Below, piece after piece: positions 1 through 64,000 of a stretch of 64,000 nucleotides of DNA. Position 1 is the first letter of the stretch; every line of letters starts with the position of its first letter. A program made the translations under genes and the position numbers. Origin of the DNA: Microcella frigidaquae (GTDB lineage Bacteria; Actinomycetota; Actinomycetes; Actinomycetales; Microbacteriaceae); NCBI RefSeq assembly GCF_014200395.1, contig NZ_JACHBS010000001.1, positions 558,001 to 622,000 of the forward strand. Reading direction: 5' to 3'. The notes beneath the pieces were generated by a model. It was not told the DNA's origin and did no database searches. It worked only from the letters and a program-made list of their open reading frames with translations.

Positions 1-160
1 GCGCTTCACCGCCATCGACTACGAGCTCGTGCTCACGACCGACGAGCCGCCGCACCGGGTCGAGCTGCTGCACCGCAACCTGCAGAAGTTCGGCACCGTC
101 TACAACACCCTCGCCGCGGTCTGCGAGGTCACCGGAACGGTCACTGCCCGCGACAGCTGA
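1..160 (+). CDS. OsmC/Ohr-family protein, C-terminal fragment
   Basis: The window opens inside this gene, and only the last 52 codons up to TGA at 158-160 are present (frame begins at base 2). The residues read as the end of an OsmC/Ohr fold: a strand rich in Leu/Val/Thr, then a helix with ELLHRNLQKFGTVYNTLA, then a final strand CEVTGTV. OsmC-like proteins reduce organic hydroperoxides with a pair of cysteines. The terminal cysteine-containing segment fits the family, but the catalytic N-terminal part is outside the window. The gene converges on the oxidoreductase at 170-1096 with a 9-base gap. Assignment rests on a short piece, so it is moderate. Confidence 0.6.
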   Translation, partial: RFTAIDYELVLTTDEPPHRVELLHRNLQKFGTVYNTLAAVCEVTGTVTARDS

Positions 161-169
161 CGTCGCGCC

Positions 170-1096
170 TCACGCCGCGATGACGAGCACGACCTTGCCG
201 CGCAGGTGCCCGCGCTCGAGATGCTCGAAGGCGGCGCGCACCTCGTCGAACGGGTAGCGCGCCTCGATCGGGAGGTCGATGGTGCCGTCGACGACGAGCG
301 CGGCGAGAGCATCCAGGGTCGGCGGATGCACGGGGCCGCGCCCGACCGCCCGCACCCCGTAGGCGCTCGCGTCGGTGGCGATCGTGTTGATGCGGTCGAC
401 CGGCACGCCAACCGCAAGGGCAGCCTCGATGGTCGCGGGTCCGGCCTGGTCGAAGACGGCGTCGATGCCGTCCGGGGCGGCCGCGGCGAGCGCCGCCGCC
501 AGATCGCCGGCGTAGTCGAGAGGCTCGACACCGCGCGAACGCAGCCAGTCGTGGTTGGCCGGGCTCGCGGTACCGATCACCCGGAGACCCCGGGCGACGG
601 CGAGCTGGGCCAGGATGCCGCCGACGCCGCCCGCCGCGGCACTGACGACGATGGTGTCGCCGGGCTGCAGCGGCTGCGAGGCCAGGGCGTCCCACGCGGT
701 CTGGCCGGCGAGCGACAGGCCGGCAGCCCGCTCGAGGTCGAGCCCCTCGGGCACTCGGGTCAGCGAGCCGTGCGGGGCGACCAGGTGCTCAGCGGCACAA
801 CCCTGGCCGATCGAACCGAAGACGCGGTGGCCGAGTGCGAGTCCGTCGACCCCCGGGCCGATCGCCTCGACCCACCCTGAGAACTCGCGGCCGACCCGCA
901 CCGGCGGCGGCAGCACGATGCGCGAGCGTCCGGCCCGCAGCTTGGCGTCGACCGGGTTGAGGCCGCAGGCGGCGACCCGCACCCGCACCTCTCCCGGGCC
1001 CGGTGCCGCGATCTCCGCCTGCTCGATCCGGAGCACCTCGGGGCCCCCGTTCTCGTGATAGGCGACGACGCGGGCGGCGATCGGGGCGAGCTCCAT
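170..1096 (-). CDS. NADP-dependent quinone-type oxidoreductase (medium-chain dehydrogenase)
   Basis: This 308-residue protein belongs to the zinc-independent branch of the medium-chain dehydrogenase/reductase superfamily, whose members reduce quinones or activated alkenes with NADPH. The N-terminal GroES-like domain shows GPGEVRVRVAACGLNPVDAK and GREFSGWVEAIGPGV. The Rossmann domain carries the nucleotide-binding loop SAAAGGVGGILAQLA near residue 155. The zinc ligands of alcohol dehydrogenases are absent. The C-terminus HLRGKVVLVI is typical of the family. It is a single gene, divergent from the flavin-type protein at 1208. The physiological substrate cannot be told from sequence. Confidence 0.85.
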   Translation of the reverse strand: MELAPIAARVVAYHENGGPEVLRIEQAEIAAPGPGEVRVRVAACGLNPVDAKLRAGRSRIVLPPPVRVGREFSGWVEAIGPGVDGLALGHRVFGSIGQGCAAEHLVAPHGSLTRVPEGLDLERAAGLSLAGQTAWDALASQPLQPGDTIVVSAAAGGVGGILAQLAVARGLRVIGTASPANHDWLRSRGVEPLDYAGDLAAALAAAAPDGIDAVFDQAGPATIEAALAVGVPVDRINTIATDASAYGVRAVGRGPVHPPTLDALAALVVDGTIDLPIEARYPFDEVRAAFEHLERGHLRGKVVLVIAA

Positions 1097-1207
1097 GCCG
1101 CCAGCCTATTCAGCCGCACTCGCCGACGGCGAGGGTTTCGGGACCTTCGGCCCTACTCCCGGGCGAGGCGCGGACGCTGGAATGGATCGACCGAGAGGAG
1201 CGCTGCC

Positions 1208-1636
1208 ATGGTCATGGGATTCGGGGGAATCACCGAGCTGACGAACGACCAGTGCTGGGCGCTCCTCCGGTCGAACGACCTCGGTCGTATCGCGGTGAGC
1301 GCCGCCGGCCTCGTCGACATCTTCCCCATCAACTACGCCGTCGATGAGGGTGCCCGCACGGTGTACTTCCGCACCGCGCCGGGGACGAAGCTGCTCGAGC
1401 TCGCCATCAACGACCGCATCGCGCTCGAGATCGACGGGCATGACGAGCACGAGGCATGGAGCGTCGTCGTCAAGGGCAGCGCCGAGCGGGTGGAACGGCA
1501 GAGCGAGATGGATGCCGCGGAACGGCTCGGCCTCGAGCCGTGGATCCCGACGCTGAAGTACCGGTGGGTGCGCATCCGCCCCCTCGAGATCGCCGGGCGC
1601 CGTTTCGCCCTGGGCCCGGAGCCCTCCCGCGTCTAG
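1208..1636 (+). CDS. Pyridoxamine 5'-phosphate oxidase-like FMN-binding protein
   Basis: A 142-residue single-domain protein of the split-barrel flavin/F420-binding fold, resembling the Pyridox_ox_2 family. The features seen are the strand-turn LGRIAVSAAGLVDIFPINYA, the cofactor-loop-like segment VYFRTAPGTKL and the strand WSVVVKGSAERV. I chose ATG 1208 because GAGAGGAG lies 8 bases upstream; an in-frame open stretch back to 1055 has no such site. This family is often stress-associated and binds FMN or F420 without being the PdxH enzyme; the true PdxH is at 33743-34474. Substrate unknown. Confidence 0.8.
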   Translation: MVMGFGGITELTNDQCWALLRSNDLGRIAVSAAGLVDIFPINYAVDEGARTVYFRTAPGTKLLELAINDRIALEIDGHDEHEAWSVVVKGSAERVERQSEMDAAERLGLEPWIPTLKYRWVRIRPLEIAGRRFALGPEPSRV

Positions 1637-1693
1637 GCTGACCCCCACGGGGCGCGACCGCGCCCCGACCACCATCCCGAAAGCAGGAGCTTC

Positions 1694-2284
1694 ATGGCTG
1701 CCACGTCCGCCGCCCCCTCCCCCGTCGTGCTCGAACGGGGCTTCGTCATCGCCTCCGCCCTCTCGGCGATCGCCCTCGGCGTCGCCGCCCTCGTCTGGCC
1801 GGGCGCGACCCTCTTCACCGTGGCGCTGCTGTTCGGCGCCTACCTGGTGGTGAGCGGCATCTTCCGCCTGGTCATCGCGTTCACCGCCGACTCGCTCACT
1901 GCCGGCGTCCGCTGGCTCGTCGGGATCCTCGGCGCGCTGATCATCGTCGCGGGTATCGTCGCCCTCAACAACCTGGCCGGTTCGCTCGTCGTGCTCGCCT
2001 ACGTGATCGCGTTCGGCTGGATCTTCGACGGCATCGCCTCGATCGCCGGGGGGTTCACCGGCCGCACGGCCCTGCCCCGCTGGCTCGCCGTCGTCGCCGG
2101 CCTGGTCTCGATCATCGCCGGTGTCGTCGTGCTGTTCCTGCCCGGCCTCGCGATCGTCACCTTCCTGATCTTCGGCGGCTGGATGCTCATCGCGATCGGT
2201 GTCGCGACGCTGTTCACACTGCCCCCGAAGACCCCGAAGGCGGAGGTCGCCAAGGCCGACGCCGCGGCTCCCGCCGCCAGCTAG
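1694..2284 (+). CDS. HdeD-like DUF308 membrane protein
   Basis: This 196-residue protein has about six hydrophobic helices arranged as the repeated helix pairs of the HdeD/DUF308 family, with typical segments LFGAYLVVSGIFRLVIAF, LIIVAGIVAL and GWIFDGIASIAGG. It ends in an Ala/Lys-rich cytoplasmic tail. HdeD proteins sit in the inner membrane and have been linked to acid resistance in enteric bacteria; a role here is not established. An AGCAGGAG ribosome-binding site precedes ATG 1694. It is probably a one- or two-gene unit with the PPOX-like gene 57 bases upstream, and it converges on the anti-sigma gene. Confidence 0.85.
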   Translation: MAATSAAPSPVVLERGFVIASALSAIALGVAALVWPGATLFTVALLFGAYLVVSGIFRLVIAFTADSLTAGVRWLVGILGALIIVAGIVALNNLAGSLVVLAYVIAFGWIFDGIASIAGGFTGRTALPRWLAVVAGLVSIIAGVVVLFLPGLAIVTFLIFGGWMLIAIGVATLFTLPPKTPKAEVAKADAAAPAAS

Positions 2285-2298
2285 CCGGCACACCCGCC

Positions 2299-3081
2299 CT
2301 AGACGTCGAGGGCCCCGCGCACGATGGAATCTCCGGAGTGCGTGGGGTCTCCGTCGAGGGGCTCGGCACTGATGTCGACGACCGAGTAGCGCGCGAGGTC
2401 GACCGAGTCGGGCACGATGAACTCGCCAGACCCTGACGTCAAGTAGCCCAGGCTGATCAGCCCGTCGATCTCGGGCGTCAGCAGCCACACCTCGCGCACG
2501 ACGCGCTCGGCGACCTCGGCGTCGAGCGAGACGCGCAGGACGCGCTGCCCGTCGGCCCTCTGCGCGAGCGTCGCGTCACCGGAGGCGGACTGCCAGTCGG
2601 GGAGCGCATCGAGCGCGGTCGCGGCGAGCACCTGGCCCGCGTCGCGCGGGGCGGCGGCGCCCCAGCCGAGGATGCCGCCGGTGATGATCGCGGCAGCGGC
2701 GGCCGACGCGACGACGACCGCGGTCATGCGGCGGATGCCCGCACGCCGCTCGCGCCGCGTGATCAGCTCGACCACCGGAGACGGGGCACTCGACACGCTC
2801 ACGACCGAGGGCACCCGGGCCGGCCGGCTCGGCGGCTGGAGAGCGGGGTCGAGCCCGAGCTCGCCGCGCACCGCCTGCCAGACGCGGGCGGGCGCTTCGA
2901 TCAGGGCGACCTCGCCCATGGTGGAGCGTGCCACGGTGATCGTCGAGCGGAGAGCCTCGAGCTCGGCGCGGCAGAGCTCGCACCGGTCGAGGTGCGATCG
3001 CACGACCGCGTCGTCGGACGGTTCGCCGAGGGCGACGAGGGCCAGGGCATCCGCGTCGATGTGGTCAGTCGGCTGTTCCAC
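2299..3081 (-). CDS. Anti-sigma factor, RskA-like with zinc-finger motif
   Basis: The protein has 260 residues. The N-terminal anti-sigma domain carries the ZAS signature H30-x3-C34-x2-C37. One membrane helix follows at about residues 119-140 after a basic stretch RRERRAGIRR, and the C-terminal half is an extracytoplasmic RskA-like domain. It would hold the ECF sigma factor encoded immediately upstream at the membrane until a signal triggers release, probably by regulated proteolysis. The start overlaps the end of the sigma gene by 17 bases, which implies translational coupling. It is the last gene of the DUF4397-sortase-sigma-anti-sigma unit. Confidence 0.88.
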   Translation of the reverse strand: MEQPTDHIDADALALVALGEPSDDAVVRSHLDRCELCRAELEALRSTITVARSTMGEVALIEAPARVWQAVRGELGLDPALQPPSRPARVPSVVSVSSAPSPVVELITRRERRAGIRRMTAVVVASAAAAAIITGGILGWGAAAPRDAGQVLAATALDALPDWQSASGDATLAQRADGQRVLRVSLDAEVAERVVREVWLLTPEIDGLISLGYLTSGSGEFIVPDSVDLARYSVVDISAEPLDGDPTHSGDSIVRGALDV

Positions 3082-3706
3082 GGCTCACCTCCAGTCGTCC
3101 TCTCAGTTTGGTCAGGCTTCGGCGGATGTGCGATTTCACGGTCCCGACCGGGATGCCGAGCCGGTCGGCGATCTGCAGGTGGGTCAGGTCGTCGAAGAAG
3201 GCCAGCTCCACCACACGGCGGGCGAGCGGCTCGAGCCGGGCCATCTCGTCCGCGATCAGGAGCCGGTCGGCGAGATCGGTCTCGGGCGCGGGCGCGATGT
3301 CGTCGCCGGTCAGGGCAGCCATCTGCTCGGTCATGGCGCGCTCGCGGGCCCGGGCCTGGTGCGTGTCTGCCACGGTGTTGCGGGTGATCCCGACGAGCCA
3401 GGCCGACAGCGAGGCCCGCGCGGGGTCGAAGCGCTCCCTGCCCCGCCAGGCGGCGACGAAGACTTTCTGGGTGACGTCCTCGGCGTCGGTGGCGTCACCG
3501 AGCGAGCGCAGGGCCAGCGAGTAGACCAGGGACGACCACTGGCCGTAGATCTCGGCGAGGGCGCGCTCGTCGCCCTCGGCGAAACGGCGCGCCAGGTCGG
3601 TGGCGTCGTCGAGGCTCGTGGGCACCGCTGCCGCCTCCCCTCGACTCGCCGGACGACGGACGCTCCGGGCGTCCGTCGGCGCAAGCGTAGCCGGTGATGC
3701 TGTCAC
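3065..3706 (-). CDS. ECF-type RNA polymerase sigma factor (SigK-like)
   Basis: The protein has 213 residues from GTG 3706, a start that overlaps the sortase stop as GTGA. Region 2 is visible as AEIYGQWSSLVYSLALRSLG, then DAEDVTQKVFVAAW, with the conserved LVGITRNTVADTHQARARER. Region 4 is LEPLARRVVELAFFDDLTHL, then a helix-turn-helix with IADRLGIPVGTVKSHIRRSL. This is the layout of group 4 (ECF) sigma factors that pair with RskA-type anti-sigma factors. The neighbours suggest that it controls surface or envelope genes, possibly its own operon. A later start at the valine before PTSLDDATDL is possible. Confidence 0.9.
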   Translation of the reverse strand: MTASPATLAPTDARSVRRPASRGEAAAVPTSLDDATDLARRFAEGDERALAEIYGQWSSLVYSLALRSLGDATDAEDVTQKVFVAAWRGRERFDPARASLSAWLVGITRNTVADTHQARARERAMTEQMAALTGDDIAPAPETDLADRLLIADEMARLEPLARRVVELAFFDDLTHLQIADRLGIPVGTVKSHIRRSLTKLRGRLEVSRGTAD

Positions 3707-4329
3707 GAGACCTTCTCGGCCGTCACGATGTAGTTGTCGGTGTAGTTGCGGATCTCCTCGATGAAGTCGCCCCCGCAGGTCACGAGGATGAGCTTCTCGG
3801 GCCCGAAGGTCTGGAAGTACCGCCCCCACGGCACCTCCCCCTTGTCGAGCTTCTCGACCGAGACGATCTCGTAGATGTGCCGCGTGCCCTCCGCGTCTGT
3901 GACACGCACCCGGGTACCCGGCTGCGCACCGCGGAGCTGCGCGAACGGGCCGACCCCCTCGACCCGGTCATCGACGTGCGCGGCGATGATCGTGTTGCCG
4001 GTTCCGCTGTTGGGCGCCGACCCGAACTCATACCAGCCCGCGTCGAAGGGGCTCTCCGGCAGGCTCATCTGGCCGTCCGCGTCTCGACCGTGCGGCTCGA
4101 CCGGCATGTCGATGCCCAGATCGGGCACCGTCACGCGGGTCGGCGGCGACTTGACGACCTGCAGCAGGTCGAGGCTCGGCAGCGTCGCCTCCACGCGGGC
4201 GGCCCGGAACGGGTCGTACGCGGGAGTGCCCCGCTCCTTCCCCTGCGTGAGGGAAGGAGCTGAGCATCCCGAGATCAGCACCAGGCCGGCGACGGTCAGC
4301 AGCGTGGTCGCCGCCAGCCTGGTGCGCAT
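3703..4329 (-). CDS. Class F-type sortase with lipoprotein-like signal
   Basis: A 208-residue sortase. The triad is visible: His118 in IIAAHVDD, Cys185 in ILVTCGGDF and Arg194 in EIRNYTDNYIV. This spacing and the absence of a C-terminal helix fit the class F sortases of Actinobacteria. The N-terminus has a hydrophobic segment ending in LISGCSA, a good lipobox with Cys22, so the enzyme may be lipid-anchored rather than held by a transmembrane helix. ATG 4329 is preferred because the longer open frame upstream is arginine-rich shadow sequence. It lies 25 bases after the DUF4397 gene, the likely substrate, and overlaps the sigma gene. Confidence 0.88.
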   Translation of the reverse strand: MRTRLAATTLLTVAGLVLISGCSAPSLTQGKERGTPAYDPFRAARVEATLPSLDLLQVVKSPPTRVTVPDLGIDMPVEPHGRDADGQMSLPESPFDAGWYEFGSAPNSGTGNTIIAAHVDDRVEGVGPFAQLRGAQPGTRVRVTDAEGTRHIYEIVSVEKLDKGEVPWGRYFQTFGPEKLILVTCGGDFIEEIRNYTDNYIVTAEKVS

Positions 4330-4354
4330 GATCTCTCGCTTCACTCGGAACGGA

Positions 4355-5203
4355 TCAGCGCTCGGCCGCGACGCGACGACGCGTGACCACGACACCCGCG
4401 GCGACCAGCAGCGCCAGGAGCGCGGCGGCGCCGGCGATGGCCGCGCCGTTGACCGGAGCAGCGTTGTCGGCCACGAGGCCCGCCGAGCCGGCCGGGATGC
4501 CGCCAGCGGCCTCACCGATGGTGAACGGGATGATCGAGTACGCGCCATCGACCGGGCCGTAGGCGTGCAGGAAGTAGTGCACGCCGGGCTCGAGCACGGT
4601 GTCGGCCGCGTCGATCGCGACGGCCAGCGGGTCGGAGCCCGCGACCTGGACCTGGATGTCGTAGGTGCCGGCAGGAACGGTGACCGTGCCGCCGGTGCCG
4701 TTCACCACGCCGCTGAACAGCTCGGTGTCGGGCAGGGCCACGACGTTGACCGCGGGAGCCTCGGCGGTGTGGCGCACCGTCACGCTCGCGTTGCCGTCAC
4801 CGGCGGCCGAGAGGTCGTTCTCGAACGGCGTGAGCACGAAGTCGCCGTCGGCGTCCGGGTGGGCGACGAGGGTGTACGAGGTGTTCGCCGCGATGTCCGC
4901 GCCGCCCGCGCCGGTGCCGAAGAGGCCCGAGCCGGGGGTGATGGTCGCCGGGGCCGGCGAGGCGGCCGGAACGATGTCGACCACGTAGTTGCCGGGGGCG
5001 ACGTCGACGAGCGGGGTGACGGTGGTCGGGTCGAAGCCCTCGATCGCCAGGTCGCCGTTGATGTACACATCGACCTCGACGCCGGGCACGGCGTGCACGA
5101 CCCAGATGTCGGCGGTGGTGCTGCTGAGGGCGGTCGCCGGGGCGGCGACGCCGACCGAGGCGAGGGCGGCGACGCCCAGGCCCGCGAGAATACGGTTGCG
5201 CAT
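4355..5203 (-). CDS. DUF4397 secreted, C-terminally anchored surface protein
   Basis: The protein has 282 residues with a signal peptide (MRNRILAGLGVAALASVGV, then AAPATA). Two DUF4397-type beta modules follow, with WVVHAVPGVEVDVYINGDLA and VTVRHTAEAPAVNVV as repeat beginnings. The C-terminus is a hydrophobic helix (about 247-270) followed by TRRRVAAER, like a sortase sorting signal, but no LPxTG is present before it. The very strong AAGGAGGA site precedes ATG 5203. It heads the unit with the class F sortase, sigma and anti-sigma genes. It is either a membrane-anchored cell-surface protein or a substrate of a sortase with non-canonical specificity. Confidence 0.85.
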   Translation of the reverse strand: MRNRILAGLGVAALASVGVAAPATALSSTTADIWVVHAVPGVEVDVYINGDLAIEGFDPTTVTPLVDVAPGNYVVDIVPAASPAPATITPGSGLFGTGAGGADIAANTSYTLVAHPDADGDFVLTPFENDLSAAGDGNASVTVRHTAEAPAVNVVALPDTELFSGVVNGTGGTVTVPAGTYDIQVQVAGSDPLAVAIDAADTVLEPGVHYFLHAYGPVDGAYSIIPFTIGEAAGGIPAGSAGLVADNAAPVNGAAIAGAAALLALLVAAGVVVTRRRVAAER

Positions 5204-5386
5204 GGTTCCTCCTTGGTAGGGCCCCCGAGAGGGCGTTCCCCTGTCGGGGCGTCAGGCGGAAGTGCCTTCACTCTTCACTTCCCTCCGACGCGCGCCGACG
5301 GATGCGGCTAGGGCTGGCAGATGCCTGGGAGGAGACTGCGCAGACGCTGGAGGCGCTCGGGCGCGCCTCGGTCGGAACAGCGCGCG

Positions 5387-5995
5387 TCAGGCGATGACCG
5401 CGCCGAGGCTGCCGACGGTCACGATGAGCCCGGCGACCCAGAGCACGAGATTCACGGCCCCGGCGGCGAGCCCGGCGATCGCGAGGGGTCGGCCGCGCAC
5501 GGCGCCCGACGCCGTCTCGCGCAGGGCGCGCACGCCGAGGATGCCGCAGACCGTCAGCGCGCCGGCGGTCAGCACGAAGACGGCCGCGATCGCGACGAGC
5601 ACGGGGCCCCAGGCCCCGCCGGCAGGGGCGCCCTCGCCCAGGGCGCGACGCGCGAACTCCGAGGCGACGAGGTTGCCCACGACGGAGATGAGGAGCGGGG
5701 CGATGCCCGCGGCGAGAGCTCCGAGGGCTGCCGCGCTGCGCTGCGGCTGCGTGCTCAGCGGGGTGACCGGGATGCGGGCGGGAACCTCGTCGTGCGCCTT
5801 CGGTTCCTCCACCGGCGTCGCCGGCTCGGGCGGCGCCGTGGCCTCCGGTACCGCGGCGACGAGCTCCGGCACCTCCGGTGGCGCGGCCACCACGGGCTCC
5901 GGAACCGGCGGCGCGGCGGCGACGGCCGCCCCGCAGCGGGTGCAGAACCGGGCGCGCTCGCGCAGGGGGCTCCCGCACGTCGTGCAGCTCGCCAT
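5387..5995 (-). CDS. Zinc-ribbon and DUF4190-like membrane protein
   Basis: A protein of 202 residues. The N-terminus is a zinc ribbon with two CxxC pairs (CTTCGSPLRERARFCTRC). A proline/glutamate-rich linker of about 60 residues follows, then four probable membrane helices of the DUF4190 type (GIAPLLISVVGNLVA, VLVAIAAVFVLTAGALTVCG, LAIAGLAAGAVNLVLWVAG). Start ATG 5995 sits directly before the ribbon, and the upstream in-frame extension looks non-coding. The function is unknown; proteins of this architecture are common in Actinobacteria. It is a monocistronic gene divergent from 6264. Confidence 0.75.
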   Translation of the reverse strand: MASCTTCGSPLRERARFCTRCGAAVAAAPPVPEPVVAAPPEVPELVAAVPEATAPPEPATPVEEPKAHDEVPARIPVTPLSTQPQRSAAALGALAAGIAPLLISVVGNLVASEFARRALGEGAPAGGAWGPVLVAIAAVFVLTAGALTVCGILGVRALRETASGAVRGRPLAIAGLAAGAVNLVLWVAGLIVTVGSLGAVIA

Positions 5996-6263
5996 GCCGT
6001 GCGCCTCCGGGTCGACCGATCGTGCGGGCCCGGGACGGGCCGCTCCTCGACCGTCAGAGTAGCAACGGCGCGCCCCGGCTCGGCGGGCGGGAGCATCCGG
6101 ACCGCGCAGACCGACCATTGACGACCGCGGCCCGGGCGGCGCACACTGGAGGAAGAACAGCTCGCCGCCCAGGAGCGCAGGAGGCATCGCCCCGCCACTG
6201 GGCGGCGAGTCATTTTCGGCCCCGGACTCCCCCTCGCGTCGCGCTGCATGCCAGCATGACGCT

Positions 6264-7328
6264 GTGGACCGCACGATCGACTACACGCCGCTCTTCGCTC
6301 CCGTGACCGCGACGGAGGTCGCCGAGTTCCGCCGCGCGACGCTGGCGGCACGACCGAACGCCACCGCCGAGCAGGTCAGCCGGATCCTCGGGCTCGTGCT
6401 GGGCGGCGTGATGGTGCTCGTCCTGGGTTTCTCCGTGCTCGCGCCGGCGGTGCTGGCCCTCGGTGCGCTGCTGAGCGGTGCGCTCGACCCGGTCGACGCG
6501 ATCATTCTGATCTTCCCGCTCATCCTGATCGCGATCGGCATCGGCATCGGCGTCACGGCCTGGCGAGCCCGGCGCTTCGACTGGGAGAAGCGTCTGCGCA
6601 TGGCGCGGTTCGCCGCCGCGAACGGCCTCCGCTACGAGTCGCTCAGCCCGGCTCCCAGCTACCCCGGCCTGATCTTCGGCATCGGCACGAGCCGCCAGGT
6701 CACCGACCACCTGCGCACCGCCGACGGGCGCTACCTCGACCTCGGCAACTACCGGTACACGACCGGCAGCGGCAAGAACCGCACCACCCACCACTGGGGC
6801 TTCCTCGCGCTGCATCTCGACCGGGCCCTGCCGCACATGCTGCTCGACTCGCGCGCCAACAACGGCCTGCTCGGGTCCACCAACCTGCCGGCCGTGTTCT
6901 CGAACGACCAGGTGCTGTCGCTCGAGGGCGACTTCGACCGGTACTTCCGCCTCTACTGCCCGAAGGAGTACGAGCGCGACGCGCTCTACGTCTTCACCCC
7001 CGACCTCATGGCCCTCCTCATCGACGAGGCGTCGCCGTTCGACGTCGAGATCATCGATCAGTGGATGCTCGTCTACAGCGCCCGTCCGTTCCCGCTCGCC
7101 GATGCCGCCACCTATCAGCGGCTGCTGCGCATCGTGTCGACGGTCGGCGCGAAGACGCTGTCGCAGACCGATCGCTACGTGGACGAGCGAATCGGCGAGT
7201 TCAGTGCCAACATCGTGGCCCCCCAGGGGCAACGGCTGCGACGGGGCGTGTCGGTGCTCGGCATCGTCATGGTCGTCGGATTCGCGCTGGTGTGGATCGT
7301 CAGCACGATCACCTCGTTCAGCCCCTGA
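6264..7328 (+). CDS. Membrane protein of unknown function
   Basis: A 354-residue protein with two membrane helices near residues 45-95 (MVLVLGFSVLAPAVLALGALL and an Ile-rich helix ending GIGIGVTAW), a soluble domain of about 220 residues, and a final helix (GIVMVVGFALVWIVSTI). The soluble domain includes LLDSRANNG and a region with SLEGDFDRYFRLYCPKEYERDA resembling actinobacterial proteins annotated only as hypothetical or DUF3137-like. Start is GTG 6264. No catalytic motif is visible. It converges with the PrsW-like gene across a 47-base gap. Confidence 0.65.
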   Translation: MDRTIDYTPLFAPVTATEVAEFRRATLAARPNATAEQVSRILGLVLGGVMVLVLGFSVLAPAVLALGALLSGALDPVDAIILIFPLILIAIGIGIGVTAWRARRFDWEKRLRMARFAAANGLRYESLSPAPSYPGLIFGIGTSRQVTDHLRTADGRYLDLGNYRYTTGSGKNRTTHHWGFLALHLDRALPHMLLDSRANNGLLGSTNLPAVFSNDQVLSLEGDFDRYFRLYCPKEYERDALYVFTPDLMALLIDEASPFDVEIIDQWMLVYSARPFPLADAATYQRLLRIVSTVGAKTLSQTDRYVDERIGEFSANIVAPQGQRLRRGVSVLGIVMVVGFALVWIVSTITSFSP

Positions 7329-7375
7329 CCGCGGGCGATTCGCGCCCGGCGGCCGCGACGGCGGTCAGACGGCGG

Positions 7376-8620
7376 TCAGACGGTGGCGCCGTGGAGGGCG
7401 TGCCGCGAGGCGGCGACGCGCGCGAGCAGCTCGGCCTCGTCGGCCTGCGCCCCGATCATGTCGCGGTCGCCGACGATGCGCTGCCGCGCGTAGGCGAGGC
7501 GGGTCGCGTCGCGGATGAACGCCTTCATCGCCGGTCCGAGACCGTGCGACCGCGCCCACGCCATGGCGGTGCGCCGACCGGCCGGGCTCGACAGCATCGC
7601 GACCTCGTCGGGGTGGAACCAGCCGACGGTCGCGTACTCGGTGAGCCGATCGAACGTCACCCGCCGCTCCTGCTGCCGCAGCAGGCTCACCAACCAGACG
7701 GCGACGACGAACATCGGCACCTGCACCAGCAGGTAGTAGCCGTAGAAGTCGCTCACGAAGAACAGTGCGCCGTTCCAGAACGCGTGCAGCAGGATCGCCG
7801 GGATGCTGCCCAGGGCGAAGGCCACGACGCCCCGGAACCAGCCGGGACGCTGGGCCGCGTAGCCGATCGCCGCCCCGATGAAGGCCGTGAACATGACGTG
7901 GGCGAACGGCGACATGATGCCGCGGATGAAGAACACCTCGACCGGGGCGCCCCCCGCGACCAGCTCGCTGCCGAAGTAGAGGATGTTCTCGGTGAACGCG
8001 AACCCGCCCGCGACCCAGGCGCTGTACACGATGCCGTCGACGGGTCCGTCGAAGTGCCGCCGCACGGCGAAGAACAGGAGCAGCACGCCGAGCCCCTTGC
8101 CGAGCTCCTCGACGATCGGCGCCTGGATCGCCGCGCCGAAGAACTCGGCCCCGAACTCGCCGAGGCCCGCCGCGGCGATGACGCTCTGGATCTCGGCATC
8201 GACGATGAGCGCGATGAGCACGCTGACCCCGGCACCCCAGAGGAACGCGAAGACGAGCGCCCCGCGCGGCTCCGGCTCCCACCGGTCGATCCAGCGGATG
8301 CCCCAGAACACGATGCCGAGCGGCACGAGCGCCATCAGGCCGCCGATGATGACGCCGCCGGGCCCGAGCCCCACGAACAGGTAGGCCAGCACGAACAGCA
8401 TGACGAGCGCGAGGCCGATGAAGCCGATGATCGCGGCGACCACGAGCCCCGCGTTCGAGCGGCGACGGACGGTGGCGAGCCCGGGCTGCACGAGGTGCGC
8501 GGTCTCGAGCCGCACGTCGTCGGGTGCCGCGGCGGGCGGTGCCACGCTCACGAGGCCGGAGGCCGTCGCGCTGTAGTCGGGAGTGCCGTGCGGGTGGGGG
8601 GACGCGTCGGGGCCGGTCAT
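7376..8620 (-). CDS. PrsW-family intramembrane metalloprotease
   Basis: A 414-residue polytopic protein. The PrsW/CPBP-type motifs are present: EELGKG in a helix (first metal-site motif), FAFTENILYFG, a HVMFTAFIGAAIGYA histidine helix and LLHAFWNGALFF. These place it in the family of membrane proteases that cleave anti-sigma factors within the membrane in Bacillus. The N-terminal 65 residues and the C-terminal 85 residues are soluble. Start ATG 8620 is chosen from the coding pattern. An RskA-type anti-sigma factor at 2299-3081 is a possible, unproven client. Confidence 0.85.
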   Translation of the reverse strand: MTGPDASPHPHGTPDYSATASGLVSVAPPAAAPDDVRLETAHLVQPGLATVRRRSNAGLVVAAIIGFIGLALVMLFVLAYLFVGLGPGGVIIGGLMALVPLGIVFWGIRWIDRWEPEPRGALVFAFLWGAGVSVLIALIVDAEIQSVIAAAGLGEFGAEFFGAAIQAPIVEELGKGLGVLLLFFAVRRHFDGPVDGIVYSAWVAGGFAFTENILYFGSELVAGGAPVEVFFIRGIMSPFAHVMFTAFIGAAIGYAAQRPGWFRGVVAFALGSIPAILLHAFWNGALFFVSDFYGYYLLVQVPMFVVAVWLVSLLRQQERRVTFDRLTEYATVGWFHPDEVAMLSSPAGRRTAMAWARSHGLGPAMKAFIRDATRLAYARQRIVGDRDMIGAQADEAELLARVAASRHALHGATV

Positions 8621-8716
8621 GGGGACACTGTAGTGGCGCGGCGGCCGCGGGGGCAGGGGTGCCGCGATGTCCGAAAACCGCTGGTGCGAGCATCCCGCGC
8701 CTGCGACGCTGAAGGG

Positions 8717-10321
8717 GTGCCCGCCCTCGACCACGACCGCTGCTACCGTGCGCTCGCCGCGCGCGACGCGCGCTTCGACGGCCAGTTCATCGCCGGCGTG
8801 CACTCCACCGGCATCTACTGCCGGCCCAGCTGCCCGGCCGCGACACCCCGACCGCACAACGTGCGGTTCTACCCGACGGCCGCGGCCGCCCACGAGGCTG
8901 GCCTGCGCGCCTGCAAGCGGTGCCAGCCGGATGCCGTGCCCGGCAACCCCGACTGGAACCTGCGCGACGACCTCGCCGGCCGGGCCATGCGCCTCATCGT
9001 CGACGGCGTCGTGGAGCGCGACGGCGTTCCCGGGCTCGCGCAGCGGCTCGGCTACAGCACCCGGCACCTGACGCGCGTGCTCGGCGAGGAGCTCGGCGCC
9101 GGGCCGCTCGCGCTCGCCCGGGCGCATCGGGCGGAGGCCGCCCGCACCCTGCTCGCCGCGACCGACCTGCCGATCGCCCAGGTCGCGCACGCGGCGGGCT
9201 TCGCGAGCATCCGCCAGTTCAACGACACCGTGCGGGAGATCTACCGGCTCACTCCGATCGAGCTGCGCCAGCGGGCGCGCCGCGCCCGCGACGCGATCGA
9301 CCCGGCCGCCCGTGCGGGCGGCCCGCACACGCCCCTGACCCTCCGCCTCGCCGCCCGCGCGCCGTTCGACGGCGCCGGCGTTCTGCGGTACATCGCCGAC
9401 CACGCCGTGCCGGGGGTCGAGCGGGTGCTGCTCTCTGCCACGGGCGAGCCCCGCGGGGCCGAGCGGTGGATCACGCTGCCCGGCGGCCCCGGACGGGTGT
9501 GGGTCGAGCTCGACGCCGAGCGCGCGGGCGTGCGCGTCACCGCGGCGCTCGCCACGCTCGCCGACGTCGCGCCGCTCACCGCCCGGGTGCGGCGATGGTT
9601 CGACCTCGACGCCGATGCGGAGGCCATCGACGCCGCGCTCGGGGCGGATGCGCTCCTCGGGCCGCTTGTCGCGGCGGTGCCCGGCATCCGCATCCCGGGC
9701 GCTGTCGACCCGGCGGAGACGCTGCTGCGAACCATCGTCGGACAGCAGATCTCGCTGCCCCCCGCGCGGACGGTGCTCGGCCGCCTCGCCGCCGAGCTCG
9801 CTGCCGAGCCGGCTGCCAAGCTCGCCGCCGAACTCCCCGCCGAGCCGGCCGTCGATCAGAGCACGGCGCCGCCCCACGACGACGCGCTGTTGCCGTTCCC
9901 CTCCGCGGCCGCCATCGCCGAGCACGGGGCTCGGCTGCTGCGCGGGCCGGCCGCGCGGGTGCGCGCCGTCGTCGCGGTGGCCGAGGCGCTCGCCTCGGGC
10001 GAGCTCGTGCTCGACGTCGGCATGACCACGGCCGAGCTGCGGGCCAGTCTGCTCCGGATGCCCGGCATTGGCCCGTGGACTGCCGACTACGTCGCGCTGC
10101 GGGTGCTGGGGTCGCCCGACCTGCTGCTCGCGACGGATCTCGTGCTGCTGCGCACCCTGCGGGCGCGCGGCGCCGCTACGACGCCCGCCGAGGCCGCGGC
10201 GCTCGGCACCCGATGGGCGCCCTGGCGCTCGTACGCGACTCTGCACCTGTGGCGCGCCGCGCCGCCAGCCGGGGCGGTCCCCCGGCCGGTGAGCGCGCGC
10301 ACCGCGGGCGAGCCCGCCTAG
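8717..10321 (+). CDS. Ada-AlkA fusion: DNA-3-methyladenine glycosylase with Ada/AraC N-terminus
   Basis: The protein has 534 residues. The Ada metal-binding domain carries the four cysteines C35 and C39 (YCRPSC) and C66 and C69 (CKRC). An AraC helix-turn-helix pair follows (about 85-170, with FASIRQFNDTVREIYRLTP). The C-terminal half is an AlkA-type glycosylase with helix-hairpin-helix MPGIGPWTADYVALRV and probable catalytic Asp474 in LLLATD. It removes alkylated bases and probably senses methyl phosphotriesters, so it may regulate its own adaptive response. There is no MGMT methyltransferase domain. An Ala/Glu/Pro-rich insertion separates the AlkA halves near residues 355-390. Start is GTG 8717 (AAGGG upstream). 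Confidence 0.9.
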   Translation: MPALDHDRCYRALAARDARFDGQFIAGVHSTGIYCRPSCPAATPRPHNVRFYPTAAAAHEAGLRACKRCQPDAVPGNPDWNLRDDLAGRAMRLIVDGVVERDGVPGLAQRLGYSTRHLTRVLGEELGAGPLALARAHRAEAARTLLAATDLPIAQVAHAAGFASIRQFNDTVREIYRLTPIELRQRARRARDAIDPAARAGGPHTPLTLRLAARAPFDGAGVLRYIADHAVPGVERVLLSATGEPRGAERWITLPGGPGRVWVELDAERAGVRVTAALATLADVAPLTARVRRWFDLDADAEAIDAALGADALLGPLVAAVPGIRIPGAVDPAETLLRTIVGQQISLPPARTVLGRLAAELAAEPAAKLAAELPAEPAVDQSTAPPHDDALLPFPSAAAIAEHGARLLRGPAARVRAVVAVAEALASGELVLDVGMTTAELRASLLRMPGIGPWTADYVALRVLGSPDLLLATDLVLLRTLRARGAATTPAEAAALGTRWAPWRSYATLHLWRAAPPAGAVPRPVSARTAGEPA

Positions 10322-11850
10322 TTCTCGGGCGCCACCATCGGCAGCGGGATCGCCCCCGTCGCCGGCACGACGCCGCTGAGCCGCTCGGGCGAGAGCACCT
10401 TCGCGATCTGCTCCTCGGTCATGAGGCCGCGCTCGATCACCAGCTGGCGGATCGGCACCTTCGTCGCGAGCGCCTCGTACGCGAGGGCCGCCGACTCCTG
10501 GTAGCCGATGTAGGGGGTCAGCGCGGTGACCACGCCGACGCTCGTCTCGACCATCTCGTTGAGCCGGTCGACGTTCGCGGTGATGCCGTCGACGCAGTTG
10601 AGGCGCAGCGTGCGGCAGGCGTTGGTCATCCAGGCCAGCGACTGCATGATGCTCGTCGCGATGACCGGCTCGAAGGCATTCAGCTGCAGCTGGCCGCCCT
10701 CGACCGCGGCGGTCACCGTGGCGTCGGCACCGATGATCGAGAACGCGACCTGGTTGACCACCTCGGGGATCACCGGGTTGACCTTGCCCGGCATGATCGA
10801 GCTGCCCGCCTGGCGCGGCGGCAGGTTGATCTCGCCGAAGCCGGCCTGGGGGCCGCTGGAGAGCAGGCGCAGGTCGTTGCAGATCTTCGAGAGCTTGACG
10901 GCAGCCCGCTTGAGCGTGCCGGAGACGGTCATGAAGATGCCGGTGTCGCTCGTCGCCTCGATGAGGTCGGGCGAGGTCACCATCTCGTAGCCGGAGATCT
11001 CGCTGAGGTGCCGGCGGACGGCCTCCGCGTAGCGCGGGTCGGCGGTGATGCCGGTGCCGATGGCGGTCGCGCCCATGTTGATCTCGTTGAGCCACGGGAT
11101 GATCTCGCTGAGCCGCTCCTGGTCCTCCCCGAGAGTCGTGGCGAAGCCGCGGAACTCCTGGCCGAGGGTCATCGGCACGGCGTCCTGCATCTGGGTACGG
11201 CCGACCTTGAGGATCTGCGCGAACTCCTGGCCCTTCGCCGAGAACGAGTCGATCAGCAGCCGGTGCTCGTCGAGCAGGCTCTTCAGGCTGAACACCATCG
11301 CGAGCTTGATGGCAGTCGGGTAGACGTCGTTCGTCGACTGGCTGCGGTTGACGTGGTCGATGGGGTGGAAGTTCGCGTAGTCGCCCTTCTCCTTGCCCAT
11401 CAGCTCGAGGCAGCGGTTGGCGATGATCTCGTTGGCGCACATGTTCGTGCTGGTGCCCGCGCCGCCCTGCAGCACGCCGAGCACGAACTGGTCGTGGAGC
11501 TCGCCGTCGATGATCTCCTGGCAGACCTGGTCGATGAGGTCGGCCCGCTCGGGGCGGATCACCCCGATCTCCTTGTTGGCACGCGCGGCGGCCTGCTTCA
11601 CCATCGCCAGCGCGATGACGAGGTTGGGGTGGTTCGACAGCGCCCGACGGGTGATCGGGAAGTTCTCGAGAGCGCGAGCGGTGTGGATACCCCAATAGGC
11701 GTCCGCCGGGATCGGCATCTCGCCGAGCGAGTCGCGCTCCATGCGCATCGCGCGCGGAGCCTCCGGATCCTCATCGAGTCCGGGTCGGTAGACAGGAACC
11801 CCGTCGTCGCTCGTCATGAACGTGGGAGCAGGGCCGGTGGTGCGCACCAT
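10318..11850 (-). CDS. aspA: Aspartate ammonia-lyase
   Basis: The protein has 510 residues of the fumarase/aspartase superfamily and converts L-aspartate to fumarate and ammonia. The signature GSSIMPGKVNPVIPEVVNQV is present, as are the substrate-site loops STNDVYPTA and GAGTSTNMCANEI. The aspartase-type start RMERDSLGEMPIPADAYWGIH lies after a 34-residue N-terminal extension. ATG 11850 is chosen because GAGGAAGAGG lies 9 bases upstream; a second ATG 12 residues later is possible. It follows cydC by 56 bases, so fumarate production may be co-expressed with the bd oxidase. Its stop shares CTAG with the convergent glycosylase gene. Confidence 0.92.
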   Translation of the reverse strand: MVRTTGPAPTFMTSDDGVPVYRPGLDEDPEAPRAMRMERDSLGEMPIPADAYWGIHTARALENFPITRRALSNHPNLVIALAMVKQAAARANKEIGVIRPERADLIDQVCQEIIDGELHDQFVLGVLQGGAGTSTNMCANEIIANRCLELMGKEKGDYANFHPIDHVNRSQSTNDVYPTAIKLAMVFSLKSLLDEHRLLIDSFSAKGQEFAQILKVGRTQMQDAVPMTLGQEFRGFATTLGEDQERLSEIIPWLNEINMGATAIGTGITADPRYAEAVRRHLSEISGYEMVTSPDLIEATSDTGIFMTVSGTLKRAAVKLSKICNDLRLLSSGPQAGFGEINLPPRQAGSSIMPGKVNPVIPEVVNQVAFSIIGADATVTAAVEGGQLQLNAFEPVIATSIMQSLAWMTNACRTLRLNCVDGITANVDRLNEMVETSVGVVTALTPYIGYQESAALAYEALATKVPIRQLVIERGLMTEEQIAKVLSPERLSGVVPATGAIPLPMVAPEN

Positions 11851-11906
11851 GAGCGTGAGCCTCTTCCTCGAGGAATCGAAACGTCGGATGCGGTGGCGGT
11901 GCAAGC

Positions 11907-13565
11907 CTAGCGCGCAGGGCGCAGCCGGTGGCGACCCGTGACGAGCGCGTCGGGCACGGGGGTGTGCGAGATGACGAGCACGGCCCGGTCGGCGCCCGCC
12001 GCCGCGCCGAGGAGCTCGGCCAGCAGGCTCTCGGCCCGGTCGGGGTCGACGTTCGCCGTGGGCTCGTCGAGGATCAGCACGGGCGCATCCGCCAGCAGGC
12101 CGCGGGCGAGAGCGATACGCTGCGCCTCGCCGCCGCTCACCAGACGGCCGCGCTCGCCGACCGGCGCGTTGAGCCCGCCGCGCGCCCGGCACCAGTCGCC
12201 CAGCCCCACTCGGTCGAGCACGGCCAGCAGGTCGTCGTCGGTCGCCGTGTCGCACGCGAACAGCAGGTTCTGCCGGATGCTCTCATCGAACAGGTGCGGG
12301 CTCTGCTCGCAGAGCACCACGAGGCGGCGCACCGCGTCGGGGTCGAGGTCGCGCGCATCGACGCCCCCGATCGTGTATTCGCCCTCGTGGTCGAGGAACC
12401 GCACGAGCACGTGCGCGAGCGTCGTCTTGCCCGCGCCGCTCGACCCCTCGACGACCAGGCGGTCGCCGGGTGCCAGGTCGAGGTCGAGGTCGCGGAGGGC
12501 GGGTGCGGCCTCCCCCGGCCAGCGGGCCGACACACCGCGCAGCCGGATGACCGGGGCCCCGCTCGGTGGCGCGGCGGGCCGCGCGGGCACAACGGGCAGC
12601 TCGGCGGGTGCCGCGGTCGGGACGACCGCGGTGATGCGCTCGGCGCTCGCCCGCACCCGCCACCACGCCGAAAGCGCCCCGGGCAGGGTCGCGACCACCT
12701 CGAGCACGGCGAGCGGCACGAGCACGAGCATCACCAGCTGCGGGCCGGTGATCGCACCGGCGGTGAGCGAGGGCGCCGTGACGAGCAGCGTCGTCAGGAG
12801 GGTCGCGCCCGCACCGAGGGTGAACAGCGCGGCGACGCCGCCCGCCGCGAGCGACTGGCGCGACTCAGCCCGCCGCAGCTGCGCGTCGAGCTCGAGCACG
12901 CGGGCACGCTGAGCCTCATCGGCCCCGTACGCGCGCAGGGTCTCCCAGCGGGAGACGTGCTCGAGCACCGCATCCGTGAGGGCCGCCCGGAGCGGCGCGA
13001 TGCGCTCGTCGGCCCCGCGGCTGACGAGGCGCAGCAGCAGGGCGGCGAGCGCGTCCGTCACCAGGAGGCCCCCGAGCAGGGCGAGCCCGGCGCCCGCGTC
13101 GACCCACCACACCCCGACGACGGCGAGCCCGGCGACGGTGAGCGCGGTGACGAGGGGCTGCAGCACGCGCAGCGGAAAGTCTTGCAGGGCGTCGACGTCG
13201 CGCACCAATGTGGTCAGCAGGTCGCCGCGACGCACGCCGCGGAGCCCGTCGGGCGCGACCGGCAGGAGGCGGCGGAACACGCTCACCCGCAGGCCGGCGA
13301 GCGCGCGGAACGCCGCGTCGTGCGCGACCAGGCGCTCGAGGTAACGGAAGACGGCGCGGCCGAGCGCGAAGGCGCGCACGCCGACGATCGCGAAGCCGAG
13401 GAAGAGGATCGGCGGCTGCTCGGCCGAGCGGGCGATCAGCCAGGCGCTCGTGGCGAGCAGCGCGACGGCCGAGCCGCTCGCCAGCACGCCGAGGCCGAGC
13501 GCGGGCAGGAAGTCGCGCAGCGGCGGCACGGAGGCGCGCAGCACGGCGCGGCGGCCGGCGGTCAT
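11907..13565 (-). CDS. cydC: Thiol reductant ABC exporter subunit CydC
   Basis: The protein has 552 residues, an ABC half-transporter with a six-helix membrane domain (about 1-300) and an ATPase domain. Walker A is GSSGAGKTT, the signature is VSGGEAQRIALARGLL, and Walker B is VLILDEPTANVD. With CydD it forms the heterodimeric exporter needed for assembly of cytochrome bd. The ATG start overlaps the cydD stop by 4 bases. Position after cydA, cydB and cydD identifies it as CydC rather than a general ABC exporter. Confidence 0.92.
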   Translation of the reverse strand: MTAGRRAVLRASVPPLRDFLPALGLGVLASGSAVALLATSAWLIARSAEQPPILFLGFAIVGVRAFALGRAVFRYLERLVAHDAAFRALAGLRVSVFRRLLPVAPDGLRGVRRGDLLTTLVRDVDALQDFPLRVLQPLVTALTVAGLAVVGVWWVDAGAGLALLGGLLVTDALAALLLRLVSRGADERIAPLRAALTDAVLEHVSRWETLRAYGADEAQRARVLELDAQLRRAESRQSLAAGGVAALFTLGAGATLLTTLLVTAPSLTAGAITGPQLVMLVLVPLAVLEVVATLPGALSAWWRVRASAERITAVVPTAAPAELPVVPARPAAPPSGAPVIRLRGVSARWPGEAAPALRDLDLDLAPGDRLVVEGSSGAGKTTLAHVLVRFLDHEGEYTIGGVDARDLDPDAVRRLVVLCEQSPHLFDESIRQNLLFACDTATDDDLLAVLDRVGLGDWCRARGGLNAPVGERGRLVSGGEAQRIALARGLLADAPVLILDEPTANVDPDRAESLLAELLGAAAGADRAVLVISHTPVPDALVTGRHRLRPAR

Positions 13566-15298
13566 CGGCCCGCTCCCTCGAGGGCGGCGGATGCGACGGC
13601 CTCCACGACCACTCGCTCATCAGCGGCGGCCATGACGGACCTCCGGTGGGTGACGACGACCACGAGACGCCCCTCGTCGGCGAGGGCGCGCAGGCCGGCG
13701 ATGACGTGCCGCTCGCTCTCGGCGTCGAGGGCGGAGGTCGGCTCGTCGAGCAGCACGACGCGGCAATCGCGCTGCTGGGCGTGGTAGTGCGCGCGCGCCA
13801 GGGCGACCCGCTGGGCCTGACCGCCCGAGAGGCCGTCGCCGGCCGCCCCCAGCACCGTGCCGCGCGGCACGTCGTCGAGGCCCGCCCAGGCGAGGGACGC
13901 GGTGACCTGCGCGTGATCGATCGTCGGCGCGCCGAGCGCGACCACGGCGTCGAGCGGGCCGCCGGTGAGGTCGGGGCGTTGACCGGCCCAGGCGATGCGC
14001 CCGAGGCGGTCCTCCGCGTGCAAGGCGGCGCCGTCGAGCAGCACCTCCCCGTCGTGGGCGATGAAGCCGAGCACGGCGCCGAGCAGTGAGCTCTTGCCGG
14101 CACCGCTCGGGCCGGTGACGACGAGCACCGTGCCGGGCATCCAGGCGCCGGAGAGGCCGTCGACGACGACGCGGTCGCCGCGCCGTACCGCAAGGCCGCG
14201 CAGTTCGAGGGCGGGCGGCGTGCGCCCCGCATCCGTCGACGACGACGACGCCGATCGGTCACTCGTTGCGATCGTCTCCGCTGACACCGGCAACGAGCGA
14301 CCGATCGACGCTGTCGGCTGCAGCGATGCAGACGCGACGGATGCGGGCTCGCGCTCGAGCAGCTCGAGCACGTCCTCCGCCGCCGCGAGTCCCTCGCTCG
14401 CCGCGTGGAACTGGGCGCCGACCTGGCGCAGTGGCAGGTAGGCCTCGGGCACGAGGATGAGGACGAAGAGCCCCAGGCCGAGGAGCAGCGAGCCGTCGAT
14501 GAGCCGGATGCCGATCGAGACGGCGACGAGCGCCACCGAGAGGCTCGCCGCGAGCTCGAGCGCGAAGCCGCTGAGGAACGACAGGCGCAGAATCGCCATC
14601 GTGCGGCGGCGGTAGTCGTCGGTCACCTCGGCGATCCGATCGACCTGGCGGTGCTGCCGGCCGAACACCATGAGCGTCGACAGCCCCTGCACGACCTCGA
14701 GGAACCCGTGCGCGAGCACGCCGAGCTGCCGCCACTGCTTCTGCTGCACGGCCCGGGTGCTCAGCCCGATGAGTACCATGAAGACGGGGATGATCGGCAG
14801 CGTCAGGATCACCGTGATGCCGGTCGTCGTATCTGCCAGCAGCAGCACCCCCACGATGAGCGGCGTCGCCACCGCGGTGAGGATCAACTGCGGCAGGTAG
14901 CGGGCGAGGTATCCGTCGAGGGCGTCGAGCCCCTGCCCGAGCAGCGTCGCGACCCGCGCCGAGGAGGTGGCGCCGAGAAGCTCGGAGCCGCCGGCATCGA
15001 GGGCGGTGATGGCCCGCGCGCGCAGCTGGCTCTTGACGCGGGCGGCGCCGCGCACGGCGAGGGCATCCAGGGCCGCCTGGGTCAGCGCCCGGGCGAGGAT
15101 GCTCAGAGCCGTCGCGATGACCAGCGCGCCGAGCCGCTCGACCGGAACGCCGTCGACGACCGCGGCGATGGTCTGCGCCGCGAACCAGCAGAACGCGATG
15201 ATGCTCGCGGTGTGGCCGACGGCGACGACCGCGCCGGCCGCCAGCAGGACGCGGGCGGCCGACGCGGTGCGCAGCAGTCGGGGGTCGAGCGGTTTCAG
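13562..15298 (-). CDS. cydD: Thiol reductant ABC exporter subunit CydD, apparent CTG start
   Basis: A 578-residue ABC half-transporter. It has a membrane domain with LPIIPVFMVLIGLSTRAVQQ and the FLSGFALELAASLSVALVAV helix, a Ser/Thr-rich linker of about 40 residues, then an ATPase domain with Walker A GPSGAGKSS, signature LSGGQAQRVALARA and Walker B VVLLDEPTSALD. It partners CydC. No ATG, GTG or TTG lies in frame between the cydB stop and the conserved N-terminus. The protein should begin at KPLDPRLLR, so CTG 15298, 7 bases after GAGGGG, is the best start. A sequence error in that codon is the alternative. Confidence 0.9.
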   Translation of the reverse strand: MKPLDPRLLRTASAARVLLAAGAVVAVGHTASIIAFCWFAAQTIAAVVDGVPVERLGALVIATALSILARALTQAALDALAVRGAARVKSQLRARAITALDAGGSELLGATSSARVATLLGQGLDALDGYLARYLPQLILTAVATPLIVGVLLLADTTTGITVILTLPIIPVFMVLIGLSTRAVQQKQWRQLGVLAHGFLEVVQGLSTLMVFGRQHRQVDRIAEVTDDYRRRTMAILRLSFLSGFALELAASLSVALVAVSIGIRLIDGSLLLGLGLFVLILVPEAYLPLRQVGAQFHAASEGLAAAEDVLELLEREPASVASASLQPTASIGRSLPVSAETIATSDRSASSSSTDAGRTPPALELRGLAVRRGDRVVVDGLSGAWMPGTVLVVTGPSGAGKSSLLGAVLGFIAHDGEVLLDGAALHAEDRLGRIAWAGQRPDLTGGPLDAVVALGAPTIDHAQVTASLAWAGLDDVPRGTVLGAAGDGLSGGQAQRVALARAHYHAQQRDCRVVLLDEPTSALDAESERHVIAGLRALADEGRLVVVVTHRRSVMAAADERVVVEAVASAALEGAGR

Positions 15299-15309
15299 GG
15301 CGCCGCCCC

Positions 15310-16326
15310 TCAGTGCGCGACGACGGGGATCGCCGTGCGGGTGACGCGCTTGCGGAACACCCAGTAGGTGAACCCCTGGTACGCGAGCACGAGGGGCAGC
15401 ATCACCACGGCGACCCAGGTCATGACCTCGAGCGTGTACTGCGAGCTGGAGGCGTTCTCGATGGTCAGGCTGTAGGCCGGGTCGATGGTCGACGGCATGA
15501 CGTTCGGGTACAGCGCGGCAAGGATCGTGAGCACCGCGAACACGACGGTCGCAGCGGTGAGACCGAAGGCCCAGCCCTCGCGACGGATGCGGTTTGCGAC
15601 CCACGAGCCGATCAGGGCGACGGCCGCCGCGGCGGCGAAGCCGACGATGAACGCGAGGTGCGGGGCGCCGAGGTGCTGCACGATCGTCCAGACCAGGAAG
15701 GCGGCGGCGACGACGATCGTCACCAGTCCGGCCTTCACCGAGAGGGCGTGGGCGCGCTCCTTCAGCTCGCCGTCGGTCTTCAGCGCCACGAACTGCACGC
15801 CGTGGGTGAAGAACAGCAGCAGCGTCGTGAGGCCGCCGAGCAGGCCGTACGGGTTCAGGAGGTCGAAGAGGGTTCCGACGTAGGTGCCGGTCTCATCGAT
15901 CGCGACGCCCTGGATGATGTTCGCGAACGCGACGCCCCAGAGCAGCGCGGGCACGGCCGAGCCGACGATGATCATCCCATCGAACCAGGCCTTCCACTGG
16001 TCCGAGCGGCCGAGCCGGCGGTACTCGAAGGAGACGCCGCGGGCGATGAGGGCCAGCAGGATCAGCAGCAGGGCGAGGTAGAACCCGTCGAACAGGGTCG
16101 CGTACCAGTAGGGGAACGCGGCGAACAGGGATGCGCCCGCCACGATCAGCCAGGTCTCGTTGAGGTCCCAGACCGGGCCGATGGTGTTGATCATGACGCG
16201 CTTGTCGGTGTCGTCCTTGGCGAGGAAGGGCAGGGCCATGCCGACGCCGAAGTCGAAGCCGTCGAGCACGAAGTAGCCGATGAAGAAGAATCCGACGATG
16301 CCGAACCAGAGGAGAGCGAGATCCAT
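15310..16326 (-). CDS. cydB: Cytochrome bd ubiquinol oxidase subunit II
   Basis: The 338-residue CydB has eight to nine helices. Typical segments are the N-terminal LLWFGIVGFFFIGYFVLDGF, GPVWDLNETWLIVAGASLFA and the C-terminal VVMLPLVLAYQGFTYWVFRKR. It is the membrane partner of CydA in the high-affinity quinol oxidase used at low oxygen. It lies 33 bases after cydA and 11 bases before the cydD start, within cydABDC. Confidence 0.95.
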   Translation of the reverse strand: MDLALLWFGIVGFFFIGYFVLDGFDFGVGMALPFLAKDDTDKRVMINTIGPVWDLNETWLIVAGASLFAAFPYWYATLFDGFYLALLLILLALIARGVSFEYRRLGRSDQWKAWFDGMIIVGSAVPALLWGVAFANIIQGVAIDETGTYVGTLFDLLNPYGLLGGLTTLLLFFTHGVQFVALKTDGELKERAHALSVKAGLVTIVVAAAFLVWTIVQHLGAPHLAFIVGFAAAAAVALIGSWVANRIRREGWAFGLTAATVVFAVLTILAALYPNVMPSTIDPAYSLTIENASSSQYTLEVMTWVAVVMLPLVLAYQGFTYWVFRKRVTRTAIPVVAH

Positions 16327-16359
16327 GAGGGGTGTCCTTCGATTCCGTGAGGGGCGCTG

Positions 16360-17790
16360 CTAGTAGACAGTCGCGAGCTTGGCGGGGTCGACGGAGCCGG
16401 TGCCGGCCTCGTCGTCATGCTGGTCGGCGTCGTACTTCGCCCACTCCTTCGGGCCGTCGACGGCCGCGCGGACGATGAGCCTGAACTCGACGACGGCGAG
16501 CACCCCGTAGATGAGCGTGAAGGCGATGAGCGAGATGAGCACCTCGAGGCCGGTCACGCCGGGCGAGACGCCATCCTCGGTGCGCATGAGCCCGAACACG
16601 ATCCAGGGCTGACGGCCCATCTCGGTGAAGGTCCAGCCGACGAGGCTCGCGAGCAGCGGCAGCGGAGCCGCCCAGATCGCGACCTTCCAGGCCCAGCCGC
16701 TCGGCGTGCGTCCGCCGCGGGTCAGCCACAGGCCGACGAGCGACACGAGGGCCGAGAGGGCGCCGAGGCCGATCATCCAGCGGAAGCTCCAGTAGGTGAT
16801 CCAGATGATGGGCGTGTAGTCGCCGGGGCCGAACTCGGTCTGGTACTGCGCCTGCAGGTCGTTGATGCCCTCGACGGTGCCCATCGGGTCTTGCGTCGAG
16901 AGGATCGACAGCAGGTACGGAACGCGGATCGAGAACAGCTCGCTCGAGCCGTCGGGCGTTCCCCAGGTGAAGATCGAGAACGAGGCGCCCGCCGTGGTCT
17001 GGTACAGCGCCTCGGCCGCCGCCATCTTCATGGGCTGGGTCTCGACCATGACGAGGCTCAGCTGGTCGCCCGACAGCGCGACGCCGACGAAGGCGATGAC
17101 GTTCACGATGAGGCCGAACCGCAGCGCGGTGCGCATCTCGTCGAGGTACTGCCCCTTCGACAGGTGGTACGCCGCGACCGCGACGATGACGACGGCGGCG
17201 AACATGATCGAGGCGAAGATCGTGTGCGGGAACTGCGTGAGCGCGACCGGGTTGGTGAGCACCGCGCCGATGTCGGTCAGCTCAGCGCGCCCGAGCTCCT
17301 CGTTGATCTCGAAGCCGACCGGGTTCTGCATGAACGCGTTCGCCGCGAGGATGAAGTAGGCCGAGAGCGTGGTCGAGAGCGCGAGCAGCCAGATCACGGC
17401 CAGGTGCAACTTGGCCGGCAGCTTGTCCCAACCGAAGATCCAGAGGCCGATCATGCTCGCCTCGAGGAAGAACGCGAGCAGCCCCTCCATCGCGAGCGGA
17501 GCGCCGAAGACGTCACCCACGAAGCGCGAGTAGTCGCTCCAGTTCATGCCGAACTGGAACTCCTGCACGATGCCGGTCACGACGCCCATGGCGAAGTTGA
17601 TGAGGAAGATCTTGCCGAACAGGCGCGTCAGGTGAAGGTACTTGAGCTTCGCCGTGCGCACCCAGGCCGTCTGGAACATCGCGACGAGGATGACCATGCC
17701 GATCGTGAGCGGCACGAACAGGAAGTGGTAGAGGGTCGTCAGACCGAACTGCCAGCGAGCGAGGATGAGGGGATCGAGCCATTCGACCAC
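16360..17790 (-). CDS. cydA: Cytochrome bd ubiquinol oxidase subunit I
   Basis: The 476-residue CydA binds haems b558, b595 and d. The N-terminus LDPLILARWQFGLTTLYHFL contains the haem d/b595-side histidine, and MGVVTGIVQEFQFGMNW is conserved. The segment GWTFTEMGRQPWIVFG contains the conserved Glu-Met-Gly-Arg-Gln-Pro motif. The Q-loop is of the short type found in Actinobacteria and Firmicutes. It oxidises quinol and reduces oxygen to water without proton pumping, at low oxygen. It is the first gene of cydABDC; a Rex or redox operator was not recognised upstream. Confidence 0.95.
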   Translation of the reverse strand: MVEWLDPLILARWQFGLTTLYHFLFVPLTIGMVILVAMFQTAWVRTAKLKYLHLTRLFGKIFLINFAMGVVTGIVQEFQFGMNWSDYSRFVGDVFGAPLAMEGLLAFFLEASMIGLWIFGWDKLPAKLHLAVIWLLALSTTLSAYFILAANAFMQNPVGFEINEELGRAELTDIGAVLTNPVALTQFPHTIFASIMFAAVVIVAVAAYHLSKGQYLDEMRTALRFGLIVNVIAFVGVALSGDQLSLVMVETQPMKMAAAEALYQTTAGASFSIFTWGTPDGSSELFSIRVPYLLSILSTQDPMGTVEGINDLQAQYQTEFGPGDYTPIIWITYWSFRWMIGLGALSALVSLVGLWLTRGGRTPSGWAWKVAIWAAPLPLLASLVGWTFTEMGRQPWIVFGLMRTEDGVSPGVTGLEVLISLIAFTLIYGVLAVVEFRLIVRAAVDGPKEWAKYDADQHDDEAGTGSVDPAKLATVY

Positions 17791-17977
17791 GAGCGGTCAC
17801 CTGCCTTGATTCAGGAGAGGGGGGATGAGGGACACGGCGACGCTGCCGCTCTCGAGCCTAGGAACGGGCCGCCGGGCGGCACACGGGCCGAAGGTCCCGA
17901 ATCTCGATCGCCTCCGCCCAGGCGCGTCGCGGGTCTCCCCCAGCCCGCACTGAAGGGAGCCTGGATAGGCTCCAGAC

Positions 17978-18697
17978 GTGAACGAGGTGCTGGATGCGGT
18001 GCTCGCGCTGATCGAGGGCGTCGACCCCGTGCTGCGCACGCTTCTCGCCGGGCTCTTCATCATGCTCGAGACGACCATCCTGCTCGGCCTGATCGTGCCC
18101 GGGGACACCGTGGTGCTTGTGGCCAGCACCGCCGTCGACTCCCCCGCCGAGTACTGGGGGCTCGTCATCACGGTCATCGTCGGCGCGCTCGCGGGCGCGT
18201 CGCTCGGGTTCGCGATCGGCCGGTTCTTCGGGCCGCGTCTGCGGGCATCCCGGCTCGGTCAGCGGCTCGGCGAGAGGAACTGGCACCGGGCCGAGAGCTT
18301 CCTGGCCCACCGCAGTGGCATCGCCGTCTTCATCTCGCGCTTCGTGCCGGTGCTGCATTCGCTGACGCCGCTCGTCGTCGGCATGAGCGCACTGCGCTAC
18401 CGCACCTTCATGCTCTGGTTGACGCCTGCCTGCATCATCTGGGCCTTCGCCTACGTGAGCGTCGGGTCGGCAGCCGCGGAGGGCTACCGCAGCATCGCGG
18501 GGCAGCTCGACTTCGCGGCGCTCATCTTCGTCGGCGTGATCATCGGATTCTGGCTGCTGGTCTTCGCGGTCAAGAAGGTGCTCGATCGCTACGTCGGCCA
18601 GTACGCCGACGGCGAGACCGTGATCGTGCCCCCGACGCCGAAGCGGGGCGGGCACCCATCGGCACCCGCCCCGCAGGACGCAACGGATTCGGACTAG
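17978..18697 (+). CDS. DedA-family membrane protein
   Basis: A 239-residue DedA/SNARE-associated protein. It has an early re-entrant segment with ETTILLGLIVPGDTVVLVAS, then GALAGASLGFAIGRFFG, and the conserved basic loop HRSGIAVFISRFVPVLHSL. DedA proteins are undecaprenyl-phosphate or phospholipid translocases or act in membrane homeostasis. Start is GTG 17978. The tail carries a 10-bp stem hairpin that may end transcription, and the stop shares CTAG with the convergent osmoprotectant binding-protein gene. Confidence 0.88.
   Translation: MNEVLDAVLALIEGVDPVLRTLLAGLFIMLETTILLGLIVPGDTVVLVASTAVDSPAEYWGLVITVIVGALAGASLGFAIGRFFGPRLRASRLGQRLGERNWHRAESFLAHRSGIAVFISRFVPVLHSLTPLVVGMSALRYRTFMLWLTPACIIWAFAYVSVGSAAAEGYRSIAGQLDFAALIFVGVIIGFWLLVFAVKKVLDRYVGQYADGETVIVPPTPKRGGHPSAPAPQDATDSD
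18643..18674 (+). terminator. Hairpin in the 3' end of the DedA gene
   Basis: GCGGGGCGGG at 18643-18652 pairs perfectly with CCCGCCCCGC at 18665-18674, leaving a 12-base loop. There is no T tract on either strand. It lies inside the last codons of the DedA gene, just before two convergent stop codons, so it could serve both directions. Its function as a terminator is inferred. Confidence 0.45.
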
Positions 18698-19605
18698 CCG
18701 AGGAATCCGTTCTCGGTCAGCCACTGCGTGGCGATCTCGGCCGAGCTCAGCTGGTCGACCCTGCTCTGCACGTTGAGCGCGACCAGTCCCTCGGGCGTGA
18801 GCGCGGCGCTCACGGCGTTGATGACGTCGACCGCCGCCTGCGGCAGGTCGGCCGAGGCGATCGGCACGACGTTCGAGGCCAGGAAGAGGCCCTCGGGGTC
18901 GGCGAGCGTGACGAGGCCGTTCTGACCGATGCGCGGGTCGGCGCTGTAGACGTTGGCCACGTTCACGAGGCCGGCGAGCAGCGCGTCGACCGTGGTGTCG
19001 CCGGTCGCCTCGAAGGCGACCGTCACGCCGTAGACGTCGAGCAGGCCGGTCGGACCGTAGGGGCGCTCCTCGAGCTCGGGGGCTCCGCCGAGGATGAGGC
19101 CCTCGACGCCCGCGAGGTCGGCGATCGACTCGAGGCCGTTGGCCTCGGCGAACTCGGCGGTGACGTTGTAGCTGTCCTGGTCGGTCGCGGGCGACTGGTC
19201 GAGCACCTGCAGGCCCTCGGGCACGACGGTGAGCAGCTCGGCGTAGACCTCGTCGGCCTGCGTGGCCTCCGTGTCGGGGTTCCAGAACTGCAGGAGGTTG
19301 CCCGTGTACTCGGGGAAGAGGTCGACCTCGCCGGCCTCGAGCGCGGGGATGTAGGCGTCGCGCTGCCCGATCTGGAAGTTGCGCTCGACCTCGAAGCCCT
19401 CGGCCTCGAGCGCCTGCGCGTAGAGCTCGGCGATGATCTCGTTCGAGTAGTACGCCTGCGAGCCGATGACGATGGTCTCGGCGGGGGCATCCGTATCCGG
19501 CTCGGGCGCCAGCGGGTCGCCCGATGCACACCCTGCCAGGGCCAATGATGCCCCGACCACGGCTGCCGTCACGGCGAGCCGGCCCTTGTTCCTTGCTGTG
19601 AACAT
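18694..19605 (-). CDS. opuCC: Osmoprotectant (glycine betaine/choline-type) ABC substrate-binding lipoprotein
   Basis: A 303-residue OpuAC-domain protein. The lipoprotein signal ends in LALAGCASG. The start of the mature domain, IVIGSQAYYSNEIIAELYAQ, then GEVDLFPEYTGNLLQFW, is characteristic of OpuCC/ProX-like proteins, which bind quaternary amines through an aromatic cage. It is the last gene of the operon; its ATG shares one base with the permease stop (TGATG). Ligand choice among betaine, choline and carnitine cannot be read from the sequence. Confidence 0.88.
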   Translation of the reverse strand: MFTARNKGRLAVTAAVVGASLALAGCASGDPLAPEPDTDAPAETIVIGSQAYYSNEIIAELYAQALEAEGFEVERNFQIGQRDAYIPALEAGEVDLFPEYTGNLLQFWNPDTEATQADEVYAELLTVVPEGLQVLDQSPATDQDSYNVTAEFAEANGLESIADLAGVEGLILGGAPELEERPYGPTGLLDVYGVTVAFEATGDTTVDALLAGLVNVANVYSADPRIGQNGLVTLADPEGLFLASNVVPIASADLPQAAVDVINAVSAALTPEGLVALNVQSRVDQLSSAEIATQWLTENGFLG

Positions 19606-20360
19606 CAGTTCTTCTCTTCTCTTCCAGTGGTGGCGGGAGTTTCCGCCGTCGCACGGCGCCCGGTTGGCGCGGTGCGGGGTTCGGGGAGGCGGCCGGCGCG
19701 CACACCGCGCGGCACCGCCGAGCGCTCGAGCAGCGCGAACAGCGCATCGAGCACGAGAGCCAGGAGGATGATCAGGATCGCCGATCCGAGGATCTGGTCG
19801 AATCGGCGCAGCTCGATGCCCTGGATGATGTCGTAGCCGAGGCCGCCGAGCCCGATGTACGAGATCAGTACCGCGGTCGCCACGACCTGCAGCACGCCGC
19901 TGCGGAGCCCGCCGAAGAGCAGGGGCAGGCCGAGCGGCACCTCGACCTTCCAGAGGATCTGCCACTCGGTCATGCCGACGGCCCGGGCAGCATCGATGAC
20001 CCGCCGGTCGATCACCTCGAAGCCCGCGTAGGCGCCGGCGAGGATCGGCGGCACGGCGAGGAGCATGAGCACGACGACGGAGGCGGGCTCGCGCTGCAGC
20101 ACGCCCGCGACCATCACGAACAGGAACAGCAGGCCGAACGAGGGCAGGGCCCGCGCCGCGCCGGTCAGGCCGACGACGAGCTCGCGCCCCCGGCCGGTGT
20201 GGCCGATCCACCAGCCGAGCGGCACGGCGATGAACGAGGCGATGAGCACGGCGATCGCCGTGTAGCGCAGGTGCTCGCCGAGGCGCTGCGGGATCGACCC
20301 GCTGCCCTCCCAGTTGACGGGGTCGAGCAGCCAGGCGATGCCCTCTGCGAACAAGTTCAT
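19605..20360 (-). CDS. Osmoprotectant ABC transporter permease
   Basis: A 251-residue permease of the BPD_transp_1 family. The EAA loop is seen as EVIDRRVIDAARAVGMTEWQ followed by ILWKVEVPLGLPLLFGGLR. It has five to six helices and a poorly conserved Pro/Thr/Arg-rich tail of about 35 residues. ATG 20360 overlaps the stop of the other permease (ATGA). It would form a heterodimer with the product of 20357-21022. Confidence 0.88.
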   Translation of the reverse strand: MNLFAEGIAWLLDPVNWEGSGSIPQRLGEHLRYTAIAVLIASFIAVPLGWWIGHTGRGRELVVGLTGAARALPSFGLLFLFVMVAGVLQREPASVVVLMLLAVPPILAGAYAGFEVIDRRVIDAARAVGMTEWQILWKVEVPLGLPLLFGGLRSGVLQVVATAVLISYIGLGGLGYDIIQGIELRRFDQILGSAILIILLALVLDALFALLERSAVPRGVRAGRLPEPRTAPTGRRATAETPATTGREEKN

Positions 20361-21022
20361 GCGCGGCCCCCGGTCGCGGCCATCGCCGTCGCCGAGCGGG
20401 TCCACGGCATCACCAGCCGACCGAGGAGCACGAGCACGCGGTCGAACAGCAGGGCGACCAGCACCGTCATGACCACGCCGGTCAGCACCGAGGCCAGGAT
20501 GCCGCGCTCGTAGCCGTTCGTGAACAGGTAGCCCAGGCTCTGCACGCCGATGATGATGCCGACCGTGAGCAGGCTCACCGTGCTCACCGCCACGACGCGC
20601 AGCCCCGCGAGCAGTACGGGCCCGGCGAGGGGGAACTCGACGCCCCAGAACCGGCCCCAGCCGGAGTACCCGACGGCGGTGGCCGCCTGGCGCACATCCG
20701 GGTCGACGCTCGCCAGAGCATCCGCCACCGACCGCGCCATGATCGCAACGGCGTAGATGGTGAGCGCGATGATGACGTTCGCCTCACTGAGGAAGCGGAT
20801 GCCCAGCAGGGGCGGCAGAATCGCGAACAGCGCGAGCGACGGGATCGTGTAGAGCAGCCCGACCAGGGTGAGGATCAGCCCACGGGTGAGGCGGTAGCGG
20901 TACGCGACCCAGCCGAGCGGGATCGCGATGACGAACCCCAGCAGGATCGGCAGGATGCTCAGCCGGATGTGCTCCAGCGTCAGCTGCAGGATCAGCTCGA
21001 GGTTGTTGAGAACCCAGGTCAC
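20357..21022 (-). CDS. Osmoprotectant ABC transporter permease
   Basis: This 221-residue permease has the family's typical N-terminal helix HIRLSILPILLGFVIAIPLG and the EAA loop ALASVDPDVRQAATAVGYSG followed by WGRFWGVEFPLAGPVLLAG. It overlaps the ATPase gene by 4 bases. The paired permeases fit the OpuB/OpuC four-gene type of quaternary-amine importer rather than the single-permease ProU type. Confidence 0.88.
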   Translation of the reverse strand: MTWVLNNLELILQLTLEHIRLSILPILLGFVIAIPLGWVAYRYRLTRGLILTLVGLLYTIPSLALFAILPPLLGIRFLSEANVIIALTIYAVAIMARSVADALASVDPDVRQAATAVGYSGWGRFWGVEFPLAGPVLLAGLRVVAVSTVSLLTVGIIIGVQSLGYLFTNGYERGILASVLTGVVMTVLVALLFDRVLVLLGRLVMPWTRSATAMAATGGRA

Positions 21023-21843
21023 GCCGGGCTCGCCTCCACCAGTCGGCCGGCGAGGTTGCCGTCGCCGTCGACGAGCACCTGCGCGCCGTCGATGGTCTGG
21101 ATGCTCAGGGCCCGCTTTCCGCGATCGGCCCCGACGAAGCTGGCGACGAACTCGCTCGCCGGGTTGGCGAGGATCTCGGCCGGTGTGCCCTTCTGCGCGA
21201 TGCGGCCGCCTTTCTCGAGGATGACCACCTGGTGCCCGAGCAGGAACGCCTCGTCGATGTCGTGGGTGACGAAGACGACGGTCTTGTCGAGCTCGCGCTG
21301 CAGGCGCAGCAGCTCCTGCTGCAGGTCGGCGCGGACGATCGGGTCGACGGCACCGAAGGGCTCGTCCATGAGCAGGATGTTCGGATCGACGGCGAGACCG
21401 CGCGCGACACCGACACGCTGCTGCTGGCCGCCCGAGAGCTGGGCGGGGTACCGCTCGGCGAGGTCGCGGTCGAGGCCGACGGTGTCCATCAGTTCGAGCG
21501 CGCGGGCATGGGCCTGCTTTTTCGGCACCCCGTTGAGGCGCGGCACCGTCGCGATGTTGTCGATGACCTTCCGGTGCGGCAGCAGACCGGAGTTCTGCAT
21601 GACGTAGCCGATGCGGCGGCGCAGCTGCACGGGCTCGATCGTCGACACGTTCTCGCCGTCGATCTCGAGCTCACCGCTGGTCGCGTCGACCATCCGGTTG
21701 ATCATGCGCAGCAGCGTCGTCTTGCCGGATCCGCTGGATCCGACGAGCACGGTGACGCGACGGCTCGGGATGACGAGGCTGAAGTCGTCGACCGCCAGCG
21801 TGCCGTCGTCGAAGCGCTTGGAGATGGAGCGGAACTCGATCAC
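21019..21843 (-). CDS. opuCA: Osmoprotectant ABC transporter ATP-binding protein lacking a CBS pair
   Basis: The protein has 274 residues. Walker A is GSSGSGKTT, the Q-loop region is RRRIGYVMQNSGLLPHR, the signature is LSGGQQQRVGVARGLA and Walker B is ILLMDEPFGAVDP. The family's C-terminal tandem CBS domains, which sense ionic strength in OpuA, are reduced here to about 40 residues (from KRALSIQTIDGA), so gating by that module is unlikely. It is the first gene of the four-gene operon. The leader 21844-22073 contains three tandem hairpin repeats. Confidence 0.9.
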   Translation of the reverse strand: MIEFRSISKRFDDGTLAVDDFSLVIPSRRVTVLVGSSGSGKTTLLRMINRMVDATSGELEIDGENVSTIEPVQLRRRIGYVMQNSGLLPHRKVIDNIATVPRLNGVPKKQAHARALELMDTVGLDRDLAERYPAQLSGGQQQRVGVARGLAVDPNILLMDEPFGAVDPIVRADLQQELLRLQRELDKTVVFVTHDIDEAFLLGHQVVILEKGGRIAQKGTPAEILANPASEFVASFVGADRGKRALSIQTIDGAQVLVDGDGNLAGRLVEASPA

Positions 21844-21973
21844 GATGCCCTCTTCCCGTCGCCGCCGAGCATGATCGCGCGCTCAGCGCACGTTCAGTCA
21901 AACAGCATTCGGAGCCGGAGGGCTTCCGGTTCGCCGCGATTCTGGGCAGTTCTCCAGACGAGAGCGGAAGTGC

Positions 21974-22067
21974 CGCGGCCGACAGGGACGGCCACGCGAG
22001 GCAATTCGTCGCGGCTGGCAAGGACAACCGCGTGACCATTCATCGCGGCCGGCAGGGACGGCCGCGC
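21974..22067. repeat. Three tandem imperfect hairpin repeats
   Basis: Three copies of a roughly 25-base unit lie at 21974-21998, 22010-22034 and 22044-22067, with starts 36 and 34 bases apart. Each is an inverted repeat; the third is perfect, with CGCGGCCG (22044-22051), loop GCAGGGA, and CGGCCGCG (22059-22066). The first two have one mismatch each. The array lies between the TetR stop and the start of the osmoprotectant operon, both on the minus strand. It could end the TetR transcript or shape the operon leader. Confidence 0.6.
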
Positions 22068-22073
22068 ATCAGT

Positions 22074-22712
22074 TCAGAGCCGGCCGGCGAGCACCGCGGT
22101 CAGAGCGCGACGGGCCTCGTCGAGCAGCGCCGCGTCGCCCTGCGGGGCGCGGGCGAAAGCGCGGGCCACGAGCGCGTCGATGACCTCGACGGCCGTGCCG
22201 ACGGCACGGCGGGTGTCGGCGGTGTCGGCGATGCCGTAACCGGCGACGAGTGCGTCGGCGATGACCTCGGCAACGGCCGCGTGCGCGGTGGTCTCGGTCT
22301 GCGGCGGCAGCAGGTCGATCACATCGCCGACACGCACCGAGCGGAAACCGGGCTCGGAGCGGAACAGCTCGCTGGTCGCGTCGAGCACGGCGAGCATCAC
22401 CTCGGTCGCCGAGCCGTGGCGCCCGGCCGCGAGCGCCGGGGCGATGGCAGCGAGGAGTCGCTCGGTGTTGCGGGCGCCCAGCGCCTGCAGCACGGCGATG
22501 CGGTCGGGGAAGTAGCGGTACACCGTGCCGATGGAGGCGCCGGCGCGCTCGGCGACCATGGCGGTCGTGAGGCGCTCGTAGCCGATCTCGTCGATGACGG
22601 CGGCGGCCGAGTCGAGCAGCGTCGCCAGACGGGCGGTGCTGCGGGCCTGGACGGGCTCGTTGCGAATGGGGGCGGCGCTCAGGAGCGCGGTACCGGATTC
22701 GGTGACGTTCAT
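22074..22712 (-). CDS. TetR-family transcriptional regulator
   Basis: The protein has 212 residues. The N-terminal TetR DNA-binding domain is clear: LLDSAAAVIDEIGYERLTTA, then the helix-turn-helix MVAERAGASIGTVYRYFPDR. The C-terminal ligand domain is not diagnostic. ATG 22712 follows AAAGG. It is divergent from the App1-type phosphatase gene and upstream of, in the same direction as, the osmoprotectant operon, so either may be its target. The ligand is unknown. Confidence 0.88.
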   Translation of the reverse strand: MNVTESGTALLSAAPIRNEPVQARSTARLATLLDSAAAVIDEIGYERLTTAMVAERAGASIGTVYRYFPDRIAVLQALGARNTERLLAAIAPALAAGRHGSATEVMLAVLDATSELFRSEPGFRSVRVGDVIDLLPPQTETTAHAAVAEVIADALVAGYGIADTADTRRAVGTAVEVIDALVARAFARAPQGDAALLDEARRALTAVLAGRL

Positions 22713-22899
22713 GGTGAACCTTTCGACGAGCCGCAAGCGTACTCCTCGAAATGAGTTTTGTCCGTCTTGGCGCGAAGGTTCTTCGGGCGCGAACGGTCGC
22801 AAAACGAATACCGGGGAGGGTATACCGTTCTGTGCGCCCCGGCCGCGGAGCCCCGCGCCCGCACGGCGCGACGGGGCCCGCGTCTGACACACTGACGGG

Positions 22900-23952
22900 G
22901 TGCCGGAGACCGCCTCGACCCCCGACGCCCCGAAGGCCCCGTGGGCCCGCCGGGCCGTGGCCGTCGAAGACCGCTTCCACCGCTGGCGCGAACGCCGAGG
23001 GCGCAAGCGCGGTCTCACCCCGGTCGTGATCCCCTACAGCGGCTACGGTGGCGACGGCTGGATCCGCGTCCTCTGCCGCGTGCTGCTCGCCCCCGCTGCG
23101 AGCGACCGGCCCGAGCGAAGCACCATTCGAGGCTGGCGCAGCTTCACGAGCATCCCCGTCGCCGACGCGGTAGTCACCGTCGTCGCCGACGGGCAGCACT
23201 TCACCGTGCAGGCCGACCGGGGCGGAGTCGTCGACGTCGACCTCACCGTGCGACTCGCGCCGGGCATCCGCACCATCACCCTGCAGGCCGAGGGGTCGGA
23301 ACCGGTCTCCGCCCGCATCTTCGTGGTCGACCCGGATGCCCGCCTGGGCATCGTCAGCGACATCGACGACACGGTCATGGTGACGGCGCTCCCCCGTCCC
23401 TTCCTCGCCGCCTGGAACACCTTCGTGCTCGATGTGCACGCGCGGCGGCCGGTGCCCGGCATGGCCGTGCTGCTGGAGCGGCTCGCGCGCGAGCATCCCG
23501 GCGCCCCCGTCATCTACCTGTCGACGGGCGCCTGGAACGTGGCTCCGACGCTCGACCGGTTCATGGGCCGGCACCTGTACCCGGCCGGCACGCTGCTGCT
23601 CACCGACTGGGGGCCGACGCACGACCGGCTGTTCCGCAGCGGGCGACAGCACAAGCGCGACAGCCTCGCCCGGCTCGCGCGCGAGTTCCCGACCGTGCGC
23701 TGGGTGCTCATCGGGGACGACGGGCAGCACGACGAGGAGCTGTACCGCGCGTTCGCGGCCGAGCATCCCGACAAGGTGGCGGCGATCGCCATCCGGCAGC
23801 TCTCGACCTCCGAGGCCGTGCTCGCCGGCGGTCGGAGTCACCTCGACGATGAGCATCCCGACCGCGGCGGCGTGCCGTGGGTGTGGGCACCTGATGGTGC
23901 GGGCCTGCTCGAGCAGCTGGCGCGGGTCGGCATCGTCACCGCCGACGGCTGA
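22900..23952 (+). CDS. App1-type phosphatidate phosphatase domain protein (DUF2183)
   Basis: A 350-residue protein. The central domain carries the HAD-like motif IVSDIDDTVM, a DxDxT catalytic loop, then PVIYLSTGAWNVAPTLDRFM and later WVLIGDDGQHDEELY. This is the App1/DUF2183 family, whose yeast member dephosphorylates phosphatidate. The N-terminal 110 residues include a basic segment (RWRERRGRKR) and a beta-rich part. GTG 22900 is the start. Bacterial members have no settled function. It ends 11 bases before a LexA box belonging to the next gene. Confidence 0.85.
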   Translation: MPETASTPDAPKAPWARRAVAVEDRFHRWRERRGRKRGLTPVVIPYSGYGGDGWIRVLCRVLLAPAASDRPERSTIRGWRSFTSIPVADAVVTVVADGQHFTVQADRGGVVDVDLTVRLAPGIRTITLQAEGSEPVSARIFVVDPDARLGIVSDIDDTVMVTALPRPFLAAWNTFVLDVHARRPVPGMAVLLERLAREHPGAPVIYLSTGAWNVAPTLDRFMGRHLYPAGTLLLTDWGPTHDRLFRSGRQHKRDSLARLAREFPTVRWVLIGDDGQHDEELYRAFAAEHPDKVAAIAIRQLSTSEAVLAGGRSHLDDEHPDRGGVPWVWAPDGAGLLEQLARVGIVTADG

Positions 23953-23963
23953 CGGCCCCACAT

Positions 23964-23979
23964 TCGAACATCTGTTCGA
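23964..23979. promoter_or_regulatory. LexA (SOS) box
   Basis: TCGAACATCTGTTCGA is a perfect match to the actinobacterial SOS operator TCGAAC-N4-GTTCGA. It lies 33 bases before ATG 24013, and TAGACT at 23980-23985 is a possible -10 element right beside it. Binding by LexA would repress the small gene at 24013 until DNA damage. Confidence 0.85.
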
Positions 23980-24012
23980 TAGACTCCTGCCGACACCGTC
24001 GGAGGAGGACGC

Positions 24013-24456
24013 ATGGGTCGGTGGAACTCGCGCCGCGCCGGGCCCGAGCATCCGATGCTGTTCGTCGACGCGCGTGACATCCCCGTACCCGTCGAGCCGC
24101 CGCGCCCGCAGGCCGGCGCGGCGCTCGAGCCGTTCCAGCAACTGCTGGGCGCCGTCGAGGCCGAGCCGCTCGCCCTGCTCGGCCCGAGCAGTATCGGCCG
24201 CAGCGTCGTCGCGGGCGGCGAACGGCGGCGCCCCGATCCGGGGCTCGGCGGCGATGCCCTGCTCGACGACGGCGGAGCGGTGCTGCCCCTGCGTCTCCCG
24301 GCCGGCGCGCCGCGCGCCCTGCGCGACCGCCTCGCCGCGCGGTTCGTGCTCGTGCGCGGCACCCTGCGCCAGCATGAGGGGCACCTCGCTCTCGAGGTCG
24401 ACGAGGCGGTCGACCTGCGCGAGCTGGCGCGGCTCGCCCCCGGCACCCGCCGGTGA
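24013..24456 (+). CDS. Small protein behind a LexA box; OB-fold-like C-terminus suspected
   Basis: A 147-residue protein that I do not recognise as a named family. GGAGGAGG precedes ATG 24013, and a perfect LexA box lies 33 bases upstream, so it is very likely damage-inducible. The N-terminus is Pro/Ala-rich. The last 50 residues alternate strands and turns, with LAARFVLVRGTLRQHEGHLA and a closing VDEAVDLRELARL. This recalls the C-terminal OB-fold of the mutagenic polymerase DnaE2, without a polymerase domain. That resemblance is weak and by eye. It could be a mutasome accessory or a degenerate fragment. Confidence 0.7.
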   Translation: MGRWNSRRAGPEHPMLFVDARDIPVPVEPPRPQAGAALEPFQQLLGAVEAEPLALLGPSSIGRSVVAGGERRRPDPGLGGDALLDDGGAVLPLRLPAGAPRALRDRLAARFVLVRGTLRQHEGHLALEVDEAVDLRELARLAPGTRR

Positions 24457-24467
24457 GAGTGTTCTCA
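24454..24467. promoter_or_regulatory. TGAGAG palindrome upstream of the kinase/regulator operon
   Basis: TGAGAGTGTTCTCA overlaps the stop codon of the LexA-boxed gene and lies 40 bases before ATG 24508. GATAAT at 24496-24501 is a good -10 and would make the kinase mRNA leaderless, which puts this palindrome near -41 to -54, a normal activator position. The same motif recurs at 27223 and 27778. Confidence 0.6.
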
Positions 24468-24507
24468 TCCGGGCCCCGCCCAGCGAACGGCCGCCGATAA
24501 TGGACCC

Positions 24508-26094
24508 ATGACGCGCACCGGGCTCCGCCGCATCTCCGTGCGCTCGCGGATCCTCGCGGTGATCCTCATCGTCACCGCTCTCGGGATGACCGTCTCCGGC
24601 GTGACCGCCTACCTCGTTCAGCGCGACCGCACGATCGCGGGTCTCGACGCCGAGCTGCTCGCCACGGTCGAGGCAGCCCGCGGCATCGTGACGGGCACCA
24701 GCGCTCCCGCAGCGAGCGCCGACGAGGACGGGACCACCGGGGAATCGACCGAACCGACGGGGGCGGAGGGGGTTCCGTCCTCCGTGCTGGATGCGCTGAA
24801 CGGGATCCTCTCGCGGATCGTGCCCGGGCGGCACGAGAGCAGCGTGGCCCTCATCGACGGAGCTGTGCGGCTGCTGCCGGGCGTCGACACCGCATTCGAC
24901 CTCGAGGACGACCCCGCCTTCATCACGCGTGCCTGGGAGGAGGCGTCCGGCGGGCAGGTGACCCTCGGGACGGCGATCACCACGGTCGGCACCCTCCGGT
25001 ACGTCGCCGTTCCGGTGACGATCCCGGGCGACCCCGAGGTCGGCGCCTTCGTCACGGCCATCGACGCCCAGCGCGCCATCGACGAGGTGAGCGGCGCCTT
25101 CCTGACCTACGCTGGGCTCGCTCTGGCGTCGCTTGCCGCCATCGGCGTCATCGGCTGGTTCGTGGCCGGGCGGCTGCTCTCGCCCTTGCGCACCCTCGCC
25201 GAGACGGCCTCGCGCATCACGGCGCAGGACCTCGGCGAGCGCATCCCCGTCACCGGCCGCGACGACGTCTCCACGCTCACCGAGACGGTCAACGCGATGC
25301 TCGACCGCATCGATGAGGCCCTCACCAGCCAGCGTCAGCTGCTCGACGACGTGCGGCACGAGCTGAAGACCCCGATCACGATCGTCCGCGGGCACCTCGA
25401 GCTGCTCGACCCCACCGCCCCCGACGACGTCCGGTCGGTGCGCGAACTGGCCATCGACGAGCTCGACCGCATGGCCGAGCTGGTCAACGACATCGACGCC
25501 CTGGCCCGGGTCGAGACCCAGGTCGTGGTCGAGCCCGTCGACGTGGGCGACCTCACCGCGCAGGTGTTCGCCAAGATGCAGGCGATCCCGGGCAAGACCT
25601 GGGTACTGAGCGAGACCGCCACCGCCGTCGCGCCGCTCTCGACCTCGCGCATCACCCAGGCCTGGCTGCAGCTGGCCGACAACGCGGCGAAGTACGCGCC
25701 CGAGGGCACGACAGTGCGCGTCGGCAGCACGGCCTACAGCGGCTCGGTCGAGCTGTGGGTGGCCGACGAGGGTCCGGGAATCCCCGCGGGAGCCGAGAAG
25801 CGCATCTTCGAGCGCTTCGGGCGCGCCGACACCGGCCGCGGCATCGCGGGCTCGGGGCTCGGGCTGCCGATCGTCGCGGCCATCGCCCGGGCCCACGGCG
25901 GCTACGTGAGCCTCGACTCGTCCTCCGCCGGATCGCGGTTCGGCATCGTCGTGCCGACCGTCGCGGCTGCCGCGCCGCCGCCCCCGCCTCCCGCCCCGGG
26001 GTTCCCTGAGGGCGAGGAGCTCCCGACGGCCAGCACACCCACGCCCACCAGCACCGCGTCGAGCGCGATGCCGAGCACCACGGAGGACCGATGA
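24508..26094 (+). CDS. Two-component sensor histidine kinase
   Basis: The protein has 528 residues. One helix at about 15-37, an extracytoplasmic sensor of about 160 residues with an acidic Thr/Ser-rich insertion (66-90), a second helix (200-222), HAMP, then HisKA with His284 in VRHELKTPITIV. The ATPase domain shows DNAAKYAPEG, DEGPGIP and GSGLGLPI. A 45-residue Pro/Thr/Ser tail, including a run of seven prolines, follows the catalytic domain. It overlaps the response regulator by ATGA. The signal is unknown; the outward-facing domain suggests an envelope signal. Confidence 0.92.
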   Translation: MTRTGLRRISVRSRILAVILIVTALGMTVSGVTAYLVQRDRTIAGLDAELLATVEAARGIVTGTSAPAASADEDGTTGESTEPTGAEGVPSSVLDALNGILSRIVPGRHESSVALIDGAVRLLPGVDTAFDLEDDPAFITRAWEEASGGQVTLGTAITTVGTLRYVAVPVTIPGDPEVGAFVTAIDAQRAIDEVSGAFLTYAGLALASLAAIGVIGWFVAGRLLSPLRTLAETASRITAQDLGERIPVTGRDDVSTLTETVNAMLDRIDEALTSQRQLLDDVRHELKTPITIVRGHLELLDPTAPDDVRSVRELAIDELDRMAELVNDIDALARVETQVVVEPVDVGDLTAQVFAKMQAIPGKTWVLSETATAVAPLSTSRITQAWLQLADNAAKYAPEGTTVRVGSTAYSGSVELWVADEGPGIPAGAEKRIFERFGRADTGRGIAGSGLGLPIVAAIARAHGGYVSLDSSSAGSRFGIVVPTVAAAAPPPPPPAPGFPEGEELPTASTPTPTSTASSAMPSTTEDR

Positions 26095-26753
26095 CGAGCA
26101 TCCTGATCGTCGAGGACGAGGCGCGCATCTCGTCGTTCATCGAGAAGGGGCTCGCCGCGGCGGGCTACACCCCGACCGTCGTCGGCAACGGGCTCGACGC
26201 CCTCGACTACGTCGCGACCGGGTCGTTCGACCTGGTGCTGCTCGACGTGGGGCTGCCCGGCATCGACGGCTTCGAGGTGCTCGCGCGCCTCCGCGCCGCC
26301 GGCGAGACCATGCCGATCATCATGCTGACCGCGCGCACGAGCACCGACGACACGGTCGCGGGCCTCGACGGCGGTGCCAACGACTACCTGCCGAAGCCCT
26401 TCAAATTCGACGAGCTCGTGGCCCGCATCCGCCTGCGCCTGCGCGAATCGGGACAGCAGACCGTCGCCGAGACCGTGCTGCGGCACGGCGAGGTCGCGCT
26501 CGACCTGCGCACCCGGCGGGTGACCGTCGGCGAGCGGACCATCGACCTGTCGGCCCGCGAGTTCGCACTCGCAGAGCAGTTCCTGCGGCATCCCGACCAG
26601 GTGCTCTCGCGCGAGCAGCTGCTGAGCCGGGTCTGGGGCTTCGACTTCGACCCCGGCTCGAATGTCGTCGACGTGTACGTGCGCTACCTGCGCGGCAAGA
26701 TCGGGGCCGACCGCATCGAGACGGTGCGCGGGATGGGCTACCGGCTGGTCTGA
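26091..26753 (+). CDS. OmpR/PhoB-type response regulator
   Basis: The protein has 220 residues. The receiver domain has the acidic pair in IVEDE, phospho-acceptor Asp52 in LVLLDVGLPGIDG, the switch Thr in IIMLTARTS and Lys in YLPKPF. The C-terminal winged helix begins near residue 130 with LDLRTRRVTV and ends with the recognition region SNVVDVYVRYLRGKIG. It is the partner of the kinase encoded just upstream. I infer that it binds the TGAGAG palindromes at 24454, 27223 and 27778. Confidence 0.93.
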   Translation: MTSILIVEDEARISSFIEKGLAAAGYTPTVVGNGLDALDYVATGSFDLVLLDVGLPGIDGFEVLARLRAAGETMPIIMLTARTSTDDTVAGLDGGANDYLPKPFKFDELVARIRLRLRESGQQTVAETVLRHGEVALDLRTRRVTVGERTIDLSAREFALAEQFLRHPDQVLSREQLLSRVWGFDFDPGSNVVDVYVRYLRGKIGADRIETVRGMGYRLV

Positions 26754-26781
26754 GCGCCGGCGGCGGGCCGGACAGAGGAGG

Positions 26782-27141
26782 TCAGTCGTCGAGACTGGCC
26801 GGGCTGACCGGGCTGGCCGGCGAGGCGACCGAGGTGGTGACCGAGGGACGCGGGGCGACGGTCTGCGGGGAGGGAGCCGGCGCGACGCTCGCCGATGCGA
26901 CCGGCGCCGCGCTCGGGGTGGGCGACGTCGCCGGGGCGGGAGTCGACGACCCGGTGCCCGGTTGGGCGGCCGGGCCGCCCTTCTGGTCACCGGGGGTGGT
27001 CGTGATCGGCGGCACATCGGCGACCCGGGTGCTCTCGACGAGGGGCATCGCATTGGCGACACCGATCGCGCTGGTGGCGAGCACGCCGATGCCGAGCACG
27101 GAGGCGGCGGTGGCGGCGACCCAGCGACGCGCAGCGGCCAT
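26782..27141 (-). CDS. Small exported Ser/Pro/Ala-rich protein, SPAS-tail paralogue 1
   Basis: A 119-residue protein. The signal peptide has a basic start (MAAARRW) and a hydrophobic core ending in GVANA before MPLVES. The mature part is low in complexity, made of Pro, Ser, Ala and Thr, and ends VASPASPVSPASLDD. There is no membrane anchor or LPxTG. The junction and the tail match the 136-residue product of 27277-27687, so the two are paralogues. It converges on the response regulator gene. The palindrome at 27223-27236 lies 82-95 bases upstream of the start. Function unknown; a wall-associated or damaged-envelope decoy is only a guess. Confidence 0.75.
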   Translation of the reverse strand: MAAARRWVAATAASVLGIGVLATSAIGVANAMPLVESTRVADVPPITTTPGDQKGGPAAQPGTGSSTPAPATSPTPSAAPVASASVAPAPSPQTVAPRPSVTTSVASPASPVSPASLDD

Positions 27142-27210
27142 GGGTGCACCTCCTCTCCCCCGGCGGGTACGGGTCTGTCTTCATTCTGGCGGCTGACCGC
27201 GCCGAAAGCG

Positions 27211-27248
27211 ACGGCCTCCGGATGAGAGTGCTCTCATCCGGAGGCCGT
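27211..27248. repeat. Perfect 18-bp inverted repeat around the TGAGAG palindrome
   Basis: ACGGCCTCCGGATGAGAG (27211-27228) is the exact inverse of CTCTCATCCGGAGGCCGT (27231-27248), with TG between. The core TGAGAGTGCTCTCA (27223-27236) is the motif shared with 24454 and 27778. It lies 29 bases after the stop of the paralogue 2 gene and upstream of paralogue 1. It may therefore act both as an operator and as an intrinsic terminator, although no T tract follows. Confidence 0.75.
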
Positions 27249-27276
27249 CGGGCTGGTTCACTCAGCCGCTGCGCGC

Positions 27277-27687
27277 TCAGTCCTCGACGCTGGCGGGGCT
27301 CGCCGGCGAGGGAATGCTGGCGGGCGAGGCCGGGCTCGGCGCGGTGTCGACCGAGGCGGGCGAGACGGGGCTCGCGGGCGAGATCGGCGACTGCGCCGAC
27401 GCGGGCGAGACCGGCGACTGCGTGGAGGCGACCGAGGGGGTCGATGCCGGCGACGGCGTGGCCGGCGACTGCGCCGACGCCGGCGAGACGATGCTGTCGC
27501 TCTCGACCACGAAGTCGAGATCGGCGGTGCCGTCGTCGTCGGTGACCACGGTCAGGCCCGGCACGGTGAGACCGCTCACGGTCTCGATCAGCGGCATCGC
27601 GTTGGCGACGCTCGCCGCTCCGCCGGCGGCCACACCGAGGCTGAGCGCTCCGGCGGCCCCCACGGCGATCCAGTTCTTGGTGTCCAT
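27277..27687 (-). CDS. Small exported Ser/Pro/Ala-rich protein, SPAS-tail paralogue 2
   Basis: A 136-residue protein with a signal peptide (WIAVGAAGALSLGVAAGG core) cut near SVANA before MPLIET. A short acidic beta-like stretch (DDDGTADLDFVVESDS) follows, then about 70 residues of repeated SPAS/SPATP/SPVS units ending SPASPASVED. The product resembles that of 26782-27141 at the signal junction and the tail. AGGAGAGGAA precedes ATG 27687, and a hairpin (ACGGACC/GGTCCGT, 27709-27726) lies in the leader. A TGAGAG palindrome sits 91-104 bases upstream. Function unknown. Confidence 0.75.
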   Translation of the reverse strand: MDTKNWIAVGAAGALSLGVAAGGAASVANAMPLIETVSGLTVPGLTVVTDDDGTADLDFVVESDSIVSPASAQSPATPSPASTPSVASTQSPVSPASAQSPISPASPVSPASVDTAPSPASPASIPSPASPASVED

Positions 27688-27760
27688 GATGATGTTCCTC
27701 TCCTCCGCACGGACCGGGCGGTCCGTTGCGATGACCCCACTCTCGGCGGCCCGGGTGAGA

Positions 27761-28993
27761 TCACCAGGAGGAGGTGGTGAGAGGCCTCTCATCGGCGTTG
27801 ACGACTCGCTGGGCGCGTTCGATCAGCTCGGTCGCACCCGCACTGCCCGCCGCGGACCGGGACAGCGCGTGCCCGAGCAGCTGGGTGGCGGCGATCGCGT
27901 GAGCGCGGTGCACGAAGCCCGGATCCGGTGAGCGGAACCAGCGCTGCCGCCAGCCGTCGGCGAGCACCGAGGCGCGACGGGCGCGCACGGTGGCGCGGCT
28001 CCCGCCGTCGTGGACGACGGTCGCGATCAGGTGCGCGTAGAGTGCGGCGGCGTCATCCGCGGGGTCGCCCCACCCGGAGGTGTCGATGTCGAGAACGCCC
28101 GCGATGCTCGTGGGGGCGGCGGGGTCGACGAGCAGCTGGGCCAGGTGGAGGTCGCCGTGCACAGTGCGCGAGGGGGGCGGTGTCCCGCCCGCCCGGAAGC
28201 GCCGCGCCGCGGTGCGCGCCGTCCGCTCGATCACGCCGTCGAGGGCCGGCAGCTGCTCGATCAGGCGCTCCTCGTACCAGTCGATACGCCGCACCAGCGA
28301 TGAGCGGGCCGACGAGGTCGAGGGCACCCGGGCGATCCGCTCGCCGAGGAGCTCGATCGAGTCGAGTAGCGCGCCGGGGTCGGCGATGCGGTCGAGCACG
28401 CCGATGACCTCGGAGCCCGCGAGCGCCTCGAGGGCCACGAGGCCCTCCTCGCTCCAGCCGAGAACGGCCGGCACCGGGATGCCCGCCTCGCGCCACAGCG
28501 TGTGCCGGGCCTGCAGGGGCTCGGCCGCGGGCGGTCGCACGACCTTCAGGTAGTACGCGGTGGTGTCGGTGTCGACGCGCACGACGGCGCGTTTGCCGGG
28601 CCGGTAGGCGGCGAGACTCACGCGCAGGCCCTGCACGGGCAGCCCGAGGCGTGCGAGCACGACCCCGGCCGCCTCGGCGTAGACCGCCGTGCGCAGCGCC
28701 GGCAGCGAGGGATCTGCCGGGTAGACCCAGACGTCGACGCGCTCACCGGTGCCGGGGTTGCTGAGCGTGAGCACGCCTGGGCGCGCCCCCTCGGCGGGCG
28801 AGGTCTCGACGAAGACGGTGTGGTCGACCGTGGCACCGGAGCGATCGCGCAGGGTGACGCGATAGCCGTGCGTGAAACCATTGCCCGTCGGCTCGACCTG
28901 CAACGGCTGGGCGTCGGCCAGGTCGCTCTCGAGCGAGGTCGCGACGGCCATGAGGACGTCACGGTGGAGCACTCGGTCGGGCGCAGCAGTCAC
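27761..28993 (-). CDS. Aminoglycoside phosphotransferase-like kinase
   Basis: A 410-residue protein of the APH/choline-kinase fold. The catalytic loop is SRTVHGDLHLAQLLVD, with the conserved HGD and a downstream DIDTSGWGDPADDAA metal-binding motif. An N-terminal half with AYRPGKRAVVRVD and AYYLKVVRP provides the ATP-binding lobe. The substrate is unclear; sugar, maltose or aminoglycoside kinases share this fold. The final codons carry the perfect palindrome TGAGAGGCCTCTCA (27778-27791), which I assign to the promoter of the next gene. Start GTG 28993. Confidence 0.8.
   Translation of the reverse strand: MTAAPDRVLHRDVLMAVATSLESDLADAQPLQVEPTGNGFTHGYRVTLRDRSGATVDHTVFVETSPAEGARPGVLTLSNPGTGERVDVWVYPADPSLPALRTAVYAEAAGVVLARLGLPVQGLRVSLAAYRPGKRAVVRVDTDTTAYYLKVVRPPAAEPLQARHTLWREAGIPVPAVLGWSEEGLVALEALAGSEVIGVLDRIADPGALLDSIELLGERIARVPSTSSARSSLVRRIDWYEERLIEQLPALDGVIERTARTAARRFRAGGTPPPSRTVHGDLHLAQLLVDPAAPTSIAGVLDIDTSGWGDPADDAAALYAHLIATVVHDGGSRATVRARRASVLADGWRQRWFRSPDPGFVHRAHAIAATQLLGHALSRSAAGSAGATELIERAQRVVNADERPLTTSSW
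27778..27791. promoter_or_regulatory. TGAGAG palindrome upstream of SPAS paralogue 2
   Basis: TGAGAGGCCTCTCA is a perfect 14-base palindrome matching the 24454 and 27223 sites in its TGAGAG/CTCTCA arms. It lies inside the last codons of the phosphotransferase gene and 91-104 bases before ATG 27687. GGTGAGATCACC (27754-27765) adds a second, weaker dyad between it and the gene. Confidence 0.6.
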
Positions 28994-29093
28994 CGTTCCA
29001 TTCTCACTGCTCGGCGCGCCCGCGGGGTGCTTACGGCGCGCCGACGGAACCCCCTCCCCCCGGAGTGGGGTGGCGACACCGGCTCACCAATGG

Positions 29094-29122
29094 TTGATCG
29101 CGGTCGGGCACGGGCGTACCCT
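29094..29122 (+). promoter_or_regulatory. Promoter-like -35/-10 pair for the small membrane protein gene
   Basis: TTGATC (29094-29099) and TACCCT (29117-29122) are separated by exactly 17 bases and match the housekeeping sigma consensus reasonably well. They lie about 90 bases upstream of ATG 29214. The intergenic region also serves the divergent phosphotransferase gene. Confidence 0.5.
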
Positions 29123-29213
29123 GAAGGGGTCGTGCACCCACACGTCACCCCACCCGAAACCCGATTCCGCGTGCGGAACCGCGTTCCTCGCTACCCGACA
29201 GGAACGAATCGTC

Positions 29214-29465
29214 ATGATCGCGCTCATCATCACGGCAGCCACCCTGCTGCTCGTCGGTGCCATCGTCGTCTCCCTCGAACGGCACCGCCGCCTCACCCCT
29301 GTGACGGCGTTCATTACCGGGCTCGGCACGCTCTCCATCGTGCTCGGCGCCATCACGGCGACCGTCGCCGCCTCGGCGCCGGCCACCGCCGACGTGCTGC
29401 CGCGCGGCGTGACGACCAATCAGCTGCCGGAGCGCGTCACCGACTTCGACCTGCCGACGCTCTAG
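29214..29465 (+). CDS. Small two-helix membrane protein
   Basis: An 83-residue protein with a hydrophobic helix at about 2-20 (LIITAATLLLVGAIVVSL), a basic loop ERHRR, and a second helix at about 30-52, then an outward tail LPRGVTTNQLPERVTDFDLP. AGGAA precedes ATG 29214. I do not recognise a family. Its stop shares CTAG with the convergent GH3 gene. The in-frame extension to 28872 is unlikely because it runs through the divergent gene's promoter. Confidence 0.6.
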   Translation: MIALIITAATLLLVGAIVVSLERHRRLTPVTAFITGLGTLSIVLGAITATVAASAPATADVLPRGVTTNQLPERVTDFDLPTL

Positions 29466-30712
29466 CCGCCCGCGGTGCCCTCCGCCACGTGCGGGCGGGC
29501 GAGAGCACCACGGCACTTCGGTCCGCAGTCGACGTACGGCCCGATCTCGCCCGACGCGGCACGGCGCATCCCGAGCACCCGCTCGAGCGAGGCGTTGACG
29601 CTCGCCTCGTCGATCCGGCCGTCCTCCACAGCCGCTGCGAGCGCCCGGATCATGTCGGCCAGATCGACCCCGACCGTCGACGGGTCGGCGGGCAGCACGT
29701 ACAGCAGCAAGTCGTTGCCGGCCGCCAGCGCCCGCACTGCGTTGCGCACCGGGTCGCGGTAGTCGGCCACCCCCGAGCGCTGGAGCATCAGCATGTCGTC
29801 GGTCACGATGACGCCCTCGAAGCCGAGTTGCTCGCGAAGGATCGTGATCCAGGTCGGTGACAGCGACGCGGGCAGGGGGCTGACCCGATCGAACAGCAGA
29901 TGACCCGTCATCACCAGGGGCGCGCCCGCCTCGATGCCGGCGCGGAACGGCACCGCGTGGGTCGCACGCCACTCCTCGACGGTGAGGCTCGACCGCGGGA
30001 TGCTCACGTGCGAGTCGTCCGGGCTGGCCCCGTGGCCCGGGAAGTGCTTGAGGGTCGAGAGCACCGAGCCCTGCTCGCCCCGCACCGCCGCAGCCACCCG
30101 TTCCGCGGCCGCAGCTGGCGTCTCGCCGAGAGTGCGCACGTGGATGAACGAGGAGCGATCGGGCGTGACGTCGGCGACGATGCCGAAGTTGATGAGCACG
30201 CCGGCATCGGCGACGAGCGCCGAACGCCCGGCGAAGGCCTGCTCCGCGGCGGCCGGCGGGGCGGCGCGGAGCTCCCAGGAGGCGGCGAAGCGGTCCTCCT
30301 GCAGACGGCGCACGATGCCGCCCTCCTGATCGATGGCGGTGAGCACGGGCAGCCCCGGCTCCGAGCTCAGCTCCCCGGTCAGGGCGGCGACCCGCGCGGC
30401 GGGCCCGGGGATGTTGTCGCCCATGAGGATCACGCCCGCGAGCCCGTGGGCGTCGATCACCGAGCGGATGCGCGCGGGGTCGGTGCCGGGCACGTGCACC
30501 ATGATCAGGGCCGCGACCTTCTGCTCGAGGGTCATCGCGGCGATGCGCTGCTCGAGGTAGACCGCGGTCGGGTCGAGCGGGGCAGGCGCCCCGACGAGGC
30601 GTGCGAGCGGCGGAGGGGGCGGCGGAGCCTCGGCGGAGCATCCGGTGACGGCCACGAGAGCGGCCGCGAGCGCGACGACCCCCGCCCGGGTGAGCCGTCG
30701 GCGCCGTCGCAT
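29462..30712 (-). CDS. Glycoside hydrolase family 3 lipoprotein (NagZ-like)
   Basis: The protein has 416 residues. The signal ends at VTGCSAE, a lipobox, so it is a membrane-anchored outer-face enzyme. The GH3 N-terminal barrel shows VMTGHLLFD, DQEGGIVRRL and the NagZ signature KHFPGHGASPDDSH, which holds the catalytic His/Asp pair, then the nucleophile region GFEGVIVTDDMLM. Such enzymes release beta-linked N-acetylglucosamine from peptidoglycan or chitin fragments. It lies just after the MFS gene (9-base gap), possibly co-transcribed. Confidence 0.88.
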   Translation of the reverse strand: MRRRRRLTRAGVVALAAALVAVTGCSAEAPPPPPPLARLVGAPAPLDPTAVYLEQRIAAMTLEQKVAALIMVHVPGTDPARIRSVIDAHGLAGVILMGDNIPGPAARVAALTGELSSEPGLPVLTAIDQEGGIVRRLQEDRFAASWELRAAPPAAAEQAFAGRSALVADAGVLINFGIVADVTPDRSSFIHVRTLGETPAAAAERVAAAVRGEQGSVLSTLKHFPGHGASPDDSHVSIPRSSLTVEEWRATHAVPFRAGIEAGAPLVMTGHLLFDRVSPLPASLSPTWITILREQLGFEGVIVTDDMLMLQRSGVADYRDPVRNAVRALAAGNDLLLYVLPADPSTVGVDLADMIRALAAAVEDGRIDEASVNASLERVLGMRRAASGEIGPYVDCGPKCRGALARPHVAEGTAGG

Positions 30713-30721
30713 GCGTCGAGC

Positions 30722-32080
30722 CTACGTCGCCGCCGGGCGCGGGGTGCGGATGCCCACGGCCGAGATGAGCGCACCCGAGAGCAGCAGCCCGGCGCACAGC
30801 AGCAGAGCACGATCGAGCCAGGCATCGTCGACGGTCGTTCCGACAAGAGCACCGAGCACCGCGATCGCGACGAGCCCGGCGATGCGCGCCACGGCGTTGT
30901 TGACGGCGGAGGCGATACCGGCGCGCTCCGGCTCGATCGCGCCGAGGATCGCCGAGGTGAGCGGCGCGACCGTCATCGCGATGCCGAGCCCGTAGAGCAG
31001 CACGCCCGCGAGCGCCTGCTGCACGAGGTCGAAGGGTGTGGCGATCGCCTGCAGCAGCAGCATGCCGACCGCGGCGACGGCGGGCCCGGCGGCCATGAAC
31101 CAGCGGGCGCCGACCCGCCCGGCCCAGCCGCCGAAGAACGACGAGAGCGCGATGAGCAGGATGCTCACCGGCAGGGTGACGAGGCCTGCGGCAGTGGCCG
31201 AGAGTCCCGCGACCTGCTGCAGGTAGAGCACGAGGGCCAGGCCGGCGACGGAGAGCGCCGCGTAGATCGCGACCGTGGCCAGGTTGCCGACGGCGAAATT
31301 GCGCTGGCGGAACAGCCCGAGCGGCATCATCGGATGCCGCGCCGTGGCCTGCCGCACGAGGAAGCCGATCAGCGCGAGCGTGCCGACGACGAGCGGCGCG
31401 AGCACGACGGGCGAGCCCCAGCCGTAGTTGGCCTGCTCGATGAGCGCGAACACGACCCCGCCGAGCCCGAGCGCGCCGAGCACCGCGCCGAGCACGTCGA
31501 TCGGCGGGCGCTCGGCCGGGCGCTCGTTGCGGAACGGCACGAGCAGCGCAAGCGTCAGCGCGATCGGCAGCACGTTGATCACGAACACCCAGCGCCAGCT
31601 GGCCGCGTCGGTGAGCAGCCCGCCGAGCAGGGGTCCGACGATGAAGGCGGCCGAGGTCCAGGCCGTCCAGAGCCCGATCGCACGCGACTGGGCGGCGCCG
31701 CGGTGCGTGCTCATGATGAGCGCCAGGGAACTGGGAACCAGCAGCGCTCCGGCGACGCCCTGGGCGGCGCGCGCGGCGATGAGCACCTCGGCGGTCGGTG
31801 CCAGACCGCAGGCGAGCGAGGTGAGGCCGAAGGCGATGAGCCCGATGCGCAGCACGGCGATGCGGCCGAGCAGGTCGCTGAGCGAGCCCGCGATGAGGAT
31901 GAGCGAGCCGAGGGTGATCAGATACGCGTCGACCACCCACTGCTGCACGGGCAGTCCCCCGCCGAGCTCGACCGTGATGGCCGGCAGGGCGACCGTGACG
32001 ATCGAACCGTCGAGGAAGGCGGCGAAGGCGGCGAGCACCGCGACGACGAGCACACGGCGGTCGAGGATCGTGTCGCTCAT
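30722..32080 (-). CDS. MFS drug/metabolite exporter, DHA2 (EmrB/QacA) family
   Basis: This 452-residue transporter has about 14 helices. The DHA2 signatures are seen: the first helix FLDGSIVTVALPAI, motif A-like SLSDLLGRIAVLRIG, and motif C region LLVPSSLALIMSTHRGAAQS followed by GPLLGGLLTDAASWRWVFVI. It would export toxic compounds or metabolites using the proton gradient. ATG 32080 is used rather than the in-frame codon 45 bases upstream because the helix begins right after it. It is divergent from the rhodanese gene, with the CsoR-like box in between. Confidence 0.88.
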   Translation of the reverse strand: MSDTILDRRVLVVAVLAAFAAFLDGSIVTVALPAITVELGGGLPVQQWVVDAYLITLGSLILIAGSLSDLLGRIAVLRIGLIAFGLTSLACGLAPTAEVLIAARAAQGVAGALLVPSSLALIMSTHRGAAQSRAIGLWTAWTSAAFIVGPLLGGLLTDAASWRWVFVINVLPIALTLALLVPFRNERPAERPPIDVLGAVLGALGLGGVVFALIEQANYGWGSPVVLAPLVVGTLALIGFLVRQATARHPMMPLGLFRQRNFAVGNLATVAIYAALSVAGLALVLYLQQVAGLSATAAGLVTLPVSILLIALSSFFGGWAGRVGARWFMAAGPAVAAVGMLLLQAIATPFDLVQQALAGVLLYGLGIAMTVAPLTSAILGAIEPERAGIASAVNNAVARIAGLVAIAVLGALVGTTVDDAWLDRALLLCAGLLLSGALISAVGIRTPRPAAT

Positions 32081-32140
32081 GAGGCCAGTCAAGCATCCGG
32101 GGGCGGCACGGCCCAGGCCCCGCATCCGGCGCGCCCTAAA

Positions 32141-32156
32141 ATACCCCCTAGGGTAT
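32141..32156. promoter_or_regulatory. CsoR/CstR-type operator with overlapping -10
   Basis: ATACCCCCTAGGGTAT is a dyad of the ATACCC-N4-GGGTAT type known for CsoR-family repressors that sense Cu(I) (CsoR) or persulfide (CstR). TATAGT (32154-32159) overlaps its right arm and makes a good -10 for the rhodanese gene at 32194. No CsoR-family gene is in the window, so the regulator would act from elsewhere. Confidence 0.65.
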
Positions 32157-32193
32157 AGTGGATGCGTTCCCCCACCGATCCGGAAGGACTCCG

Positions 32194-32562
32194 ATGCGCC
32201 GCCTCCTGCTCGCCCTCTCGCTCACCCTCGGCCTCGCCGTGGGCGTCTCCGCCTGCACGGCACCGGCCGAGCCGGTCGCGCTCGCCGAGAGCACCGTCGT
32301 GATCGACGTGCGCACGCCCGCCGAGTTCGCCGGCGGCCACCTCGAGGGCGCCGTGAACATCGACGTGCAGTCGCCCGACTTCGAGGCGCAGATCAGCGCC
32401 CTCGACCCCGCCGGCAGCTACTACGTCTACTGCCGCAGCGGCAACCGTTCGGCCCAGGCGATCGACCGGATGGCCGCCCTGGGCTTCACCGACCTCACGA
32501 ACGGCGGCAGCGTCGAAAGCGCGTCGAGCGCCACGGGCATCCCCGTCGTCACCGGGCCGTAG
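32194..32562 (+). CDS. Rhodanese-domain lipoprotein
   Basis: A 122-residue protein with a lipoprotein signal ending VSACTAP and one rhodanese domain. The domain shows VVIDVRTPAEFAGGHLEGAV and the active loop YCRSGNRSAQA, with catalytic Cys. Rhodaneses carry sulfane sulfur as a persulfide on that cysteine. ATG 32194 follows GGAAGGA. The CsoR/CstR-like operator immediately upstream suggests sulfur-stress or copper control. The last 14 bases overlap the convergent luciferase-like gene. Confidence 0.88.
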   Translation: MRRLLLALSLTLGLAVGVSACTAPAEPVALAESTVVIDVRTPAEFAGGHLEGAVNIDVQSPDFEAQISALDPAGSYYVYCRSGNRSAQAIDRMAALGFTDLTNGGSVESASSATGIPVVTGP

Positions 32563-33619
32563 CGGGAGCCTTCAGCTCGGCGAGCAGCTCGCGCACGCGC
32601 GGCATGACCTCGGTGCCGTAGAGCTCGATCGCGCGCATGAGCTTGTCGTGCGACAGCGGGCCGGTCGAGTACTTGAGGTCGAACCGCTGGATGCCGAGCG
32701 TCGACACGGTCGCCGCGATCTTGCGCGCGACGGTCTCGGGCGAGCCGACGTACAGCGAGCCGTGCTCGACCTCCTGGCGGAAGTGGGCGTAGGTCGTCGG
32801 GCCCCAGCCGCGCTCGCGGCCGATGCGGCCGAACATCTGCTCGTAGGCGGGCCACAGCTCCTCCATGGCCTGCTCATCGGTCTCGGCGATGTAGCCGGGC
32901 GAGTGCACGCCCACCGGCTGCCACGGCTTCTCGAGCTGGGTGAGCGCGCGGTGGTAGAGCTCGACGAACGGCGCGAAGCGCTCGGCCGGACCGCCGATGA
33001 TGGCGAGCATGAGCGGGAAGCCGTACTGCGCGGCCCGGACGACCGACTCGGGGCTGCCGCCGACGCCGACCCAGGTGCGGAGGTTGCCGCTCTCGGTGGT
33101 CGGGTAGACCATCTGGTTCTGCAGCGGGGCGCGGGTCGAGCCCTGCCAGGTGACGGGCTGCTCCTTCTGCACCTCGGCGTAGAGGTTGAGCTTCTCCTCG
33201 AAGAGGGTCTGGTAGTCCTGCAGCGCGTAGCCGAACAGCGGGAACGACTCGGTGAACGAGCCGCGGCCCATGATGACCTCGGCGCGGCCGTTCGAGATGG
33301 CGTCGATCGTCGCGAACCGCTGGAAGACGCGGATCGGGTCGTCCGAGCTGAGCACGGTCACGCCGCTGCCGACGCGGATGCGCTCGGTGCGGGCGGCGAT
33401 GGCGGTGAGCACGACGTCGGGGGCCGAGACCGCGAAGTCGTCGCGGTGGTGCTCGCCGACGGTGATCGCGTCGACGCCCACCTGGTCGGCGAGAACGCCC
33501 TCGGCTACCACGTTGCGGATCACCTGGGCGTACGAGAGCGGAGCCCCGTCGGCGTCGACGGTGACGTCACCGAAGGTGTCGAGGCCGAGCTCGAGGTCGC
33601 TCGGATCGCTGATGGCCAT
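32549..33619 (-). CDS. LLM-class flavin-dependent oxidoreductase
   Basis: A 356-residue luciferase-like monooxygenase fold protein. It has the conserved N-terminal strand LELGLDTFGDV, the EHHRDDF motif of flavin-dependent members, SNGRAEVIMGRGSF, and TWVGVGGSPESVVRAA. This group often uses FMN or F420 and is frequently annotated as alkane/luciferase-like with unknown substrate. ATG 33619 was chosen; the upstream in-frame open stretch is shadow sequence. Confidence 0.85.
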   Translation of the reverse strand: MAISDPSDLELGLDTFGDVTVDADGAPLSYAQVIRNVVAEGVLADQVGVDAITVGEHHRDDFAVSAPDVVLTAIAARTERIRVGSGVTVLSSDDPIRVFQRFATIDAISNGRAEVIMGRGSFTESFPLFGYALQDYQTLFEEKLNLYAEVQKEQPVTWQGSTRAPLQNQMVYPTTESGNLRTWVGVGGSPESVVRAAQYGFPLMLAIIGGPAERFAPFVELYHRALTQLEKPWQPVGVHSPGYIAETDEQAMEELWPAYEQMFGRIGRERGWGPTTYAHFRQEVEHGSLYVGSPETVARKIAATVSTLGIQRFDLKYSTGPLSHDKLMRAIELYGTEVMPRVRELLAELKAPATAR

Positions 33620-33742
33620 GGTTCTCCCTGTCTGTCGTGCGGGGCGGGCGTCGTTCGGGCCCGGTAGCGCATCCACAATTCTATGCGAATGCATCGAAAA
33701 GGGGAACGCGGGATGCGGCGCCGGTATTCCCGGCGCCGGGAT

Positions 33743-34474
33743 TCACGGTTGCAGCCGCTCCACCCTCCAGCCCTCCCCCGCGCGGTGGAAGAGCAGGCGG
33801 TCGTGCAGGCGCGAGGTGCGGCCCTGCCAGAACTCCACACGGTCGGGGACGATGCGGAATCCGCCCCAGCGCTCCGGGCGCGGCACGGTCTCGGCGTCCG
33901 CGAAGCGCTGCTCGGCGTCGACCACCTTCTGCTCGAGCGCCGCGCGCGAGGCGATGGGCTGCGACTGATCGCTCGACCACGCCGCCACCTGGGCGCCGCG
34001 CGGTCGGTTCGCGAAGTAGGCCTCCGAGTCCTCAGGCTCGACACGGTGGGCCGTGCCGAAGATCTTCACCTGGCGGTGCAGGGTGTACCACGGGAAGACG
34101 ACGGCGACCCCGGGGTTGGAGAGCAGGGCCCGGCCCTTGCGCGAGGTGTAGTCGGTGTAGAAGGCGAAGCCGCGCTCGTCGACGCCGCGCAGCAGCACGG
34201 TGCGGATCGAGGGGGCACCATCGGGGTCGATCGTGCCCAGCACCATCGCGTTCGGCTCGTACACGCCGCGCTCGGCCGCCTCGGCCAGCCAGGCCGTGAA
34301 CTGGGTGAACGGGTCGGCCGCGAGATCGGCCTCCTCCAGCTTCTCGACGCCGTAATCGGTGTGGGTGCGCAGCGCGCTCTGCAGGAGCGGGTCGAACGTC
34401 GGCTCGGTCGGCTCGGTCGGCTCGGTCGGCTCGGTCGGCTCGGTCGGCTCGGTGGGCTCGGTCGGCTCGGTCAT
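33743..34474 (-). CDS. pdxH: Pyridoxamine 5'-phosphate oxidase with N-terminal EPT repeats
   Basis: A protein of 243 residues. It oxidises pyridoxamine or pyridoxine phosphate to PLP with FMN. The segments MVLGTIDPDGAPSIRTVLLR, FYTDYTSRKGRALLSNPGVA, FPWYTLHRQVKIFG and RPERWGGFRIVPDRVEFWQG are those of the family. The N-terminus is unusual: eight exact Glu-Pro-Thr repeats (residues 3-26) come before the normal start of the fold. It overlaps the upstream membrane protein gene by 4 bases, and shares a likely operon with a PLP-dependent decarboxylase. Confidence 0.92.
   Translation of the reverse strand: MTEPTEPTEPTEPTEPTEPTEPTEPTFDPLLQSALRTHTDYGVEKLEEADLAADPFTQFTAWLAEAAERGVYEPNAMVLGTIDPDGAPSIRTVLLRGVDERGFAFYTDYTSRKGRALLSNPGVAVVFPWYTLHRQVKIFGTAHRVEPEDSEAYFANRPRGAQVAAWSSDQSQPIASRAALEQKVVDAEQRFADAETVPRPERWGGFRIVPDRVEFWQGRTSRLHDRLLFHRAGEGWRVERLQP
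34397..34468 (-). repeat. 9-bp coding minisatellite, 8 units
   Basis: Eight tandem 9-bp units (GGCTCGGTC on the plus strand in most copies, one variant unit with GGTGG) encode eight Glu-Pro-Thr repeats at the N-terminus of PdxH. The array is 72 bases and in frame, so changes in copy number would not break the gene. Confidence 0.9.
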
Positions 34475-36276
34475 GGCCCCACGGTAGCGCGAGCCGGCCG
34501 GGAATCGGCCGACACCGCAGCCGCCCAGACCGCCATCACCGCGGCGAGGATCACGGCCGTGCCGAGCAGCTGATCGCCGAACTGGGCGAAGGCGTCGAGA
34601 TCGATACCCGCATCAACCGAGCGGGCGAGCGCGCCGTAGGCGAGCACCGTCACGCCGAAGACCGCGTTCGCCAGGAACAGCAGCACGCGCGCCGGGCGCG
34701 GATAGGCGCGGCTGTCGCCGTGCGTGATGTCAGCATCGGTCAGGAAGCCCCAGACGAAGCCGAACAGCACGAGCGCGAGACCGCTCGCCCCGATCACGGC
34801 GCTCAGCGGATCGGCGAGCACGTCGCGCCAGGCGGCCGCCGCCGACAGCAGGAGGGCCGTGAGCAGGAGGGCCAGGCGTCGGGAGTCGAGCTGGCGGCGC
34901 ACGGCCAGCACCGCGGCGAGCACGAGCGTCGCCAGCGCCACCACGGTCGCGAGGGCGGGCGACGACCACGGCAGCCGGGTCTCGAGCAGCGCGGGGCCCG
35001 CACTGAGGATCGCCATGACGCCGATCGCGGCCATGAGCTCGGGGGCTCCGCGGCCGCCGCGGCGGGCGAGCAGCAGGGCCAGAACGATGAGCCCGAGCCC
35101 GACCCCGAGCCGGACGACGGAGAGGGCCACGGAGCTGCGGAGAGCATCCGCGACCGCGAGCGCCCCGCCGGTCGTGGCCGGGTCAAGACCCCAGGCGCTC
35201 AGCACCTGCACGCCGAGCAGCAGTGCCACGAGGGGCGCGAGGGTCACGGTGAGCGCGACCGCGACGGGGAACGCGACGGCGTCGAGGTGGGTCATCACCG
35301 TGCCGATGCGGGCGGCCGACCCGCCACGGAGCCGTGCGAGCACCCACCACAGCAGTGCGACCAGCCCGATCAGGGCCGCGGAGAGCGGCAGGTCGCCGGG
35401 CTCGATGGCGACTCCTAGCCCGAGCAGCAGGGCGACCACGAGCTCGATGACGCGCCAGAGCGCAACCGCGAGGAAGGCGACGAGCAGCACCAGGGGCACG
35501 GCGCGCAGGCCGAGCCGTGCGAGGGGCGTCTCCTCGGGCGCGGCACCCGGGCGCTGCACCGCCGCGACGGCCGCCGTCGACGCGGTGATGGCGAACTCGG
35601 CGACGGCGACCCCGGCGGCGAGCGCGGCCGGCACCGCCAGCTGCCCGATCGACGACATGACGAGCGAAGCGGTCGGCGGGCCGAAATCGAGCCCGAAGGC
35701 TGCGCTCTGCTGGGCGCTGCGGCCGAGCGCGACGACGGCCGCGCCCGCGACCAGGGCGAGCATGAGCGGGAACTCCCACCAGGCGAAGTCCCGCCGGTGC
35801 CGCAGCACCGTCAGCGCGACGATCACCGACGCGACGACCACCGACACGACCTTGCCGGGGGTCACCCCGAGGCCGCCCTCGCCGTCGCTGCCGAGGTCGA
35901 GCGATCCGAGGAAGAGCACGACGAGCACCGTCATGACGGTGAGCACCGCGGCCGTGCGCGCCCGCACGTGCAGGGCGGCCGACTGAACGAGGGCGATCGA
36001 CAGGATGATCAGCCAGAAGATCGTCGGCAGCACGAGCCGCGGCAGCGACAGCACGGTCGCGCCGACCGTCACCGACAGGGGCAGCGCGGCTCGGATCGCG
36101 GGCGCGAGCAGGATCAGGAGCACGGCGAGGGCGAAGGCGACGACCCCCACCACCACGATGGGGCGCAGGCCGACCGGCCACCCGGTGTCGCGCAGTCGGC
36201 CGTCGCGGATCGGCGTGGTGATCAGTCCGCTCCAGAAGCGGGAGAGACCGGCTGCCAGTCGGCGCAGGGGGGTCAT
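34471..36276 (-). CDS. Polytopic membrane protein, unknown function
   Basis: A 601-residue protein with about 14-16 hydrophobic helices and little soluble sequence; a cytoplasmic loop lies near residues 240-260. Segments such as LRPIVVVGVVAFALAVLLIL and FGFVWGFLTDADITHGDSRA are characteristic but match no family I can name. Both ends overlap neighbours by 4 bases: the beta-propeller gene upstream and pdxH downstream. Pairing with a membrane-anchored beta-propeller protein suggests a joint role at the membrane. Confidence 0.6.
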   Translation of the reverse strand: MTPLRRLAAGLSRFWSGLITTPIRDGRLRDTGWPVGLRPIVVVGVVAFALAVLLILLAPAIRAALPLSVTVGATVLSLPRLVLPTIFWLIILSIALVQSAALHVRARTAAVLTVMTVLVVLFLGSLDLGSDGEGGLGVTPGKVVSVVVASVIVALTVLRHRRDFAWWEFPLMLALVAGAAVVALGRSAQQSAAFGLDFGPPTASLVMSSIGQLAVPAALAAGVAVAEFAITASTAAVAAVQRPGAAPEETPLARLGLRAVPLVLLVAFLAVALWRVIELVVALLLGLGVAIEPGDLPLSAALIGLVALLWWVLARLRGGSAARIGTVMTHLDAVAFPVAVALTVTLAPLVALLLGVQVLSAWGLDPATTGGALAVADALRSSVALSVVRLGVGLGLIVLALLLARRGGRGAPELMAAIGVMAILSAGPALLETRLPWSSPALATVVALATLVLAAVLAVRRQLDSRRLALLLTALLLSAAAAWRDVLADPLSAVIGASGLALVLFGFVWGFLTDADITHGDSRAYPRPARVLLFLANAVFGVTVLAYGALARSVDAGIDLDAFAQFGDQLLGTAVILAAVMAVWAAAVSADSRPARATVGP

Positions 36277-38120
36277 CGGAGCACGCTCCGGACGACGACC
36301 CCGTCGGAGTCGACGACCAGCACGGCCCCGCCGACGGCCACGGCGCCCCGCGTCGCGCTCACCGCGGCGGGCTCCAGCGGCAGCTCGTCGAGCACGCGAC
36401 CGTCGGCGACCGCGGTCAGGCGCAGGGCGTCAGCGGCCAGAACGGCGACGGCGTCTCCCCCGCCGACTAGAGCGAGCCCGCCCGGGCCGCGCCAGAGCTC
36501 GGCCCCGTCGGCGAGAGCGACGGCGAGAAGCCGCTCGTCCGCGAGCGCGAGCACGGCATCCCGCGTCACGAGGAGCGAGCGGGCGATGCCGGGGTAGCGC
36601 ACCGTGTACCGCTCGCTGCCGTCGCCGGGGTCGAGCACGACGAGGTCGCCGGAATCGAGCTGCAGGGCGATCGCCGTCCCGTCGGGGTCGGTAGCCGCCC
36701 CGTCCACGAACCCGGCGTCGACCTGCCAGCGCACCGTTCCGTCGGCGAGGTCGAAGCCCGAGACACGGCCGCGCTCATCCGCCACGACGGCGGTCGTGCC
36801 CGCGACGACGAGGGGCGCGCGGGTGTCGCCTCCGAGATCGACCGACCACCGGGGCACCCCCGTGCCGCCCTCGAGGAGCGTGACACGTCCTCCCCGGTCG
36901 GCCACGAGCACATCGGGCACGGTTCCGGCTCGGGCGACGGCGACCGGATCGGCCAGAACCAGCTCCGGGCCGCGCCACTGCCACAGGCGGCGTCCGAGGC
37001 CGTCGTAGGCGACCACGGCGCGCTGGGCGGTGGTCGCGACCGCGAGGTCACCCACGCCGGCCAGCGCGATGATGACGCCGCCCGGATGCGCGGCCGCGTC
37101 GAGCTCGGCGCGCCCCTCGCCCAGCCGCCACCACTGCACCTCGTCGCCGCGGTCATTGGCCACGAGCAGCCGGCCATCGGGCAGAGCGACGGGCGGCACC
37201 GCGAACTGGGCAGTCGCCTCGATGTCGCCGAAGAAGGGGTCCACCTGCACGAGAGGCAGACGCTGAGCGGGGTCGAGGCGCGCGGAAGGCTCGACCGCCG
37301 CGGGCCAGGGCGCGACCGCGGGCAGCCCGCGCTCGAGCGCGGCGACGACGAGGGGGCGCTCCTCGGCCTGGCCGATCGGCTCGCCGTCCACCGTGCCCGA
37401 GCTCCACACCGGACCGCGCCCGGGGCACCACACGGTCGAGTCGACGATCACGGTCTCGAGAGCATCCGACGGCGACGCGATGCGCACGGTGCTGTCGACA
37501 CCCAGGCACCCCCCGGTCAGCGGCACGGCGGCGCCCTGCACGTCGGTGAAGGGCCCGGTCGCCACGAAGGCCGCGCCCTCGACCTCGAAGGTCAGCGCGC
37601 CGTCAGCGAGAGCGCTTCCGGATGCCCGCCAGAGGTCGCCCGGAACGGCCTCGGCCGGCAGCAGCGGCAGCTCCGGCTCGAACACGAACCCGACCTGCCC
37701 GCCCCAGGCGGCGACCTGTCCGATGCCCTCCTCCGAGAGGCGGTAGAGGTCGGTCGAGCGCACCCCGGCATCGTCGGTGCGGGTGACCCGCCACCACTGG
37801 GCGACCCGGGCCTCCGCCTCGCCGAGTCGGGTCAGCACGCCGGCCGCCACGGCGGGCGGTGCGGCGAGCAGGCCCTCGATGCCGACCGAGCGCGCATGCT
37901 CGACGACGACGATCGCTCCCGCACTGTCGCGCAGCACCGTGCGCTGCCCGTCGGGCGGGATGTAGCGTGCCGCGGTGCCGCCCAGGGGCTCGGGCGCGAC
38001 CTGATCGACGGCATCGAGACCGACCGCGGCGAGCAGCACGACGAGGGGGGTGAGCAGCGCCGCCAGCCAGCGCGCGGCGCGCGGCTCCGCAGGCTGCGCG
38101 GAGACCGGGGCGGAGGTCAC
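36273..38120 (-). CDS. Membrane-anchored PQQ-like beta-propeller protein
   Basis: A protein of about 615 residues with one helix near residues 20-38 (WLAALLTPLVVLLAAVGLDA), then an outward domain of about 250 residues containing two cysteines (GGCLGV and STVWCPG), then PQQ-like blades. Blade motifs are DGTVRWQVDAGF, DGLGRRLWQWRG and DGAELWRGPGGL. Start is uncertain: GTG 38120 gives VTSAPV, and GTG 38147 would add nine residues right after the decarboxylase stop; neither has a clear ribosome-binding site. Function unknown; these folds are often scaffolds or sensors. Confidence 0.65.
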   Translation of the reverse strand: MTSAPVSAQPAEPRAARWLAALLTPLVVLLAAVGLDAVDQVAPEPLGGTAARYIPPDGQRTVLRDSAGAIVVVEHARSVGIEGLLAAPPAVAAGVLTRLGEAEARVAQWWRVTRTDDAGVRSTDLYRLSEEGIGQVAAWGGQVGFVFEPELPLLPAEAVPGDLWRASGSALADGALTFEVEGAAFVATGPFTDVQGAAVPLTGGCLGVDSTVRIASPSDALETVIVDSTVWCPGRGPVWSSGTVDGEPIGQAEERPLVVAALERGLPAVAPWPAAVEPSARLDPAQRLPLVQVDPFFGDIEATAQFAVPPVALPDGRLLVANDRGDEVQWWRLGEGRAELDAAAHPGGVIIALAGVGDLAVATTAQRAVVAYDGLGRRLWQWRGPELVLADPVAVARAGTVPDVLVADRGGRVTLLEGGTGVPRWSVDLGGDTRAPLVVAGTTAVVADERGRVSGFDLADGTVRWQVDAGFVDGAATDPDGTAIALQLDSGDLVVLDPGDGSERYTVRYPGIARSLLVTRDAVLALADERLLAVALADGAELWRGPGGLALVGGGDAVAVLAADALRLTAVADGRVLDELPLEPAAVSATRGAVAVGGAVLVVDSDGVVVRSVLR

Positions 38121-38147
38121 CGCGCCAGTGTAGGGCGCGGCGCGCAC

Positions 38148-39548
38148 TCAGACCATGGTGTCGAGGATCCCGATCAGGTCGTCCACCGTCGTGCGCGGGT
38201 TGACGATCGCGAAGCGCGCGTTGGGCCGGCCGGCGTGCGAGCTCGGCACCACGAAGGCGTGCTGGTCGTCGAGCAGCCGGTTCGACCAGTGCGCGTAGTC
38301 GCCGTGCTCCCAGCCGATGCGCTCGAACACCACGACCGAGAGCTGCGGGTCGCGGACGAGGCGAACGTGCTCGCGGGCGCGGATCTCGTCGGCGGCGGCG
38401 TGCGCGAGCTCGATCGAGGCGGTGATCGCGTCGCGGTAGGCCTGCGCGCCGAAGGTCGCGAGCGAGAACCAGAGCGGGAGGCCGCGGGCACGCCGGGTGA
38501 GCTGCACCGAGTAGTCGGAGGGGTTCCACTCGGAGGAGTCGGTGAGGGCGTCGAGGTACTCGGCGTGCTGCGTGTGCGCCAGGCGGGCGATCTCGGGGTC
38601 GCGATACAGCAGGGCGCAGGAGTCAAACGGCGTGAACAGCCACTTGTGCGGGTCGACGATGAGCGAATCGGCGCGCTCGAGCCCGGCGAAGCGCGGGCGG
38701 GCGATCTCCGTCAGCGCCGCGGCCAGGCCGTAGGCACCGTCGACGTGCAGCCAGAAGTCGCGCTCGTCCTTCAGCGCGGCGACGCCGGCGAGGTCGTCGA
38801 CGATGCCGAAGTTCGTGGAACCCCCGGTCACGACGACGGCGATCACCGCGTCGCCGTGCTCGCGGAGGGCATCCCGCACCCCGTCGGCGCGCATGACGCC
38901 GTCGTCACCGGCTCGCACGACCACGACGTCGATGTCCATGACGCGGGCCGCGCTCGCGATCGACGAGTGGGCCTCCGAGCTCGCCACGACGACCCAGCGC
39001 TCGGGGCGGGCGCGCCCCGCCTCGCGGCGCAGCCGGTCGGCGTGGTCGCGGGCGGCGACGAGCGCCGACAGGTTGCCGATCGTGCCGCCCTGCACGAAGA
39101 CGCCGCCGGCGGTCTCGGGCAAGCCGAACTCGTGCGCGAGCCAGGCCAGCACGTCGTTCTCGGCGTAGACGGCACCGGAGCCCTCGAGCCACGAACCGCC
39201 GTACACGGCCGTCGCCGAGACGATCAGATCGAAGGCGGTCGCCGCCTTCGACGGCGCGGACGGGATGAACGACAGGTACTGGGGATGCTCGGTCGTGATG
39301 CACGACGGCGCGAGCACGTTCTCGAACAGGGCGAGAGCCCGACGGGCGCCCATGCCCTCGTCGCTGATGGTGCGGCCGGCGAGGCGCCGCAACTCGGAGG
39401 GGGTGAACGGCTTGTCGAGCGGGGTGTCATCGCTGAGGATGCGACGGCGCGCGTACTCGAGCACCATGTCGACGATCTGGGTCGTCTCCTCGGTGATCGC
39501 GTGCATGCGCTGGGCGGAGACGGCGGGGGCGGGGAGGTCGCGAGTCAC
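38148..39548 (-). CDS. PLP-dependent group II amino-acid decarboxylase
   Basis: The protein has 466 residues. The PLP lysine is in SLIVDPHKWLFTPFD, the substrate-pocket region is QYLSFIPSAPSKAATAFDL, and the conserved GGVFVQGGTIGNLSALVAAR and HVDGAYGLAAAL are present. The family decarboxylates aromatic or acidic amino acids. GTG 39548 has GAGAGGA 6 bases upstream, and the tRNA just upstream excludes the longer open frame. With pdxH downstream it may form an operon in which PLP supply and PLP use are linked. Confidence 0.88.
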   Translation of the reverse strand: MTRDLPAPAVSAQRMHAITEETTQIVDMVLEYARRRILSDDTPLDKPFTPSELRRLAGRTISDEGMGARRALALFENVLAPSCITTEHPQYLSFIPSAPSKAATAFDLIVSATAVYGGSWLEGSGAVYAENDVLAWLAHEFGLPETAGGVFVQGGTIGNLSALVAARDHADRLRREAGRARPERWVVVASSEAHSSIASAARVMDIDVVVVRAGDDGVMRADGVRDALREHGDAVIAVVVTGGSTNFGIVDDLAGVAALKDERDFWLHVDGAYGLAAALTEIARPRFAGLERADSLIVDPHKWLFTPFDSCALLYRDPEIARLAHTQHAEYLDALTDSSEWNPSDYSVQLTRRARGLPLWFSLATFGAQAYRDAITASIELAHAAADEIRAREHVRLVRDPQLSVVVFERIGWEHGDYAHWSNRLLDDQHAFVVPSSHAGRPNARFAIVNPRTTVDDLIGILDTMV

Positions 39549-39668
39549 GACGGGTCCTCTCGAACCGGATGCCGGCGCAGGGCTCGGCATCGCCGGCGCG
39601 CCGCCCCGCTGCTCGGGCCAGCAGGCGCCGGATACGACGAATCCCGGCCGAGACCGGGATGTCGTTCG

Positions 39669-39741
39669 TGGACCTGAGGGGACTCGAACCCCTGACCCCC
39701 TGCATGCCATGCAGGTGCGCTACCAGCTGCGCCACAGGCCC
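39669..39741 (-). tRNA. tRNA-Ala (GGC anticodon)
   Basis: The minus strand folds as a standard cloverleaf of 73 bases: acceptor GGGCCTG/CAGGTCC with one G-U pair, anticodon stem CCTGC/GCAGG around the loop ATGGCAT (anticodon GGC, U33 present), and T-arm with GGTTCGAGTCC. CCA is not encoded. It lies just upstream of the decarboxylase gene. Confidence 0.93.
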
Positions 39742-39854
39742 GTGGTCGCCGACCTGCTGGCCGGTGACAACTCGATAAGACTAGTACACCGCGGGGCCGC
39801 CGACCAATTCGGCCGGGGCTTCGCTCGCCCGCGCGAGGGTGCGGGCCGAGTGGC

Positions 39855-40211
39855 TCAGTCGAAGAGCTCGCTGAGCCAGTTCTTCGGCCGCTTGTAGCCG
39901 CTGCCGGGGTACCCCTGGCCATAGCGCGGGGCCGACCCCGGCGAGTGCGACGAGGCCCAGCGACGGCCGTAGCCCGGCTGTGCATAGCTGCCCGCCGGGT
40001 AGCCGCCGGGCGGCGGCGCGGAGGGCGCCTGCGGCGGCAGGTCGACGCGCGGGGCGGCCGAGGGGGCCGGCGCCACGGTCGAGGCCCGCTCGATGATCTT
40101 GTCGAGCTCGCCACGATCGAGCCACACGCCCCGGCACTGCGGGCAGTAGTCGATCTCGATACCGTTGCGGTCGCTCATCACGAGCAGCGTGTCGTCGGTA
40201 GGGCACTTCAT
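39855..40211 (-). CDS. TFIIB-type zinc-ribbon protein
   Basis: A 118-residue protein. The N-terminal zinc ribbon starts MKCPTDDTLL and has CPQCRGVWLDRGELDKII, a common bacterial family (zf-TFIIB). Only one upstream cysteine (Cys3) and the CxxC pair are visible, so the site may use other ligands. The rest is a Pro/Gly/Tyr-rich flexible tail ending KRPKNWLSELFD. It follows rsfS by 24 bases and is probably the last gene of that run. Function unknown. Confidence 0.8.
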   Translation of the reverse strand: MKCPTDDTLLVMSDRNGIEIDYCPQCRGVWLDRGELDKIIERASTVAPAPSAAPRVDLPPQAPSAPPPGGYPAGSYAQPGYGRRWASSHSPGSAPRYGQGYPGSGYKRPKNWLSELFD

Positions 40212-40235
40212 GCCCCCCAGTCTGCCCGTCCGACG

Positions 40236-40613
40236 CTATGCGTCGACTGGATGCTCACCGAGCGTCAGCGGAACGACCGGGCAGTCCTTCCAGAGGCGCT
40301 CGAGCGAGTAGAACAGGCGCTCCTCCTCATGGAAGACGTGCACCACGAGGTCGCCGAAGTCGAGCAGCACCCAGCGGCCCTCCGCGCGGCCCTCGCGGCG
40401 CAGCGGCTTGGCGCCCGCCTCGATCAGCTTGTCCTCGATCTCACCGGCGATCGCCTGCACCTGGCGCTCGTTGCGGCCGGTGACGAGCAGGAAGACGTCG
40501 GTGAGCGGGAGCGGCCCGGAGACGTCGAGCGCCACCAGGTCGCCGCCCTGCTTCGCATCGGCGGCGCTCGCCGCCACCTGGGTGAGGGCGATAGCGCGGT
40601 CGGATGCGGTCAC
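40236..40613 (-). CDS. rsfS: Ribosome silencing factor
   Basis: The 125-residue protein is of the RsfS/Iojap family, which binds L14 on the large subunit and blocks subunit joining when nutrients are low. It shows the family core DVSGPLPLTDVFLLVTGRNE, then GRWVLLDFGDLVVHVFHEEE and YSLERLWKDCP. It sits in the usual place after nadD, with one unusual gene (40645-42009) in between. Confidence 0.95.
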   Translation of the reverse strand: MTASDRAIALTQVAASAADAKQGGDLVALDVSGPLPLTDVFLLVTGRNERQVQAIAGEIEDKLIEAGAKPLRREGRAEGRWVLLDFGDLVVHVFHEEERLFYSLERLWKDCPVVPLTLGEHPVDA

Positions 40614-40644
40614 GGTGTCCTTCGGAACGGGGCGGGCAGAGCCC

Positions 40645-42009
40645 TCAGAATAGCCCGTTGACGGCGGCGACGACGAACAGGCCGATGGCGACGACCGCCA
40701 TCACGACCGTCGCGGCGACCAGCACGGTCGTGACCGTGTTGCTCGAGGGGCGACGGCTGCTCGGGGTGATGATGCTGTGCCCCTGGGCATGACTGCTGAC
40801 GGCGCGCGAGGCGCTCACCGGCGCCGCGTCGGCCGGAGCGGGCGTGAGGTCGCCCGCGTCGAAGAGGTCGTCGATGTCGGGGCTGTCGTGCACGGTCGGC
40901 ACGGTGCCGGTCGATGAGACGGTGCGCGGCAGGTCGATCATGCCGGTGATGATGATCTCGCCGGTGCCCGTGACGGGGCCGGCGAGGCTGCCCATCGGCA
41001 TCTCGGGAAGCACGAGCGCGCTTGTGCTCGTGCCGGCGGAGGTCGACCCCACCTCCCGGCTGAAGGTGTTCTCGAACGGGTCGTCATCGGCGTGGATGCC
41101 GACCGACCAGTGGCTGCCGGTCGGCGCCGAGCCCACCATGGGCGAGCCGACGGTCGGCATCGGAACCGCCGCAGGCTCGGCGAGGGGCACGGGAACGACC
41201 GCGGGAGCGAGAGCGGGCTGCGTGGCGACGTGCGCCGTGGGGACACCGAGCGGCGAAGGCGTGGGCTGCACGGGTTGCGCGATCGGCGCCGAGTGCGACG
41301 GCGCGACGACCTGCGGAGCGGGCTGGGCGACCGGCGGCGGGGCCTGCGGCGCGACGAGCGGCGGCGGATCCTGCTCGACGGTGGGGTTCAGCTGGTCGCG
41401 CAGGGCACGCATCTCCCGGCGAGAGAGCGTCTGCTCGACGGGCAGCGACGCCGCGGCCAGCGGTACCTGCGGGGCGGGTGGAGTGATGAAGTGCGGCGCG
41501 GCGGAGGCCGGGGCATCCCCCTGCGGCGGGACGGGTTCTCGGCGCTGCGCGAACTGCGTTCGGTAGTCGAGGTCGGCGTCGAATCCAGCGTGGCCGGCCT
41601 GCGGAGCGCCGGAGGGAGCGGTCTGCGTGGGGGCGCCGACCGGGGGCGCGGCGTGATGCGTCGGCGCGGCCTGCTCGGCCGGGGGCCGGAAGTCGCGGCG
41701 GCGCATGGGCGCCTCCGTCGCGGGTGGCGCGACGGGCGGCGCCACGGGCGGTGCCACGGGGGGCACTCCCGGCGCCGCGCCCGGGATCACCGTGTGCGCG
41801 GCGGGCGGGGCGTCATAGTGGGGCACGCGCGGCCTCACCTGGGTGCGGTACGAGACATCGCTGGGCGGCGACGAGGGCACCGAGATGGGGGCGGCGTGGC
41901 CGCCGTGCTGCTCGGGGCGCGCGAAAGCCTGCTGCTGAGCATCCTGCGCCGACTGCTCGGCCTGCCGCGCGGCGCGGCGGCTGAGAGGCGGATCGGTCGG
42001 GGTGCTCAT
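40645..42009 (-). CDS. Proline-rich membrane-anchored protein, unknown
   Basis: The protein has 454 residues. Almost the whole length is disordered Pro/Ala/Gln sequence with repeated [11 protein letters not shown] runs and short Arg-rich helices ([13 protein letters not shown] near the N-terminus and [14 protein letters not shown] near 190). One C-terminal helix (about 430-452) anchors it so that the long part is cytoplasmic. It overlaps the nadD stop by 4 bases. Such genes sit between nadD and rsfS in relatives; the function is not known. Confidence 0.6.
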
Positions 42010-42572
42010 GATGTCGTGCTCCGATAGAGCTGGTGCTTCGAGATGTACTGCACGACACCGTCGGGCACGAGGTACCAGACCGGTGATCCGTGCTCGACGC
42101 GCTCGCGGCAGTCCGTCGACGAGATGGCCAGCGCGGGAATCTCGAGCAAGCTTACGTCGCCCTTCGGCAAACCGCGAACGGAGAGATCGTGCCCCGGTCG
42201 GCTGACAGCGATGAAGTGGGCGAGGTTCCAGAGCTCGGCCGCATCCTTCCAGGTGAGGATCTGCGCGATCGCGTCGGCTCCCGAGATGAAGAACAGGTCG
42301 GCGTCGGGATGCTCGCGCCGGAGGTCGCGGAGGGTGTCGATGGTGTACGTCGGCCCGTCGCGGTCGATATCGACCCGGCTGACCCGGAACCGCGGGTTGG
42401 CGGCCGTCGCGATGACGGTCATGAGGTACCGGTGCTCGCTGGGGGTGACGCCGCTCTTCTGGTACGGCTGCCCGGTGGGCACGAACACGACCTCGTCGAG
42501 GGCGAAGGCGTGGGCAACCTCGCTGGCCGCGACCAGGTGCCCGTGGTGGATCGGGTCGAAGGTGCCGCCCAT
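42006..42572 (-). CDS. nadD: Nicotinate-nucleotide adenylyltransferase
   Basis: A 188-residue protein with the nucleotidyltransferase motif [31 protein letters not shown], the [15 protein letters not shown] signature and [13 protein letters not shown]. It makes deamido-NAD in NAD synthesis. The start is odd. In relatives a strand such as [10 protein letters not shown] comes first, and here RIGI is in frame but no ATG, GTG or TTG lies upstream before the previous stop at 42654. ATG 42572 inside the motif is the only ordinary start. Confidence 0.9.
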
Positions 42573-42653
42573 GATGCCGATGCGCGCCCGCGATGCGGGC
42601 GGGCTGTCGGCAGTGGTGGCGGCGATGGCTATCGGCGGGGGCGAGGGCCCGGA

Positions 42654-42848
42654 TCAGTGCCCGGCGTCGTGCGACGCGGTCTTCTTGACCTTGTGGCTGT
42701 GGCGGTTGGCGACATCGCGGTACGACCAGGTGGCCAGGGCCAGGAGGATGAAGATGCCGGCCATCGAGCCGGCGATCACCAGCGGGGGCGCGATCAGCGG
42801 CTCGGTTTCCTCCGCGGCGAGGATGAGGGTCATCAGCGTCGTCTGCAT
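42654..42848 (-). CDS. Small conserved membrane protein
   Basis: A 64-residue protein with one helix at about 22-44 (PPLVIAGSMAGIFILLALA), preceded by an outward acidic segment ETEPLI and followed by a basic His/Lys tail RHSHKVKKTASHDAGH. Its stop is in the same frame as nadD. It lies between proA and nadD, preceded by a GGGGCC/GGCCCC hairpin at 42876-42890. The function is unknown. Confidence 0.65.
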   Translation of the reverse strand: MQTTLMTLILAAEETEPLIAPPLVIAGSMAGIFILLALATWSYRDVANRHSHKVKKTASHDAGH

Positions 42849-42941
42849 GGCGGTGCTCCCGAAGTCGAGGGTCAGGGGGCCGTCGGCCCCTCGGCGCTCA
42901 GTCTACCGGCTGACGGTGGGCGCGGAGCCCAGGCGCGAGGC

Positions 42942-44231
42942 TCAGCCGCGCACCTGGCCGTCGCCGCGCACGATCCACTTGGTGCTGGTGAGCTCGGGCA
43001 GGCCCATCGGCCCGCGGGCGTGCAGCTTCTGGGTCGAGATGCCGACCTCCGCGCCGAAGCCGAACTCGCCGCCGTCGCTGAAGCGGGTCGAGGCGTTGAC
43101 CATGACGACCGCCGAGTCCACCTCGGCGAGGAAGCGCTCGGCGTTGGCCATGTCGCGGGTGATGATCGACTCGGTGTGCTGGGTCGAGAACCGGCGGATG
43201 TGCTCGAGCGCCGCATCCAGGTCGTCGACGATGGCGACGTTCAGCTCGAGCGCCATGTGCTCGGTCGCGAAGTCGTCGTCGGTGGCCGGCGGCAGGGCCG
43301 CGTCGACGGCGCGCGCTCGGGCATCGCCGCGCACGATGACGCCCGATTCGCGCAGGCGCTCGAGCACGGGCGGCAGCAGCCGCTCGGCGGCGTCGCGGTG
43401 CACGAGAACGGTCTCGACGGCGTTGCACACGCTGGGGCGCTGCACTTTGGCGTTGTGGACGATGTCGACAGCGATCGCCTCGTCGGCGGTCGCGTCGAGC
43501 ACGATGTGCACGACACCGGCCCCCGTCTCGATGACGGGCACGGTCGACTCGCGCACGACGGTCTGGATGAGGTCGGCGCTGCCGCGCGGGATCAGCACGT
43601 CGACGAAGCCGCGGGCGCGCATGAGGGCGGTCGCCCCGGCACGGCCGTGGGCGTCGATCGTCTGCACCGCCTCGGCAGGCAGCCCCGCGGCGGTGATGGC
43701 CGACTGGATCGTCGCGACCAGCACGCGGTTGGAGCTCTCGGCCGCGCTGCCGCCACGCAGCAGCACGGCGTTGCCGCTCTTGAGCGCGAGCGCGGCGATG
43801 TCGACGGTGACGTTGGGGCGGGCCTCGTAGATCGCGCCGACCACGCCGAACGGCACCCGCACCTCGCTCAGCTGCAGCCCGTTGGGGAGGCGCGACCCGC
43901 GCACGACGACGCCGACCGGGTCGGGCAGGGCGACCACGTCGCGCACGGCGGCGGCGAGGGCCCGGATGCGGGCCTCATCGAGGCGCAGCCGGTCGAGCAG
44001 CCCGGCCGACAGCCCGGTCGCCTGCCCGCGCTCGAGGTCGTCGGCATTGGCCGCGATGATCGCCGGCACCGCATCCTCGATGGCCGCCGCGATGGCCTCG
44101 AGGGCGGCGTTCTTGCGGGCGGTGGTGAGGGTCGCGAGGGCGCGCGAGGCCTCCTTCGCGGCCATCAGCTCGGTCGCGATGAGGGCGTCGGCGGGGGCGC
44201 TGGAGCGGGTGTCGGAGTCGGCGATCGACAT
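42942..44231 (-). CDS. proA: Glutamate-5-semialdehyde dehydrogenase
   Basis: The protein has 429 residues. It reduces gamma-glutamyl phosphate to the semialdehyde in proline synthesis. Conserved parts are PFGVVGAIYEARPNVTVDIA, NAVLLRGGSAAESSNR, the active cysteine in RPSVCNAVETVLVH, and FGFGAEVGISTQKLHARGPM. It lies 4 bases after proB, with which it works. A short N-terminal extension precedes the fold. Confidence 0.95.
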   Translation of the reverse strand: MSIADSDTRSSAPADALIATELMAAKEASRALATLTTARKNAALEAIAAAIEDAVPAIIAANADDLERGQATGLSAGLLDRLRLDEARIRALAAAVRDVVALPDPVGVVVRGSRLPNGLQLSEVRVPFGVVGAIYEARPNVTVDIAALALKSGNAVLLRGGSAAESSNRVLVATIQSAITAAGLPAEAVQTIDAHGRAGATALMRARGFVDVLIPRGSADLIQTVVRESTVPVIETGAGVVHIVLDATADEAIAVDIVHNAKVQRPSVCNAVETVLVHRDAAERLLPPVLERLRESGVIVRGDARARAVDAALPPATDDDFATEHMALELNVAIVDDLDAALEHIRRFSTQHTESIITRDMANAERFLAEVDSAVVMVNASTRFSDGGEFGFGAEVGISTQKLHARGPMGLPELTSTKWIVRGDGQVRG

Positions 44232-44235
44232 GCCG

Positions 44236-45039
44236 TCAGTCTACGGGGGCCGCCTCGAACCAGGTTCCGACGGGCTCGCCCGCGAGGGCCTGGGCGACCT
44301 TGTCGGTCGAGGTGAGCACGACGGGGATCCCCTGGCCGACGGCCAGCTTGGCCGCGGCGATCTTCGTGCTGGCTCCCCCGGTGCCCACGCCCGCGGCCCC
44401 GATCGAGCCGATCTCGACGCGCGCGAGGTCGTCGTCGTGCGGTACGACGGCGATGCGCTCGGCGTCCGGCTCGTGCGGCGGCTTCGTGTAGAGCGCGTCG
44501 ACGTCGCTGAGCAGCACGAGCAGGTCGGCGCCGATCAGCTCGCTGACGAGCCCGGCGAGCCGGTCGTTGTCGCCGAAGCGGATCTCCTGCGTGGCGACCG
44601 TGTCGTTCTCGTTGACGATGATGAGGATCCGCAGGCCGAGCAGGCGCTCCATGGCCCGCTGCGCGTTGCTGCGCGGGGTGGCGTTCTCGAGGTCGCCCGC
44701 GGTGAGCAGCACCTGCCCGGCGACGATGCCGTAGCGGTCGAGGCTCTCCTGGTAGCGGTGGATCAGCACGTTCTGGCCCACGGCCGCCGCCGCCTGCTGG
44801 GTGGCGAGATCGGTCGGGCGCGCGTCGAGCTTCAAGTACGGGATGCCCGTGGCGATGGCCCCGGACGACACCAGCACGACCTCCTGGCCGCGGGCGTGGG
44901 CCGCCGCGAGGGCGTCGACGAGCGGGCCGATCTGCCCCGCGTTGGCGCCGCTGATCGACGACGAGCCGACCTTCACCACGATGCGCTTCGCCGCGGCCAC
45001 GGCGGCACGCGTGCCGGAGCCCGTGCTGTGCTCAGTCAT
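44236..45039 (-). CDS. proB: Glutamate 5-kinase, without PUA domain
   Basis: A 267-residue amino-acid kinase: [44 protein letters not shown] and [15 protein letters not shown]. It phosphorylates glutamate, the first step of proline synthesis, and is usually feedback-inhibited by proline. The C-terminal PUA domain found in many enterobacterial enzymes is absent, giving the short form. ATG 45039 overlaps the obgE end. Confidence 0.95.
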
Positions 45040-46582
45040 CGCCCTCCTCGGCGGTTGATGCGGATGCGGTGTCATCGTCCCAGCGGCTCGCGTCGCGCTC
45101 GGCGATGCGCTCGGCCTCGAGGTCGGCACGGGCCGCCGCCTTGGCGTCCATGCGCTCGTGGTAGCTGTGCCGGCGTTGGGAGGTCGAGGGGCGCGTCGCC
45201 GCGTCGAGGCGCGGGTCGGTGCCGCGCGGCGCGGTGAGCAGCTCGGCGGCGCTGGTGAGGGTGGGCTCCCAGTCGAAGACGACGCCGTCGCCGGGGCCGA
45301 TCACGACGGTCGCGCCCGCGACGGCGCCCGCGGCGAACAGGCCGTCCTCGACGCCGAGCTTGGCCAGCCGGTCGGCGAGGTAGCCGACGGCCTCGTCGTT
45401 GCGGAAGTCGGTCTGGTGCACCCAGCGCTCGGGCTTCGCGCCGAGGATGCGGTACACCGGCCCGTCGCTGCCGCCCTCGACGACGATCCGGAAGTCCTTC
45501 TCGTTGACCGGCGCGGGCCGCAGCACGATGCGCTCGCGCACCACCGCGTCGGCGGCCTTCGCGGCGCGATCGGCCTCGACGATCTCGGCGAGCGCGAAGG
45601 TGAGGGCGCGCAGGCCCTCGCGGCTGACGGCGCTGATCTCGAACACCCGGTAGCCGCGCTGCTCGAGCTCGGGCCGCACGAGCGCGGCGAGGTCGCGCCC
45701 CTCGGGCACATCGACCTTGTTCAGGGCGATCAGCTGCGGACGCTCGAGCAGGGGCAGCTGCCCTTCGGGAACCGGGTACGCCGCCAGCTCGCCCAGGATC
45801 ACGTCGAGGTCGCTGATCGGGTCGCGCCCGGGCTCGAGGGTGGCGCAGTCGAGCACGTGCAGCAGGGCGCTGCAGCGCTCGACGTGGCGCAGGAACTCCA
45901 GGCCGAGGCCCTTGCCCTCGCTCGCGCCCTCGATGAGGCCCGGCACGTCGGCGACCGTGAAGCGCGACTCGCCCGACTCGACGACGCCGAGGTTCGGGTG
46001 CAGGGTCGTGAAGGGGTAGTCGGCGATCTTCGGTTTGGCGGCCGAGATGGCGGCGATGAGGCTCGACTTGCCCGCGCTCGGGTAGCCGACGAGCGCCACG
46101 TCGGCGACGGTTTTCAGCTCGAGCAGGACGTCGCCCTCCCAGCCGGGCGTGCCGAGCAGGGCGAAGCCGGGAGCCTTGCGCTTCGTGGTGGCGAGCGCGG
46201 CGTTGCCGAGGCCGCCCTGGCCGCCGGGCGCGACGACGATGCGCATGCCCGGCTCGGTCAGGTCGGCGAGCTCGGTGCCGTCGGCGTCGCGCACCACCGT
46301 GCCGACGGGCACGGGCAGCTCGAGGTCGGCGCCGGTGAAGCCCGCGCGGTTGTCGCCCATGCCGGGGCCGCCGTTGTCGCTGGAGCGGTGCGGGCGGCGG
46401 TGGTACGGCAGCAGGGTGGTCTCCTGCGCGGAGGCGACGAGCACGATGTCGCCGCCGTCACCGCCATTGCCGCCGTCGGGGCCGGCGAGCGGCTTGAACT
46501 TCTCGCGGCGCACCGACACGCAGCCGTGCCCGCCGTTGCCGGCGCGCAGGTGCAGGGTGACGCGGTCGACGAACGCGGCCAT
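45032..46582 (-). CDS. obgE: GTPase ObgE/CgtA
   Basis: The 516-residue protein has three domains. The N-terminal glycine-rich Obg fold has [13 protein letters not shown], then the G domain: G1 [18 protein letters not shown] and NKVD. A C-terminal OCT domain follows, then a tail of about 70 residues rich in charged residues that is typical of Actinobacteria. It binds the large ribosomal subunit and links growth to the stringent response. ATG 46582 is preferred over 46588 because GAGGGG then has a normal spacing. Confidence 0.95.
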
Positions 46583-46634
46583 GGGCATCCCCCTCGCTGA
46601 TCGGTGGTTCTCTGTGCGGTGCTGCTGGAACGAC

Positions 46635-46662
46635 GAGGGGGCGGGCCGAAGCCCGCCCCCTC
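46635..46662 (-). terminator. Strong UUCG hairpin between rpmA and obgE
   Basis: On the minus strand GAGGGGGCGGGC pairs perfectly with GCCCGCCCCCTC across the loop TTCG, which is a UUCG tetraloop in RNA. It lies 23 bases after rpmA and 52 bases before obgE, so it may stabilise the ribosomal-protein messenger or reduce read-through into obgE. No T tract follows. Confidence 0.6.
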
Positions 46663-46685
46663 GCGTGGAATCTGTGTGTCGAGCG

Positions 46686-46937
46686 TCAGGCGCTGACGAC
46701 GTTGACGACCTTGCGGCCGCCCTTCTGGCCGAACTCGACCGAGCCCGCGGCGAGCGCGAACAGGGTGTCGTCGCCCCCGCGGCCGACGTTGGCGCCGGGG
46801 TGGAAGTGGGTGCCGCGCTGGCGGACGAGGATCTCGCCGGCCTTGACGACCTGGCCGCCGAAGCGCTTCACGCCCAGGTACTGGGGGTTCGAGTCGCGAC
46901 CGTTACGGGTGGACGATGCGCCCTTCTTGTGTGCCAT
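46686..46937 (-). CDS. rpmA: 50S ribosomal protein L27
   Basis: The 83-residue L27, [20 protein letters not shown], is a full-length match with no leader peptide to be trimmed. It sits at the tRNA 3' ends in the peptidyl centre. It lies 12 bases after rplU. Confidence 0.97.
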
Positions 46938-46949
46938 GTGCGCGACTCC

Positions 46950-47258
46950 TTACTTGATGCCGGTGATCTTGACGCGGGTCAGGTCGGCGCGGAAACCCTG
47001 GCGCTTCTTGTACCCGGTCTTGTTCTTGAACTTCTGGATGACGACCTTCGGGCCGCGCAGATCGCCGAGCACCTCGGCGGTCACGGTGACCTTGGCCAGC
47101 TTCTTGGCGTCGGTGGTGACCGTGTCACCGTCGACGAGCAGCACGGGGGTGAGCTGGATGGTGCCATCCTCGCTCGCCTTGATGCGATCGAGGACGACGA
47201 CCGTGCCGACCTCGACCTTCTCCTGCCGCCCACCGGCGCGCACAACTGCGTAGACCAC
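46950..47258 (-). CDS. rplU: 50S ribosomal protein L21
   Basis: The 102-residue L21 starts at GTG 47258 ([17 protein letters not shown]) and ends with the conserved [14 protein letters not shown] region. GCAAAGGTG precedes the start. A leader of about 100 bases separates it from a good promoter at 47369-47397. Confidence 0.97.
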
Positions 47259-47368
47259 GTTTCACCTTTGCTCTGTTTGGGAAGAATCTCGCCGGGAGCT
47301 GTCCCGCGAGACAACTCCTCGTACCGCAACATCTGCCGCGAGGAGACATTCTGGGGGGTGTCGGCGCA

Positions 47369-47397
47369 GGCATAGCCCAGCGCGCACCAACGGTCAA
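47369..47397 (-). promoter_or_regulatory. rplU-rpmA promoter
   Basis: Reading on the minus strand, TTGACC (47392-47397) and TATGCC (47369-47374) are separated by 17 bases, close to the housekeeping consensus. Transcription would begin near 47362, leaving a leader of about 100 bases before rplU. Confidence 0.7.
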
Positions 47398-47474
47398 GAA
47401 TAGCCGACGCGGAGAGTCAGGGTCAAACGGGCCCGATGCGGGCCGCGCTCGTCACCCAGCCTACAATCGCCAGG

Positions 47475-47747
47475 GTGACCGTGCTGATCGATGAGCCCAT
47501 CTGGCCCGCGCACGGTCGACTCTGGGGCCACCTGGTCAGCGACACCTCTCTCGAGGAGCTGCACGCCTTCGCGGTCGCCGCTGGGATCCCTCCGCGCGGC
47601 TTCGATCACGACCACTACGACTACCCGGAGGACCGCCGCGAGGCGCTCATCGCCCAGGGTGCCGTGCCCGTGACGGGGCGCGAGCTGGTCGCCCGGCTGA
47701 ACGCCGCGGGCCTGAGGGTCAGCCAGCGGGCCAAGCGCGGCCTGTAG
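47475..47747 (+). CDS. DUF4031 protein
   Basis: A 90-residue protein from GTG 47475: VTVLIDEPIWPAHGRLWGHL, then GIPPRGFDHDHYDYPEDRRE. This is the small DUF4031 family of Actinobacteria, with clustered His/Asp/Tyr residues that might hold a metal. No function is established. Single gene, divergent from rplU, and convergent with 47791. Confidence 0.85.
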   Translation: MTVLIDEPIWPAHGRLWGHLVSDTSLEELHAFAVAAGIPPRGFDHDHYDYPEDRREALIAQGAVPVTGRELVARLNAAGLRVSQRAKRGL

Positions 47748-47790
47748 CGCCCCGACGCGGCATCGCGAACCGCACCCGGGCGCCGCCCGC

Positions 47791-49266
47791 TCAGAAGTGC
47801 GGCGCGAAGCCCTCGAGCGTGCGAACCACGGCTCCCGTGGCGATGTCGATGACGACCGTCGTGACGCTGGTCGGGCGGCCGTTGACCGGCCTGCCGTCGG
47901 GCTGAGCATCCGCCACCGAGGGGGTCACCTCGACCGCGACGTACTGGTCGTTGGGCGAGAGGACGAAGTCGCCGATGCTGCCCCGGTCGTCGACCGTGCG
48001 GAACAGCACCCGGGCCTCCCCCGCGCCCTCGTCAGCGATCAGCAGCGAGACGATCGTGCCGCCGGTCTCATCGGGCACGGCCACCTTCTGCACGCGCAGC
48101 TCGCCGCGCGTGAGCCGCACTTCGCCCCCGAAGGCCAGCTGCCCGTTGACGAGCGAAGGCACCAGGCGGTCCTCCGTGCCGGTCGCGACATCGACGACGA
48201 CCTCGCCGAAGCCGTCGCCCCCGGTGACCCGCGTGCTGTCGGTCGACAGGGCGTACATCGTCGGCACCTGGCCGAACGGCAGCGCCAGGGGCGGCTCGGC
48301 GAGCTCGACCCGCAGCAGGCTCGTGTCGAAGGCGTGGACGACCAGGGTGCGGGCATCCGACAAGAATTCGGCGGCCATCGCGCGCAACGGAACCCCGTCG
48401 AGACCGAGAACCGGCTCGACGGCCGTCTCGGTGCCGAGATCGATCGCGGCAAGCGCCTCGACCCGTGCACCCTCCTGCGCCGGGTCGGGCACGAGCAGGA
48501 TCATCGCCAGCAGCGTTCCGCTCGGCGAGGGCACGAGACGCTCGATCTGGGCACCCTCCGGCAGGGAGAGGGTCTGCACGGTGCCGTCGGACGCGACCAG
48601 CTCGAGCACGCTGGTGCCGTCGGGGGCGTCGCGCGCGACGACGAGCAGCCCCTCCACGGGGGCGATGTGCTGGATGCCCTCCGCCGCGTACACGACCTCG
48701 CCGCGACCCGCGCCGTCCAGCGGGGCCCGGAGCACCTCGTCGACGGTCTCCCCGCGGTCGAGGTAGAGCAGGGTGGATCCCGCCGTGGTGAACCGGTGGG
48801 TGAAGGTGCTCGTGGCGTCGCGGCTGAGCGCCCCGACCTCGGTGACCTCGACGGTGTACTCGGTGCCGGCCCGCAGCGGCTGCTCGAACTGCACGATGAG
48901 CACGTCGTCCTGCACGAGGGTGGTGACCGCCGCGGCCGGCGTGACGGTGACCTGCTCGGCGGTGACCTCGGCGAGCGGCTGGTTGGCGAACAGCCGCAGC
49001 TGCTGGCCGGGCTGCTCGACGACACGCTGCGGGTCGACGATCGCCGAGCTCAGCTTCGGCCCCTGGAGGGCGCCGAGCAGCAGGAACACGGCCGACACGG
49101 CGCCGAGGGCGGCCACGAGCACCCAGAAGGTGCGCTCGAAGCGGCGGCGGTCGCGCTGCAGCCGCAGGCGGTGGGAGGCGGCGGCCACCCGGGCGTGTGC
49201 CGCGCTCTCGGCCGCGGCGCCCGCAGCCCCGGCGCCGGCGTCGGCGTCAGAAGAGGTAGGGCTCAC
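47791..49266 (-). CDS. Membrane-anchored Ig-like/beta-propeller protein
   Basis: The protein has 491 residues from GTG 49266. One helix lies at about 47-67 (TFWVLVAALGAVSAVFLLLG). An SbsA-type Ig-like domain follows (about 75-165, with QPLAEVTAEQVTVTP and PLRAGTEYTVEVTEVG). The last 320 residues are probable TolB/WD-like blades. It would be an outside-facing domain. The start lies inside the TIGR03943 gene (20-base overlap), so it is the last gene of the permease operon. Function unknown. Confidence 0.65.
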   Translation of the reverse strand: MSPTSSDADAGAGAAGAAAESAAHARVAAASHRLRLQRDRRRFERTFWVLVAALGAVSAVFLLLGALQGPKLSSAIVDPQRVVEQPGQQLRLFANQPLAEVTAEQVTVTPAAAVTTLVQDDVLIVQFEQPLRAGTEYTVEVTEVGALSRDATSTFTHRFTTAGSTLLYLDRGETVDEVLRAPLDGAGRGEVVYAAEGIQHIAPVEGLLVVARDAPDGTSVLELVASDGTVQTLSLPEGAQIERLVPSPSGTLLAMILLVPDPAQEGARVEALAAIDLGTETAVEPVLGLDGVPLRAMAAEFLSDARTLVVHAFDTSLLRVELAEPPLALPFGQVPTMYALSTDSTRVTGGDGFGEVVVDVATGTEDRLVPSLVNGQLAFGGEVRLTRGELRVQKVAVPDETGGTIVSLLIADEGAGEARVLFRTVDDRGSIGDFVLSPNDQYVAVEVTPSVADAQPDGRPVNGRPTSVTTVVIDIATGAVVRTLEGFAPHF

Positions 49267-50026
49267 GCGGCTGCTCCACCACCTCGACCGTGTCGGGGAT
49301 CAGCACGATCGGCTCGGTGCTCGTGCGCGAGGGGTTGCTGCCGAACGATCCCGAGATCTCGACCCAGGTGTCGGCGGGGTACTGCGCAGCCCAGCCGGGC
49401 AGGTACACGGGCACGCCGAGCGGCTGCGCGTCCACCGCGCAGCAGGTCACCGAGAAGCGCGAGACGTAGAAGAGGTTCTCCGGGTCTTCATCGTCGGGCA
49501 CCACGAAGCCGAGCAGCGCGGTCGCCGGGCGGTCGGCGTAGAACCCGAGGTCGCTGGTCTGGCGCAGCACGGCCGACCACTCGCGCACCGTGAACGACGC
49601 GACCGTGGCGGCGTCGGCGGTCGTCGCCGCCGCGAGAGCCTCGGCGTCGTCGCTCGCCGTCGCGTTGACCTCGCGCTGCTGCGCGGTGGCGGTCGAGAGG
49701 GTGGCGGGCGGCAGCACGACCATGCCGAGGGTGAAGACGCCGGCGATGCCCGCGGCCGTGAGGGCGAGCATCCGTTCGCGACGGGGCGGCGGCCCCGCAT
49801 GCTCGTCATCGTGGTCGCGGCGACCCGCGACGGCCAGCAGCGACAGCACGACGGCGATGCCCGCCATGGTCACCGTGAACAGGATGTAGCGCGGGTGGAT
49901 GTACAGCACGAGCTGGCCGGAGTACGCCAACCACAGCGTGACGACGGCCATGGTGCCGATGATGGCGACACCGCGCCAGCGCTGCACGGCTCGCCACAGG
50001 GGCGCGCGGGTTCCGGGCTCAGGCAA
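49247..50026 (-). CDS. TIGR03943/YcgQ-family permease partner
   Basis: The protein has 259 residues. Two helices at the start (VAIIGTMAVVTLWLAYSGQL, then the conserved YIHPRYILFTVTMAGIAVVL) and a third near residue 95, then a soluble DUF1980-like domain with FSVTCCAVDAQPLGVPVYLP and WVEISGSF. TTG 50026 overlaps the stop of the permease gene, and no better start is visible. The two families are nearly always paired; the partner role with a metal-type permease is inferred. Confidence 0.8.
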   Translation of the reverse strand: MPEPGTRAPLWRAVQRWRGVAIIGTMAVVTLWLAYSGQLVLYIHPRYILFTVTMAGIAVVLSLLAVAGRRDHDDEHAGPPPRRERMLALTAAGIAGVFTLGMVVLPPATLSTATAQQREVNATASDDAEALAAATTADAATVASFTVREWSAVLRQTSDLGFYADRPATALLGFVVPDDEDPENLFYVSRFSVTCCAVDAQPLGVPVYLPGWAAQYPADTWVEISGSFGSNPSRTSTEPIVLIPDTVEVVEQPREPYLF

Positions 50027-51128
50027 GGTAGTTCACCACCAGTCCGAGGGTCAGGCTGAGCAGGGCGACGACGGTGGTCAGCTGGATCAACGTGCGGGTC
50101 GAGTAGGTCGTGCGCATGAGAGCGAGCATCTTGATGTCGACGATCGGCCCGAAGACGAGGAAGGCGACGATCGAGCCGGGCAGGAACGTCGAGGCGAACG
50201 GCAGGATGAAGAACGCGTCGACGTTGGCGCACACCGAGATGATGAACGCGAGCAGCATCATCACGAGCACGCTGAACAGCGGGTCGCTGCCGAGGGCGAC
50301 GAGCACGTCGCGCGGCACGACGACCTGGATCGCGCCGGCCGCGAGGGCTCCGATGACGAGGGCAGGCATCAGGATGCTCGACTCGCGCACGAACAGGTCG
50401 AGGCTCGCCTCCCGCCGCGTGCGGGAGTGCCGGTGGCCGTCGTCGATCGCGCACTGCTCGGCGAACCGACCGGTGAGCAGGTTCATCGGCTCGGGGTGCT
50501 TGCTGAACAGCCAGCCGAGGATGTTCGCGATCGCGAAGCCTCCGAGCAGGCGCGCGACGAGGATGCCGTCGTCGAAGCCGAAGGCCTGGTGCGTCGTGAT
50601 GATCGTGATCGGGTTGAGGATCGGCGCGGCGACGAGGAAGGTCATCGACTCGGGCACCGAGAAGCCCCGACGCACGAGACCGCGCGCGAGCGGCACGTTG
50701 CCGCACTCGCAGACCGGCAGGAACATGCCGAACAGCGAGATGACGGCGCGGCGCCCCCACGGGTTGCGGGGCAGGATGCGGAGCAGCCAGTGCTCGGGGA
50801 TCCACACCTGCACGAGGATCGACAGCCCGATGCCGAGCACGATGAACGGCAGCGATTCGACGAGCACGCTGGTCGACAGCGTCAGCAGGTCCTGCAGGGC
50901 ATCCGGGACGCCCGCCTCGAGGTTCTGCGCCGTCCACTCACGCACGACGACGATGCCGATGACCACGGCGACCGCGGCGACGAGCCAGATGACGTGCACG
51001 AGCCGCGCGCGACGCGGGCCGTCGTGGGAGTGACCGTCGTGGCCGTGGCCCTGGTGACCGTGCGTGCCGTGACCGTGCGTGCCGTGGTCGCCGGCGCGCG
51101 CGAAGGTGTCTGCCGGCGTCTGGGTCAC
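50019..51128 (-). CDS. DUF318/ArsP-like permease with His-rich N-terminus
   Basis: A 369-residue permease from GTG 51128. The first 45 residues carry a His/Gly/Asp run (HGTHGHGTHGHQGHGHDG and more), likely cytoplasmic and metal-binding. The first pore half shows FGMFLPVCECGNVPLARGLV and APILNPITIITTHQAFG, the signature of the DUF318/YraQ/ArsP permeases; the second half has ISVCANVDAFFILPFAS and PIVDIKMLALMRTTYS. The CEC motif could bind soft metals or arsenicals. It overlaps TIGR03943 by 8 bases. Substrate unknown; a divalent or thiophilic metal is plausible. Confidence 0.82.
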   Translation of the reverse strand: MTQTPADTFARAGDHGTHGHGTHGHQGHGHDGHSHDGPRRARLVHVIWLVAAVAVVIGIVVVREWTAQNLEAGVPDALQDLLTLSTSVLVESLPFIVLGIGLSILVQVWIPEHWLLRILPRNPWGRRAVISLFGMFLPVCECGNVPLARGLVRRGFSVPESMTFLVAAPILNPITIITTHQAFGFDDGILVARLLGGFAIANILGWLFSKHPEPMNLLTGRFAEQCAIDDGHRHSRTRREASLDLFVRESSILMPALVIGALAAGAIQVVVPRDVLVALGSDPLFSVLVMMLLAFIISVCANVDAFFILPFASTFLPGSIVAFLVFGPIVDIKMLALMRTTYSTRTLIQLTTVVALLSLTLGLVVNYLA

Positions 51129-51177
51129 GCTTTCCGGTCTAGGGAGGCTCCTTGGCGGCGGCCCGGAGGCCGCGCGC

Positions 51178-53697
51178 CTACTCGGCGGGGTTCTGCGTCG
51201 AGATCGTGCCGCTCGTGGCGCGGCGCGAGCGGCGCTTGCGCGTGCCCGGAGCGGGCGGCTCGGGCAGCGCCTCGAGCACGGCGCCGAGCAGCTCGTCGGC
51301 CGACGAGGGGTCGATCGCGCGGCGCTGGCGCGCGGGCTTCGACTCCACCGGGATGTCGAGGATCTCGACGGTGACGGCGGTCGCGGGGGCCTCGGTCGCG
51401 GCGGTGCCGGCCGCGGGGGCGGCGCCCTCGGCGGGAGCATCCGTCACCGGAAGCGTGATCGCACCCGTCGCGGTCGACTCGTGGTTGACCGTCTTGGCGG
51501 CGATCGCGGCCACGGCGCGGCTGACGTCGTCGGTGATCGCGTGGGCGGCCGTCGCGGTGCCCGGCCGGCTGCCCCCGCGACCCGCGCCGGAGCCCGAGCC
51601 GGAGGCGCTGCCGCCGCCGCTGCCGCCGCCGCGCCGACGGCCCGAGCCGCCGTTCGACGAGCCGCTGTCGGAAGCCGCGCGGTGCTTCGCGACCGGCTCG
51701 TGGTGCACGATCAGGCCGCGGCCCGCGCACACCTCGCACTGCTCGCTGAAGGTCTCGAGCAGCCCGAGACCGAGGCGCTTGCGCGTCATCTGCACGAGGC
51801 CGAGGCTCGTGACCTCGGCGACCTGGTGCTTGGTGCGGTCGCGACTCAGGCACTCGACGAGGCGGCGCAGCACGAGGTCGCGGTTCGACTCGAGCACCAT
51901 GTCGATGAAGTCGACGACGATGATGCCGCCGATGTCGCGCAGCCGCAGCTGGCGGACGATCTCCTCCGCCGCCTCGAGGTTGTTCTTGGTGACGGTCTCC
52001 TCGAGGTTGCCGCCCGAGCCGACGAACTTGCCGGTGTTGACGTCGACGACCGTCATCGCCTCGGTGCGGTCGATGACGAGCGAGCCGCCCGAGGGCAGCC
52101 AGACCTTGCGGTCGAGCGCCTTCTCGATCTGCTCGGAGATGCGGAACTCGTCGAAGGGGTCGCGGTCGCCCTCGTGCTTCTGCACGCGGTCGAGCAGGTC
52201 GGGCGCGACGCCGCGCAGGTAGGCCTCGATGGTCTGCTGCGCGTCGGCGCCGCTGATGACGAGCGAGCGGAAGTCCTCGTTGAAGACGTCGCGGATGATC
52301 TTGATCAGCAGGTCGGGCTCGCTGTGCAGCAGGGCCGGGGCCTGCGCCTTCTCGACCTGCTCGGCGATGTGCGCCCACTGGCTGGTCAGGCGCTGCACGT
52401 CGAGGGTCAGCTGCTCCTCGGTGGCGCCCTCGGCGGCGGTGCGCACGATCACGCCCACGTTCTCGGGCAGCACCTCCTTGAGGATCTTCTTCAGGCGGGC
52501 GCGCTCGGTGTCGGGAAGCTTGCGGCTGATGCCGCTCATCGAGCCGTTCGGCACGTAGACGAGGTAGCGGCCGGGCAGGCTGACCTGGCTGGTCAGGCGG
52601 GCGCCCTTGTGCCCGATCGGGTCTTTCGTGACCTGCACGAGCACCTTGTCGCCGGGCTTGAGCGCGAGCTCGATGCGGCGCGGCTGCGTCTTGCCATCGC
52701 TGTCGAGCGCGGCGGAATCCCAGTCGACCTCGCCCGAGTACAGCACGGCGTTGCGGCCGCGGCCGATGTCGACGAAGGCGGCCTCCATGCTCGGCAGCAC
52801 GTTCTGCACCTTGCCGAGGTAGACGTTGCCGATGAGGCTCGACTCGCTCGAGCGGGCGACGTAGTGCTCGACGAGCACGCCGTCCTCGAGCACGCCGATC
52901 TGGATGCGGCCGTCCTTCGACCGCACGACCATGACGCGGTCGACACTCTCGCGGCGGGCGAGGAACTCGGCCTCGGTGACGACCGGGCGGCGGCGGCCGG
53001 CGTCGCGACCGTCGCGGCGACGCTGCTTCTTCGCCTCCAGGCGGGTCGATCCCTTGATGCGCTGCGGCTCGGTGATCGGCTCGGGAGCACGACGGGTGCG
53101 GGTGCGGCTGCTGTCGCCGCCGGTCGTCGTCGACGCGGCGTCGTCGTCACCGGATGCTCCCCCGCGGCCGCGGCGCGAGCGCGAGCGGCGGCGGGTCGAG
53201 CTGGTGGGCTCGTCGTCGTCGAGGTCGTCGACGACGGGGCCGGCGGGCAGCGCCGACACGGGCGGGGCGAAGAACAGCAGCGAGGTGGTCGACTCGGGCT
53301 TCAGCACCGGGAAGGCGGGCTCGGCGGGCTGCGCGGGCTCGGCAGCGCCCTCGGCCTCTGCCTCCTCGGCGGCCGGGTCCTCCGCGACCGCGGGCTCCGC
53401 GACCGCGGGCTCCTCGACCGCGGGCTCCTCGACCGCGGCGGGCTGCGCGGGCTCGGTCGCGGCGGCTTCGGCCTCCGCATCCGTCGCCTGCAGCACCGGC
53501 TCGGTCGGGTCGGGCTCGGCGAGGTGGCCCTCGTCGAAGCCGGTCTCGGACTTGGCGGCGTGCTCGCTGGCCTTCTTGGGCGCGAGGCCACCGAACAGGC
53601 GGGCGCGCTTGCGGCCGACCTTTTCGGCGCCGTTGCTCGCGCCGCTGCTGCTGCCGGTACCGGCGCCGTCGTTCACGTTCGTCTCGTCATTCACCAT
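51178..53697 (-). CDS. rne: Ribonuclease E/G family endoribonuclease
   Basis: The protein has 839 residues. The catalytic core includes an S1 domain (NVYLGKVQNVLPSMEAAFVD) and the DNase-I-like part with VVDVNTGKFVG and IIVVDFIDM, in which the acidic residues bind magnesium. The zinc-link is CEVCAGRGL. N- and C-terminal arms are long, acidic or basic and disordered (PAVEEPAVAEPAV; RGGSRPG and RKRRSRR), as in actinobacterial enzymes. It cuts single-stranded AU-rich RNA. ATG 53697 follows GAGGAG. The 380-base leader upstream may be regulatory. Confidence 0.92.
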   Translation of the reverse strand: MVNDETNVNDGAGTGSSSGASNGAEKVGRKRARLFGGLAPKKASEHAAKSETGFDEGHLAEPDPTEPVLQATDAEAEAAATEPAQPAAVEEPAVEEPAVAEPAVAEDPAAEEAEAEGAAEPAQPAEPAFPVLKPESTTSLLFFAPPVSALPAGPVVDDLDDDEPTSSTRRRSRSRRGRGGASGDDDAASTTTGGDSSRTRTRRAPEPITEPQRIKGSTRLEAKKQRRRDGRDAGRRRPVVTEAEFLARRESVDRVMVVRSKDGRIQIGVLEDGVLVEHYVARSSESSLIGNVYLGKVQNVLPSMEAAFVDIGRGRNAVLYSGEVDWDSAALDSDGKTQPRRIELALKPGDKVLVQVTKDPIGHKGARLTSQVSLPGRYLVYVPNGSMSGISRKLPDTERARLKKILKEVLPENVGVIVRTAAEGATEEQLTLDVQRLTSQWAHIAEQVEKAQAPALLHSEPDLLIKIIRDVFNEDFRSLVISGADAQQTIEAYLRGVAPDLLDRVQKHEGDRDPFDEFRISEQIEKALDRKVWLPSGGSLVIDRTEAMTVVDVNTGKFVGSGGNLEETVTKNNLEAAEEIVRQLRLRDIGGIIVVDFIDMVLESNRDLVLRRLVECLSRDRTKHQVAEVTSLGLVQMTRKRLGLGLLETFSEQCEVCAGRGLIVHHEPVAKHRAASDSGSSNGGSGRRRGGGSGGGSASGSGSGAGRGGSRPGTATAAHAITDDVSRAVAAIAAKTVNHESTATGAITLPVTDAPAEGAAPAAGTAATEAPATAVTVEILDIPVESKPARQRRAIDPSSADELLGAVLEALPEPPAPGTRKRRSRRATSGTISTQNPAE

Positions 53698-54078
53698 TGC
53701 TGGTGCACTCCTCAGCCGTGCGGGCCGCGCCCGGACGGAAACCTCTGGGCGGTGCCGGAGCCCCGCCGAAATCTTCTGTTGTGGGCCGCGGCGCCCCCGA
53801 GTTCGAGTGCTGCGCCTGGCGGCTCTGGCGGGCGACCCTCTCACGGTCGGGCTCCGCCGCCCCACACGCCCTCTCACGACGGTGCGGCTGGGGAAACTGG
53901 CTATTCCCCGCGGTCGCGGCAATCGGTGCCGCGGTACTGGTCTGGTGTGCCCAGGAAGCTCTTCTGTTCGTCGTCGCGAGCGCGGCTGGCGACGACTGCC
54001 CCTCATTATCGCACGCGGGCCGTCGAGTCGGGACCTTCGACCGGGGTGCGCGCCGCATCCGCCCGGGATAATCGGAGC
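53698..54078 (-). other. Long intergenic region, probable rne 5' leader
   Basis: This 381-base gap between the divergent RNase E/G and VKOR genes has no supportable ORF. On the minus strand it contains a GGGGAA/TTCCCC hairpin (53890-53895 with 53904-53909) and two direct copies of CGTGAGAGGG (53836-53845 and 53869-53878, 33 bases apart). It has the look of a structured leader in which the enzyme could cut its own messenger; the end near 54070 is used by the VKOR promoter. Confidence 0.4.
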
Positions 54079-54726
54079 GTGACCGCTGTCGAGACTTCGC
54101 CCGCCGACCCCGCCGCTTCGACAGAGAGCGCGCCCGCGCGCCGCCCGATCGGGCTCGCGATCTTCTTGATCCTGACCGGCGCGATCGGCTGGTGGGGCGC
54201 GATGGAGCTCATCACCGAGCGCGTGCGCCTGCTGCTCGACCCCGAGTACACGCTCAACTGCGACATCAACCCGCTCATCTCGTGCGGCAACGTCATGGAG
54301 TCGTGGCAGGCCTCGCTGCTGGGGTTCCCGAACCCGCTGCTCGGGGTCGCCGGGCTCGTGGCGCCCATCGCGGTGGGGGTCGCCTTGCTCGCCGGGGCGC
54401 GCTTCGACCGCTGGTTCTGGTGGGCCTTCCTGACGGGCGTCTTCGGCGCCTACCTGTTCGTGCACTGGCTGTTCGAGCAGGCCGTCTACGCGATCGGCGC
54501 GCTGTGCCCCTGGTGCATGCTCGTCTGGCTCATGGTGATCCCGATGTTCTGGGTGCTGCTGCTCTGGTGCCTGAAGAGCGGCGTGCTCATCAACAGCCCG
54601 CGCGTCCAGCGCGTGGCGTCCGCCGTGTGGCCGTTCACCTGGGTGATCGTGCTCGCCAACCTGGTGGCGATCGCCACGGCGATCCTCGTGCAGTTCCCGA
54701 CGCTGATCAGCCTGCTGCTGGGCTGA
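54079..54726 (+). CDS. Vitamin K epoxide reductase-family protein
   Basis: The 215-residue VKOR has five helices. The quinone-side pair is CPWC in GALCPWCMLVWLMV, and a luminal loop pair is CDINPLISCGNVM. It passes electrons from thiols to quinone, reoxidising a DsbA-like partner during disulfide formation outside the membrane. GATAAT at 54066-54071 lies 8 bases before GTG 54079, so its messenger may be leaderless. No DsbA partner gene is in the window. Confidence 0.92.
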   Translation: MTAVETSPADPAASTESAPARRPIGLAIFLILTGAIGWWGAMELITERVRLLLDPEYTLNCDINPLISCGNVMESWQASLLGFPNPLLGVAGLVAPIAVGVALLAGARFDRWFWWAFLTGVFGAYLFVHWLFEQAVYAIGALCPWCMLVWLMVIPMFWVLLLWCLKSGVLINSPRVQRVASAVWPFTWVIVLANLVAIATAILVQFPTLISLLLG

Positions 54727-54742
54727 GCGCTCCGGCCGGCCG

Positions 54743-55225
54743 CTACTCGCTCTCCGGCACCGGCACGATCACGACCGGTGTGCCGTCGAACGGTGCCGTG
54801 TTCGCGCGCCCGCTGACGACGAGCACCGCCGCGGCGGCGAGCCCGACGGGGCCGCGACGGCGCAGCAGTCGCCGGTGCGGCCGACCCTCGGCGGGCTGCG
54901 GCTCGGGCGTGCCGAGCACGCGCAGCAGCGGCCGGCCCTGCTCGTGGTCGATGCGAGCCGGCACGGTCTGCACCGGCACCCAGCAGGCGGGCAGCCGCAG
55001 CCGGGGGGCGGCGTCGCGCACGGTCTCGAGCCCGTCGGCGATGAGCACGTCGCCCTCGCGCAGCGTCAGCACCCAGGCGGCGCGGCCCGTGTCGGCGGGT
55101 TCGGTCTGCGCGCTCAGCGAGAGCGCCGTCTCGACCGCGCCGACCCCGCGCGAGGCCGCGCGACCGGAGTGCCAGAGCCGGGCGGGCCGCAGTCGCACGC
55201 GCACGGCGAGGCCGACGCGAGTCAC
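54743..55225 (-). CDS. Unknown protein after the glycosyltransferase
   Basis: A 160-residue protein from GTG 55225. It is Arg/Pro/Ala-rich with a beta-like part (AAWVLTLREGDVLIADGLET, ACWVPVQTVP) and a later hydrophobic stretch (GLAAAAVLVVSG) before a short tail. I recognise no family. It overlaps the glycosyltransferase by 4 bases and closes the operon; a role with the sugar transfer is inferred from position only. Confidence 0.5.
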   Translation of the reverse strand: MTRVGLAVRVRLRPARLWHSGRAASRGVGAVETALSLSAQTEPADTGRAAWVLTLREGDVLIADGLETVRDAAPRLRLPACWVPVQTVPARIDHEQGRPLLRVLGTPEPQPAEGRPHRRLLRRRGPVGLAAAAVLVVSGRANTAPFDGTPVVIVPVPESE

Positions 55226-56190
55226 GACAGTCCCCCCAGGGGATGCTCCCGCAGCCCCGCATCGATGACCGCCGAGCGGCGCAGCGCACGCAGGGCTCCC
55301 GCGGCGAGGCGGGCGTCGAAGTCGGCCAGCGCGGCCCGGTCGGCCGCGGCGTCGGCTGCGGCGTCGGCTGCGGCGTCTGCCGCAGCGTCAGCATCAGCCG
55401 AGCGGTCACGGGTGCCACTGGCGGCCGCCTCGATGCGCGCCCGCAGGGTCGCGACGGCGTCCGCCCGACCCCAGACGTGCAGGCAGCTGAGCCAGCCGAG
55501 CGTGGCCGCCTGCCGGGCGGCAGGCCCGAGGGCGAACCGCCCGTCGCGGTCGGGGCGCTTGTCGTGGAAGACGACGGCGTGGGCGGAGGCGCGCAAGGTC
55601 CAGCCCGCATCCCGGAGTCGCCACGAGAGGTCGACGTCGTTGTGGTACAGGAAGAACGTGTCGGCGTCGTAGCCGCCGACCGCGCTGAACGCGCTGCCAC
55701 GGAGCATGCTGCACGCGCCGCCGATCCACGACGCGGGCGCGTCGTACGAACCGAGCCGCGGCGGGTGCAACGGCGGGATCTGCCGGGCCTCGACCCCGGC
55801 GACCGCGGGGTCGTCGAGCAGCCGCAGCAGCTCGAGGAGGGAGTCCGGGGCGAGCACGAGGTCGGGGGCCATGAGGAAGAGCGCGTCGGCGGCCCCGAAC
55901 TCCTCCCAGAGCAGATTGTGGCCGCGAGAGGGGCCGTGGTTGGTGCCGAACACGCGATGCTCAAGGCGCACGCCGGCCGCGCCGACCTGGGCACGCAGGC
56001 GGGCGACGGCGGCCGCATGGAGCACCGGCTCGGGCGAGCAGTCGCCGATGCGCCAGCTGAGCTGCGACACCGCGGGGCGCTCGCGACGCAGGGTCTCGGC
56101 CGCCGCGACGACGCTCGCGGCGGCCCGCTCGACGGCGGCGGGCGAGGTGCAGTACTGGATCGACTGGAGTGCCAGCGAGCGGACGGTCAT
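55222..56190 (-). CDS. Family 2 glycosyltransferase (rhamnosyltransferase-like)
   Basis: A 322-residue GT-A fold enzyme. Seen are the donor strand DALFLMAPDLVLAPDSLLEL, SWIGGACSMLRGSAFSAVGG, and the acceptor-site FFLYHNDVDLSWRLRDAGW (the ND-D-W motif of GT2 rhamnosyltransferases). An Ala-Ala-Ala-Asp repeat (four units) near the C-terminus is encoded at about 55342-55399. It begins 8 bases after the dehydratase gene. The donor is probably an NDP-hexose or deoxyhexose. Confidence 0.8.
   Translation of the reverse strand: MTVRSLALQSIQYCTSPAAVERAAASVVAAAETLRRERPAVSQLSWRIGDCSPEPVLHAAAVARLRAQVGAAGVRLEHRVFGTNHGPSRGHNLLWEEFGAADALFLMAPDLVLAPDSLLELLRLLDDPAVAGVEARQIPPLHPPRLGSYDAPASWIGGACSMLRGSAFSAVGGYDADTFFLYHNDVDLSWRLRDAGWTLRASAHAVVFHDKRPDRDGRFALGPAARQAATLGWLSCLHVWGRADAVATLRARIEAAASGTRDRSADADAAADAAADAAADAAADRAALADFDARLAAGALRALRRSAVIDAGLREHPLGGLS
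55342..55399 (-). repeat. 12-bp coding repeat in the glycosyltransferase gene
   Basis: A short array of GCGGCGTCGGCT-like units (plus strand) encodes Ala-Ala-Ala-Asp repeats close to the C-terminus. Units are in frame and slightly diverged, and form a likely helical or flexible linker. Confidence 0.7.
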
Positions 56191-56197
56191 AGGCGCC

Positions 56198-57466
56198 TCA
56201 CAGCCACGGCAGCAGCAGCGAGAGCGCGCTGCGCGCCTCGTTGGTGAGCGTGCGCCCCGACCGCAGCAGCGGAACGAGCTGGCCGAGGCTCAGCCAGTGC
56301 GTGCCGGCCGGAGCCCGCTCAGGCTCGGCGACCCGCAGCAGGGTGTAGCGGCTGGCATCGTGCAGGAACCGCCCGCCCTCGTCGGACTGCCGCACGGTGG
56401 CGATCACCGCATCGGCGCCGCCCCGCTGCGGCTCGGGGCGGCGCACTCCCGGCGGGCGCACGACGGTCGCCGTGAGCTCGACCCGGTCGAGCAGACCCGG
56501 CTCGGCGACGGCGGTGAGCCCGAACAGCGGATGCGGGCCGCGGTCATCGACCCACAGCTCGACGAGCCCCTCCCCCGCGCTGTCGACGATGGGCTGGTCC
56601 CAGCGCTCGACCTCGCGACCGCGGCAGTGCACGGCCACCTGCCGCACGCGGAAGGCGCCGGCACCGCGCGGCGACACCCCCTCGTCGTCCAGCACCCAGC
56701 CCTCGAGCAGGTCGAGCGCGACCGGATGCGCCACACCGGCCGCCCGCCGTGCCGCGGCGAGGGCATCCCGAACCGCGTCGGTGTCGGCGGGGGCGGCGAG
56801 CGAGGCGGCCAAGCGCGCGCTCCAGTCGTCGCGCCGGCGGGTGAAGGGAGCGCGGCCGACGAGGTCCGCCCAGTCGGCGGTGACGAGCACTGAGCGCGCG
56901 TCGGTGTTGACGAGCCAGTCGTGGTCGAGCAGCTCGAGCAGGGCGTCGACCGCCAGCCACCGGTGGGTCGGGCCGTTGTCGAGCGCCCGCACCGCGTCGG
57001 CGATCACGTTGGCGTTGAGCTTGCCGGCGAACCGGGTGCCCTGCTCGCTGCCGAGCACCCGCGACCGCTCGCGCACCGCGTCAGAGGCGAACTCGCGGCT
57101 GAAGGGCGGCGGCTGCCCGCCGTGCACGCGGTCGGCGTTGCTCGCGGTGGCCTGCACCGTGGGCGCGAGCTGAGCGCCGCCGACGTTGCCCGGCTCGACC
57201 TTGGCGTGCACGAGCACCTCACGGCGGGCATCCCCGCGCAGCAGGAACCCGAGGGTGCCGATCTCGCGCTGCTCGAGCAACGGCTGGTCGCCCTCCGGGG
57301 TGCGCACGCCGACGACCCGGAAGAACCGGTCGGTACGGTGCCGGATCGCTCCGTCGCGCAGCGCCCAGTCGGCGCTGTCGCCGAGACGGAGGGCTTCGAT
57401 CCGGAGGTCGGCGTCGGCCGCCACCTCGCCCAACCAGCGAACGAGCTCGTCGCTGTCGGAGGTCAC
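56198..57466 (-). CDS. NDP-hexose 2,3-dehydratase family protein
   Basis: This 422-residue protein resembles the EvaA/TylCVI dehydratases, which take the C-2 hydroxyl from NDP-4-keto-6-deoxyglucose in deoxysugar synthesis. The first repeat has VHAKVEPGNVGGAQLAPTVQ then ATASNADRVHGG; the second, weaker repeat has LFGLTAVAEPGLLDRVELTA and QSDEGGRFLHDASRY. The family is normally about 450-470 residues, so this is a short, diverged member. GTG 57466 is the start, 13 bases after ndk. Other deoxysugar genes (thymidylyltransferase, 4,6-dehydratase) are not in the window. Confidence 0.75.
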   Translation of the reverse strand: MTSDSDELVRWLGEVAADADLRIEALRLGDSADWALRDGAIRHRTDRFFRVVGVRTPEGDQPLLEQREIGTLGFLLRGDARREVLVHAKVEPGNVGGAQLAPTVQATASNADRVHGGQPPPFSREFASDAVRERSRVLGSEQGTRFAGKLNANVIADAVRALDNGPTHRWLAVDALLELLDHDWLVNTDARSVLVTADWADLVGRAPFTRRRDDWSARLAASLAAPADTDAVRDALAAARRAAGVAHPVALDLLEGWVLDDEGVSPRGAGAFRVRQVAVHCRGREVERWDQPIVDSAGEGLVELWVDDRGPHPLFGLTAVAEPGLLDRVELTATVVRPPGVRRPEPQRGGADAVIATVRQSDEGGRFLHDASRYTLLRVAEPERAPAGTHWLSLGQLVPLLRSGRTLTNEARSALSLLLPWL

Positions 57467-57479
57467 GGTCGCGCCGGGA

Positions 57480-57902
57480 TCAGCCGAACCAGAGCGCGAG
57501 CTCGCGCGCGGCGGTCTCGGGCGAGTCGGAGCCGTGCACGAGGTTCTGCTGCACACGCAGCCCCCAGTCACGGCCGAGGTCGCCGCGGATCGTGCCGGGC
57601 GCGGCCGTCGTCGGGTCGGTCGTGCCGGCCAGCGAGCGGAAGCCCTCGATGACGCGGTTGCCGGCGACACGCGCGGCGACGACGGGGCCCGACTCCATGA
57701 ACTCGATGAGCGGCTCGTAGAACGGCTTGCCCTCGTGCTCGGCGTAGTGGGCGGCAAGCAGGTCGCGGCTGGGCTGCACCATGCGCAGGTCGACGAGCTG
57801 GTAGCCCTTGGCCTCGATGCGGCGCAGGATCTCGCCGGTCAGGTTGCGGGCGACGCCGTCGGGCTTGATGAGAACAAGGGTCTCTTCGACAGGGGTAGTC
57901 AC
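57480..57902 (-). CDS. ndk: Nucleoside diphosphate kinase
   Basis: The 140-residue NDK has the N-terminus ETLVLIKPDGVARNLTGEIL and the active histidine in QNLVHGSDSPETAARE. It balances NTP and dNTP pools with a phosphohistidine intermediate. It overlaps the DUF4233 gene by 4 bases. Confidence 0.96.
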   Translation of the reverse strand: MTTPVEETLVLIKPDGVARNLTGEILRRIEAKGYQLVDLRMVQPSRDLLAAHYAEHEGKPFYEPLIEFMESGPVVAARVAGNRVIEGFRSLAGTTDPTTAAPGTIRGDLGRDWGLRVQQNLVHGSDSPETAARELALWFG

Positions 57903-58321
57903 GATGCTCCTTCGGTTGCGGCGCGCTTGGCGGCGTCGAGCTGGCCGCCCTTGACGACGCCGTAGATCCAGAATCCCACGAACACGGCCGCGGTCACGGC
58001 CGCGAGCACCTCGATGAAGCCGGTGGCGAGCAGCGCGAGCTGCAGGACGCTGCCGAACCAGACCCCCCAGGTGTACCGCGCTACGCGGGCGGCGATGATC
58101 AGCAGCACGATGAACGCGGCTGCACCGCCGAAGACGGCGGCGGAGGGCAGAACCTCGAGGCCGTTGATGGCGAGCGCGCCGAAGATGACGGCGAGCACCT
58201 CCATCACGATGGTCACCTGCAGCAGCGACTCGCGGGCGCCCTTCTCGCGGCGGGGGCGGCGGGCGGATGCGGGGCTCTCGTCGCCGGAGGGGCCGGGCTC
58301 GGGGGCAGTGGTGTCGGTCAC
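57899..58321 (-). CDS. DUF4233 membrane protein
   Basis: The protein has 140 residues from GTG 58321, which overlaps the folC stop (GTGA). After a basic cytoplasmic N-terminus (RRPRREKGARES), four helices follow (VTIVMEVLAVIFGALAINGL, and others). DUF4233 proteins are found between folC and ndk in many Actinobacteria; no function is known. Confidence 0.85.
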   Translation of the reverse strand: MTDTTAPEPGPSGDESPASARRPRREKGARESLLQVTIVMEVLAVIFGALAINGLEVLPSAAVFGGAAAFIVLLIIAARVARYTWGVWFGSVLQLALLATGFIEVLAAVTAAVFVGFWIYGVVKGGQLDAAKRAATEGAS

Positions 58322-59709
58322 AGCATCCAATTCTGCTCGCGCGCGATGAGCATCGCCTGACCGACCATGGTGACCGATCCGGTGATGAGGATCGCGTCGT
58401 TGGGGCCGGCGGCCTCGCGCGCCTCGGCGATGGCGACCGCGAGGTCGGGCTCGATGCGCACCCGGTCCGGGCCGGCGATCGCGTCGACCGTCTCCGCGAG
58501 GGTCGAGGCGTCGATCGCGCGGGCCGAGTCGGAGCGGCTGACGATGAAGCGGTCGACCACCGGGTCGAGCGCCTCGATGATGCCGCGGTCGTCCTTGTCG
58601 GCGAGCACGCCGACGATGGCCGTGATCGAGTCGAAGGCGAACGAGCTCAGCAGCGCGCGGGCGAGCGCCTGGGCGCCGTGCGGGTTGTGCGCGGCGTCGA
58701 CGAGCACGCTCGGCTCGATGCCGATGAGCTGCAGGCGACCGGGGCTGGTGACGGTCGCGAGACCCTCGGCGACGACATCATCGGCGAGGCGCTGGGTGCC
58801 GTCGCCGAGGAACGACTCGACCGCGGCGATGGCGACCGCGGCGTTGTGCGCCTGATGCTCGCCGTAGAGGGGCAGGAAGAGGTCGCGGTACTCCCCCGCC
58901 CGGCCGCGCACGTCGATGACCTGCCCGCCGACCGCGAGCCGCGCATCCAGCAGGGCGAAGCCGACCCCCTCGGCGACGAGGCCGGCCTCGTTGTGCTCGG
59001 CGGCGCTCGACAGCTCGTCCATCGCCTCCGTCTGCTGCAGGGCGGTCACGACGGTCGCGGCGGGCTTGACGATGCCGGCCTTGGTGCGCGCGATCTCGCC
59101 GACGGTCGCGCCGAGGAACCGCGTGTGGTCGAGGTCGATCGGCGTGAACACGGCCACGTCGCCGTCGGCGACGTTGGTCGAATCCCACTCGCCGCCCATG
59201 CCGACCTCGACGACGGCGACATCGACGGGAGCGTCGGCGAAGGCCGCATAGGCGAGCACGGTGAGCGCCTCGAAGGTGCTCAGCGGCGGCTCACCGTTGG
59301 CCGTCAGCTCGGCGTCGACCATGAGCAGGTACGGCGCGATGTCGGCCCAGGTGTCGGCGAGCGCGCGGTCGCTGATCGGCTCGCCGTCGATGACGATGCG
59401 CTCGTTGACGAGCATGAGGTGCGGGCTGGTCAGCAGACCGGTGCGCAGGCCGTAGGCGCGCAGGATGCTCTCGATGAGCCGCGCGGTCGACGTCTTGCCG
59501 TTCGTGCCGGTGAGGTGGATCATCGCGAAGCTGCGCTGCGGGTCGCCGAGCAGCTCGACCGCACGCCGGGTGGGCTCGAGCCGCGGCTGCGGCACCGCCT
59601 CGCCGGAGCGCGCGAACAGCTCGTCGTGCACGGCCTGGGCGGCCGCGCGGTCGGCGGCCGCCTCGGGGTTGGAGGCGGCGGCGTCGAACGCCTCGTCGCG
59701 GGGGCTCAT
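58318..59709 (-). CDS. folC: Folylpolyglutamate/dihydrofolate synthase
   Basis: The 463-residue FolC has the P-loop [20 protein letters not shown], the Mur-ligase-like [33 protein letters not shown], and [19 protein letters not shown]. It adds glutamate to (dihydro)folate. It overlaps ileS by 4 bases, and leads to DUF4233 and ndk. Confidence 0.95.
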
Positions 59710-62700
59710 GCGCGCACCACCGCGACGGTGACCGTGGAGCCGTCGCCGACCGGCACCGGCTCGCCCCCGCCGGGCTCGGCGAGCTCGAGCGCGGTGGCGA
59801 GGGTCTCGGCCGCGATGAGCTCGCGGTGGGCCTCGATGGCGGCGCGGGCGGCCGCGTCGGCCCCGAGGCGCAGCACGATGCGGTCGCCGACGTCGAGCCC
59901 GGCATCTTTGCGGGCCTGCTGGACGGCGCGGATCACGTCGCGCGCGAGACCCTCGGCCTCGAGCTCGGGCGTGACGCGGGTGTCGAGCAGGACGAAGCCG
60001 CTGCCCGGCAGGAAGGCGACCGCGGCGGCGGGGTCGTCGAGCTCGAGCTCGAGCGTGAACTCCCCGGGCTCGAGCGCGACGCCTCCCACGACGACACGCA
60101 TTCCATCGGCACCGTCGCCGTCGACGCTCCAGTCGCCGGCCTTCGCCGCGCCGATGACCTGCTGCACCTGCTTTCCGATGCGCGGGCCGGCGGCGCGGGC
60201 GTTGACCGCCAGGCGGCGGGCGATGCCGTACTCGGCGACGAGGCTGTCGTCGAACTCGACGAGCTCGACCGCCTTGACGTTGAGCTCGTCACGCACGATG
60301 TCGGCGAAGGGCGCGAGCGCCTGCGCGTCGGGGGTGACGACGGTGAGCGTGGCGAGCGGCAGGCGCACGCGCAGGCCCTGGGCCTTGCGCAGCGCGAGGC
60401 CCGAGCTCGCGAGCTGCCGCACGCGGTCCATGGCTGCGACGAGCGCGTCGTCGGCCGGGAACTCCTCGGCCACCGGCCAGTCGGCCAGGTGCACGCTCTC
60501 GCCACCGGTGAGGCCGCGCCAGACATCCTCCGTCACGAGGGGCGCGAGGGGCGCCGCCAGGCGGGCGAGCGTCTCGAGCACGGTGAAGAGGGTGTCGTGG
60601 GCATCCCGATCGTCGCCCGCCCAGAAGCGGTCGCGCGAGCGGCGGACGTACCAGTTCGTCAGCACGTCGGCGAAGTCGCGCAGGGCGGCCGCGGCCATCG
60701 GCGCGTCGAGCGCCTCGAGCTGCGCCGTCACCTCGACGACGAGGTCGCGGGTCTTGGCCAGCAGGTACCGGTCGAGCACGTTGGTCGAGTCGGTTCGGCG
60801 CTGGGCCGCCCCGAGGTCGCCGGCGTTGGCGTAGAGCGTGAAGAAGTAGTACGTGCTCCACAGCGGGAGAAGGAATTCGCGCACACCCGCGCGAATACCG
60901 TCCTCGGTGACGACGAGGTTGCCGCCGCGGATCACCGAGCTCGACATCAGGAACCAGCGCATGGCGTCGGCGCCGTCGCGCTCGAACACCTCGCCCACGT
61001 CGGGGTAGTTGCGCAGGCTCTTCGACATCTTCTGGCCGTCGTTGCCGAGCACGATGCCGTGGCTGATGACGTTGCTGAACGCGGGGCGGTCGAACAGCGC
61101 CGTGGCGAGGATGTGCATCGTGTAGAACCAGCCGCGGGTCTGCCCGATGTACTCGACGATGAAGTCGGCCGGGTTGTGCGAGTCGAACCAGTCGGCGTTC
61201 TCGAACGGGTAGTGCACCTGCGCGAACGGCATCGAGCCCGAGTCGAACCAGACGTCGAAGACGTCCTCGATGCGGCGCATCGTCGAGCGGCCGGTCGGGT
61301 CGTCGGGGTTCGGGCGCGTCAGGCCGTCGATGAACGGCCGGTGCAGGTCGACCTCGCCCGCGGCATTGCGCGGCAGGGTGCCGAAATCGGCCTCGAGCTC
61401 GGCGAGCGAGCCGTAGACGTCGACGCGCGGGTAGGTCGGGTCGTCGCTCTTCCACACCGGAATCGGGCTGCCCCAGTACCGGTTGCGGCTGATCGACCAG
61501 TCGCGGGCACCCTCGAGCCACTTGCCGAACTGGCCGTGCTTGACGTTCTCGGGCACCCAGGTGATCTGCTCGTTCAGCTCGAGCATGCGGTCGCGAATCT
61601 CGGTGACGCGCACGAACCAGCTCGACACCGCCTTGTAGATGAGCGGGTTGCGGCAGCGCCAGCAGTGCGGGTAGCTGTGCTCGTAGCTGCGCACCTGGAA
61701 CAGGCGGCCGGCCTCGCGCAGCAGCTGCGTGAGCGGCTTGTTGGCCTCGAACACCTGCAGGCCGGCCACGGGCTCGACCGCGGGCAGGAAGCGTCCGCCG
61801 TCGTCCACCGAGATGACGATCGGGATGCCCGCCGCGGCACACGCGAGCTGGTCGTCTTCACCGTACGCGGGCGCCTGGTGCACGATGCCCGTGCCCTCGC
61901 CCGTGGCAACGTACTCGGCGACGAGGATCTGGAAGGCCTCCGGCCCGTAGGCCTCGGCGTACCAGCCCCACAGGCGCTCGTAGCGCACGCCCTTCAGCTC
62001 GGCGCCGCTGAGGGTGCGGGTGACGGCGGCGCGGGCCGCGGCGGCGTCGGGGTAGCCGAGCTCCTTGGCGTAGGCCGCGATCGTGTCGGCGGCGAGCAGG
62101 AAGGTGCGAGCATCCGCCGCCGCCTCGCCGTCGCCCGAGCCCTGGGGAACGACCGCGTACGCGATCTCGGGGCCGACGGCGAGCGCCGCGTTGGTCGGGA
62201 GGGTCCAGGGCGTGGTCGTCCAGGCGAGCGCCTCGACGCCGGCGAGCCCGAGCGCCTCGGCCGTCTCGCCGACGAGCGGGAAGGTGACGGTCACCGACTG
62301 GTCCTGCCGCAGCTTGTAGACGTCGTCGTCCATGCGCAGCTCGTGGTTCGACAGCGGGGTCTCATCGCGCCAGCAGTACGGCAGCACGCGGTAGCCCTCG
62401 TAGGCGAGCCCCTTGTCGTGGAGGGTCTTGAAGGCCCACAGCACGCTCTCCATGAACGTGATGTCGAGCGTCTTGTAGTCGTTCTCGAAGTCGACCCAGC
62501 GGGCCTGGCGGGTGACGTAGTCCTCCCACTCCTTCGTGTAGACGAGCACGCTCTCGCGGGCCTTCGCGTTGAAGGCTTCGATGCCCATCTGCTCGATCTC
62601 GGCCTTCTCGGTGATGCCGAGCTGCTTCATCGCCTCCAGCTCGGCCGGCAGGCCGTGGGTGTCCCAGCCGAAGCGGCGGTGCACCTGCTTGCCGCGCATG

Positions 62701-62939
62701 GTCTGGAACCGCGGGAAGACGTCTTTCGCGTAGCCGGTGAGCAGGTGGCCGTAGTGCGGCAGGCCGTTGGCGAACGGGGGGCCGTCGTAGAACACCCACT
62801 CCTCGCAGCCCTCGCGCTGCGAGACCGAACGACGGAAGGTGTCGTGGGCGGCCCAGTAGCCGAGCACCTCGTGCTCGAGCTCGGGAAAGCGCGGCGAGGC
62901 GACGACACCCTGGTCGTCGCGGTGCAGGGGGTAGGTCAT
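59706..62939 (-). CDS. ileS: Isoleucyl-tRNA synthetase
   Basis: The 1077-residue enzyme is of the eukaryote-like IleRS type common in Actinobacteria. HIGH-type motif: [13 protein letters not shown] in [34 protein letters not shown]. The CP1 editing region includes [20 protein letters not shown] 62939 is chosen because the T-box lies immediately upstream. It is the first gene of a seven-gene run down to 54743. Confidence 0.95.
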
Positions 62940-62944
62940 GAGGG

Positions 62945-63175
62945 GCTCCGGGGGTTCGCTGCTGCGTCTCACCGCGAGGACGACGGCGTCGTTCACGCCA
63001 CCGCGGTACCACCCCGCTTGCCCAGCACCCCCGCCGCCATGCTCTGGCTGACGGATGCTGCGCCTCTCTCCCTGCGGCTGTGACGGGCCTGCCCCGCTCG
63101 GGTCTAGTTGCCCGGCCCGAGGGCCGCGCGTTCTTCCGAGGACTCCCCGGTGATGGCCGGATCGCTGTCGATACC
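62945..63175 (-). promoter_or_regulatory. ileS T-box riboswitch
   Basis: The leader has the T-box sequence TGGTACCGCGG (63001-63011 on the complement). It also has a specifier region GATCCGGCCATCACCGGGG-like, with ATC (Ile) at 63152-63154, which is the short Stem I layout known for actinobacterial ileS. Such T-boxes read uncharged tRNA-Ile and mostly act on the ribosome-binding site, here GGAG just before ATG 62939. Ends are approximate. Confidence 0.85.
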
Positions 63176-63245
63176 TCCATGCTAGCCGTCGGCGCGCTGG
63201 GCGCGCGCCGGGAATGCGCGGCCGCCGGAGTACGCTGTGGTGCTT

Positions 63246-64000
63246 GTGACCAACACCGATCGTGGCAAAGCGCCAACCACGTCCGGGGCCGTCACGGAGA
63301 CCGCTGTCGCCGTGAGCCCCTCCGACCCCCGCATCGCTCGACGCGCGCGGTGGGCCTCCCTCGTCGGGACCTCCCTGGAGTCGTACGACTTCTACCTGTT
63401 CGCCTACTTCTCGGCCTTCTTCGCCGGGCCGCTCTTCTTCGAGCCGCTCGGGGCGGTCGGCGCGAACCTGGCCGCGCTCGCGACCATCGGCGTCGCCTTC
63501 GTGATCCGCCCGCTCGGCGCGATCATCTTCGGCCACCTGGGCGACCGCATCGGCCGCCGCACGACGCTCATCGTGACGATCACCATGATGGGCATCGCGA
63601 CGGGTCTGATCGGCGTGCTGCCGACCTACGAGCAGGCGGGCTGGATCGGCGCGATTCTGCTGGTGCTGCTGCGCGTGCTGCAGGGTGTCTCGCTGGGCGG
63701 CGAGTGGGGCGGTGCGGTGCTCATCGCGACCGAGCACGAGAGCCGCGCCAAGCGCGCCTTCGCCGCCGCGATGCCGCAGCTGGGCTCGCCGATCGGCTCG
63801 ATCCTCTCGGCCGTGGCCTTCCTGTGGCTGACGCTCTCGCTCACGAGCGAGGAGATCTCCGAGTGGGCCTGGCGCATCCCGTTCCTGACGGCGATCCCGC
63901 TGCTGGCGGTCTCGCTCTACCTGCGGCTGGCGATCACCGAGACGCCGGTGTTCACGGCGGTGAAGGATGCGGGGCGCGCGCCGCGCATCCCGCTCGCCGC
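63246..64000 (+). CDS. MHS-family MFS transporter, C-terminus missing
   Basis: The gene runs off the window; 251 codons are present from GTG 63246. The MHS features are [40 protein letters not shown], the motif [19 protein letters not shown], and [19 protein letters not shown]. These are proton symporters for compounds such as shikimate, proline/betaine, citrate or alpha-ketoglutarate. A 40-residue cytoplasmic N-terminus precedes the first helix. It is divergent from ileS. The substrate is not readable from this half. Confidence 0.85.

What the first reader, a model, noticed from the sequence alone, without database searches (positions are those of the whole stretch)
24454..27791. Possible self-regulated two-component regulon with two secreted SPAS-tail proteins
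Seen: the palindrome TGAGAG-N2-CTCTCA (one mismatch in one copy) lies 40 bases before the kinase/regulator genes and 82-104 bases before each of two small genes. The two small proteins share a signal-peptide junction (VANA then MPL, Glu two residues later) and SPASPVSPAS-type tails. Known: OmpR-type regulators commonly control their own operon. Inference: the regulator at 26091 activates both small proteins. Only three copies of the motif were noticed, all in this 3.4 kb, which argues against chance. I do not recall a described system of this makeup.
Basis: partly seen in the sequence, partly recalled or inferred. Interest (0 to 1): 0.75.

Follow-up and report, generated by a model that had tools for sequence, protein, structure and literature searches.

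The report
Regulon of secreted tripeptide-repeat proteins
A bacterial sensor/regulator pair sits beside, and very probably switches on, genes for small exported proteins that carry a serine or threonine at about every third residue; the same switch, DNA signal and type of protein recur in many related bacteria and I found no description of them.

Summary
The palindrome lies 40 nt before the kinase gene and 81 and 90 nt before the two small genes; the genome has a third small gene with the same site. Small-gene promoters carry an extended box, TGAGAG-N2-CTCTCA-N17-TCTCA, with a middle CTC unit and a -10 at fixed spacing: CTC units every 11 bp ending 11 nt before the -10, the geometry of a PhoB/OmpR activator site. 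In 297 genomes of the order, 36 have this box (reversed control 0); 35 of the 36 carry the regulator's relative, against 94 of the other 261, and 40 of 45 boxes lie within 5 kb of it. Downstream sit exported proteins whose tails have Ser/Thr with period 3 and usually end in Asp; no Pfam or NCBIfam family covers the window's two. The autoregulatory site before the kinase is conserved only in this genus and a few near relatives. The 27223 site is also the core of a 16-bp-arm hairpin after the first small gene. Not every palindrome copy belongs: two CG-centred ones look like sugar-repressor operators. Regulator binding, activation and the proteins' surface role are inferred, not shown.

The parts
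24013..24456 (+). 147-aa ORF upstream of the kinase, no significant Pfam/NCBIfam match; its stop codon TGA is the first three bases of the kinase box
24454..24467 (+). palindrome (putative autoregulatory box, one mismatch, TGAGAGTGTTCTCA) 40 nt before the kinase ATG
   Evidence: arms 0.96 conserved over 21 loci of the genus against 0.54 flank and 0.45 spacer
24496..24501 (+). predicted -10 GATAAT of the kinase promoter; ATG 6 nt further on, so a leaderless transcript is predicted
   Evidence: GATAAT-type -10 in 21 of 21 genus loci, but it was part of how those rows were picked; it is visible in the same 20 relatives picked by kinase position alone; leaderless reading is inference
24508..26094 (+). 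sensor histidine kinase, 528 aa: HAMP, HisKA, HATPase_c; two predicted membrane helices around an extracytoplasmic domain of helices and strands; no cysteine
   Evidence: AlphaFold2 model of residues 1-290, mean pLDDT 89.3
26091..26753 (+). OmpR/PhoB-family response regulator, 220 aa, overlapping the end of the kinase gene by 4 bases
   Evidence: Response_reg + Trans_reg_C; nearest solved sequences PrrA, RegX3, PhoP
26782..27141 (-). sA: 119-aa predicted exported Ser/Pro/Ala-rich protein ending SPASLDD
27183..27188 (-). predicted -10 CAGAAT of sA
   Evidence: sequence; position as shifted by one
27213..27246 (.). perfect hairpin (16-bp arms, 2-nt loop) with the sA box as its core, just after the sB stop
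   Evidence: 8 of 8 outer positions paired in 8 of 8 sites of this tandem sB-sA arrangement, dG -25 to -39 kcal/mol
27223..27236 (-). palindrome (box) before sA
   Evidence: the third CTC unit is absent here, present in some relatives' sA promoters
27277..27687 (-). sB: 136-aa predicted exported protein (start ATG at 27687) with Ser/Thr-Pro/Ala-x repeats, ending SPASVED
27739..27744 (-). predicted -10 GAGAGT of sB
   Evidence: column pattern nAnnnT in 146 boxes
27756..27791 (-). extended box of sB: TGAGAGGCCTCTCA-N17-TCTCA (palindrome 27778-27791, middle CTCC 27767-27770, third unit TCTCA 27756-27760)
   Evidence: its palindrome lies inside the 3' end of the APH-fold gene
27761..28993 (-). APH-fold phosphotransferase gene, part of the conserved neighbourhood
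   Evidence: PF01636 53.6 bits; neighbour in genus loci; a relative in 21 of the 33 listed distant loci that hold the regulator; its own exact palindrome in 8 of 43 loci examined

Best explanation
The kinase (24508) and OmpR-family regulator (26091) form a two-component system that senses an unknown extracytoplasmic signal. The phosphorylated regulator binds the box. At most small-gene promoters it covers an inverted pair TGAGAG-N2-CTCTCA followed by CTC units 11 and 22 bp further on, ending 11 nt before the -10, and so recruits RNA polymerase in the manner of PhoB/OmpR activators. At its own promoter it binds the palindrome alone (about -54 to -41 if transcription starts at the ATG) and sets its own level. 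The targets are small exported proteins: signal peptide, short linker, and a tail with Ser/Thr about every third residue, usually ending in Asp. The tail suits an extended, one-faced, possibly O-mannosylated surface filament; the genome has a protein O-mannosyltransferase gene. Shown: gene content, sites, conservation, co-occurrence, promoter geometry, period-3 tails, Pmt gene. Inferred: binding by this regulator, activation, export, glycosylation, surface role, signal.
For: Palindrome kept beside orthologous kinase and small genes across the genus: before 20 of 20 kinases of the fetched genus loci at <=1 mismatch. Extended box in 36 of 297 order genomes, reversed control 0 of 297; 35 of these 36 have the regulator relative at E<=1e-60 against 94 of 261 without the box, Fisher p 2.5e-13 (genomes are related, so p overstates); 40 of 45 boxes within 5 kb of it. 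Columns not used for selection in 146 boxes: middle unit C.73 T.88 C.84; -10 A.78 and T.90 at fixed spacing. A third small gene elsewhere in the genome has the full box. Period-3 Ser/Thr: lag 3 largest of lags 1-5 in 81 of 99 tails, 19 of 99 after shuffling. Pmt: PF16192 66.4 bits.
Against: No binding or expression data. Autoregulatory palindrome (<=1 mismatch) before 25 of 51 kinases examined (0 of 51 in shuffled sequence): 20 genus loci, two that look like repeat copies of genus loci (L146, L212), and L088, L127, L203; the distant families mostly lack it. 94 of 129 genomes with the regulator lack an exact box. Small genes without a palindrome at <=1 mismatch: L075's, and the sB-like genes of L081 and L083. 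Exact non-CG palindromes without the third unit precede unrelated genes in genus genomes (L100, L104, L105, L106). Simple palindromes also occur in G026, G027 and G033, where no regulator relative at E<=1e-70 was found. The extended box also precedes other gene types (glycosyltransferase-like, DUF4956-like, by eye) and a prophage gene. The window's sA promoter lacks the third unit. G003 keeps the small gene with a broken kinase/regulator.
Confidence: 0.75

Rival explanations
1. The linked regulator binds the boxes but represses the small genes (and itself).
For: Autoregulatory OmpR-type sites can be repressive (general knowledge); at the kinase promoter the -10 is about 5 bp nearer to the palindrome than in the small-gene promoters.
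Against: In small-gene promoters the CTC array ends 11 nt upstream of a weak -10 (nAnnnT), and no TTGACA-like -35 shows in the columns, the arrangement of activated promoters (general knowledge of PhoB-type promoters).
Confidence: 0.12
2. Another OmpR-family regulator of the cell binds the boxes, and the linked pair is only a neighbour.
For: Binding was not tested; these genomes hold several OmpR-type candidates (first-look counts), and 94 of 129 genomes with the linked regulator have no exact box.
Against: 35 of 36 box genomes carry the linked regulator against 94 of 261 others, and 40 of 45 boxes are within 5 kb of it.
Confidence: 0.08
3. The palindromes are LacI-family operators of sugar genes.
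For: TGAGAGCGCTCTCA tandem pairs about 25 bp apart lie before sugar ABC-transporter genes here (by eye) and recur in the genus; they resemble the CebR operator (recalled).
Against: Centre dinucleotides of the extended boxes vary and CG is a minority (15 of 161 distinct boxes); their promoter geometry differs. LacI-type genes near the cassette were not searched for.
Confidence: 0.04
4. The 27223 palindrome is only a transcription-terminator hairpin of sB.
For: It is the core of a 16-bp-arm perfect hairpin; outer positions are fully paired in 8 of 8 tandem sB-sA sites and change in a paired way.
Against: The box arms stay nearly invariant while the outer arms vary; the same box lies before the single small gene of 10 other genus loci, none of which has all 8 outer pairs; no T-run follows.
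Confidence: 0.05

Closest known systems
PhoB/PhoP-type (OmpR-family) activators of direct-repeat boxes
   Same: Response_reg + Trans_reg_C regulator; direct units every 11 bp near the -10. Streptomyces PhoP units are 11 nt, GtTCAccnnnn, as cited in PMC6754071 (passages).
   Different: Unit here is (T)CTCAT, with an extra inverted unit at the upstream end; the targets are exported repeat proteins, not phosphate genes.
MacRS of Streptomyces coelicolor (PMC9739842 and PMC10345050, passages)
   Same: Two-component system with membrane proteins and lipoproteins as targets; its site, recalled as TGAGTACnnGTACTCA and not seen in the passages, looks alike.
   Different: MacR is listed as NarL-family; the regulator here is OmpR-family.
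CutRS of Streptomyces (PMC12802291 and PMC10433416, passages)
   Same: Envelope-related two-component system of actinobacteria (OmpR-type, recalled).
   Different: CutR site is TAWATAAA and CutS senses through two cysteines; the kinase here has none.
PepSY-associated two-component systems
   Same: In a distant Chloroflexota genome (L187) the same box precedes a PepSY protein, with an OmpR-type regulator about 6 kb away.
   Different: No PepSY match among the 7 window proteins scanned.
LacI/CebR-type palindromic operators (recalled)
   Same: TGAGAG-CG-CTCTCA is such a palindrome.
   Different: Different centre, tandem layout and sugar genes.

Membership tests
OmpR/PhoB-family two-component system | Receiver plus winged-helix Trans_reg_C regulator with an adjacent HisKA/HATPase kinase | tested here: met
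OmpR/PhoB-family two-component system | Target promoters with about 11-bp direct repeats near the -10 | tested here: met
   (146 boxes) and the window's sB; the window's sA and kinase promoters lack the downstream repeats
OmpR/PhoB-family two-component system | Regulator binds these sites when phosphorylated | not testable with these tools
   needs a binding assay
MtrAB | Scores above the NCBIfam equivalog cut-off | tested here: not met
   MtrA 194.1 below 300, MtrB 132.7 below 450
Heavy-metal CztR/SilR/CopR subfamily | Scores above the NCBIfam subfamily cut-off | tested here: not met
   regulator 206.7 below 279.2; kinase 163.3 below 292.55
MacRS | NarL-family regulator | tested here: not met
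   window regulator has Trans_reg_C; MacR listed NarL
CutRS | Two cysteines in the kinase sensor domain | tested here: not met
   0 cysteines in 528 aa
PepSY-associated two-component systems | PepSY partner gene in the cassette | tested here: not met
   (7 window proteins)
Known secreted protein family for sA/sB | Pfam or NCBIfam match | tested here: not met
   none for sA; for sB only matches at E 0.056 or worse; 14 homologues of sB residues 1-70, none with a precomputed Pfam domain, names absent or 'hypothetical protein'

The most novel reading that the evidence does not exclude
An actinobacterial envelope switch whose main output is a surface coat of tripeptide-repeat proteins: a polyproline-II filament with every Ser/Thr on one face, O-mannosylated by Pmt, laid on the cell wall on demand. 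The operator of the second gene of a tandem pair is built into the hairpin that follows the first.
Probability: 0.25. Interest if true: 0.75.

Novelty: new variant of a known kind. Interest (0 to 1): 0.6.

Why it matters
It gives a defined operator, regulator and target family for a conserved two-component system (regulator relatives at E<=1e-60 in 129 of 297 sampled genomes of the order), and a family of exported proteins with period-3 Ser/Thr whose two window members match no Pfam or NCBIfam family. If the tails are O-glycosylated, it would be a regulated bacterial coat comparable to mucins or antifreeze glycoproteins (recalled comparison), and would make the role of actinobacterial protein O-mannosylation testable with clear substrates.

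Tried and rejected
Simple palindrome as regulon marker: rejected, since CG-centred copies look LacI-type, other copies precede unrelated genes, and the motif with 2 mismatches is no more frequent in the window than chance. MacRS, CutRS and PolR as identities: rejected (MacR is listed as NarL-type, CutR site TAWATAAA, PolR site GTTCACnnnnnGTTCaC). Universal autoregulation: rejected beyond the genus and near relatives. Phylum range: exact box in only 3 of 296 genomes including the window's own (one of the three CG-centred), so the system is concentrated in the order. Prophage box: no phage record resembles that 4-kb stretch. Paper searches for the site, for PepSY systems and for tripeptide-repeat proteins gave no description: one search found 0 papers, three, seventy (12 listed), nine; apart from the papers named above I saw listings only, and the library holds open PMC papers only. 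No structure of the small proteins was predicted.

Full report
What is there. The kinase and regulator genes overlap by four bases; domains HAMP-HisKA-HATPase_c and Response_reg-Trans_reg_C. Both small genes run the other way, convergent to the regulator. sB starts at ATG 27687 and its palindrome lies inside the last codons of the APH-fold gene; sA starts at 27141.

Genome. The window is C1:558001-622000 of one 2,548,915-bp contig; exact palindromes at six places, eight with up to one mismatch; the reversed control has three places at one mismatch and none exact. The one at 1391091 precedes a third protein of the family, 123 aa (MDAKNWIAIGAAG...). The pair 1404949/1404974 is tandem, CG-centred and near sugar ABC-transporter genes (by eye); it recurs in many genus genomes and is best read as a LacI-type operator. 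The one at 1901134 is inside a gene. The one at 720011 lies between prophage structural genes.

Genus. Kinase relatives (E<=1e-60) in 22 of 25 genus genomes; the three without are G003 (99% complete, frame broken in the assembly), G008 (82%) and G025 (71%). In the 20 genus loci fetched (L068-L087), 20 have a palindrome with at most one mismatch before the kinase. With the window, 21 loci show a GATAAT-type -10 28-30 nt after the palindrome, and the ATG follows 6 nt later: a leaderless start is predicted. Arms are 0.96 conserved, upstream flank 0.54, spacer 0.45 (rows were picked by palindrome and -10, so the arm figure is partly by construction, while picked them by kinase position only). In the 7 fetched loci with sB directly after the APH gene the palindrome lies in the APH tail; in 10 loci without sB it lies outside (from tblastn ends), so coding constraint does not explain it. 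Exceptions: the small gene of L075 and the sB-like genes of L081 and L083 have no palindrome at one mismatch or less. Other non-CG palindromes in genus genomes precede pilin-like, peptidase-like and lipoprotein-like genes (L100, L104, L105, L106; by eye) and lack the third unit.

Extended box. Aligning small-gene promoters shows TGAGAG-N2-CTCTCA-N17-TCTCA. Of these 80, 26 hold a protein of the repeat family by the filter, and 33 contain a regulator relative at 55% identity or more, 30 of them over 180 residues or more: among them Isoptericola, Georgenia, Demequina, Cellulosimicrobium, Oerskovia, Actinotalea, Phycicoccus and Arthrobacter. Some of the 80 look unrelated (Bacteroides, CG-centred Streptomyces sites). 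In 297 genomes of the order 36 have the box, control 0. The regulator relative is in 129 (E<=1e-60; at most 10 candidates scored per genome, so misses are possible); 35 of the 36 overlap, the exception G229 being CG-centred. 40 of 45 boxes lie within 5 kb of the regulator gene; two more are in G049, where box and regulator lie near contig ends; the others are G229's and two of the window's own genome, the third small gene and the prophage site. Phylum-wide the exact box is in 3 of 296.

Promoter. In 146 distinct extended boxes with a non-CG centre (all loci held then, listed or not, near relatives included), columns not used to choose them are strongly skewed: middle unit C.73 T.88 C.84 then C/A at 22-25, T.67 and T.64 after the first and third units, and a -10 with A.78 at 49 and T.90 at 53. 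That is three direct CTC units at 11-bp spacing plus one inverted unit, ending 11 nt before the -10.

Proteins. 99 distinct proteins were taken by a filter asking for a palindrome upstream, a hydrophobic start, an early Trp and an end rich in S/P/A/T/V/D/E/Q/N (39 from relatives and own genome, 31 from listed records, 15 from unlisted ones, 14 from order loci). Composition is thus selected, periodicity is not, and a few entries (L207, DUF4956-like) do not belong. Ser/Thr autocovariance is about +0.1 at lags 3, 6 and 9 and negative between; lag 3 leads in 81 of 99, against 19 of 99 shuffled. 77 of 99 end in Asp. In 26 aligned genus members 11 columns are invariant, most in the signal region. 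Residues after Ser/Thr in the repeats are mostly Pro or Ala. The genome has a Pmt gene.

Hairpin. In 8 of 8 tandem sB-sA sites the sA box is the core of a hairpin with all 8 outer positions paired, the outer arms changing in a paired way. Of 10 single-gene sites none has all 8 outer pairs; of two further two-gene loci, L083 has 8 of 8 and L081 7 of 8. The 8 sB, 10 kinase and 7 third-gene sites tested have 6 or fewer. The site is read as serving both as operator and as the end signal of sB; no T-run follows.

Kinase sensor. AlphaFold2 on residues 1-290 with 47 relatives: mean pLDDT 89.3, pTM 0.71; long helices around helix-strand-strand-helix-three strands. The order of elements recalls a PDC/Cache-type sensor (from memory; no fold comparison was obtained).

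Distant echoes. In two Chloroflexota and one delta-proteobacterial genome (L156, L187, L164) the box lies in the same 8 kb as an OmpR-type regulator 44-46% identical, and beside Asp-rich or PepSY exported proteins. This suggests an old link of the box with exported proteins, but the cases are too few to test.

Verdict. The kind of switch is known; the target family and operator appear undescribed in what I could search.

Noticed in passing
L064:3490-3525 (genome C1:719989-720024, outside the window): A perfect extended box with three CTCA units at 11-bp spacing lies between prophage structural genes, but without a -10 at the regulon spacing.
   Followed up: partly
L024:1501-2445 (genus genome G003): The kinase/regulator reading frame is broken by deletions in this assembly while the small gene and both palindromes remain; real loss or misassembly.
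   Followed up: partly
L066:3550-3588 (genome C1:1404949-1404987): Tandem CG-centred palindromes 25 bp apart beside sugar ABC-transporter genes (by eye), recurring in the genus; probably LacI-type.
   Followed up: partly
L129, L137, L144, L172, L174, L182: The extended box precedes a glycosyltransferase-like gene (RVVLYSHDSQGLGHTRRNLALAHAL type, by eye) in Arthrobacter, Mycetocola and a Propionibacteriaceae genome: a possible further regulon branch.
   Followed up: no
L156 and L164: In a Chloroflexota and a delta-proteobacterial genome the box lies by an OmpR-type regulator, an Asp-rich protein and ApbE/ferric-reductase-like genes (by eye).
   Followed up: no
window 25957-26091: The kinase has a Pro/Ser/Thr-rich tail of about 45 residues after the ATPase domain.
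   Followed up: no
L092, L098, L110, L158, L198, L213, L219: In these distant loci the stretch just before the kinase gene is rich in Asp codons (the end of an Asp-rich frame, e.g. L098) and has no palindrome.
   Followed up: partly
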